In this document: piece after piece, positions 1-27,293 of the stretch
Layout of the letters: every line of letters starts with the position of its first letter
How positions within the stretch are numbered: the first letter of the stretch is position 1
From: a virus
IMG/VR virus record: IMGVR_UViG_3300027747_000771
Span: 1-27,293 of that record
DNA length: 27,293 nucleotides
Direction: 5' to 3' (one strand)
The notes under the pieces: generated by a model
What the model saw: only the letters and a program-made list of their open reading frames with translations
Databases searched by the model: none
What the model was told of the DNA's origin: nothing
Program-made: the position numbers and the translations under genes

Positions 1-472
1 TGTTCCACGCAGAATGATATTTCTTATTGTCAAACCAGAAAAATGTTCCTGGTTCTATTTGTCTTTCTTCACCATCTACTTCATACAAGTAAGTGCCTTG
101 CAATGATAAATGATATCTATCTCTTGTCTCATAATATGTACCATCGTCAACGTGGCGACCAACACTATCGTTTGGATTTAATTTAAAGAAAGCGGCTCTT
201 GAAGTTTGCGTAATGTCGTGCTTCTTAAGATACTTTCTCACTTCAGTATACTTATCATAAAGCGGTGTGCGTCTTTGCAAATCAGAATTTTTAGGATTCT
301 CATCTGGACTACGAACCATCGCCATCACTAGAGGAAGAAACCCATACGGATTCTTTTCCCCACCAATCTTAGAATAAGTAGAAACTGCTTGCCAATCTGT
401 ATCGTCAATCTGCCCTAGAATTTTACTTATGTCAATTCCAGTTTCAATGAATCTAAAATTACTCATCATCAT
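1..472 (-). CDS. 2OG-Fe(II) oxygenase, aspartyl/asparaginyl beta-hydroxylase-like (partial)
   Basis: The reading frame is open from ATG codons at 472, 469 and 466 to the window edge, so the C-terminus is missing. About 155 residues are visible. The segment GRHVDDGTYYETRDRYHLSL near residues 110-130 gives an H-x-D pair and a downstream R-x-H, and the later part (EPGTFFWFDNKKYHSAWN) supplies the distal histidine expected of an iron/2-oxoglutarate binding double-stranded beta-helix of the aspartyl/asparaginyl hydroxylase type. The start overlaps the stop of the upstream gene, so the two are translationally coupled. It is the third oxygenase-like gene in 2.4 kb. The substrate cannot be told from sequence. 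Confidence 0.75.
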   Translation of the reverse strand, partial: MMMSNFRFIETGIDISKILGQIDDTDWQAVSTYSKIGGEKNPYGFLPLVMAMVRSPDENPKNSDLQRRTPLYDKYTEVRKYLKKHDITQTSRAAFFKLNPNDSVGRHVDDGTYYETRDRYHLSLQGTYLYEVDGEERQIEPGTFFWFDNKKYHSAWN

Positions 473-1118
473 ATTCCATCAATTGCATACTTCCCGTATG
501 CGGAAAATCGTATCTATCAAAGTGGTCAAAATTTGTTTTACCAATTGGCATAATATTCACACCAACAATGATTCTATAATTGCAATCAGTAGGACTTGTT
601 TGATGCGTTGCCCATGCGGGAAACATAACTAACGTACCTGCGACAAAAGGTAACTCTTCTTGAGACTTCAACATCAATTCATTTTTATCTGAAATTGCAG
701 GTTGTATTACATATTTCTCTGCACCTAGATTTGGAAATACTGTTCCGCTTGCATTACCATCAGCATCAAACAAATGAAATGAACCACCCAAGAAACTATT
801 CGCATGACTGTGCATGTGATGAAAGCCACCAGCTTTTTGTCTAGTCGCCCACATACTTGTAATCCCACACTCATCATAATAACCCATATCATCCATTGCA
901 TACTTACCACAACTGTGAATGAAGTCTGTTAACTTTTTAACTTTATCATCTTTGTGTAAGTTTGCTCTAGTGATTTGAAGCCCATTCCTTTCACGTTCAG
1001 AAAGATATAGATTATCCTGTGCAAGATATCGCACTAAGAATTCTTGGTCATTCTCAAAGTTTGGATAATGAAATCTCCAAACTGGTGTGTAGAATAGTTT
1101 ATGTAATTCGACTTTCAT
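459..1118 (-). CDS. 2OG-Fe(II) oxygenase family protein
   Basis: A 219-residue protein. The segment FHHMHSHANSFLGGSFHL (about residues 99-116) carries the H-x-H iron ligands, and LVMFPAWATHQTSP (about 163-176) carries the distal histidine H172, followed by an R (about 182) that would hold 2-oxoglutarate. This spacing is that of the putative 2OG-Fe(II) oxygenase family seen in T4-like marine phages. Its start overlaps the preceding 59-residue gene by ATGA and its end overlaps the next oxygenase, so it sits in a coupled operon. Protein or nucleotide hydroxylation is plausible; the substrate is unknown. Confidence 0.82.
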   Translation of the reverse strand: MKVELHKLFYTPVWRFHYPNFENDQEFLVRYLAQDNLYLSERERNGLQITRANLHKDDKVKKLTDFIHSCGKYAMDDMGYYDECGITSMWATRQKAGGFHHMHSHANSFLGGSFHLFDADGNASGTVFPNLGAEKYVIQPAISDKNELMLKSQEELPFVAGTLVMFPAWATHQTSPTDCNYRIIVGVNIMPIGKTNFDHFDRYDFPHTGSMQLMEYDDE

Positions 1119-1294
1119 TTGTTTTCAAACTCATCATCATACAAACCCATCTCTTGGCTGATACGAACCATTTCATCCAATGCGGCTTCTTGGCGTTTTT
1201 TTGCAAATGCTCTTTGCTCTTCTTCGGTTCCTAATTCATATCCTTTATCAGAATGAATCTCTTCGGCTGCCGCAATATTCTTTTTGTCTATCAT
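1115..1294 (-). CDS. small acidic conserved-type protein, 59 aa
   Basis: A 59-codon ORF fitting exactly between its neighbours: its ATG overlaps the upstream stop (ATGA) and its TGA overlaps the next start (ATGA). The protein is charged and probably helical (KKNIAAAEEIHSD at the start, EEEQRAFAKKRQEAALDEM in the middle) with no membrane segment. Double ATGA coupling is good evidence that it is expressed. No family recognised. Confidence 0.75.
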   Translation of the reverse strand: MIDKKNIAAAEEIHSDKGYELGTEEEQRAFAKKRQEAALDEMVRISQEMGLYDDEFENK

Positions 1295-1737
1295 AAAATC
1301 ACCCTATGATATTCGTAATTAACTGTATCTTCATTTTCTCTAAAAACAACTGCACCATTACGCAAATGAAAACGTCTAGCCAATTCAGTCTTTGGACTTA
1401 GCGTAAGGTATCTTTGAATTTCTGGTTTGTTTTCTTTGATGTGACTAACAGCATCAAAAATTAATGTACGACCGGCACCTGGAGCATAACTCCAAATGGT
1501 ATAAAAAATTGCAACAATAGGTTCAGATGAAACTTGAAATAACTCTGTTTCTTTTGTTGGAATTTCTGTCTGATAACTTACGCATGTGATTGCTTTCACT
1601 TTGTCATCTGGATCACGCAACACAAAGATATCTTTGTTGTCGCCAACCCTATCAACATGTGGAATATGAGGGCGCACAGGATCCTCACTTAACATACTCA
1701 TTACACTATCAGTAAAAGATTTTATTAGATATAACAT
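1291..1737 (-). CDS. T4-like phage conserved protein, possible GNAT-like fold
   Basis: About 148 residues from the ATG at 1737; an in-frame GTG at 1764 would add nine residues but lacks a spaced Shine-Dalgarno. The N-terminus (MLYLIKSFTDSVMSML, then EDPVRPHIP) and the C-terminal region (TLSPKTELARRFHLRNGA, then VNYEYHRV) resemble a conserved protein of T4-like phages that sits next to oxygenase genes. The pattern of an aromatic strand, a helix and a late ARRFHLRNGA element recalls N-acetyltransferase folds, but no acetyl-CoA motif is clear. First of a string of coupled genes that run into the two oxygenases. Confidence 0.72.
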   Translation of the reverse strand: MLYLIKSFTDSVMSMLSEDPVRPHIPHVDRVGDNKDIFVLRDPDDKVKAITCVSYQTEIPTKETELFQVSSEPIVAIFYTIWSYAPGAGRTLIFDAVSHIKENKPEIQRYLTLSPKTELARRFHLRNGAVVFRENEDTVNYEYHRVIL

Positions 1738-1777
1738 TTTTTTATTCTCATTTTTTATTCTCACTTCTCTACATTAA

Positions 1778-1852
1778 TGGTGGAGGATGGGAGGATCGAA
1801 CTCCCACTTCAGACTTGCAAAGCCCATGTGCTCCCATTATCACTAATCCCCC
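1778..1852 (-). tRNA. tRNA-Ala (TGC)
   Basis: Cloverleaf on the minus strand: acceptor 1846-1852 with 1782-1788 (one G-U), T arm with GTTCGATC loop, anticodon TGC at 1817-1819 with U33 and A37, discriminator A and encoded CCA at 1778-1780. It is the most downstream tRNA of the array, separated from the rest by two protein genes. The anticodon stem holds three G-U pairs. Confidence 0.9.
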
Positions 1853-1854
1853 AT

Positions 1855-2379
1855 TTAACTCGGTGTTATGGTGTTAAACGAAATCACCGTTTTTCTTTTA
1901 TGTCCTAAGTTTATAGGAGAACGATGCCACAAAGTTGCTGGCATCGTTAAAATATAACCTTCTTCGACATTAGGAATTACAATAGATTCTGTTTTTTGAT
2001 TCCTAATTTGAGTCTTAACATCATCACTTGGTAACTCCAGATAATAAACATTTGTCCAATTTGCTGTGCCATGAACATGCCAACCATGAAAACTATTGTT
2101 ATAGTACTGTTGAAACCAACAATTTAAATATCCAAATTGGGTAAATCCTAATTTTGAATATACATTTTTCATATGCTCAGTTAGAGAAGGACGTAAAATA
2201 TTCCAATATTTTCTCTCGACATTCTCTTCAACATACCAATCAGTATTAGTAATTTTTTTGTCATCATTGATAAAAATTGACATACTATCAATGCTTTTGA
2301 GAAGAACATTTTTTAAATTGTCATGTTCTTCAAATTTAGATACCGCATATGGACAGTCAATGTAATTGATATCAATCAT
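1855..2379 (-). CDS. 2OG-Fe(II) oxygenase-like protein
   Basis: A 174-residue protein. GWHVHGTANWTNVYYLEL (about 99-116) supplies an H101-x-H103 pair, and MPATLWHRSP (about 146-155) supplies the distal H152, followed by a basic KRKTVISFN strand. This is the arrangement of the double-stranded beta-helix oxygenases of T4-like phages. Here H-x-H replaces the more usual H-x-D, as in its relative at 459-1118. It starts 15 bases after the preceding small gene and ends 3 bases before tRNA-Ala. The substrate is unknown. Confidence 0.78.
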   Translation of the reverse strand: MIDINYIDCPYAVSKFEEHDNLKNVLLKSIDSMSIFINDDKKITNTDWYVEENVERKYWNILRPSLTEHMKNVYSKLGFTQFGYLNCWFQQYYNNSFHGWHVHGTANWTNVYYLELPSDDVKTQIRNQKTESIVIPNVEEGYILTMPATLWHRSPINLGHKRKTVISFNTITPS

Positions 2380-2394
2380 TATTTTTCAATAAAT

Positions 2395-2598
2395 TTATTT
2401 TAGCATTTCTACAACTTCTTCTAGTGTCTCACTTACTTCCCATGTGCCATGAGGAGGTCCATAAACAAATGTTACATCTTCAATTACTCCATCTTCACGG
2501 GTAACAGTATTTCTGTGTATCGTAACAATTAAATCTTTTCTGATTGAAACTTTGTGTCCTCTAAACTCTGGACTTGAATTCGTTAGTGTTATAAACAT
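2395..2598 (-). CDS. small FlbD-like conserved phage protein, 67 aa
   Basis: The 67-residue protein begins MFITLTNSSPEFRGHKVSIR and ends WEVSETLEEVVEMLK. The order (short strands, a central DG turn, WEV-E-T and a C-terminal amphipathic helix) matches small proteins of T4-like phages that look like the flagellar regulator FlbD. This is a resemblance only; a flagellar role is not implied. It lies just downstream of tRNA-Pro and upstream of the oxygenase at 1855. Confidence 0.72.
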   Translation of the reverse strand: MFITLTNSSPEFRGHKVSIRKDLIVTIHRNTVTREDGVIEDVTFVYGPPHGTWEVSETLEEVVEMLK

Positions 2599-2624
2599 GA
2601 TATTATCCTTTAAAATTATTAAAC

Positions 2625-2698
2625 TGGTCTCGGTAGCAGGAATCGAACCTACGCTCTATCGTCCCAAACGACAAGTGATACCATTTCACCATACCGAG
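2625..2698 (-). tRNA. tRNA-Pro (TGG)
   Basis: Acceptor CTCGGTA/TACCGAG is perfect, the T loop is TTCGATT, the anticodon TGG is at 2664-2666 with U33 and G37, the discriminator is A and CCA is encoded at 2625-2627. G37 is typical of Pro tRNAs. Confidence 0.92.
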
Positions 2699-2708
2699 TT
2701 ATTTATAC

Positions 2709-2782
2709 TGGTGCCCCATGACAGAATCGAACTGCCGTTACCTGAGTACAAAACAGGTGTTCTACCATTTAACTAATAGGGC
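2709..2782 (-). tRNA. tRNA-Thr (TGT)
   Basis: Acceptor GCCCTAT/ATGGGGC, T loop TTCGATT, CCA encoded at 2709-2711. Counting from both ends places anticodon TGT at 2748-2750 with U33 and A37. The 31-39 pair of the anticodon stem is a U-U mismatch, which makes the reading slightly less certain than for its neighbours. Confidence 0.8.
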
Positions 2783-2787
2783 GAAAC

Positions 2788-3531
2788 TTAAATTGCTTTC
2801 TCAATTATATTCTTAGCTAAATTATCCACATCGGCTCTTATGGTGCCTCCGAGAATAACAATTGCATACTGCTCACCATTCTTATGTACTATCATAACAA
2901 GACACTTACCAGCCGCATTCGTTGTGCCAGTTTTGGATACTTCAATGATATCAAATTTATTCATCAACTTCACGTTAGTGTTATTGACTGAAATGTGTTT
3001 TTCTTTATTCTTCTTATCTACAACAGTTAAATCGTATCTACTCAATGCTGATATCTCACGTATTTTATCATGTCTATACGCATCTGTCAACAAGACAACC
3101 AAGTCCCTTGCGGTACTGGTATTCCTTGCGCTTAGACCAGACGTATCATCAAATTTTGTATTGTACATCTCTAGCGCAATTGCACGTTTATTCATTTGGT
3201 AAACTGTCCACAATTTACCGCCCATGCTTTCTGCTAATGCTTCTGCGGCTCTGTTGTCACTTTTGATTAACATTAAATTTAATAATTCTTCTCTAGTAAA
3301 CTTATTGTGTGAATAAAACATTCCTTTGTATGGAACTTTCTCATTCAATGGAACTCCACTTTCAATTATGACAAGTGCGGTCATCAATTTTGTAATGCTT
3401 GCTATTGGTCTTATTGTATCAATTTCAGAATCAACAATTGGATACTGTTTAGTGATATTGTATGTGTAGACTGTAATCGCACTAGCACTTAATGCCGACA
3501 GCAATACTAAAGATAAGATTATTTTTTTCAT
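2788..3531 (-). CDS. Secreted D-alanyl-D-alanine carboxypeptidase-like protein (peptidase S11)
   Basis: From the ATG at 3531 (MKKIILSLVLLSALSASA) the protein has 247 residues with a clear signal peptide. All three penicillin-binding-protein motifs of the S11 family are present in order: SITK (S45, K48), SDN (91-93) and KTGT (200-203). D,D-peptidases of this class trim or cut peptidoglycan stem peptides in the periplasm. It is shorter than DacA-type enzymes and lacks the C-terminal beta domain and membrane anchor, so it is closer to PbpG/PBP7 in size. A longer in-frame start at 3600 would lie in tRNA-Asn and is rejected. The gene is embedded between tRNA-Asn and tRNA-Thr, so it is co-transcribed with tRNAs. 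Confidence 0.88.
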   Translation of the reverse strand: MKKIILSLVLLSALSASAITVYTYNITKQYPIVDSEIDTIRPIASITKLMTALVIIESGVPLNEKVPYKGMFYSHNKFTREELLNLMLIKSDNRAAEALAESMGGKLWTVYQMNKRAIALEMYNTKFDDTSGLSARNTSTARDLVVLLTDAYRHDKIREISALSRYDLTVVDKKNKEKHISVNNTNVKLMNKFDIIEVSKTGTTNAAGKCLVMIVHKNGEQYAIVILGGTIRADVDNLAKNIIEKAI

Positions 3532-3545
3532 ATGATTCTTTGTAA

Positions 3546-3620
3546 TGGCTCCAGAGGCAGGGATCGAACCTACGACCAATTGATTAACAGTCAACTGCAC
3601 TACCGCTGTGCTACTCTGGA
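3546..3620 (-). tRNA. tRNA-Asn (GTT)
   Basis: Acceptor TCCAGAG/CTCTGGA, D stem GCAC/GTGC, anticodon GTT in a CTGTTAA loop, T loop TTCGATC, discriminator G and CCA encoded at 3546-3548. The discriminator G73 fits Asn. Confidence 0.92.
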
Positions 3621-3628
3621 ATAGAAAA

Positions 3629-3704
3629 TGGTTGCGGGTGAAGGATTCGAACCTCCGTCCTTTAGGTTATGAGCCTAATAGTCTGACCTCTGACGTAACC
3701 CGCT
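3629..3704 (-). tRNA. tRNA with CAT anticodon, initiator-like (fMet candidate)
   Basis: The anticodon loop is CTCATAA on a TTAGG/CCTAA stem. The 1-72 position is an unpaired A-A, the D stem has G11-C24 (R11:Y24) and the 3' end reads CCCGCAACCA, all like bacterial initiator tRNA. Against it, the anticodon stem has only two consecutive G-C pairs next to the loop instead of three. An Ile2 tRNA whose C34 becomes lysidine is the alternative. A second CAT tRNA with an elongator-like acceptor lies at 5460-5534. Confidence 0.82.
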
Positions 3705-3718
3705 ATAATATATATGTA

Positions 3719-3794
3719 TGGAGTGAGTGACAGGACTCGAACCTGCATTATACGGACTTGCAAACCGTTGCCTAGCCTTTCAGCGCACACTCAC
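3719..3794 (-). tRNA. tRNA-Cys (GCA)
   Basis: Acceptor GTGAGTG/CACTCAC is perfect, the anticodon GCA sits in a TTGCAAG loop, the discriminator is T (the Cys identity base) and CCA is encoded at 3719-3721. Pair 31-39 is a T-T mismatch. Confidence 0.88.
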
Positions 3795-3801
3795 ATAAAT
3801 T

Positions 3802-3929
3802 TGGCGCTCTACAGGATTCTCACCTGTTCACTGGAGACCCTATAATCAGGGTTTTTATCCCTCTACTGCCATGAATTGCGAATTCATCGTAGAACCCAAG
3901 TTGCGAACTTGGCGTGGAAATATCAGAGC
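3802..3929 (-). ncRNA. 128-nt tRNA-like RNA with CCA end and extra hairpins
   Basis: This element occupies a tRNA slot between tRNA-Asp and tRNA-Cys, with the same 7-nt spacers, and ends in discriminator G plus CCA (3802-3804). Its ends pair as GCTCT/AGAGC (3925-3929 with 3806-3810) and are followed by a T-arm-like hairpin, ACAGG-TGAGAAT-CCTGT. Between them lie two perfect 7-bp hairpins, each with a CGC loop (stems CCAAGTT and ATGAATT). The second is extended by a TCTAC/GTAGA helix. A further hairpin is ACCCT/AGGGT. No normal anticodon loop is visible. It looks like an enlarged cloverleaf rather than a translating tRNA. A stable RNA such as those in the T4 tRNA region is a possible parallel; the function is unknown. 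Confidence 0.65.
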
Positions 3930-3936
3930 ATAAACT

Positions 3937-4011
3937 TGGCGGTCTGTAGGAGAATCGAACTCCTGTAAGTGGATAGACAATCCACAGTAATAACCTCTAT
4001 ACGAACAGACC
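3937..4011 (-). tRNA. tRNA-Asp (GTC)
   Basis: Acceptor GGTCTGT/ACAGACC, anticodon stem GTGGA/TCCAC, loop TTGTCTA with anticodon GTC, T loop TTCGATT, discriminator G, CCA at 3937-3939. Position 37 is T rather than the usual purine, which is odd. Confidence 0.86.
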
Positions 4012-4017
4012 AAAACT

Positions 4018-4102
4018 TGGTGGAGATGATAGGGATCGAACCTATTGTGACTTAAGTCGGAAGATTTACAGTCTCCTGCCATACCATTACGGCGGCATCT
4101 CC
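4018..4102 (-). tRNA. tRNA-Tyr (GTA)
   Basis: Class II tRNA with a long variable arm. Acceptor GGAGATG/CATCTCC is perfect, the anticodon GTA sits in a CTGTAAA loop on a GGAGA/TCTTC stem, discriminator A, CCA at 4018-4020. Its 5' end lies one base from the CCA of the stem-closed RNA at 4104-4229. Confidence 0.92.
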
Positions 4103-4103
4103 A

Positions 4104-4229
4104 TGGTATTAGATTAGTTGACGCACTATTTGCTACGCTCAACGGAATTAGTGGCCACCTTACCGTTTATGTACGCAGTTACTCAGGCGTTACGATTGCC
4201 CATGGCTTACGTCAACTAATCTAATACCA
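4104..4229 (-). ncRNA. Structured RNA A closed by a perfect 20-bp stem
   Basis: Positions 4104-4123 are the exact reverse complement of 4210-4229, giving a 20-bp closing stem around an 86-nt core. On the minus strand the element starts TGGTA and ends TACCA, so its 3' end is CCA, one base before tRNA-Tyr. Inside the core I see a helix AACGG/CCGTT (4163-4167 with 4141-4145) and a hairpin ACGC/GCGT (4187-4190 with 4173-4176). There is no ORF of matching strand and no tRNA fold. The long end stem resembles the processing stems around rRNAs cut by RNase III. The function is unknown. Confidence 0.7.
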
Positions 4230-4231
4230 CA

Positions 4232-4431
4232 TTTAATTACACTGGATGATTGACAAAAATAACAGTTTTGAACCTGCCCTACCATGTCGTCCATGGATTT
4301 GCTTGTCAACCACATTACAGACCAAGTTGTTCCAGCGTGATTCGCTCGTTCATGTAATCTAGAAGTGCCAGTCCGTCAACTGGTTCTCACTTGTTAAATT
4401 ACCTACTGGCTTGGTAACCAATGTAATTAAA
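4232..4431 (-). ncRNA. Structured RNA B: 14-bp closing stem and three-domain junction
   Basis: Positions 4418-4431 pair with 4232-4245 over 14 bp. The single non-Watson-Crick position is G-U on the minus strand but would be C-A on the plus strand, which argues for minus-strand transcription. The interior resolves into three nested domains in order. The first is AAGTG-CCAGT/ACTGG-CACTT (4363-4392). The second is an ATTACA/TGTAAT helix (4314-4319 with 4353-4358) holding an AGCG/CGCT hairpin. The third is a 7-bp TTGACA-type helix (4250-4256 with 4303-4309) holding a CCATG/CATGG hairpin (4282-4296). Two bases separate it from RNA A and two from the CCA of tRNA-Glu. No protein or known RNA family recognised. 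Confidence 0.72.
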
Positions 4432-4433
4432 TC

Positions 4434-4509
4434 TGGTACACCTAGGGGGAATCGAACCCCTCGTTTGCGCCTTGAAAGGGCGCCGTCCTAACCGTTAGAC
4501 GATAGGTGC
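4434..4509 (-). tRNA. tRNA-Glu (TTC)
   Basis: Acceptor GCACCTA/TAGGTGT, anticodon stem GCGCC/GGCGC with loop CTTTCAA, T stem GGGGG-type with TTCGATT loop, CCA at 4434-4436. It is the first gene after the promoter at 4556-4584. Confidence 0.92.
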
Positions 4510-4555
4510 ATAATTTTTTAAAGAACATTTGATTGATTTCTCAATCTATGAATAG

Positions 4556-4584
4556 AGTATAACACTCTAAACATTTCCTGTCAA
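4556..4584 (-). promoter_or_regulatory. Sigma70-type promoter inside the tRNA array with inverted-repeat upstream element
   Basis: TTGACA (4579-4584), a 17-bp spacer and TATACT (4556-4561) on the minus strand. Directly upstream lie an A-rich CCAAAAATA element and the inverted repeat AACAAC...GTTGTT, shared with the promoters at 5684, 7783 and 8757. It should start transcription near 4549 and drive tRNA-Glu, RNAs B and A, tRNA-Tyr and the rest. It fills the 110-base gap between tRNA-Ser and tRNA-Glu. Confidence 0.85.
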
Positions 4585-4620
4585 CAACTATTTTTGGTAA
4601 CTGTTGTTTTTTATTAACAC

Positions 4621-4708
4621 TGGCAGAGAGTATGAGATTCGAACTCATGCACCGCTTTCGCAATGACAGTTTAGCAAACTGCTCCTTTAACCACTCAGGC
4701 AACTCTCT
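4621..4708 (-). tRNA. tRNA-Ser (GCT)
   Basis: Class II tRNA: acceptor AGAGAGT/ACTCTCT, anticodon GCT in loop TTGCTAA on stem GCAGT/ACTGT, long variable arm (CATTGCGAAAGCGGTG), discriminator G, CCA at 4621-4623. Confidence 0.92.
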
Positions 4709-4711
4709 ATA

Positions 4712-4801
4712 TGGCGGAAGCGGTGAGATTCGAACTCACGGAACATTTCTGTTCGCTAGTTTTCAAGACTAGTGCCATAAACCGGACTCGACCACACTTC
4801 C
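4712..4801 (-). tRNA. tRNA-Ser (TGA)
   Basis: Class II tRNA: acceptor GGAAGTG/CGCTTCC, anticodon stem CTAGT/ACTAG with loop CTTGAAA, long variable arm (GAACAGAAATGTTC), discriminator G, CCA at 4712-4714. Confidence 0.93.
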
Positions 4802-4807
4802 ATAACT

Positions 4808-4882
4808 TGGTGCGCCCTGAGAGAATCAAACTCCCACTTCAACGTTCGTAGCGTTGTGTAATATTCATTTTACTAAAGGCGC
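4808..4882 (-). tRNA. tRNA-Arg (ACG)
   Basis: Acceptor GCGCCTT/AGGGCGC, D stem GTAA/TTAC, anticodon ACG in loop CTACGAA on stem CAACG/CGTTG, T loop TTTGATT (T in place of the usual C56), discriminator A, CCA at 4808-4810. A34 would need deamination to inosine by the host TadA to read all CGN codons. Confidence 0.87.
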
Positions 4883-4893
4883 ATAAAAACATT

Positions 4894-4970
4894 TGGTGCC
4901 CTCTCTCAGATTCGAACTGAGACTTTACGGCTTCTAAGACCGATCTCTCTACCAATTGGAGTAAGAGGGC
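4894..4970 (-). tRNA. Class I tRNA with TAG anticodon (Leu CUA by codon, identity uncertain)
   Basis: Acceptor GCCCTCT/AGAGGGC is perfect, T stem CTCAG/CTGAG, CCA at 4894-4896. The anticodon loop is CTTAGAA, with TAG at 4934-4936, U33 and A37, which would pair with CUA (Leu) codons. Yet the variable region is only five bases, whereas bacterial Leu tRNAs have a long variable arm. The 27-43 pair is T-T and 31-39 is T-G. The charging amino acid is therefore uncertain. Confidence 0.75.
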
Positions 4971-4973
4971 ATT

Positions 4974-5047
4974 TGGTTCCCAGAGCAAGAATCGAACTTG
5001 CGATAAAGGCTTATCAAGCCTACGTTATACCATTTAACTATCCGGGA
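4974..5047 (-). tRNA. tRNA-Ile (GAT)
   Basis: Acceptor TCCCGGA/TCTGGGA with one G-U, anticodon GAT in loop TTGATAA, T loop TTCGATT, discriminator A, CCA at 4974-4976. Pair 27-43 of the anticodon stem is T-T. Confidence 0.88.
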
Positions 5048-5208
5048 TTAATTTCGATTTTCATCTCCCACTACTAACTATTGCTTCCCAATTTATCGTC
5101 CATTGGCACCCGTGGTAGGGCTTTCAATGCTCATCGGCCTTGCGTTCTAGCGCAAGTGATCCTTGGGATAGGACTGCTAGGCCTTAACTTGCCTAGCATC
5201 AAGTGAAT
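5048..5208 (-). ncRNA. Hairpin-rich non-coding element C between tRNA-Val and tRNA-Ile
   Basis: Every other spacer in this part of the array is under 15 bases or holds a promoter, but this one has 161 bases with no gene. Three clear hairpins lie on it: GCTAGGC/GCCTAGC (5176-5182 with 5191-5197), CTTGCG/CGCAAG (5139-5144 with 5151-5156), and CATTG...CAATG with an inner CCC/GGG (5101-5129). No long closing stem like those of RNAs A and B is evident. It could be an RNA released when the flanking tRNAs are processed. Role unknown. Confidence 0.5.
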
Positions 5209-5283
5209 TGGTACCTTGTGACAGGATCGAACTGCCGACCTTCTCCTTGTAAGGGAGACACTCTACCGCTGAGTTAACAAGGC
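5209..5283 (-). tRNA. tRNA-Val (TAC)
   Basis: Acceptor GCCTTGT/ACAAGGT, anticodon TAC in loop CTTACAA on stem TCTCC/GGAGA, T loop TTCGATC, discriminator A, CCA at 5209-5211. Confidence 0.92.
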
Positions 5284-5292
5284 AATTTTCTT

Positions 5293-5368
5293 TGGGGTGA
5301 CCTATGGAATTCGAATCCATGCTATCGGAATCACAATCCGAGGTGCTAACCGCTGACACTAAGGTCAC
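5293..5368 (-). tRNA. tRNA-His (GTG)
   Basis: Acceptor GTGACCT/AGGTCAC is perfect, anticodon GTG in loop TTGTGAT on stem TCGGA/TCCGA, discriminator C (the His identity base), CCA at 5293-5295. The base before position 1 is T, so the extra G-1 normally encoded in bacterial tRNA-His is not seen. Confidence 0.9.
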
Positions 5369-5380
5369 ACCAAAGAAAAC

Positions 5381-5455
5381 TGGTAGGGGCACCGAGAATT
5401 GAACTCGGATTTACTGGTTAAAAGCCAGCTACTCTAGCCGTTGAGTTATACCCCC
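5381..5455 (-). tRNA. tRNA-Lys (TTT)
   Basis: Acceptor GGGGGTA/TGCCCCT, anticodon TTT in loop CTTTTAA on stem GCTGG/CCAGT, T loop TTCAATT, discriminator A, CCA at 5381-5383. Confidence 0.92.
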
Positions 5456-5459
5456 AAAT

Positions 5460-5534
5460 TGGTGGTGACAGTTGGATTTGAACCAACGACCGATTGCGTA
5501 TGAAGCAATTGCACTACCGCTGTGCTATGTCACC
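5460..5534 (-). tRNA. tRNA-Met (CAT), elongator-like
   Basis: Acceptor GGTGACA/TGTCACC is perfect, anticodon CAT in loop TTCATAC on stem ATTGC/GCAAT, T loop TTCAAAT, discriminator A, CCA at 5460-5462. A fully paired 1-72 position marks it as elongator Met (or Ile2), unlike the CAT tRNA at 3629. Confidence 0.9.
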
Positions 5535-5541
5535 TTTTATT

Positions 5542-5615
5542 TGGCAGAGGGTACAAGGATCGAACTTGTGCTAACAGAGTCAAAGTCTGGTGTGCTACCG
5601 CTACACTAACCCCCA
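5542..5615 (-). tRNA. tRNA-Gln (TTG)
   Basis: Anticodon TTG in loop CTTTGAC, T loop TTCGATC, discriminator G and CCA at 5542-5544. The 1-72 position is T-T, and a weak first pair beginning with U1 is typical of Gln tRNAs. It is the first gene of the array after the promoter at 5684-5711. Confidence 0.88.
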
Positions 5616-5683
5616 ACATAAAAAATATGGATGCAAATTGTTAAAGAACTTGTTTTTGCTGAGTCACGATCAACTCAATACAA

Positions 5684-5711
5684 AGTATAACACAATCAGG
5701 AAGACTGTCAA
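5684..5711 (-). promoter_or_regulatory. Sigma70-type promoter heading the tRNA array
   Basis: TTGACA (5706-5711), a 16-bp spacer and TATACT (5684-5689) on the minus strand, with GAAAATA and AACAAC...GTTGTT just upstream as in the promoter at 4556. It lies 69 bases before tRNA-Gln and directly follows the terminator at 5751-5783, so it begins a new transcription unit. Confidence 0.87.
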
Positions 5712-5750
5712 CAACTATTTTCATAGATGTTGTTTTTATACAACACAAAG

Positions 5751-5783
5751 AAAAACCCCCTAGAGTTTGGTGTCTCTAGGGGG
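5751..5783 (-). terminator. Rho-independent terminator
   Basis: On the minus strand a 10-bp stem CCCCCTAGAG/CTCTAGGGGG with an 8-nt loop is followed by TTTTT (5751-5755). It ends the mazG-like transcript just before the tRNA promoter. Confidence 0.9.
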
Positions 5784-5816
5784 CTTGTCTTTGTATTCTC
5801 TTTGGACTTATGGTCC

Positions 5817-5933
5817 TCAGGTATAACAAGCCCCCATCACTGGTGAATGGCAATCGGATTTCTCAAAGCGAGAAATACTCTGCCACATAATTGGCATATA
5901 ATTTCTTGTTGAGAGTTTCGAAATTAAATTCAT
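5817..5933 (-). CDS. Possible small protein, 38 aa
   Basis: The ATG at 5933 follows the mazG-like stop after a single base, and the frame runs 38 codons to TGA at 5817, ending 34 bases before the terminator. The peptide has no membrane segment; two cysteines lie in its C-terminal part (SDCHSPVMGACYT). Tight spacing supports translation, but its Shine-Dalgarno is poor and no family is recognised. The rest of the gap to the terminator shows nothing further. Confidence 0.4.
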   Translation of the reverse strand: MNLISKLSTRNYMPIMWQSISRFEKSDCHSPVMGACYT

Positions 5934-5934
5934 T

Positions 5935-6219
5935 TTAGAGTACCGTTTCTTTCGTATAAATGTTAGACCATTTCTGGAGTTTTTCTTTTTTCTTTCGTGA
6001 TGCGTTATCTACTTCATCAATATTAATAATACCTGTTTCAATCATCAATTGAATCATACAAAATAAATCACCAACTTCTTCTGTCAATCGTTCACGATTA
6101 GATGCGCCATTATGTTGTGCATGTAATCCAAATCGAAAAACCTTACTGATTGCCTGTGTCACTTCTGCACATTCTTCCTGGGCAATCAATAAAATTTCTT
6201 TCTCATTCGCATTAATCAT
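5935..6219 (-). CDS. MazG-like nucleotide pyrophosphohydrolase
   Basis: A 94-residue all-helical protein with the MazG/dUTPase-superfamily metal motifs: EECAE at about 15-19 and EEVGD at about 47-51. These enzymes hydrolyse (d)NTPs to the monophosphate and pyrophosphate; phage copies are proposed to adjust nucleotide or alarmone pools in the infected cell. It is a single-domain version. It is preceded by the long structured leader at 6220-6511 and followed by a terminator. Start context: GAGAAAAGG nine bases before ATG. Confidence 0.82.
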   Translation of the reverse strand: MINANEKEILLIAQEECAEVTQAISKVFRFGLHAQHNGASNRERLTEEVGDLFCMIQLMIETGIINIDEVDNASRKKKEKLQKWSNIYTKETVL

Positions 6220-6511
6220 TATCCAAACCTTTTCTCAATTCATAAAATGCTCTGCGAACCTCGGCGGTAATTATACTGCATCAGCTTCTCCTTTGTACCA
6301 GAGTCACATCACACACAGCCTCCACCCGCTTCCCGACAGGTTCCGTTGTCGTATTGCTAACGCCAGTTCGGTTTAACTGCTACATCTTACTGTAGGGACA
6401 GATTCTCTCACCAATGTTACTAAAGGTGAACCCTTGTCCGAACCACCCGTGATTAATTATTTCACTTCTCATCCTGCGGGTCACAGTAGCCACTATCACA
6501 TGGCACGGTCT
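6220..6511 (-). ncRNA. 292-base gene-free leader D with nested RNA helices
   Basis: No ORF of 60 codons or more lies on either strand that fits, and the stretch is richer in G+C than its surroundings. On the minus strand a helix GTTCGG/CCGAAC (6438-6443 with 6366-6371) encloses GGACA/TGTCC (6435-6439 with 6396-6400), TCACC/GGTGA (6425-6429 with 6408-6412) and CTACA-6nt-TGTAG (6380-6395). The first two share two bases, so they may alternate. A 30-codon ORF (ATG near 6472) and a 13-codon ORF behind an AAAGGAG box are also present. This could be a cis-acting leader of mazG or a free RNA. Confidence 0.45.
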
Positions 6512-6814
6512 TTACATATTCTGAATGAATTGCTTCACCAAGAATCGTTTCACTTCCCATGCGTTAGTCATTCGCACAGTCTTTTCTTTTTTATTAATTC
6601 TATATGTAATATATAGTCTTTTTGGAGCAGAAATTACCACAGCACCAAAAATATTTTTACTGAGTCCAAATGGTATCACATAAGCATCACCGTTGTCAAG
6701 TTTTTTCTTGGCATAACCATTAGCACCTTTGATTTTATCAAGACCACCAAATCGAACTGTATCTAAAATTTCAACAGCCATCGATTGTCGTGGACCCATA
6801 CCATCAATATACAT
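6512..6814 (-). CDS. Unknown phage protein, 100 aa
   Basis: The ATG at 6814 has AAGGAAC five bases upstream and overlaps the preceding gene's end, so it is preferred to the in-frame upstream start at 6862. The protein has 100 residues, is basic, and shows a likely beta-rich middle (YVIPFGLSKNIFGAVVISAP, RLYITYRI) and a helical C-terminus. No family recognised. It is the last gene of a four-gene coupled run before the structured leader D. Confidence 0.7.
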   Translation of the reverse strand: MYIDGMGPRQSMAVEILDTVRFGGLDKIKGANGYAKKKLDNGDAYVIPFGLSKNIFGAVVISAPKRLYITYRINKKEKTVRMTNAWEVKRFLVKQFIQNM

Positions 6815-6947
6815 ATTGTTCCTTATGCTTTGGTTCTCTCTTACGCTTGTCTGCAACCACACGCATACGATACTTAGGGCTACGCAAGTCCTTCGCTACC
6901 ATATTACGTGGTTTTGTTTTCGACAATTTAAAATTCAGGCTCTCCAT
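6804..6947 (-). CDS. Small basic phage protein, 47 aa
   Basis: From the ATG at 6947 (GGAAG seven bases upstream) the protein has 47 residues, with KPRNMVAKDLRSPKYRMRVV followed by a Lys/Arg-rich tail. The element RN-VAK-L-SPK-R-RVV recurs in short basic proteins of T4-like phages, which supports it. Longer in-frame starts exist up to 7052 but would overlap the acidic upstream gene far more. It may bind nucleic acid, judging only from its charge. Confidence 0.65.
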   Translation of the reverse strand: MESLNFKLSKTKPRNMVAKDLRSPKYRMRVVADKRKREPKHKEQYVY

Positions 6948-7164
6948 AACTTCCGTAATCCTCATCGGTTCCATATCCTGCTGAAGCCATAGCGGAATCA
7001 AAATCTCCGTCCATGTCATCATTATACTCTGCATCCATAAAACTTGCAACAAAATTGTCTACCAATTCTACTGGTACATTAAGCATTGTCGCAATCGTGA
7101 ATTCATTGTACCCTTGTATGTACAACTCTTCAATTTGCATAGCCAACTCGCCCATCTTACTCAT
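6928..7164 (-). CDS. Small acidic conserved-type protein with helix-turn-helix-like N-terminus
   Basis: 78 residues. The first 45 (MGELAMQIEELYIQGYNEF, TIATMLNVPVELVDNFV) look like a short helix-turn-helix in which the TIATMLNVPVELV part is the turn and second helix. The remainder is acidic and rich in Asp, Gly and Tyr. The start overlaps the upstream stop by ATGA. Homologues of this two-part design are common in T4-like phages, where the role is unknown. Confidence 0.75.
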   Translation of the reverse strand: MSKMGELAMQIEELYIQGYNEFTIATMLNVPVELVDNFVASFMDAEYNDDMDGDFDSAMASAGYGTDEDYGSYGEPEF

Positions 7165-7505
7165 GCTAGTTCCTTTTGTTTATCCAAAACTTGTTGATAC
7201 GTCATTGCGGGTTCTTTGTGTGCAATCGCACCATCAAACTGTAACTGAGATTTCTCAAACCATGAAAGGTAATCATCACTTTCCATAGACCAATCAATCA
7301 TGTACTCACTGGAGTAATCCGTATCAGTTTCAATGCCACTCAATGCAAACTTCACAAACTCATTATAGTCTATGTTAAGCGGAACGTCAAGTATCTTATA
7401 CTCTGAACCGCCTTTTGCTTTCCAATACTGAGGACACTCACCCACACCATCCCAATCATGTGCGCCATAATTTTCGTGGTACTGAGTGCGGATAACTATC
7501 ATCAT
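7161..7505 (-). CDS. Conserved phage protein of unknown function, 114 aa
   Basis: 114 residues beginning MMIVIRTQYHENYGAHDWDG and continuing ECPQYWKAKGGSEYKI, a signature of a widespread but uncharacterised phage protein. It has a beta-rich start, an acidic middle and a helical end. AAGGAA lies six bases before the start. It lies in the coupled run 7752-6512 that begins at the promoter at 7783. Confidence 0.78.
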   Translation of the reverse strand: MMIVIRTQYHENYGAHDWDGVGECPQYWKAKGGSEYKILDVPLNIDYNEFVKFALSGIETDTDYSSEYMIDWSMESDDYLSWFEKSQLQFDGAIAHKEPAMTYQQVLDKQKELA

Positions 7506-7509
7506 ATAT

Positions 7510-7752
7510 TTATTCCTTAAAACCTAAATTGAATTCCATCATCAACATTTTGGCAATGTTGATATACTGCCGTGCATCATTCGAACTACCACATGCAATC
7601 ATTTCCTGTGCATCGGAAAGATAACTTGCAATCACCATGCCAGGACCAGAAAATTTGAAACTGATTGAATCCGTAACGGACTCAAGGATTTCGGATTTCT
7701 TAGCACCGTATGCTTGGATTTCCCAGAGGGTTTGTTCGTTCGCTGTCATCAT
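7510..7752 (-). CDS. Unknown phage protein, 80 aa
   Basis: 80 residues, probably mostly helical, with AAAGGA before paired ATG codons at 7752 and 7749. It is the first gene after the promoter at 7783-7810. The C-terminal half (QEMIACGSSNDARQYINIAK) looks like a helical hairpin. No family recognised. Confidence 0.72.
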   Translation of the reverse strand: MMTANEQTLWEIQAYGAKKSEILESVTDSISFKFSGPGMVIASYLSDAQEMIACGSSNDARQYINIAKMLMMEFNLGFKE

Positions 7753-7782
7753 TTCATTTCCTTTATCAACTCAACAGACTCT

Positions 7783-7810
7783 AGTTTAACAGGTTGGGTA
7801 GGTAAGTCAA
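7783..7810 (-). promoter_or_regulatory. Sigma70-type promoter with inverted-repeat upstream element
   Basis: TTGACT (7805-7810), a 16-bp spacer and TAAACT (7783-7788) on the minus strand, preceded by CCAAAAATA inside AACAAC...GTTGTT. It drives the genes from 7752 downwards and overlaps no gene, lying just after the stop at 7832. Confidence 0.8.
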
Positions 7811-7831
7811 CAACTATTTTTGGTAGTGTTG

Positions 7832-8014
7832 TTATTCTGCAACAGGGGCAAACATCTTGCGACCATCGACCATGAACCGTTCAAAGGCTTCCATCACTCG
7901 CTCGGAGTAAATCATCTTACCTTCTTTTTGGATATCTTGCAACAACTCCAAGAAACCCAAACCCAAAAATTCACGTTCTTTATTCAGAATACCAATTGCT
8001 GTTTCGATTTTCAT
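7832..8014 (-). CDS. Unknown small phage protein, 60 aa
   Basis: A 60-residue, mostly helical soluble protein (ETAIGILNKEREFLGLGFLE at the start) with AAGGAAA before its ATG, like all genes in this unit. It is the last gene of the unit that starts at the promoter at 8757. No family recognised. Confidence 0.7.
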   Translation of the reverse strand: MKIETAIGILNKEREFLGLGFLELLQDIQKEGKMIYSERVMEAFERFMVDGRKMFAPVAE

Positions 8015-8023
8015 TTTGTTTCC

Positions 8024-8203
8024 TTAATCAAAAAAGTTGCCAGACTGACACGAAAATGCATTTTGACCAGCATCAAACCAAGCCATAGGATGCAAATCCA
8101 ACTTATCAATCACTTGACGATTACACATTTCCATCGCATTCAGTTTAGATTCTGCGGTGAATTCGTAAACATCTTTACCAACATAAAATTTGTATGTAAT
8201 CAT
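8024..8203 (-). CDS. Unknown small phage protein, 59 aa
   Basis: Starting at ATG 8203 the protein has 59 residues: MITYKFYVGKDVYEFTAESK, then NAMEMCNRQV and two further cysteine-free turns before a C in FSCQSGNFFD. The beta-beta-alpha beginning (TYKFYV-G-VYEFTAESKLNA) is common in small T4-like phage proteins. In-frame starts at 8215 or 8284 would overlap the upstream gene by 11 to 80 bases; the shortest is chosen. Confidence 0.65.
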   Translation of the reverse strand: MITYKFYVGKDVYEFTAESKLNAMEMCNRQVIDKLDLHPMAWFDAGQNAFSCQSGNFFD

Positions 8204-8204
8204 A

Positions 8205-8441
8205 TTAAGCACCATAAAAGTTAGAAGTAAAACCACAAGCATTATAGACACACTCACGAACTTCGGTGTCCATCGCCTCACCAAATTTGCTATAGTCAGA
8301 TTTCGCTAACATGTTGAGACACTTATAAGTCTGTGGCCATGTCAGGTTCATTGTAATTGCAGTAACGACAACGCCATGAACTGCTAAGTTACCAACTTCG
8401 CTAAACATTCCGTAAGAGATATCTGTAGTCAATGTAGTCAT
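8205..8441 (-). CDS. Unknown phage protein, 78 aa
   Basis: 78 residues with AAGGAAA seven bases before the ATG. The protein has a mildly hydrophobic stretch (NLAVHGVVVTAITMNLTW) too polar to be a confident membrane segment, and two cysteines in the C-terminal third. It is the second gene behind the promoter at 8757. No family recognised. Confidence 0.7.
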   Translation of the reverse strand: MTTLTTDISYGMFSEVGNLAVHGVVVTAITMNLTWPQTYKCLNMLAKSDYSKFGEAMDTEVRECVYNACGFTSNFYGA

Positions 8442-8450
8442 TTTATTTCC

Positions 8451-8720
8451 TTAAATCAAATCAACTTGAACTTGCGTACCAACTTGCGAGGTATTGTAAC
8501 TTGTCATACCAAGACCAGTGGGAACTAACGCACCATCTTTTTGCGCCATGTAACGCATGTAAGACAAACGCAACAGAGCATCATTAGCCGCTTGCGAATG
8601 GGTGTATGTAGCAAACACACTAGCAACACCAGCAACTGTGGTGTAGACACCAATTCCGTCAAACATCACACGGATTTTTTGTGAATTCTTGAAGCCCTGA
8701 ATGTAAGTCTTAGTACGCAT
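8451..8720 (-). CDS. Unknown phage protein, 89 aa
   Basis: 89 residues with AAGGAAA before the ATG, first gene of the unit led by the promoter at 8757-8784. The N-terminus is basic (MRTKTYIQGFKNSQKIRVMF); the middle (VAGVASVFATYTHSQAANDA) is small-residue rich. The neighbouring small genes share start-site style, so it is likely early expressed. No family recognised. Confidence 0.7.
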   Translation of the reverse strand: MRTKTYIQGFKNSQKIRVMFDGIGVYTTVAGVASVFATYTHSQAANDALLRLSYMRYMAQKDGALVPTGLGMTSYNTSQVGTQVQVDLI

Positions 8721-8756
8721 ATCAAATTTCCTTATTTCTCAATCACTACAGAATCT

Positions 8757-8784
8757 ATTCTACTCTCTTCGGCAGAAAAGTCAA
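8757..8784 (-). promoter_or_regulatory. Sigma70-type promoter with inverted-repeat upstream element
   Basis: TTGACT (8779-8784), a 16-bp spacer and TAGAAT (8757-8762) on the minus strand, with GAAAAATA and CAACAAC...GTTGTTG upstream (10-base centre). The bases just downstream of the -10 box (AGATTCTGTAGTGATTGAG) are shared with the promoter at 9303, indicating duplication of the promoter region. Confidence 0.8.
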
Positions 8785-8819
8785 CAACTATTTTTCAAGT
8801 TGTTGCTTTTTTGCAACAA

Positions 8820-9155
8820 TCACAGATAGTGAGGACCCATCCACTGGATTGAATATCCACCGTCCAGAATGTTACCACGGGCGGCGTTACGTGCAGGAGC
8901 CGCCCAACCAGCCGCTTTCAGAATGTCGCCTTTACGGAATTTTTTGTCTGTATCAGTTTTCACAATGAAACCCCAAACCGAGGAACCAGTAACAACCTTG
9001 ATGTACTTGCTACCTTCATCAATCCGAATTCCGTTGATAAACTCGTCAAGCATCCGTGCTTGGATTTCGGTGCGAGGTTTACCGCTTAGTGTCTGCCAAC
9101 TTTCGTAATCGGCAACAATGTCATTCTTCAAGGTTTCTAGTGCTTCGTACATCAT
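8820..9155 (-). CDS. Unknown phage protein, 111 aa
   Basis: The preferred ATG at 9155 has AAAGGA about eight bases upstream; in-frame starts at 9161 and TTG 9173 are poorly placed. The protein has a helical first half (MYEALETLKNDIVADYESWQ) and a beta-rich second half with YIKVVTGSSVWGFIVK followed by a KFRKGDILKAAGW segment, reminiscent of small SH3-like barrels. The end (GYSIQWMGPHYL) is aromatic. No named family. It follows the 30-residue membrane protein in the same unit. Confidence 0.7.
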   Translation of the reverse strand: MMYEALETLKNDIVADYESWQTLSGKPRTEIQARMLDEFINGIRIDEGSKYIKVVTGSSVWGFIVKTDTDKKFRKGDILKAAGWAAPARNAARGNILDGGYSIQWMGPHYL

Positions 9156-9173
9156 TTTCATTTCCTTTATCAA

Positions 9174-9266
9174 TTAACCGAGGGTTTTAACAGAACCGCC
9201 AACTGCGGCACCGAACAGAACCATCGCAACAAACAAACCCATCAAAATCGCTAAAACCGTAATCAT
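9174..9266 (-). CDS. 30-residue single-span membrane protein
   Basis: An ATG at 9266 with GGAG eight bases upstream opens 30 codons to TAA at 9174. The peptide is nearly one transmembrane helix (MITVLAILMGLFVAMVLFGA) with a short glycine/basic C-terminus. It is the first gene after the strong promoter at 9303-9330. Tiny membrane proteins expressed early by phages often act on host membrane processes, but nothing here says which. Confidence 0.72.
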   Translation of the reverse strand: MITVLAILMGLFVAMVLFGAAVGGSVKTLG

Positions 9267-9302
9267 TTAAATCTCCAATCAATCTCACTCACTACAGAAT
9301 CT

Positions 9303-9330
9303 ATTATACAGGCACTGGTGGGCAAGTCAA
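9303..9330 (-). promoter_or_regulatory. Sigma70-type promoter
   Basis: TTGACT (9325-9330), a 16-bp spacer and perfect TATAAT (9303-9308) on the minus strand. GAAAATA precedes the -35 box, but the inverted repeat of the other family members is lost (ATCCG instead of AGTTG). It drives the 30-residue membrane protein and 8820-9155. Confidence 0.87.
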
Positions 9331-9382
9331 CGGATATTTTCACTTTGTGCAAAAAAACAACGTTTTGTGGGGAAAAAACAAC

Positions 9383-9405
9383 AAAAAAGCCGTCTAGGAC
9401 GGCTT
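9383..9405 (-). terminator. Rho-independent terminator
   Basis: An 8-bp stem AAGCCGTC/GACGGCTT with a 3-nt loop, followed on the minus strand by six T residues. It ends the long unit whose last gene is 9432-10031. Confidence 0.9.
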
Positions 9406-9431
9406 GGAAATGGGTATTAGTACCTTGGTAT

Positions 9432-10031
9432 TCAATTTTCGGACTCTAGTTCCTCGTCTTGTGGGAGGGTTTCGCCACGTTCTAGTCGGTGGGTATCGCA
9501 CAATGTTGAAATCCATCCGTAGTTATTTGAACGACCAGGATTGCCACACACTTCACATGTACGATATGACATGGACTCAGCCATGCGAATCATTCCACCA
9601 ATCCCATCGGTATAACCATTAGTGTAGAATCGCAATCCGCCAAACTTTTCTTTGACTTGGCTTGCTGTGACGTATGGCATAGGTGGAGGAACTTCATGGT
9701 ATTCGGCTTTTTCAATTGCTTTATTAGCAGATTCAATCGCCCACTCGTCTGGTTCTTCTTTACCACCAAACGTAAAATGCTTTTGAAGTGAACGTACATC
9801 TCCAGCCAATGCACGTTTCAATGCACGATTAAATTTTAATGCATTCGCACGGCGCTTACGTTTAAAGTCAACGTGGCTTTGAATGTTTCCACACAATGCA
9901 TCAATGATGTTGTACCAACCATCACCACATTCAAAACCCCAACACATAGCAGTATGCGTCATTGGTGCATGACGATACTTGAAAATCTTTGGGTACTTTG
10001 CTACTAGTGCTTCATCCAATTCCTTTTTCAT
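9432..10031 (-). CDS. Conserved phage protein with C-terminal zinc-finger-like motif
   Basis: 199 residues. The start (MKKELDEALVAKYPKIF, then CWGFECGDGWYNII) and the segment VKEKFGGLRFY belong to a widespread uncharacterised phage/prophage protein. Near the C-terminus TCEVCG followed about 15 residues later by LCDTH gives C-x2-C and C-x2-H, a likely zinc site. It is the last gene before the terminator at 9383. Function unknown; nucleic-acid binding is a guess from the zinc site. Confidence 0.8.
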   Translation of the reverse strand: MKKELDEALVAKYPKIFKYRHAPMTHTAMCWGFECGDGWYNIIDALCGNIQSHVDFKRKRRANALKFNRALKRALAGDVRSLQKHFTFGGKEEPDEWAIESANKAIEKAEYHEVPPPMPYVTASQVKEKFGGLRFYTNGYTDGIGGMIRMAESMSYRTCEVCGNPGRSNNYGWISTLCDTHRLERGETLPQDEELESEN

Positions 10032-10047
10032 AATATACTCTCAGAGG

Positions 10048-10236
10048 TTATTTTATTTCGTCAAATTCTTCAAACTCATCCCAATCATCTTCATTTATAT
10101 TTTTAGGATCAATAAATTTAGTTTGGTGCTTGAACTTATCTTTTTGTTTTTTCGATTCGTTCAACTTCGGTTTCCTTACTCTGCCTTCGTCTTCATAGAA
10201 GTCACGGAAACTGGAATATTTCTTTGTCTTAGCCAT
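10048..10236 (-). CDS. Small charged T4-like phage protein, 62 aa
   Basis: 62 residues with a basic N-terminal two thirds (KPKLNESKKQKDKFKHQTKF) and an acidic tail (EDDWDEFEEFDEI). This layout is typical of small T4-like phage proteins found next to rnh and the DUF6433-type gene, as here. It follows the 10240-10683 gene by three bases. Confidence 0.72.
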   Translation of the reverse strand: MAKTKKYSSFRDFYEDEGRVRKPKLNESKKQKDKFKHQTKFIDPKNINEDDWDEFEEFDEIK

Positions 10237-10239
10237 TTG

Positions 10240-10683
10240 TTACTCTGATTCTCCCTGCAAAATTTCAGGCAACGCTTCTTCGATTAATTTTCGATTGATG
10301 CCTTTGTAAGTAAGTTTTTTTTCTTTCATCATCAAAACTAATTTGGCTTCTTCAGGCGAAACGCTTTCTAAAACCTCAATAAACATTGCTTCCCGTTTAA
10401 TAGGATTCAATGTAGTTCCTGTTATGAAGTATTGAAACTTTCTTAACTCTCTAGGCAATCTGTTGTGCCCCCAATTTGCTGGAGTTTCCATCTCTTTATA
10501 TGGAGGTGCACCTTTAGGCAACTCAAACTGTATATTCTTATGAAATGTATATTTAAGAACAGTTTTCAATTCTGGTGTCAGATTTGCAATTTGCTTCAAT
10601 GCACTTGCTTTCTTTGCCACAGGCAAATCTCCGATGTGCTGTAGCAACTCGGGCAAAGTCATTTTCTCAATATTAATAGCCAT
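10240..10683 (-). CDS. DUF6433-type conserved T4-like phage protein
   Basis: 147 residues. The N-terminus (NIEKMTLPELLQHIGDLPVA), the central FELPKGAPPYKEMETP element and the KLTYKGINRKLIEEALP C-terminus match a conserved protein of T4-like myoviruses (DUF6433). It is predicted helical. Start has CAGGA ahead of ATG. Placement directly after rnh is consistent with a replication-region gene. The biochemical role is not known. Confidence 0.8.
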   Translation of the reverse strand: MAINIEKMTLPELLQHIGDLPVAKKASALKQIANLTPELKTVLKYTFHKNIQFELPKGAPPYKEMETPANWGHNRLPRELRKFQYFITGTTLNPIKREAMFIEVLESVSPEEAKLVLMMKEKKLTYKGINRKLIEEALPEILQGESE

Positions 10684-10684
10684 T

Positions 10685-11551
10685 TTAAAATTCCTGTATA
10701 TGTTCCATCAACTGCTTCATGCGGTTTTGGATAAAATAGTTAAGTAGTTTTTCCCTACCACGTTTAGGGGTATTTTCATAAGCATCAAGAATTTTCTCTT
10801 GATACTCAGTCGGAATCTTCGACAGGTCAATCAGCAATTCGTTTCGTTTGTAATTACGCCACATCACATCATCACAAAAAGACCTTGGTTCTTCTTCTAA
10901 CCATTTATTTAGTTTTTTCTCAGTTACAGGTTTCTGCCGACTCTCAGCAACAAGGCAATCATCACTACTAAGAAAATTAGGGATACCATCGCTTCTGTCT
11001 CCTTTAATAATGTGTTCTTTTAGGAATTTATCTGGATCAATACAGCGCAAGAACTTCTTACCCATTGGGCTGTATTGTTCTACGTTTGCGAACTTCTGCA
11101 ATTGCATGAAGTCTTTATCGCTGGACAGAATCAGAATCTTTTCGGTAGTGCTATTCTTAAGTGGAACGCCAAACTTGTGCGTTAACGTAGCAATAACGTC
11201 ATCGGCTTCAGTTTTGTCAACTTGAATCACTTTGTACGGAAAGTATTCTTTAATTTCATCACGCACTTTGTTTAGCGTTTCAAAGATTAGATTCCAATCA
11301 AATGGAGACGCCTCTCTATCTTTCTTACGACCTGCTTTGTAGTAAGGGAAGTATTCTCTGCGCCAGTATTTCTTGTCATCGCAACAGATAACAATGTCAC
11401 CATAGTCATCACGGAATTTGACGTTATACATTCGAATGCTATTCAGCACCATGTGGCGAATGAGATTCTCATCAATTGGGTTTGATGCATTTGAATTTAT
11501 TTGCATCATCAAGTTTGAAATCATTACCTGATTCAAGTCAATCAAAATCAT
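10685..11551 (-). CDS. rnh: RNase H / 5'-3' flap exonuclease, T4 Rnh-like
   Basis: 288 residues against about 305 for T4 RNase H, and similar along its length: LIDLNQVMISNLMM at the start (D5), VICCDDKKYWRREYFPYYK (D58, D59), VDKTEADDVIA (D112, E115, D117, D118), ILSSDKDFMQLQK (D145, D147), VEQYSPMGKKF and the GDRSDGIPNFLSSDD helix-hairpin-helix region. The C-terminus resembles the end of the T4 protein (NRMKQLMEHIQEF). The enzyme removes RNA primers and 5' flaps during lagging-strand synthesis. The conserved acidic residues of the FEN-1 active site are present. Confidence 0.93.
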   Translation of the reverse strand: MILIDLNQVMISNLMMQINSNASNPIDENLIRHMVLNSIRMYNVKFRDDYGDIVICCDDKKYWRREYFPYYKAGRKKDREASPFDWNLIFETLNKVRDEIKEYFPYKVIQVDKTEADDVIATLTHKFGVPLKNSTTEKILILSSDKDFMQLQKFANVEQYSPMGKKFLRCIDPDKFLKEHIIKGDRSDGIPNFLSSDDCLVAESRQKPVTEKKLNKWLEEEPRSFCDDVMWRNYKRNELLIDLSKIPTEYQEKILDAYENTPKRGREKLLNYFIQNRMKQLMEHIQEF

Positions 11552-11557
11552 TTTAAG

Positions 11558-12682
11558 TTATCCAGTTATTACTCTTACAATAATTGTATCAGAGTTAATG
11601 CGTCCTGTCAACTCGGAAGGTTTGGTAGTCAATCCGTCTAACAGTTTTTTCAACACAATCTTACCACCATCAAGTACTTGCTTAACAGTCACTTCTGGCT
11701 TACGCAAACGTTTGCCAATGGACGTTTCTGTATTGAAGTTTTGAATTGTTGTGCCTTTGATCGTCAGACCTTTAGCATTATCGCAATTGTACATGCCAAG
11801 CAATTTTGTTTTGGTATTGTACAACCAGACTTGGTTCGCACCAATAATCTTTTCTGGCAGAACACTCTTCAAATTCAACTCAGCGAAATCTTTCATGTAT
11901 TGCACTTTAGCCACAATGACACTTGCAGGTTTCTCTTTTACTTTACGTGCTTTACGTGTGGGTTTCTTTTCTGCGCCACGATTTGTTTCTGCAACAATTG
12001 CATCATAGAACTCTTTAACTTTACGCAATTGTACTTTAGTGAAATTGGAGTATGCCTCTTTCGTATCTGCATCCGTTGCATTCATCACTTCTTCAAATTC
12101 TTTAGAACGCTTGATGAACACTTCACACATGCGCTTTTGTACAACGGCAGATAATTCTTTACCTTTTAGATATGATTGCATATCTGGTGCAGACTTACAC
12201 CCACCAGCAATGAAGTCATCTACAAGTCCTTCGATTTCACCGACTTCTTCAGATGCCTTTTCACGAATTCTATCTTGAATAGAAACGACTGGTGCGGTCG
12301 ATGTTGCAACAACAGGTGCTTTTGCTTTTTTAGTTTTCTTTGCAGTCTCAACAACATTCTTAAATTCTTTGACAAAGAATTTTTTGAATGATTCGGATGG
12401 TTCGTAACCCATACACATCATACGTGCTACCCAACCAAGTTGTACTGGAATAGATGCGTCACTTGATGCGACTAAAGAAATTTCTTCCTTCGGTCGATCA
12501 ACGCTAGCCATGTATTCGACAACAAACGTTTTTGCTTGTTTGTTGTCACAAAAATAATTATACCAATTCAATGCACGAATTTCTTCGCTTCTGAGATTTT
12601 GCATCTCGGCTTGATTGGTCCAAGAAGGTTCCATGCCATATGCTTTTGCATCGGCACCAGGATTAATCTTGGAAAATTTCAT
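11558..12682 (-). CDS. T4-like phage conserved protein with Lys/Ala linkers, 374 aa
   Basis: 374 residues. The N-terminal domain (LNWYNYFCDNKQAKTFVVEY, then IPVQLGWVARMMCMGY) is followed by a Lys/Ala/Pro linker (AKKTKKAKAPVVATSTAP), a helical middle, a second basic linker (KKPTRKARKVKEK) and a C-terminal beta-rich part (AKVQYMKDFAELNLKSVLPE, QVWLYNTKTKLLGMYNCDNA). This multi-domain plan occurs in T4-like marine phages; the function is unknown. It sits directly upstream of rnh and downstream of the SH3-fold gene in the same unit from the promoter at 13021. Confidence 0.78.
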   Translation of the reverse strand: MKFSKINPGADAKAYGMEPSWTNQAEMQNLRSEEIRALNWYNYFCDNKQAKTFVVEYMASVDRPKEEISLVASSDASIPVQLGWVARMMCMGYEPSESFKKFFVKEFKNVVETAKKTKKAKAPVVATSTAPVVSIQDRIREKASEEVGEIEGLVDDFIAGGCKSAPDMQSYLKGKELSAVVQKRMCEVFIKRSKEFEEVMNATDADTKEAYSNFTKVQLRKVKEFYDAIVAETNRGAEKKPTRKARKVKEKPASVIVAKVQYMKDFAELNLKSVLPEKIIGANQVWLYNTKTKLLGMYNCDNAKGLTIKGTTIQNFNTETSIGKRLRKPEVTVKQVLDGGKIVLKKLLDGLTTKPSELTGRINSDTIIVRVITG

Positions 12683-12685
12683 AGT

Positions 12686-12985
12686 TTATTCACCCAATGT
12701 AAATGATACAGATTTGATAGAATCGTAGCGGAATGAACGCCATTCGTTTTTCTCTAAGTCAACTACAGAGATAGACTCATCAGTTGCCGTTGTGCGAACA
12801 CGTTCGGTTTTCTTTTCGTATGTTGGAATTGCACTCTCTTGCAATGTGCATTTCATGGTACGCATTGTACCGTCTTTCTTAAGAAAGTCAACAGTCACAG
12901 GACCGTATTTGAGATGGCTAACAAGCCAATCACGAAATACTTTTTGCTCTTTTGCATCACTTGCCGCATAATTAAAAGTTGTCAT
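12686..12985 (-). CDS. WYL_2/SH3 beta-barrel-fold protein
   Basis: From the ATG at 12985, which has GGAG nine bases upstream, the protein has 99 residues; the ATG at 13000 has no Shine-Dalgarno. The pattern GPVTVDFLKKDGTMRTMKCT (strands around a DG turn), then a spacer and EWRSFRYDSIKSVSF at the end, is the small Sm/SH3-like barrel annotated WYL_2 in phages. Such proteins are often next to replication genes. First gene after the promoter at 13021-13049. Confidence 0.8.
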   Translation of the reverse strand: MTTFNYAASDAKEQKVFRDWLVSHLKYGPVTVDFLKKDGTMRTMKCTLQESAIPTYEKKTERVRTTATDESISVVDLEKNEWRSFRYDSIKSVSFTLGE

Positions 12986-13020
12986 ATCAAAGTTCTCCAT
13001 GTTAAATTGTTCAAGTCTTT

Positions 13021-13049
13021 ATTATACCTACAATCTGTTCAGTTGTCAA
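13021..13049 (-). promoter_or_regulatory. Sigma70-type promoter for the rnh unit
   Basis: TTGACA (13044-13049), a 17-bp spacer and TATAAT (13021-13026) on the minus strand, both perfect consensus. It precedes the SH3-fold gene, the 374-residue protein, rnh and DUF6433. The A-rich and inverted-repeat elements of the other promoters are absent. Confidence 0.9.
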
Positions 13050-13059
13050 GTTTGCCATG

Positions 13060-13302
13060 CTAACTCTTTTCTATTCTCAATTCATCATAAAGGTAATCAT
13101 GCAATTCATTGATACCGCCAATGTAATTTAAATTGTGATATATGTGTGGAACAAAGGTTGTATTAGGAACCAATTTCTGTAATTGCGCTACAGTATAATC
13201 TTCGCCAAGTATGAAAAGTTTATACTGTCTTCTGCAAATATTTAAAAGTAATTCTGCCTTTTCTGTAGCCTTACTTCCTACAGCACCATAGATATAATAC
13301 AT
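13060..13302 (-). CDS. Glutaredoxin-fold protein lacking the catalytic CxxC
   Basis: 80 residues. The order YIYG, a helix (KATEKAELLLNICRRQ), a strand (KLFILG), DYTVAQLQKLVP, then T-FVPHIY and YIGGINELHDYL follows the glutaredoxin fold, including the cis-Pro (VP) and the GG-x-x-x-L glutathione-side signature. Where glutaredoxins carry CPYC this protein has GSKA, so thiol-disulfide exchange by the usual route is impossible. The ATG at 13302 shares a base with the upstream stop (TGATG). It may be a binding-only descendant. Confidence 0.7.
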   Translation of the reverse strand: MYYIYGAVGSKATEKAELLLNICRRQYKLFILGEDYTVAQLQKLVPNTTFVPHIYHNLNYIGGINELHDYLYDELRIEKS

Positions 13303-13706
13303 CACGGCGCATTGTACACCTGCAAATATTCACTCGGTTCATTATTTAAAAATGCAGTTTTAAGTGTACCCTTAAAATCATATGTTACTTGATAGCCTTT
13401 AACAACATTTTGATATGCTTGTTCAATCACAAGTTTACATACAGGTGTTGAAAGCGGCGGCGTCATACCCAAGACTAAAGTATTAGTTCCTGGTCCTGAA
13501 TAGTGTGTCGTGCCATATTGTTTTTGACAATAATTTTTTGTAGTCATGTACGGTACCTTTTCTATAATAGGTTTCACATTTATCACTTTTGCCATATAGT
13601 AGCCGTCTTTGGTTGACGAATCTTCTACAAGAACAACTCCAGCTTGTGCAACATTACACAAAAATAAAGTTGTTATGATACTATGTAGTGTACATGCTTT
13701 TTTCAT
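13302..13706 (-). CDS. Secreted protein, paralogue of 13710-14069
   Basis: 134 residues with a signal peptide (MKKACTLHSIITTLFLCNVA, QAG). The mature part has two cysteines (NYCQ, PVCK) flanking a Gly/Thr-rich loop and ends with VVKGYQVTYDFKGTLKTAFL, a beta hairpin. That ending matches the second secreted protein next door (VTAFNVTFEYQGQIRTVKMN). This module also occurs at the N-terminus of proteobacterial periplasmic proteins that carry a glycine-zipper domain; that domain is absent here. Likely periplasmic; role unknown. Confidence 0.72.
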   Translation of the reverse strand: MKKACTLHSIITTLFLCNVAQAGVVLVEDSSTKDGYYMAKVINVKPIIEKVPYMTTKNYCQKQYGTTHYSGPGTNTLVLGMTPPLSTPVCKLVIEQAYQNVVKGYQVTYDFKGTLKTAFLNNEPSEYLQVYNAP

Positions 13707-13709
13707 AGT

Positions 13710-14069
13710 TTACTCTACAGCATAAACTCTCGTTACTGTTTTAATTCGAATTGCATTACCTGGATCATAATTCATTTTAACTGTACGAATTTGTCCTTGA
13801 TATTCAAACGTCACATTGAATGCAGTAACATTATAGCGAAACTCTCTGTCACTATATGATACGCATTTTTGTTGTTGGGTTTGAACTGGCGCACCTACAC
13901 CTTCAACAGGTTCAACATTGGTGCATGACATTCTAGGCATTGAAATGGCTCTCATGCTACCAATTGGATCAACTTTAATTACAGGCACAATTTGATAATT
14001 GACAATATCATCTGCAAATGCACATGTTGCAATTAATGCGGTAACTGCAACCGCTAAGATTTTTTTCAT
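13710..14069 (-). CDS. Secreted beta-rich protein with two cysteines
   Basis: 119 residues with a signal peptide (MKKILAVAVTALIATCAFAD). Two cysteines (MSCTN, QKCVSY) probably form a periplasmic disulfide. The C-terminus (YNVTAFNVTFEYQGQIRTVK, then DPGNAIRIKTV) is the beta-hairpin module found in proteobacterial periplasmic proteins, and it makes this gene a paralogue of its neighbour. Its start overlaps the upstream stop by ATGA. Probably host-derived. Confidence 0.75.
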   Translation of the reverse strand: MKKILAVAVTALIATCAFADDIVNYQIVPVIKVDPIGSMRAISMPRMSCTNVEPVEGVGAPVQTQQQKCVSYSDREFRYNVTAFNVTFEYQGQIRTVKMNYDPGNAIRIKTVTRVYAVE

Positions 14070-14272
14070 TGTTTAGCACCTCTCATTATTCCACCAGCAA
14101 CCATGGTTAACCAAGTAATAGAAAATATAGTTTCCATATTAAGTGGGATATTAGTTTTGAAAATTATATTGATTGACATGATAGTAAAGATTGAACCAAT
14201 CGTAACTAAAGTTACAATGCCAGCAAGCGCACCAAAAAATACAGCAAGACTATCGGTTTTGAAATTTGTCAT
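14066..14272 (-). CDS. Small membrane protein, two transmembrane helices
   Basis: 68 residues with two hydrophobic segments (AVFFGALAGIVTLVTIGSIF about 10-29, and IFSITWLTMVAGGIM about 49-63) and a basic end (RGAKQ). TAGGAG lies seven bases before the ATG. It is the first gene behind the promoter at 14299 and is coupled to the two secreted proteins, suggesting an envelope-directed unit. No family recognised. Confidence 0.72.
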   Translation of the reverse strand: MTNFKTDSLAVFFGALAGIVTLVTIGSIFTIMSINIIFKTNIPLNMETIFSITWLTMVAGGIMRGAKQ

Positions 14273-14298
14273 AAAAACTCCTATATGTTACTTTAAAC

Positions 14299-14327
14299 AG
14301 TATAACACATCATATATGGCATGTCAA
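14299..14327 (-). promoter_or_regulatory. Sigma70-type promoter overlapping the GIY-YIG stop
   Basis: TTGACA (14322-14327), a 17-bp spacer and TATACT (14299-14304) on the minus strand. The -35 box lies over the stop codon of the upstream nuclease gene. It drives the membrane/secreted trio at 14272-13302. Confidence 0.88.
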
Positions 14328-14641
14328 AACGTATTCAATGATGGCTCGAATTCGGCAATCAATTCACGTTCACGTTGGTGTGCGGGTTTACGCCCACGGA
14401 TTATTTCGATAACTTCATATTGCCAACTTGCACCAGCTAACTCACGCAACGCATTACACATTGCCCAATTTTTGTTTTCGCACTTAGCACGACTCACATG
14501 TTTTTGCCAACGGACTTTAACCGAACGCAAATAGGCTTGACCCTGTGCAACAGTCAAGCCAACATATGTATCGCCAGTATCCACGCACGTAACTTTGTAC
14601 AGTACATGGTTTCGGTCGCAACGTTTCTTTCTCAATGTCAT
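14324..14641 (-). CDS. GIY-YIG nuclease-domain protein
   Basis: 105 residues that are little more than one GIY-YIG domain. LYKVTCVDTGDTYVGLT (14-30) gives the degenerate GIY (LYK) and YVG motifs, R44 in VKVRWQKH is the catalytic Arg position, and RERELIAEFEPSLN near the end gives the catalytic Glu (E91 or E93) and the usual LN ending. Such nucleases include Seg-type homing endonucleases and host-DNA nicking enzymes. The start codon lies only six bases from the -10 box of its promoter, so the mRNA should be almost leaderless. Confidence 0.75.
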   Translation of the reverse strand: MTLRKKRCDRNHVLYKVTCVDTGDTYVGLTVAQGQAYLRSVKVRWQKHVSRAKCENKNWAMCNALRELAGASWQYEVIEIIRGRKPAHQRERELIAEFEPSLNTF

Positions 14642-14647
14642 ATAGAC

Positions 14648-14675
14648 AGTATACCATACTGGGACAGCAGGTCAA
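14648..14675 (-). promoter_or_regulatory. Sigma70-type promoter giving a near-leaderless mRNA
   Basis: TTGACC (14670-14675), a 16-bp spacer and TATACT (14648-14653) on the minus strand, preceded by CCAAAATA. Only six bases separate the -10 box from the ATG at 14641, which puts the expected start site at or within a base or two of the A of ATG. It faces the late promoter at 14747 across about 70 bases. Confidence 0.8.
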
Positions 14676-14746
14676 GGGTTATTTTGGCTTTGTTGCTCAA
14701 AAACAACAAAAATCCCCCTCTGAAACGCATCAAAAACTCGGTTTAC

Positions 14747-14754
14747 CATAAATA
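14747..14754 (+). promoter_or_regulatory. T4-like late promoter for the plus-strand operon
   Basis: CATAAATA matches the T4 late consensus TATAAATA at seven of eight positions. Transcription would begin near 14760, leaving a 25-base leader with AGGGAGG before the ATG at 14785. No sigma70-type promoter is visible upstream of the plus operon, so it is probably late. Confidence 0.65.
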
Positions 14755-14784
14755 TGTTGTCAAGTCCTAGGGAGGATAATAGTT

Positions 14785-14934
14785 ATGGACATTATAGAGA
14801 TACTTTTAAAAGCATGGCCAGTATTCTTAGCATTCATTACTTTAGTCATAGTTTTGGCTAAAATGGACGTGCGAATCGGGGTATTAGAAGAAAAAGTCAA
14901 ATCATTATTCGATTTACATAACAGAGGAAAATAA
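14785..14934 (+). CDS. Small single-span membrane protein with coiled-coil tail, 49 aa
   Basis: Good Shine-Dalgarno (AGGGAGG) eight bases before ATG. Residues about 9-25 form one membrane helix (AWPVFLAFITLVIVLA), followed by a heptad-like stretch (VRIGVLEEKVKSLFDL). The stop is separated from the next ATG by one base. The plan (short N-out helix, cytoplasmic or periplasmic coil) repeats in the next two genes. A holin or spanin-like role is possible but not shown. Confidence 0.78.
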   Translation: MDIIEILLKAWPVFLAFITLVIVLAKMDVRIGVLEEKVKSLFDLHNRGK

Positions 14935-14935
14935 A

Positions 14936-15286
14936 ATGGCAGAAAAAACAGCAGAACAAGCACATGAAAAAGGTGCGTTTATAGAGAAATTATTATTTGC
15001 TCTATTACCTTTATTAGTTGGTTCAGTTGGATATTTAATTCAAGCATTAGGTTCTATCCAACATGACGTAACCATTCTGAATCAAAAAGTGAGTTTAGTT
15101 GTTACTACAGATAATAAGCAGGCTAGCAATAGCGGTGCTGAATTAGCACGTGAAAAATTACGTCAAGATTTAGAAAAAGAAATTCAAAAAAATCGTGATG
15201 CTATTATGGAGAATAGAACACACATTGCTATTCTTGAAGACAGAGCAGGTGTAACGAAAAAAATTGGACCAATGAAGGAAAACTAA
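14936..15286 (+). CDS. Membrane-anchored coiled-coil protein, 116 aa
   Basis: 116 residues: a charged N-terminus, a membrane helix at about 19-42 (LLFALLPLLVGSVGYLIQAL) and a long predicted coiled coil (about 45-108) with a Lys/Glu-rich heptad stretch, AREKLRQDLEKEIQKNRDAI. It probably forms oligomers at the inner membrane together with its neighbours at 14785 and 15288, which share the TM-plus-coil design. No enzyme motif. No family name known to me. Confidence 0.75.
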   Translation: MAEKTAEQAHEKGAFIEKLLFALLPLLVGSVGYLIQALGSIQHDVTILNQKVSLVVTTDNKQASNSGAELAREKLRQDLEKEIQKNRDAIMENRTHIAILEDRAGVTKKIGPMKEN

Positions 15287-15287
15287 A

Positions 15288-15839
15288 ATGGCAGAAGTAG
15301 TATTACAGCAGAAACCATTGTCACGTAGTGAACGTGAAGCACAAATTAAAGATAAAGCAGGATGGCTGATTACTGTTTTAGCCGCTTTGCTTGCAATTAA
15401 CACTTATATATCAAATGGTAACAGCAGTAAAGTTTTAAATAACACAATCCGAGCAAATGATACTTGGGCATTTTATCAAGCTAAGAGTATTAAACAAACT
15501 CTAGCAGAAATGCGTATGGATGATGCTATTGCACAAAAAGATTTTAAAAAGGCTGAAGCACTAAAGGTTAAAATTGATAAGTATGAATCTGATCCAACTA
15601 CGGGTGAAGGTAAAAAAGAATTGTTTATTAAAGCAAAAGCACTTGAAGCTGAACGTGATGAAATTCGCAAATCAAGTCCTTGGTTAACATTTGCTAGTTC
15701 TGCATTTCAAATTGCAATCGTATTATTAACTGCTAGTATCTTATCTGTTAGTATATCATTGTATTGGGCTAGTATTGTTGTTGGATTATTTGCAGGAATA
15801 TTCATGAGTCAAGGATTATGGCTTTGGCTTCCGATATAA
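15288..15839 (+). CDS. DUF4337 membrane protein
   Basis: 183 residues. A membrane helix at about 24-41 is followed by the DUF4337 signature (DTWAFYQAKSIKQTLAEMRM), a helical coil, and a C-terminal hydrophobic hairpin of two or three helices (about 133-181). DUF4337 proteins are found in bacteria and T4-like phages and have no known function. The last 22 bases overlap the start of the phosphoesterase gene, so the two are translationally coupled. This ties an uncharacterised membrane protein to lipid-type enzymes. Confidence 0.82.
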   Translation: MAEVVLQQKPLSRSEREAQIKDKAGWLITVLAALLAINTYISNGNSSKVLNNTIRANDTWAFYQAKSIKQTLAEMRMDDAIAQKDFKKAEALKVKIDKYESDPTTGEGKKELFIKAKALEAERDEIRKSSPWLTFASSAFQIAIVLLTASILSVSISLYWASIVVGLFAGIFMSQGLWLWLPI

Positions 15840-16609
15840 AAAAGTATCGAAGTATCTTTATTAGTGATGTTCATTTGGGAACAAAAGATTGTAAAGCGGA
15901 TAGTCTTAACAATTTTTTAAAACATAATTCTTGCGATACTTTATATTTGGTGGGTGACATTATAGATGCATGGCGCATACAGCAAAACAAGTGGCGTTGG
16001 AAACAAAGTCATACTGGTGTAGTTAGGCGTGTTCTAGGACATGCAAGGCGTGGTACCCGTGTTATTTACATAGCAGGTAACCACGATGAATTTTTAAGAC
16101 CAATGATACCATATGGATTTAGTTTTGGGTTAATAGAAATACACAACCAAATAGAACATATAGGTGCAGATGGTAAACATTACTTAGTTACGCATGGTGA
16201 CTTGTTTGATGGCATTACAAGATTGGCTCCATGGCTAGCGTTTTTGGGAGATAAAGCATATGATTTCATTTTATCGGTTAATAGCAAATTCAATTGGATA
16301 CGTCACCGCTTTGGTTTTGGGTATTTTAGTATTAGTAAATATCTCAAAACAAGAGTAAAGAAAGCAGTAGACTTTATATTCCACTTTGAAAAAAATCTAG
16401 CTGGATACTGTAAGAAGCGTGGATATGATGGTGTTATATGTGGGCATATACACCACGCAGAAATTAAAGAAATAGATGGTGTCATTTATATGAATGATGG
16501 TGATTGGGTAGAATCCTGTACAGCACTTGTAGAACATTGGGACGGTCGTTGGGAAATAATCACATGGATAAAAATTAATGACAAAGACAATATTAATAGT
16601 AACGGATAA
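15818..16609 (+). CDS. PlcP/LpxH-type metallophosphoesterase
   Basis: 263 residues with a full set of calcineurin-like motifs: ISDVHLG (15-21), VGDIID (45-50), GNHDE (87-91), THGD (125-128) and CGHIHH (208-213). Further hallmarks of the bacterial family annotated as UDP-2,3-diacylglucosamine diphosphatase, which includes the marine phospholipase C PlcP, are LGDKAYDF (about 143-150), a membrane-associating FGYFSISKYLK region, and YMNDGDWVESCTALVEH near the end. PlcP cuts phosphatidylglycerol/ethanolamine to diacylglycerol. An LpxH-like step in lipid A synthesis is the alternative. It is directly followed, with overlap, by a GT4 glycosyltransferase. Confidence 0.85.
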   Translation: MALASDIKKYRSIFISDVHLGTKDCKADSLNNFLKHNSCDTLYLVGDIIDAWRIQQNKWRWKQSHTGVVRRVLGHARRGTRVIYIAGNHDEFLRPMIPYGFSFGLIEIHNQIEHIGADGKHYLVTHGDLFDGITRLAPWLAFLGDKAYDFILSVNSKFNWIRHRFGFGYFSISKYLKTRVKKAVDFIFHFEKNLAGYCKKRGYDGVICGHIHHAEIKEIDGVIYMNDGDWVESCTALVEHWDGRWEIITWIKINDKDNINSNG

Positions 16610-17576
16610 TCTACCAGATCAAATAAATGGCGTTGTCACAACTTACAAAAACATTCAGATTTGTGCGGCTAGTGATGGTTATAACATTGTGGTGTTGGAT
16701 CCCAGGAGGTTCAGCTACATTAATTGCCCTGGCTACAACGAAGTCAAGATTGCCTATCCGAGGAACTTGGGCGAGAAGATTAAGGAGATATCTCCGGATT
16801 ATATCCATGTCGCCACAGAGGGTCCTCTTGGTCTGTGGGCTAGAGCATATCTTTCATTGGCTGATATTCCTCACAATACCGCTTATCATACTAAGTTTCC
16901 TGAAGGGTTGAAGAAGCTGTTTGGCATTCCGGAAAGCATAACATGGCGCTTTGTTCGTTGGTTTCATAAGCATTCTGGTAAAGTATTGACAACCACAGAC
17001 AGCATGGTTAAAGAATTAAAATCACATGGATTCGATGGTGAGGTTATCTCTTGGACTAGAGGTGTTGATAGAGAAATTTTTAAACCAGAGTTGAGAGAAG
17101 ACTTTCCTGGCAAGTACCTCTTATGTGTTAGTCGTGTTAGTAAAGAAAAGAATCTTGAAAAGTTTTTTGAATTGGATTATCCCGGATACTTGAAGATCAT
17201 GGTAGGCGATGGTCCTATGTTAGAAACTTATAAGAAGCGTTATCCAGATGTAACATTTACAGGATTCAAGACTGGTGTTGATCTAGCACGTTACTATGCT
17301 AACGCAGAAGTATTTGTATTTCCTAGTCAATGGGAAACGTTTGGTATCGTAATGATTGAAGCCATGGCATGTGGCACACCTGTTGCCGCATATCCTGTTC
17401 AAGGTCCTAAAGATGTTATAGATGAAGATATTACTGGATGTATGCGTGACAATTTAAAAGATGCTGTAGATGCCGCATTAAAATTAAATAGGATTAACGT
17501 ATTTGAGGGAAGCAAACGTTGGACTTGGGATAATGCTTGGAAAATTTTTAAGGATAACTTGGTAGGCGCAAAATGA
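16578..17576 (+). CDS. GT4-family glycosyltransferase (Agt-like candidate)
   Basis: 332 residues. The N-terminal lobe has DNLPDQINGVVTTYKN (10-25) with the GVV loop, and TEGPLGLWAR (about 80-89). The C-terminal lobe has LLCVSRVSKEKNLE, MVGDGPMLE and the E-x7-E motif (E253, E261 in WETFGIVMIEAMACGTP) that binds the nucleotide sugar. This is the fold of alpha-mannosyl, sulfoquinovosyl and diacylglycerol glycosyltransferases. Placed behind a PlcP-type phosphoesterase, the best guess is a diacylglycerol glycosyltransferase making glycolipid; glycosylation of another acceptor remains possible. Its first third is G+C richer than the rest. Start overlaps the upstream gene by 32 bases. Confidence 0.85.
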   Translation: MTKTILIVTDNLPDQINGVVTTYKNIQICAASDGYNIVVLDPRRFSYINCPGYNEVKIAYPRNLGEKIKEISPDYIHVATEGPLGLWARAYLSLADIPHNTAYHTKFPEGLKKLFGIPESITWRFVRWFHKHSGKVLTTTDSMVKELKSHGFDGEVISWTRGVDREIFKPELREDFPGKYLLCVSRVSKEKNLEKFFELDYPGYLKIMVGDGPMLETYKKRYPDVTFTGFKTGVDLARYYANAEVFVFPSQWETFGIVMIEAMACGTPVAAYPVQGPKDVIDEDITGCMRDNLKDAVDAALKLNRINVFEGSKRWTWDNAWKIFKDNLVGAK

Positions 17577-17770
17577 GAACATATATCCTTTCGATATTAT
17601 GTTTAATTATTTTGACTGCAAGTGCTGAAAAAAAAGAAGAATCCGTTGATATTTGTATCAGATGGAAGTGGACGGGCGATGTTTATGATAGAAAAGTCCA
17701 ATGCATAGAATGGGCTAAGAAAGATTGTTCTCAACGATTACATAAAGATATATGTAAACTTGGCGGCTAA
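17573..17770 (+). CDS. Small secreted cysteine-containing protein, 65 aa
   Basis: 65 residues starting in an ATGA overlap with the glycosyltransferase stop. A signal peptide (MRTYILSILCLIILTASA) precedes a charged mature part with four cysteines (DICIRW, QCIEW, DCSQR, DICK), suggesting two disulfides in the periplasm. It may be a periplasmic partner of the membrane proteins in this operon. No family recognised. Confidence 0.72.
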   Translation: MRTYILSILCLIILTASAEKKEESVDICIRWKWTGDVYDRKVQCIEWAKKDCSQRLHKDICKLGG

Positions 17771-17775
17771 TAGTC

Positions 17776-18387
17776 ATGGATCCAATTACAATAGGACTTG
17801 CATTCTCAGCCGCCCAGAGTGCAGTCAGTCACATCAAGCAGGCAATCGCATTAGGCAAAGACGTTAATAGTCTTGTCGGGCAATTCAGCAAATTCTTTGA
17901 ATCCTCAGATGCTATTCATCGTGAAAAAACAAAACAAAGAGCAAAGGCGCAAAGCCTAGGTAAAACTGATGCTGAATTAGGTAAAGAAGCACTTCAAATT
18001 GCTATGCATAGTGATGCATTACGTGAACAAGAACGTGAACTTAAGGATATGATTATCTGGCAATTGGGTAAACCTCAAATTTGGGAACAGATGATTAAAG
18101 AACGCACACGTTTATTTAAAGAACGTGCAGAAGCAGAAGCCGCCGCTGAGAAAAAAAGATTAGAGCATAAAAAGAAAATGGCAGACATGTTTATGTTTGG
18201 AATGTATTTTATTGGATTTGGTGCTATTCTTTTTGCAATTGTTATGGGTGGTATAGGTGTATATGGTGCAATGGAAGAAAAACGAATTTATGAACAAAAA
18301 GTTGCTGAGAGAGCCGCATTAGTAAGGCGTCAGCATAAAGAGAGAGAACAAAGAGAACGTGAAGAAAGAGATAAAGCGATACAATAA
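17776..18387 (+). CDS. Membrane-anchored coiled-coil protein, MDPITI family, copy 1
   Basis: 203 residues. It begins MDPITIGLAFSAAQSA, continues as a helical, charged domain (about 45-135), and has one membrane helix at about 138-165 followed by a strongly charged tail (EKRIYEQKVAERAALVRRQH). The same design and start (MDPIT) recur in the next gene, so they are tandem paralogues. Similar pairs occur in T4-like marine phages, function unknown. Last base of its stop is the first of the next ATG. Confidence 0.75.
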   Translation: MDPITIGLAFSAAQSAVSHIKQAIALGKDVNSLVGQFSKFFESSDAIHREKTKQRAKAQSLGKTDAELGKEALQIAMHSDALREQERELKDMIIWQLGKPQIWEQMIKERTRLFKERAEAEAAAEKKRLEHKKKMADMFMFGMYFIGFGAILFAIVMGGIGVYGAMEEKRIYEQKVAERAALVRRQHKEREQREREERDKAIQ

Positions 18388-19160
18388 TGGATCCAATTAC
18401 CCTTTTTGCATTAGCTAACGGCGCCGTTGCGGCTGTTAAAAAGGGGTGCCAGTTATATAAAGACATTAAAGGTGCGGCAGGTGACGTTAAAGCAGTACTC
18501 AAAGATTTAGATGAACAATTTGCAAATAATCATAAAGACAAACCAGCAACAGTCACACAACGTAATGCATACATTGAAGAGAAGAATCGTGTTATAGAAT
18601 TAAACAAACGTGATGGTGAGACCGTTGGCATTTATACTGAAATTGGAAATCATCTCGGCACATACTATGATAATTTACACAAATGTATGGCTATCTTTGC
18701 AGAAGAAGAACGTAAAAGCAAAACAAAATTATATGAGGGTGATGACAGTTTAGGCAAACGTGCGCTACAACGTGTTCTAATGAAAAAACAATTAGAACAA
18801 ATGGGAACTGAATTGCGTGAGTTGATGGTCTATCAAAGCCCTCCTGAGTTAGGTGCTTTGTATACTGAAGTAGAAGAGATGATGAAAGAGATGGGTAAAG
18901 AACAAAAAGTTCTTTTGGTGAATAAAATAAGAGCAGAAGAAGTGCAAGCAAAAAGAAGAGCCGCACGTATGAGACAATTAAAACAAGAGGCTATAGTAGG
19001 TGTGTTTATTTTAATAGTGATATTCACCATGGGTGGAATGTTTATGTGGGTCGCACATGATAGGCAACAAAAATATCCTCAATACGGGGATGGATTATTT
19101 CCAAAAAGTGAAGAGACACGCCGTAGAGAATCCGAACCGCAAATCTATGTGGGTAGATAA
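18387..19160 (+). CDS. Membrane-anchored coiled-coil protein, MDPITI family, copy 2
   Basis: 257 residues. MDPITLFALANGAVAAVKKG opens the protein, LGKRALQRVLMKKQLEQMG matches LGKEALQIAMHSDALREQE of copy 1, and a membrane helix lies near 208-232 (AIVGVFILIVIFTMGGMFMW) with a short charged tail. It ends the plus-strand operon and meets the minus-strand operon tail to tail with only three bases between stops; I see no hairpin terminator for either. Confidence 0.75.
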   Translation: MDPITLFALANGAVAAVKKGCQLYKDIKGAAGDVKAVLKDLDEQFANNHKDKPATVTQRNAYIEEKNRVIELNKRDGETVGIYTEIGNHLGTYYDNLHKCMAIFAEEERKSKTKLYEGDDSLGKRALQRVLMKKQLEQMGTELRELMVYQSPPELGALYTEVEEMMKEMGKEQKVLLVNKIRAEEVQAKRRAARMRQLKQEAIVGVFILIVIFTMGGMFMWVAHDRQQKYPQYGDGLFPKSEETRRRESEPQIYVGR

Positions 19161-19163
19161 ATT

Positions 19164-19283
19164 TTAATACCTGTCTTTATCTTTCAACCAGTCACTAAAC
19201 ATCACACAGAATACCGCAACTAACGGCATCATAGATAATAAAAATAATATATCATTAAACGTTATAATGATATTGAAGTACAT
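19164..19283 (-). CDS. 39-residue membrane protein, candidate holin-type partner of the endolysin
   Basis: The ATG at 19283 immediately follows the stop of the upstream gene, and the frame runs 39 codons. A single hydrophobic segment (ILFLLSMMPLVAVFCVMF) is followed by a charged end (SDWLKDKDRY). It is the third gene of the endolysin unit. Position and size fit a small lysis membrane protein, but there is no homology to support a holin name. Confidence 0.65.
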   Translation of the reverse strand: MYFNIIITFNDILFLLSMMPLVAVFCVMFSDWLKDKDRY

Positions 19284-19583
19284 TTATTTTGGTGCTGGCT
19301 TTCTCTTCTTAGGCGCAGTAGTAGTCGCTTTAGTCGATTGTTGTTTTTTTGGTTTAGCAGTTTTAGTAACAGGTGGCGCTGGCTTTGTGGTCCATGCTTG
19401 CTCTTTTACTGGTTCTGGTGTTTCTACTATTGCAGGCGCAACCTCTACTTTAGCATCCAAAGACGCAGTAGTTTCTTTGATATTTTTAATTGCAACATCT
19501 GCCGCAGTTAAAGTAACTTCTTGATTTGTTACCTCTACTGTTGGTTTGCTACTTGTAAAAAATTCTTTAATTTTCTTGAACAT
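19284..19583 (-). CDS. Pro/Lys/Thr-rich basic protein, 99 aa
   Basis: 99 residues. A short charged start (MFKKIKEFFTSSKPTVEVTN), an acidic/alanine middle and a C-terminus of low-complexity Lys/Pro/Thr repeats (PPVTKTAKPKKQQSTKATTT). It is likely disordered. Downstream of the endolysin and coupled to the small membrane protein. The hydrophobic plus-strand ORF over the same bases is a shadow. No family recognised. Confidence 0.7.
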   Translation of the reverse strand: MFKKIKEFFTSSKPTVEVTNQEVTLTAADVAIKNIKETTASLDAKVEVAPAIVETPEPVKEQAWTTKPAPPVTKTAKPKKQQSTKATTTAPKKRKPAPK

Positions 19584-19595
19584 AATTATCGCCCT

Positions 19596-20216
19596 TTAAG
19601 TTAAAATTTCAATCGCATGATTGTAATGATTGATTCTTTCTTCTAAACCAAGGTATCCACCATTGATTCGTTTTGTCATTGTTTTGATATCGCCTATATC
19701 AGCTAATTCATTTAGTCTTGCCGCAGACCAAAACCAACATGCAGAGTGAATAGCATATTCTGCTTCAAGCAATAAGTCTGGATCATCAACAAGTGTATTG
19801 TCTTCAAACAATGCTTGAGAGCATTTAGTATAGTTGTTTTTTCCAGTAATTTGTACGATTCCTCTACCACGAAAATACCAACCTTCTCCAGATGCTTCAT
19901 CTCCATTACCCATACGATTAGCATAAACACGATTCGCAATCATTTCTGGTCTACGTTCGTATTGTTTTGCTACCGCCTCATTAGGAAAGTATTTCTTAAA
20001 AGTGCCAACTAAACCTTTTGCAGAATAATTTAAATTCTCTTGTAGAGTAGTAAACCCACCAGATTCATGCCCGCATTGAGCCATAAATGCGGCAACTCTA
20101 GCTGACGTATCTATATCATATTGTGGTAAAATTTCAACTAAATTACTATACCACTCATCAAAATTTTTAACTTTTGGAATTAATTGTTTTACCGCTTCTT
20201 GTGTGAAAAAATCCAT
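19596..20216 (-). CDS. GH19 chitinase-like endolysin
   Basis: 206 residues from the ATG at 20216. This codon is six bases from AGGAG, while the upstream in-frame ATG at 20222 abuts it. The GH19 motif AFMAQCGHESGGFTTLQENL (E51 and E60 are the catalytic acids) is followed by NYSAKGLVGTFKKYFP, YANRMGNGDEASGEGWYFRG and GRGIVQITGKNNY, which form the substrate cleft. The enzyme cuts the glycan strand of peptidoglycan. No signal peptide or cell-wall-binding domain, so it is a single-domain enzyme that would need a holin to exit. Its expression is probably late and controlled by the hairpin at 20223-20243. Confidence 0.9.
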   Translation of the reverse strand: MDFFTQEAVKQLIPKVKNFDEWYSNLVEILPQYDIDTSARVAAFMAQCGHESGGFTTLQENLNYSAKGLVGTFKKYFPNEAVAKQYERRPEMIANRVYANRMGNGDEASGEGWYFRGRGIVQITGKNNYTKCSQALFEDNTLVDDPDLLLEAEYAIHSACWFWSAARLNELADIGDIKTMTKRINGGYLGLEERINHYNHAIEILT

Positions 20217-20222
20217 CGCCAT

Positions 20223-20251
20223 CTCCTATGATTATCATAGGAGTATTTAGC
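20223..20251 (-). promoter_or_regulatory. Late-promoter motif plus RBS-sequestering hairpin of the endolysin
   Basis: On the minus strand GCTAAATA (20251-20244, T4 late type) is followed by CTCCTATG-ATAAT-CATAGGAG (20243-20223), a perfect 8-bp stem that buries the AGGAG Shine-Dalgarno. A late start about six bases past the promoter box falls near 20238, just after the CTCCT arm. Late transcripts would therefore lack the pairing arm and be translatable, whereas read-through early transcripts would be silent. This is the arrangement known for T4 gene e. Confidence 0.8.
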
Positions 20252-20256
20252 ATAGT

Positions 20257-20982
20257 TTAATCCCAAAGTGCTTGATAGTATTTGCCAAACAAACGGAATC
20301 CGTTTTGAATTCGTGTCTCAACAACTTTCATGCCTTCATAGTCACACTTGTATGTGTCGTTAGGACCATGTTCCATTCGAAACAACTTAGCGTCTTTTTT
20401 TGGGACTTCATTGCCATCTTTATCAACAGGTTTCCAAATCAACTCATGTTCGCCGGAACGAAATGCTTCTTGCCAAGAATCATCATTCTTGCAAGTGAAT
20501 GCAAAAATCATTTCATCTAATACCCAATCCCAACGCTTGAAATGATTTTCATCAGTATCCCATTCATTTTCTTTTGCTGGCGCTGAAGTTGACTTTAATT
20601 CTTCTGGCACATCTTCATCATCAACATTAGGCGACCCATGCTTTGTTGCTTGCAGTTGTTTTAGCATAGGCAAGACAATCATTGCAAGTGTATGGTCCAT
20701 TGACCATGTGTCGTATTTGTCAATCTTGATATAAGACCTACGATTACGCTTAGACTCTATCCATCGACATAATTTCAATAGCCAAGTTTCTGGTGCGTTT
20801 TTCGACTCTACAATTTCTTCTTTTGTAGTTCCATGAGAAAGCCAAGTGCCAAAGTTATGCACCCAATCAGGTTTACGTTTGTATCCATATTCATCCTCGA
20901 CAGGCTTTGCCCAAAAACAAAGTGCTTCGGCAATCTGATATGGTCCTATCCAATTTTTATAGGGTCCGATATAAACTTTCAT
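20257..20982 (-). CDS. T4-like phage conserved protein of unknown function, 241 aa
   Basis: 241 residues from the ATG at 20982 (GGAAG eight bases upstream; overlaps the upstream stop by ATGA). MKVYIGPYKNWIGPYQIAEA opens it, then a helical region and a linker (DEDVPEELKSTSAPAKENEW), followed by HFKRWDWVLDEMIFAFTCKN and a basic end FGKYYQALWD. This sequence recurs in phages with no assigned role. The C-terminal half is acidic and aromatic rich. Confidence 0.75.
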   Translation of the reverse strand: MKVYIGPYKNWIGPYQIAEALCFWAKPVEDEYGYKRKPDWVHNFGTWLSHGTTKEEIVESKNAPETWLLKLCRWIESKRNRRSYIKIDKYDTWSMDHTLAMIVLPMLKQLQATKHGSPNVDDEDVPEELKSTSAPAKENEWDTDENHFKRWDWVLDEMIFAFTCKNDDSWQEAFRSGEHELIWKPVDKDGNEVPKKDAKLFRMEHGPNDTYKCDYEGMKVVETRIQNGFRLFGKYYQALWD

Positions 20983-21281
20983 TTTAATTTCTTCCAAGAA
21001 TGAGGACACGGATTCGGTCTAGTGCGAGTTAGTTCTCCGCCACCAAAAGGATCGTCATCTAGTAACACACCAAACTCTTTTTCTATATAGTATCTTCCCA
21101 TTGCTTTGATACATTGATCCATCAAACTGTTAGAACCAGAAGAATCATCTTCTGCCCAAAAACAAATCGGAGACCTACCCCATGTACGATATCTTAAAAC
21201 ATCATGGAAAATTTTTCTATGTTTTTTATTACTGGGATCAAACGTTTCATAGACTCTGCCGAATTGTTGAATCTTGCTCAT
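20979..21281 (-). CDS. Unknown phage protein, 100 aa
   Basis: 100 residues from the ATG at 21281; an in-frame GTG at 21290 is possible. It contains TFDPSNKKHRKIFHDVLRYR, then a WGRSPICFWAEDDSSG turn, and ends with a Pro/Cys stretch (RPNPCPHSWKKLK). It overlaps both neighbours, the upstream one by 35 bases. No family recognised. Confidence 0.68.
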   Translation of the reverse strand: MSKIQQFGRVYETFDPSNKKHRKIFHDVLRYRTWGRSPICFWAEDDSSGSNSLMDQCIKAMGRYYIEKEFGVLLDDDPFGGGELTRTRPNPCPHSWKKLK

Positions 21282-21417
21282 TACTTTCACTTTCTATCAT
21301 AATTAAAAGGCGCTTTGATTCTTTACGAACCTCAGCAGTTACTGACCATCCAAAACCTTCAGGATGTAGCAACTCTTGTAAAAAATGCACAACTTCATTT
21401 TCAGTTTCCGTTTTCAT
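21247..21417 (-). CDS. Small phage protein, 56 aa
   Basis: The ATG at 21417 has AAAGGTG five bases upstream and overlaps the preceding gene by 17 bases; 56 codons run to TGA at 21247. The peptide is a likely two-element fold (VVHFLQELLHPEGFGWSVTA, EVRKESKRLLIMIESE). Its strong start signal and coupling make it real. No family recognised. Confidence 0.65.
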   Translation of the reverse strand: MKTETENEVVHFLQELLHPEGFGWSVTAEVRKESKRLLIMIESESNEQDSTIRQSL

Positions 21418-21634
21418 TCGTCACCTTTACAAATGGACTATTAACAGAAAAATCTTCAGGCAACTTTTCTACAATCCGTGTGAAGTGATATGAATCTGGA
21501 TAGTGTCGCAAAATACCTAATGCACGTTGACGAATGTATTTTGGAACTTTAGGCGTTACTTTAGGATTCAATAAATCTAAAAGTAATTGTTGTCCACAAC
21601 GCAACGCACGATATCTTTCATCGGGTAGAGTCAT
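21401..21634 (-). CDS. BPSL0761-like protein, 77 aa
   Basis: 77 residues from the ATG at 21634 (GGAG six bases upstream). MTLPDERYRALRCGQQLLLD, then IRQRALGILRHYPDSYHF, matches the BPSL0761 family, small helical proteins of beta- and gammaproteobacteria and their phages or plasmids, function unknown. The overlap with the AbrB-like gene upstream indicates coupling. It is one of the hints for a proteobacterial host. Confidence 0.75.
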   Translation of the reverse strand: MTLPDERYRALRCGQQLLLDLLNPKVTPKVPKYIRQRALGILRHYPDSYHFTRIVEKLPEDFSVNSPFVKVTNENGN

Positions 21635-22109
21635 TATAATCTCCATCACGAATATGTTCTTCCTTTTTGGTGAAAAATGTTTTAATTTTCAATTCATCAT
21701 TCCACACTCTTGCATAGTCATTATCTTTATCGCACATTGCTAGTGCTTCTTCTTTTGTAACAACACGATGCGATACAATAGTTTCGCCTAAGTGTTCTTG
21801 TGAAAATTCTTTAGCCTCGCTTAATGTTACAGTATCAAGTGCCCAATCTGCTTTGTCTTTACCATAATAATCTGTGCCAACAGGCACTTCTACCATGTAA
21901 CGTTCACGGAACATAGATACAGCTTCAACAAGAACCCATTGAGTTTCAATTTTCTTCATAGTCCAGCTTCCATCTTTATTGTCAATCCAATCAATAGTGT
22001 CACCAGTTTTCCAACCAGTTCCTTCTAGTATCTCATCATTTAAAGGAAGAATCAAGTCTCCTGTTTCAGGATCTTCTTCCAGTGAAATTGTCCAAGTTTT
22101 ATTTGCCAT
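21618..22109 (-). CDS. AbrB/SpoVT-like domain protein, T4-like phage type
   Basis: 163 residues. The N-terminal ~50 (TWTISLEEDPETGDLILPLN, LEGTGWKTGDTIDWID, GSWTMKKI) form a swapped-hairpin AbrB/MazE-like domain, and the rest is a mixed domain with a helical middle. Proteins of this make-up in T4-like phages are uncharacterised; dimeric DNA binding or structural use is possible. First gene behind the promoter at 22135. Confidence 0.78.
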   Translation of the reverse strand: MANKTWTISLEEDPETGDLILPLNDEILEGTGWKTGDTIDWIDNKDGSWTMKKIETQWVLVEAVSMFRERYMVEVPVGTDYYGKDKADWALDTVTLSEAKEFSQEHLGETIVSHRVVTKEEALAMCDKDNDYARVWNDELKIKTFFTKKEEHIRDGDYNDSTR

Positions 22110-22134
22110 ACATACTCCTTAAGCGAATACATTC

Positions 22135-22163
22135 ATTATAACTCATGTTCTATGGAAAGTCAA
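22135..22163 (-). promoter_or_regulatory. Sigma70-type promoter
   Basis: TTGACT (22158-22163), a 17-bp spacer and TATAAT (22135-22140) on the minus strand. The -35 box overlaps the stop of the preceding gene. It serves the unit 22109-20257; read-through would end in the endolysin leader hairpin. Confidence 0.87.
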
Positions 22164-22453
22164 GCGGTAAGCATTCTCACTAGTCCTATGGTATCAATTG
22201 TTGTTAGCAGTAGATAGTTAGCCAACATGCCAAAAGATTTCCTAGTCCAAGAAGCCCAAGCATACAAAGCACAGCCAGTGATCCAGACAGGATATAAAGT
22301 AAGAAGAGGAGGATTGGGGACTGTACTCGCCATAGTAATGCTACAACCAATGCTAATAGCCCAAGCAAGCAACTCAACAACAAAGCGAATTCGGTTAGAT
22401 TTAAAATCATCTTTAATCCATTCTATAGTAGGTCGAAACAAATCGATAATCAT
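22160..22453 (-). CDS. Membrane protein with three transmembrane helices, 97 aa
   Basis: 97 residues with hydrophobic segments near 24-42 (RFVVELLAWAISIGCSITMA), 49-66 (LLTLYPVWITGCALYAWAS) and 74-95. A KSFGMLANYLLLTTIDTIG region lies between the last two. Similar small membrane proteins are found in T4-like marine phages; some resemble parts of PnuC-type transporters, but no substrate motif is clear. It follows the sugar-transferase-like gene by a single base. Confidence 0.7.
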   Translation of the reverse strand: MIIDLFRPTIEWIKDDFKSNRIRFVVELLAWAISIGCSITMASTVPNPPLLTLYPVWITGCALYAWASWTRKSFGMLANYLLLTTIDTIGLVRMLTA

Positions 22454-22454
22454 A

Positions 22455-23276
22455 TTAGTCCAAGTTAAATAATTGCGGATACATTTTAATAAAATATACT
22501 CTCAGTTGATTCCAATGATGAAACAAATCTGGAGAATCTTGAGTCAACGTCAATCGCTTCAACTCATTCATCGATTCGATAATTTTATAAAAATCATTTA
22601 CTTGATCCTTATAAACGCTGTAATCATATTTTCTGCTATAGATTTTGTATTTTCCATTCATGTGCAAGAATGTTGAGAACAATCTTTCTACAATGAACGG
22701 AAACATATTCAGATTCGGGTCTCTAGCATAGTTTGCACTACCATGATAAATGTCGGCTTCAAGTCCAGTCAATGCTTCTAGATGTGTTTTAACGTCTTTA
22801 ACAAAAGCGATATAGTCTAACCAGAATTCTTTTCTTGCGACAAAGTAACTGCAATAACATGTAGCATCCGTCATTACAACTTCAAGCGCAGTAGTATCAT
22901 AACCTCCAGCCTGAAGTGCGGTTCCAGTAACGCTACGAATTCCTTTGTGAAAGTATTCACCTTGTTCCCATACGTTATACATGAATGCATCTTGTACTCT
23001 TGCGTGATTAAAAATCCAAACGTCTGCTTCTGAATTGTCTTTAATCGCATCAACAATAACTTGTGATGAATGGCGCATCTTGTCTTGCCAACGTGGACCA
23101 AATACACCCCATGCATCTAAGTCATCTGCAAAGCCTTCATCAATAATACGATTGAACGAATGAAACTCTCTCAATTCAGGGCGTTCATTCTTTGTATTGT
23201 CAAATGGTGTTAGCAGAGGATCAACTTGTGGTATTTGATTTTGTTCAAAACAAATCTGAAAAATTTTATACTTCAT
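22455..23276 (-). CDS. Glycosyltransferase-like phage protein, 273 aa
   Basis: 273 residues. The layout is YKIFQICFEQ as a first strand, FHSFNRIIDEGF, then WGVFGPRWQDKM, EADVWIFNHA and CYCSYFVARKEFWLDYIAFV. It resembles DUF4422-like and related sugar transferases, in which a NA-[WF]-type turn and a late W/F-rich acceptor helix are typical. It overlaps its neighbour (ATGA), and both look like a pair that builds a glycan, perhaps on the virion or on the host surface. Moderate confidence. Confidence 0.6.
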   Translation of the reverse strand: MKYKIFQICFEQNQIPQVDPLLTPFDNTKNERPELREFHSFNRIIDEGFADDLDAWGVFGPRWQDKMRHSSQVIVDAIKDNSEADVWIFNHARVQDAFMYNVWEQGEYFHKGIRSVTGTALQAGGYDTTALEVVMTDATCYCSYFVARKEFWLDYIAFVKDVKTHLEALTGLEADIYHGSANYARDPNLNMFPFIVERLFSTFLHMNGKYKIYSRKYDYSVYKDQVNDFYKIIESMNELKRLTLTQDSPDLFHHWNQLRVYFIKMYPQLFNLD

Positions 23277-24001
23277 TCTGAAATTCCATTTCCATTGGGT
23301 GCAATGTTTCCTTCAATTCCAATTTTTGCAATCTTCTGAATTTTTGATGGGTCTAAATGCACAAACAATAAATGCTCTATGTCAATGTATCCACCGCCAG
23401 TCAAAACCATATTTATGTCTTTGAACATTCTACCATATGCTTCTGCAATGTTAGGAAGCATTTCAGAATCAAAACTCCACAGTCTACTCATGTACTGAAA
23501 TATGACTCCACCAGTTTGTGCTGATGTGAATTGACTAGTGAAAGGACCACGAATGATAATTTTATCCTTCGCATCAATGTGTGTTTGATAATTGAAGTTA
23601 TCATTTAACACATATCTTCCACTCATCTTAAAAATTCGTTTGTATTTTTTGTAGTCGCCAGAAACACCAATGTCTTGAAACGTTGAACCAAACATAACAA
23701 TCTCTGCCATGTTTTTTACAATGTCTTGACTTGGGATAGCTAAGATATCTTTGATAGAAGGTGCGTCAGAAAAACTAACAATTCCTTTTGCGTATTCTTC
23801 TAAAACTTTTCGCTCTTCGTCAGTTGGAGATTTTAAGCCACCATCAAGCAGAACGATATCTGCATCGCATCTTTCTTTAATTGACTTTAGTGTGTTTATT
23901 GTTTGTTCTAGGCGCTGGTCAGAATTATATACTCCATGATTTGTGTGTATAGCTGAAGATACTAGAAATAATCCATCAGGACTCTTTTGGTTTTCTGACA
24001 T
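23273..24001 (-). CDS. Glycosyltransferase-like phage protein, 242 aa
   Basis: 242 residues. A first strand-turn (GLFLVSSAIHTNHGVYNSDQ), a helix (QTINTLKSIKERCDADIVLL) and DGGLKSP look like the first Rossmann unit of a GT-A sugar transferase, and KRIFKMSGRYVLNDNFN recalls the acceptor loop of such enzymes. There is no clean DXD motif, so activity is uncertain. It overlaps ClpP's end by 26 bases and is coupled to the next gene. Confidence 0.55.
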   Translation of the reverse strand: MSENQKSPDGLFLVSSAIHTNHGVYNSDQRLEQTINTLKSIKERCDADIVLLDGGLKSPTDEERKVLEEYAKGIVSFSDAPSIKDILAIPSQDIVKNMAEIVMFGSTFQDIGVSGDYKKYKRIFKMSGRYVLNDNFNYQTHIDAKDKIIIRGPFTSQFTSAQTGGVIFQYMSRLWSFDSEMLPNIAEAYGRMFKDINMVLTGGGYIDIEHLLFVHLDPSKIQKIAKIGIEGNIAPNGNGISE

Positions 24002-24650
24002 TTGCGTTTCTCACTTTTTTAGCAGGTGTTTTTTTAACCGCAGATTTTACTCTAGGTTTTCTAGTTTTAACCTCTGCGCCTTTCAATCTATCTTCACCAC
24101 GTTTGTTCAAACGCTTAAAGACTTCTTCTGGTTCCATCCAGATATCTTTGTTCTCTAACATTGACTTGATTTCAATGTCAGTTAAGAACCCATCATATAT
24201 GCTACGCATAAATTTATCCGACCACTTACGCTCATACATGATATTATCGTACATCTCACCACCTTTGCCGCCAGTTCCACCAGAATAATTGTGGAACATA
24301 AACATAGAATGTTCTGAGATTTCAAATCCATCACCAGATAAGAACACCATCGTAGCCGCAGACATACATGCGCCTTCTACTGATGTTAAAATATTTGCTT
24401 GAGATTCTGCCATGACACGCATTAGTTGTATAGCAGTAAATAAATTGCCGCCAGGAGAATTGATGTGAATTTTAATCACATCATTCTCTGTTGCATTTCT
24501 GATTGTTTCATACCAGTCAACATATTCTTCAGGAGAAGTTATTTCTCCAACCAAATACAATGTGTATAGTTGCCCTAGTATTTTTGGTTGTCTAGGTTTT
24601 TTTGAATCGTCCTTGAATATCGACTCTAGCTTGTTTTCTTCTTCGTCCAT
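23976..24650 (-). CDS. ClpP-like serine protease with basic C-terminal tail
   Basis: 224 residues from the ATG at 24650; an alternative GTG at 24656 adds two. ClpP-fold motifs are present: HINSPGGNL (62-70), EGACMSAATMVFLSG (92-106, catalytic S97) and FMFHNYSGG (catalytic H120). The last ~40 residues are Lys/Arg rich (KTRKPRVKSAVKKTPAKKVR), unlike host ClpP. T4-like phages carry such genes, proposed to process phage or host proteins. It is the first gene behind the promoter at 24678. Confidence 0.88.
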   Translation of the reverse strand: MDEEENKLESIFKDDSKKPRQPKILGQLYTLYLVGEITSPEEYVDWYETIRNATENDVIKIHINSPGGNLFTAIQLMRVMAESQANILTSVEGACMSAATMVFLSGDGFEISEHSMFMFHNYSGGTGGKGGEMYDNIMYERKWSDKFMRSIYDGFLTDIEIKSMLENKDIWMEPEEVFKRLNKRGEDRLKGAEVKTRKPRVKSAVKKTPAKKVRNANVRKPKES

Positions 24651-24677
24651 AATCACTCACTTTCTACAGTAATATAG

Positions 24678-24706
24678 AGTATACTCTACTTTGTTTGGGA
24701 TGTCAA
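24678..24706 (-). promoter_or_regulatory. Sigma70-type promoter for the clpP-like unit
   Basis: TTGACA (24701-24706), a 17-bp spacer and TATACT (24678-24683) on the minus strand, the whole lying over the 3' end of the RuvC-like gene. It has no inverted-repeat element. Confidence 0.87.
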
Positions 24707-25255
24707 CCTATCAACTCCATATTTGCATAGCCAATATGCATCAATTAAGTCGGAAGAAGGATTCCATTGCTTCTCAGTCATATGTAGTTCTTCCTTTAGA
24801 CGAATATCATTAAATTCTTCAAAGACTTCTTGCATTCGTTCTTTATTTGCATTGCCTTTACCAGTAGCATATTTCTTAAGTACTGTTGGTGGCACTTCTG
24901 TACATTCTACGGCAAACAACCATAATCGGTATTTTAGAATACCAGCGTTCTCTGCAATATTAAACACTCTGCCCTTTGACCCCATAGAATAACCTTCTAG
25001 GAATACGTGGCAATCTTTGTCTGTATCTAACAACTTATCGATAAAGAAATTTGATATACCATCATATCGCAATACATCTGTCATTCCTTCGTGGTCAAAA
25101 AATCTACCTGTTATATTTTTAAATTGTACATCATATTTTCTAGATTGTGTCAGAAAATAAAAATGACATTTTTCAAAACTAAACTCTCCGTCTTCATCAT
25201 CAAATACGCACATTGCAGGACATGTTAGGGAATAATCTATTCCTGCTACGATCAT
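24686..25255 (-). CDS. RuvC-like Holliday junction resolvase
   Basis: 189 residues with an RNase H-like fold: D7 (VAGIDYSLT), E87 (HVFLEGYSMGSKG), and D169/D172 (SDLIDAYWLC) are the metal-binding acids of the RuvC family, and VPPTVLKKYATGKGNANKER is the loop before the third helix. It would resolve branched recombination and packaging intermediates, a role taken by endonuclease VII in T4. Similar RuvC-like proteins replace it in some T4-like phages. Overlaps the zinc ribbon gene by ATGA. Confidence 0.85.
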   Translation of the reverse strand: MIVAGIDYSLTCPAMCVFDDEDGEFSFEKCHFYFLTQSRKYDVQFKNITGRFFDHEGMTDVLRYDGISNFFIDKLLDTDKDCHVFLEGYSMGSKGRVFNIAENAGILKYRLWLFAVECTEVPPTVLKKYATGKGNANKERMQEVFEEFNDIRLKEELHMTEKQWNPSSDLIDAYWLCKYGVDRLTSQTK

Positions 25256-25464
25256 CTATTGTCTTCTTCCGTGTTCCATTCATCTTCTATTAGACTATCC
25301 CAATCTTCATCAGTCCATTCTTCTTCTAATTCCGTAATTGTTTCTTCTGCTATATGAGAGCCACAATAGGAACAATTTGTTGGAATTAAATCTGATACTC
25401 CTGCCGATGGTGTTACTGAATACTCAGCTTCGCATGTATCGCAGAATACGTTATATGTTGTCAT
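25252..25464 (-). CDS. Zinc-ribbon protein with acidic tail, 70 aa
   Basis: 70 residues. C8-x2-C11 (VFCDTCEAEY) and C31-x2-C34 (NCSYCGSH) form a zinc ribbon, and the last 30 residues are very acidic (ELEEEWTDEDWDSLIEDEWN). AAGGAG lies six bases before the ATG. Coupled to the resolvase gene, so perhaps a partner; zinc ribbons with acidic tails are common in T4-like phages, function unknown. Confidence 0.78.
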   Translation of the reverse strand: MTTYNVFCDTCEAEYSVTPSAGVSDLIPTNCSYCGSHIAEETITELEEEWTDEDWDSLIEDEWNTEEDNR

Positions 25465-25473
25465 TTTTTCTCC

Positions 25474-26097
25474 TTATTCGTACATTACAGTACTGGTACT
25501 TCCAAGTGCCCATTTTGCTTCAGTCTCTACAGACCAACGCTTTGTTGCTACTTTGAAATCTGGAATCTTAAGTTCTTTAGGGTTGCTACTAGGTTCTAGA
25601 ATCAGCATTCTATTGTTGGGCTGTGCGGCAAATTGCCCATTATCACACTTAATAAAGTTGTAAGACTTATGATCTTCAACATCTTCGCTGAATCCTGTAT
25701 CTAGTACATTAAAATCTGGATGTGCAGAATCGACAGTAAACATATACTCGCCGTATCTCCAATCACCAGCCTTAGTTTTGAATTTACATTTTTGAGATTG
25801 CAACTGTGCTTTTTTAATTACAGTAATGTCATATGACAAACAATCCCACAATTGTAATTGGTCGAGGGGCATTTCATTTGTTATTTCTTTCCAGCAGAAT
25901 GCGTGTAATGGCAATTTGTCATATAATGCGCCGTATTCATTTAGATATGCTTCTATGCGAAATGCTTGTCCCCTCAAACTCTTTATACTTATCCACCAGC
26001 AAGGAACTAATTCTCCATGACCCTTTTCAAAGTCATAGAGAAATTCTTTGCGTACAAAACACTTAACTGCGGGAAGATTTGCTACGATGTGTGCCAT
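25474..26097 (-). CDS. T4-like phage conserved protein of unknown function, 207 aa
   Basis: 207 residues. It opens MAHIVANLPAVKCFVRKEFL with a following DFEKGHGELVPCWWISIKSL, contains LHAFCWKEIT, LDQLQLWDCLSYDITVI and YMFTVDSAHPD, and ends with an aromatic tail. The long beta-rich sequence with paired aromatic residues is conserved in T4-like marine phages. No motif identifies an activity. It sits between the 49-residue membrane protein and the zinc ribbon. Confidence 0.75.
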   Translation of the reverse strand: MAHIVANLPAVKCFVRKEFLYDFEKGHGELVPCWWISIKSLRGQAFRIEAYLNEYGALYDKLPLHAFCWKEITNEMPLDQLQLWDCLSYDITVIKKAQLQSQKCKFKTKAGDWRYGEYMFTVDSAHPDFNVLDTGFSEDVEDHKSYNFIKCDNGQFAAQPNNRMLILEPSSNPKELKIPDFKVATKRWSVETEAKWALGSTSTVMYE

Positions 26098-26100
26098 GTT

Positions 26101-26250
26101 TTACCAATGCCTTATAACGCCTGCTACGATGAATATGTTTGTTATTATATAGCAAAGCACAATAATTGTTCTGATAATTGCAACTCTGTCCGACTCTTTA
26201 TCACATGCACTAGCCTTTTCACCTAGTGCTTTTGCCCATAGTCTCCACAT
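26101..26250 (-). CDS. Small membrane protein of T4-like marine phage type, 49 aa
   Basis: 49 residues: MWRLWAKALGEKASACDKES, then a membrane helix (TIIVLCYIITNIFIVAGVI) ending in RHW. The start MWR-W-KALGEKA and the end GVIRHW are a recognisable pattern of a tiny conserved protein of T4-like marine phages. It lies between the His/Gln-rich secreted protein (two bases before its ATG) and the 207-residue gene. Function unknown. Confidence 0.8.
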   Translation of the reverse strand: MWRLWAKALGEKASACDKESDRVAIIRTIIVLCYIITNIFIVAGVIRHW

Positions 26251-26252
26251 GA

Positions 26253-26549
26253 TTATTGTGTGCAAGTTCTTTCACGATAAAGTTTGCCATCAGGATATTG
26301 AATTTCTTTCCAATCAGTACACACTTGCGGCGACTGTTGAATTATAACGGGTTGCTGTTGAACAAATACGGGCTGTTGCTGAACAATTATAGGTTGTTGT
26401 CGTGCAATTTCGTATCCAATAACACCGCCTATGATTGTAGGTCCAATCCAATTATATGGTCTAAGTCCATAACCGTGATGATAACCATGGTGCTGTGCAA
26501 ATGATGAAGCAGACACCATTAACAAAAATACAGTTAATATTTTTTTCAT
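26253..26549 (-). CDS. Secreted His/Gln-rich protein, 98 aa
   Basis: 98 residues with a signal peptide (MKKILTVFLLMVSASSFA, then Q). The mature part starts His/Gly/Tyr-rich (QHHGYHHGYGLRPY, possible metal binding), then has a short Gly-zipper-like stretch (GPTIIGGVIGYEI), three repeats of a VQQQP-type unit (VQQQPVFVQQQPVIIQQSP) and ends C-x14-C (VCTDWKEIQYPDGKLYRERT), the ending seen in proteobacterial periplasmic proteins. Likely host derived and periplasmic. Confidence 0.78.
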   Translation of the reverse strand: MKKILTVFLLMVSASSFAQHHGYHHGYGLRPYNWIGPTIIGGVIGYEIARQQPIIVQQQPVFVQQQPVIIQQSPQVCTDWKEIQYPDGKLYRERTCTQ

Positions 26550-26561
26550 TTGTTAATCCTT

Positions 26562-27293
26562 TTATCCACACTTTTTACGTTTAACATTAGTTAGTGCACC
26601 AAAATCAACTGGCCATTCTTGACCAGGTTCTAACTCTTTTGCTTTAGATGGAAATAAGTACTTTACACCAGCTTGTTTTTCTATTTCTGAGATTGGCACA
26701 CGATATACACGCATGTCATTTCCGAGATTTGGATATGGTGGTACATGCGGAAATTTCCATCCAGCAACCTCATGTGTTGTATTATTGATTACAATTTTAT
26801 AATAACCATGTGGAACAACAACACCATTCCCAATTGTTTTATCACCAGCACCATAAAATGCACCAACGTATATAGTAAAAGGTTGATTTAGCTGAACTGC
26901 CCAACCACGAACAGAAGTTTCGAGTAATTTCCAAACACCACGATTCAATGAACCTGCTTGTGGATACATGTTTGTCATTAAGAAAGATTCATATTCTACT
27001 TGTGTATCCCAACTCATATCACCATCTGGTGCGGCATGACCTTTGTCGTAACCCGTGCCAACATAATCATCTGGACGTGGACCATTAGGTACTGATTGAT
27101 CTGCAACAAATGCATTAGTACGTGCTACACAACCCAATGCATTCGGAGGAGTTAATTCGTATGTTACAAACTTTGGAATCTTTGCTTGTTCATCATATCC
27201 AACAAGATATGCTTCTCTGCAAATTGGCTGAACATTTTGCACAACAGGGAATCCATAAGGCGCATGAACCGCACATGCTTGAGGTGATAAAGG
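26562..27293 (-). CDS. DNA/RNA non-specific endonuclease, NUC1 family (5' end outside the window)
   Basis: The frame is open beyond the window; an apparent GTG start at 27242 is inside the domain because upstream codons also read family-like sequence (ACAVHAPYGFPVV). The motif YDKGHAAPDGDM carries the catalytic His (the usual DRGH is DKGH), and NMYPQAGSLNRGVWKLLE carries the Mg-binding Asn. ICREAYLVGYDEQAKIP is the typical opening. Its family is mostly exported, and cysteines near the N-terminus fit a secreted enzyme. Roles could be destroying host or rival DNA. It heads the operon that runs to 26101. Confidence 0.85.
   Translation of the reverse strand, partial: PLSPQACAVHAPYGFPVVQNVQPICREAYLVGYDEQAKIPKFVTYELTPPNALGCVARTNAFVADQSVPNGPRPDDYVGTGYDKGHAAPDGDMSWDTQVEYESFLMTNMYPQAGSLNRGVWKLLETSVRGWAVQLNQPFTIYVGAFYGAGDKTIGNGVVVPHGYYKIVINNTTHEVAGWKFPHVPPYPNLGNDMRVYRVPISEIEKQAGVKYLFPSKAKELEPGQEWPVDFGALTNVKRKKCG

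Follow-up and report, generated by a model that had tools for sequence, protein, structure and literature searches.

A predicted PlcP-type phospholipase and an Agt-group glycosyltransferase in overlapping phage genes form a candidate lipid-remodelling module

The window, by which we mean the whole stretch of DNA analysed here, is a 27,293-bp freshwater virus record from IMG/VR. Because it encodes a T4 RNase H-type exonuclease, a RuvC-like resolvase, a head-maturation-type protease and a GH19 endolysin, we regard it as a fragment of a tailed phage. No T4 portal was found in the window or in its nearest contigs, all of which are fragments. The genes of interest lie on the plus strand, in the following order.

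14936-15286, plus strand: 116-aa ORF that likely opens the plus-strand operon; viral cluster 22, without a Pfam match.
15288-15839, plus strand: DUF4337 protein, 183 aa (PF14235, E 7e-30), in the same operon as plcP.
15818-16609, plus strand: predicted PlcP-type metallophosphoesterase (phospholipase C, PlcP family), 263 aa, ATG start; assigned from Pfam, identity, motifs, tree and AF2 model.
16578-17576, plus strand: predicted Agt-group GT4 enzyme (Agt, diacylglycerol glycosyltransferase), 332 aa, ATG start; assigned from Pfam, identity, residues, tree and AF2 model.
17573-17770, plus strand: 65-aa ORF immediately 3' of the glycosyltransferase (GT) gene; viral cluster 8, without a Pfam match.
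17776-18387, plus strand: 203-aa ORF; viral cluster 3, whose members sit at neighbouring positions in 47 viral loci; without a Pfam or PHROG match.

The plcP and GT4 frames overlap by 32 bp, which bears out the overlapping genes described in the earlier note. The DUF4337 gene overlaps plcP from upstream by 22 bp, so the plcP-GT pair sits inside a longer plus-strand operon. The DUF4337 family was clustered in 42 viral loci, and contigs that share the window genes of clusters 3, 5, 8 and 22 carry a GT2, a GT4 or neither. Elsewhere in the window, 19 tRNA genes form a dense cluster on the minus strand (1778-5615), and two 2OG-Fe(II) oxygenase genes (phrog_81) and a phage ferredoxin-family gene (phrog_3704) lie at 459-1118, 1855-2379 and 25474-26097.

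The first protein of the pair matched the Pfam families Metallophos (5e-10) and Metallophos_2 (5e-9). The earlier note had claimed complete metallophosphoesterase motifs, and we found all five (D17-x-H19, G46-D47-x2-D50, G87-N88-H89-D90, H126-G127-D128 and G209-H210-I211-H212), invariant across 54 aligned viral and cellular relatives. The protein is 56% identical to P. aeruginosa PlcP over nearly the full length and 51% identical to S. meliloti PlcP over 255 aa, whereas identity to E. coli LpxH is about 23% over a partial match of 120 residues. From its adenylate cyclase neighbour gene and from published work, we take locus L245 to be PA3219-PA3218 of P. aeruginosa; L244 is presumably the characterised S. 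meliloti plcP, from its LuxR regulator and AHL synthase neighbours (sinR/sinI). On the NCBIfam LpxH models TIGR01854 and NF003743 the window protein scored 30.7 bits against a cut-off of 190.35 and 42.7 bits against one of 134, and true PlcPs score in a similar way on LpxH models, at 38-55 bits. In a 119-row tree, the LpxH sequences were split off with 100/100 support by a branch of about 7 changes per site. The phage PlcPs formed a 96/99 group, into which a single sequence of a Methylotenera MAG contig also falls, and the cellular PlcPs were grouped at 85/93. Since the LpxH branch is very long, its attachment within the PlcP tree is not fixed (the AU test did not reject a tree that puts the phage proteins and LpxH together on one side, p = 0.51), and phylogeny alone therefore gives no order of the PlcP subgroups. 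The AF2 model of the protein (pLDDT 85.8) has the LpxH family as its best PDB fold, a match that does not discriminate because the PDB contains LpxH and we saw no PlcP entry there. Judged from its sequence, the first protein is PlcP-type, not LpxH.

The second protein matched Glycos_transf_1 (4e-24) and Glyco_transf_4 (3e-14) in Pfam and carries E253-x7-E261, the E-x7-E motif by which the earlier note had recognized a GT4 enzyme. Along its entire length it is 38% identical to P. aeruginosa Agt1, and its full-length identity to Agt homologues is 38-41%, while E. coli WaaG and WaaB gave a local match of 42-43 residues only. In a 96-row tree, the 38 phage GT rows formed a single 100/100 clade. 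This clade grouped at 99/99 with P. aeruginosa Agt1 and the Agts linked to plcP, and WaaG and WaaB lay far away. Its AF2 model (pLDDT 94) resembles GT-B retaining folds, with MshA, BshA and PimA among the nearest. Agt1 is a proven UDP-glucose:diacylglycerol transferase (PMC8528852), and we predict that the second protein is an Agt-group GT4 diacylglycerol glycosyltransferase. Phylogeny had been named in the earlier note as the way to separate PlcP and Agt from LpxH and lipopolysaccharide transferases; in both trees the phage proteins grouped on the PlcP and Agt side, with the AU result above bearing on the root of the first. The PlcP/Agt lipid-remodelling reading put forward there thus gains support from the trees, together with the match to the cellular plcP-agt operon.

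For GTcp, the SAR11 Agt, residues whose mutation abolishes activity and residues of the docked diacylglycerol pocket have been mapped (PMC8231724), and we compared them with the window GT by motif spacing and by alignment to cellular Agts. The window GT keeps 13 of the 14 GTcp residues that are essential or modelled at the substrate pocket (G18, G82, G85, H104, T160, R161, R186, K191, T254, F255, G256, E261 and W317), and the counterparts of GTcp His104, Arg163 and Trp320, which belong to the docked diacylglycerol site, are invariant in the viral rows. The catalytic dyad of GTcp is His104-Asp256, and the Asp256 position is Glu in all viral GT4 rows. In GTcp itself, D256E removes more than 90% of the activity (PMC8231724). 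Glu also occupies this position in 10 of 52 plcP-linked cellular Agts, from Acidovorax, Limnohabitans, Curvibacter and relatives. Because the viral proteins have Glu where GTcp needs Asp256, their sugar donor, acceptor or mechanism may differ, and this substitution is the main uncertainty on the glycosylation step.

Neither gene is confined to the window, a wide viral spread that the earlier note had missed, as it had the frequent replacement of GT4 by GT2 and the Pho-box-like sites of relatives described below. A PlcP relative is encoded at no fewer than 595 IMG/VR sites and a GT relative at 297 viral sites. Among 54 nonredundant viral loci, picked by PlcP similarity alone and with at least 1 kb of downstream sequence, 50 have a glycosyltransferase directly downstream of plcP (40 GT2 and 10 GT4, which are unrelated folds), and four have none in that place. 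In cells, an Agt-type gene lies directly 3' of plcP in at least 52 of 80 relatives, and in Pseudoroseomonas cervicalis (L225) PlcP and GT form one continuous frame of 858 residues. A gene for the synthesis of a glycolipid or betaine lipid is a frequent, though not universal, neighbour of plcP. The dN/dS ratios among viral homologues are 0.074 for plcP and 0.136 for the GT, so both genes are under purifying selection. Since these values are low and the plcP-then-GT order recurs in many related viral contigs, the pair of ORFs is not a chance occurrence. That the phospholipase is constant and the glycosyltransferase can be exchanged is in keeping with a lipid conversion in two steps. A T4-type portal is encoded in 12 of 28 large viral records, so at least those 12 are real phages. 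The viral loci are related to each other, and the counts and p-values given here therefore overstate the number of independent events.

The commonest partner of phage plcP is a GT2 of about 238 aa (cluster 2; L009:5627-6343 and 59 other viral loci). Its closest NCBIfam model is an arsenosugar-type glycosyltransferase, and the plcP neighbourhoods of the 80 cellular loci gave no relative of this GT2. We do not label it 'Pgt', as the protein is not close to the GT21-type gene that adjoins plcP in Pannonibacter, itself HpnI-like by NCBIfam. A RimK-family ATP-grasp gene stands between plcP and GT4 in 12 loci; the RimK-type ligases make up cluster 26 (L128:198-1088 and 14 other loci). A DesA-type fatty-acid desaturase is encoded near plcP-GT at L148:7633-8343 and in 20 other viral loci (cluster 14), which suggests wider editing of membrane lipids by these phages. 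Porin-like outer-membrane proteins, judged by eye, are also encoded near plcP (L022:4845-5753 and five others in cluster 94, and cluster 30).

A link to phosphate came from the neighbourhoods of the related genes. The phosphate-binding gene pstS lies beside or near plcP in about 10 viral loci, and a PstS is present in only 2 of the 28 large viral records. The published Pho box has as its core the tandem repeat TGTMAY-N5-TGTMAY, which we found within 150 bp upstream of 8 of 8 viral pstS genes, 32 of 108 viral plcP genes and several cluster 17 genes. Of the other viral genes, about 1,580 in number, just one had it. This pattern was defined post hoc in the same data, so we re-tested it with a matrix built from the viral pstS sites alone. 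The matrix detected sites in 40 of 108 plcP upstream regions (37%) and in 15 of 1566 (1%) for other genes, with a Fisher p of about 6e-39 that ignores kinship of the loci. Scoring by matches to the literature consensus CTGTCATN4CTGTCAT, we saw only a weak excess in front of plcP. The same TGTMAY-N5-TGTMAY repeat precedes the true pstS genes of five Betaproteobacteria (Acidovorax, Bordetella, Cupriavidus, Methylotenera and a Burkholderiaceae MAG). Furthermore, the viral PstS proteins are 70-76% identical to those of Limnohabitans, Acidovorax and Burkholderiaceae, and the hosts of the phages that carry pstS and plcP are probably Burkholderiales. The repeats upstream of viral pstS and plcP (seen at L007, L015, L030, L059, L066, L103, L109, L136 and others) point to control of phage genes by host PhoB in what are probably Burkholderiales phages. 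Cluster 17 is an Ala/Val-rich protein of about 215 aa that is often encoded shortly 3' of plcP-GT (L020, L040, L043, L054, L065 at 7803-8450, L075 and others); its genes have their own Pho-box-like site, with 13 of 15 upstream regions above threshold.

The window itself has no Pho box on either strand, and none was found in the 14 loci of its DUF4337-upstream type or at the plcP genes of the Mosig and S-SRM01 phages. The strict pattern was also absent from all 80 cellular plcP upstream regions; the box is a common trait of PlcP, not a defining one. Because the window and its DUF4337-upstream relatives lack the box, the Pho-box evidence supports the module as a kind and does not speak for regulation in the window.

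The pair is probably the PlcP-Agt pathway by which bacteria remodel their lipids, in a form carried by phages. By analogy with its family, PlcP would act as a Mn-dependent phosphodiesterase that cuts the phosphorylated head group off host PG, PE or PC to leave diacylglycerol. The co-translated GT4 would then use a UDP-sugar to glycosylate the diacylglycerol, and the product, a glycolipid without phosphorus, would keep the membrane intact. In the least certain step, the freed head-group phosphate might feed phage DNA synthesis under phosphate shortage, and in related phages the host PhoB appears to turn the module on. Extended to many freshwater phages, including large T4-related ones, this would be a Pho-responsive module in which PlcP strips head groups, an Agt-type GT4 or the unrelated GT2 caps the diacylglycerol and the membrane serves as a phosphate store for viral DNA. 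We hold this wider reading tentatively, as finely balanced and if anything slightly doubtful.

The same two enzymes could also act with the glycolipid itself as the goal. Altered membrane charge or curvature might block superinfection, protect a virus factory from host defences or set the timing of lysis, and phosphate would be a by-product. This would suit the window and its nearest relatives, which are without a Pho box, and the scarcity of pstS in most viral records; the desaturases in 21 related loci suggest that membrane editing may be broader, and lipid remodelling has been proposed to influence phage binding (PMC9804370). However, the Pho-box-like site at 37% of related viral plcP genes and at all eight testable viral pstS genes connects the module with a lack of phosphate in many relatives, and we consider a glycolipid goal unlikely, though worth keeping in view. 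A further possibility, which we rate as improbable, is that PlcP is a true phospholipase while the GT4, and likewise the GT2, glycosylates an acceptor other than diacylglycerol, so that the link between the genes is transcriptional only. The Asp-to-Glu change at the catalytic position of all viral GT4s would agree with this, as would the commoner partner being an unrelated GT2 nearest to an arsenosugar-type model and the 4 of 54 loci that are without a GT. But the counterparts of the diacylglycerol-pocket residues are invariant in the viral rows, the gene order and overlap with plcP are conserved in cells and phages, and the viral GT4s group with Agt1, a proven diacylglycerol transferase.

We rejected a third reading, in which an LpxH-like UDP-diacylglucosamine hydrolase and a GT4 that adds sugar to lipopolysaccharide (LPS) would modify LPS or lipid A and so change the receptor. 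The PDB fold neighbours are LpxH, phage homologues are annotated as LpxH and the GT4 family includes LPS transferases; the identities and model scores nevertheless set the first protein far from LpxH, the trees place the GT with plcP-linked Agts and not with WaaG or WaaB, and the fold match is not discriminating. This modification of LPS or lipid A is very improbable.

This pathway is known in bacteria (PMC4796936, PMC8231724, PMC8528852, PMC9239053). The P. aeruginosa PlcP-Agt1 operon (PA3219-PA3218; PMC8528852) shares its gene order and overlap with the window, with 56% and 38% identity for the two proteins and the same pattern of NCBIfam matches, and Pho boxes have been reported in the promoters of glycosyltransferase operons in that species (PMC8528852). 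However, that operon is cellular and chromosomal and its Agt1 has the catalytic Asp, whereas the phage GT has Glu and the window no Pho box. In 'Candidatus Pelagibacter' HTCC7211 (PMC4796936, PMC8231724) agt follows plcP as in the window, and the phage GT has 13 of the 14 GTcp residues, but GTcp requires Asp256 where the phage protein has Glu, a comparison that runs through motif spacing and cellular Agts. The S. meliloti protein, which is the PlcP of Zavaleta-Pastor 2010 as cited in PMC9239053, resembles the window PlcP at 51% identity, but no glycosyltransferase lies next to it on the 3' side. LpxH, the UDP-2,3-diacylglucosamine hydrolase, has a calcineurin-like fold and metal-binding motifs in common with the window PlcP and differs from it in the partial identity of about 23%, a 100/100 clade of its own and scores far under the cut-off. 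Cyanophages provide a precedent for marine phage PstS and for host-PhoB control of phage phosphate genes. The likeness is a phage phosphate gene with a Pho-box-like promoter, whereas in the phages described here, whose hosts are probably Burkholderiales, it is a phospholipase gene that would be controlled. Phages are also known to raise host phosphate uptake (pstS, phoA); if our reading is true, drawing phosphate from the phospholipid of the host membrane would be a strategy distinct from boosted uptake, and infected cells would be a source of glycolipid in lakes.

The earlier note knew of no description of this pair as a phage system, and our search, which left most subscription papers and preprints outside its reach, likewise found no description of a phage plcP or of plcP-GT as a phage system. 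Where they are annotated, phage copies of plcP are labelled LpxH. A K03269 'lpxH' call has been reported from the Lake Baikal virome (PMC9611531), and viral calls of this kind, both there and in the records of Mosig and S-SRM01, may in many cases stand for PlcP. Pelagibacter phage Mosig (L161) and Synechococcus phage S-SRM01 (L162) are isolates with plcP-like genes annotated LpxH and without a GT directly adjoining; in Mosig a PstS-family gene is divergent from plcP. Through the module, a connection of phosphate limitation with lipid remodelling and infection would become open to test, and Mosig, as an isolate, has the first gene.

Another record, MT836169 (L163, 'Bacteriophage sp.'), was set aside because it looks like a piece of a Bacteroidales chromosome. 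It contains tyrosyl-tRNA synthetase and rnpA-, ppk- and ppx-like genes, and its plcP-like gene is followed by a glycosyltransferase of another type. The closest 'cellular' PlcP, which groups with the phage PlcPs, comes from a Methylotenera MAG contig (L164; NZ_JAQSCU010000013.1, 655541-666260), where it sits amid small same-strand phage-like genes near the end of the 669-kb contig. This region may belong to a prophage or to a large phage that was misbinned.
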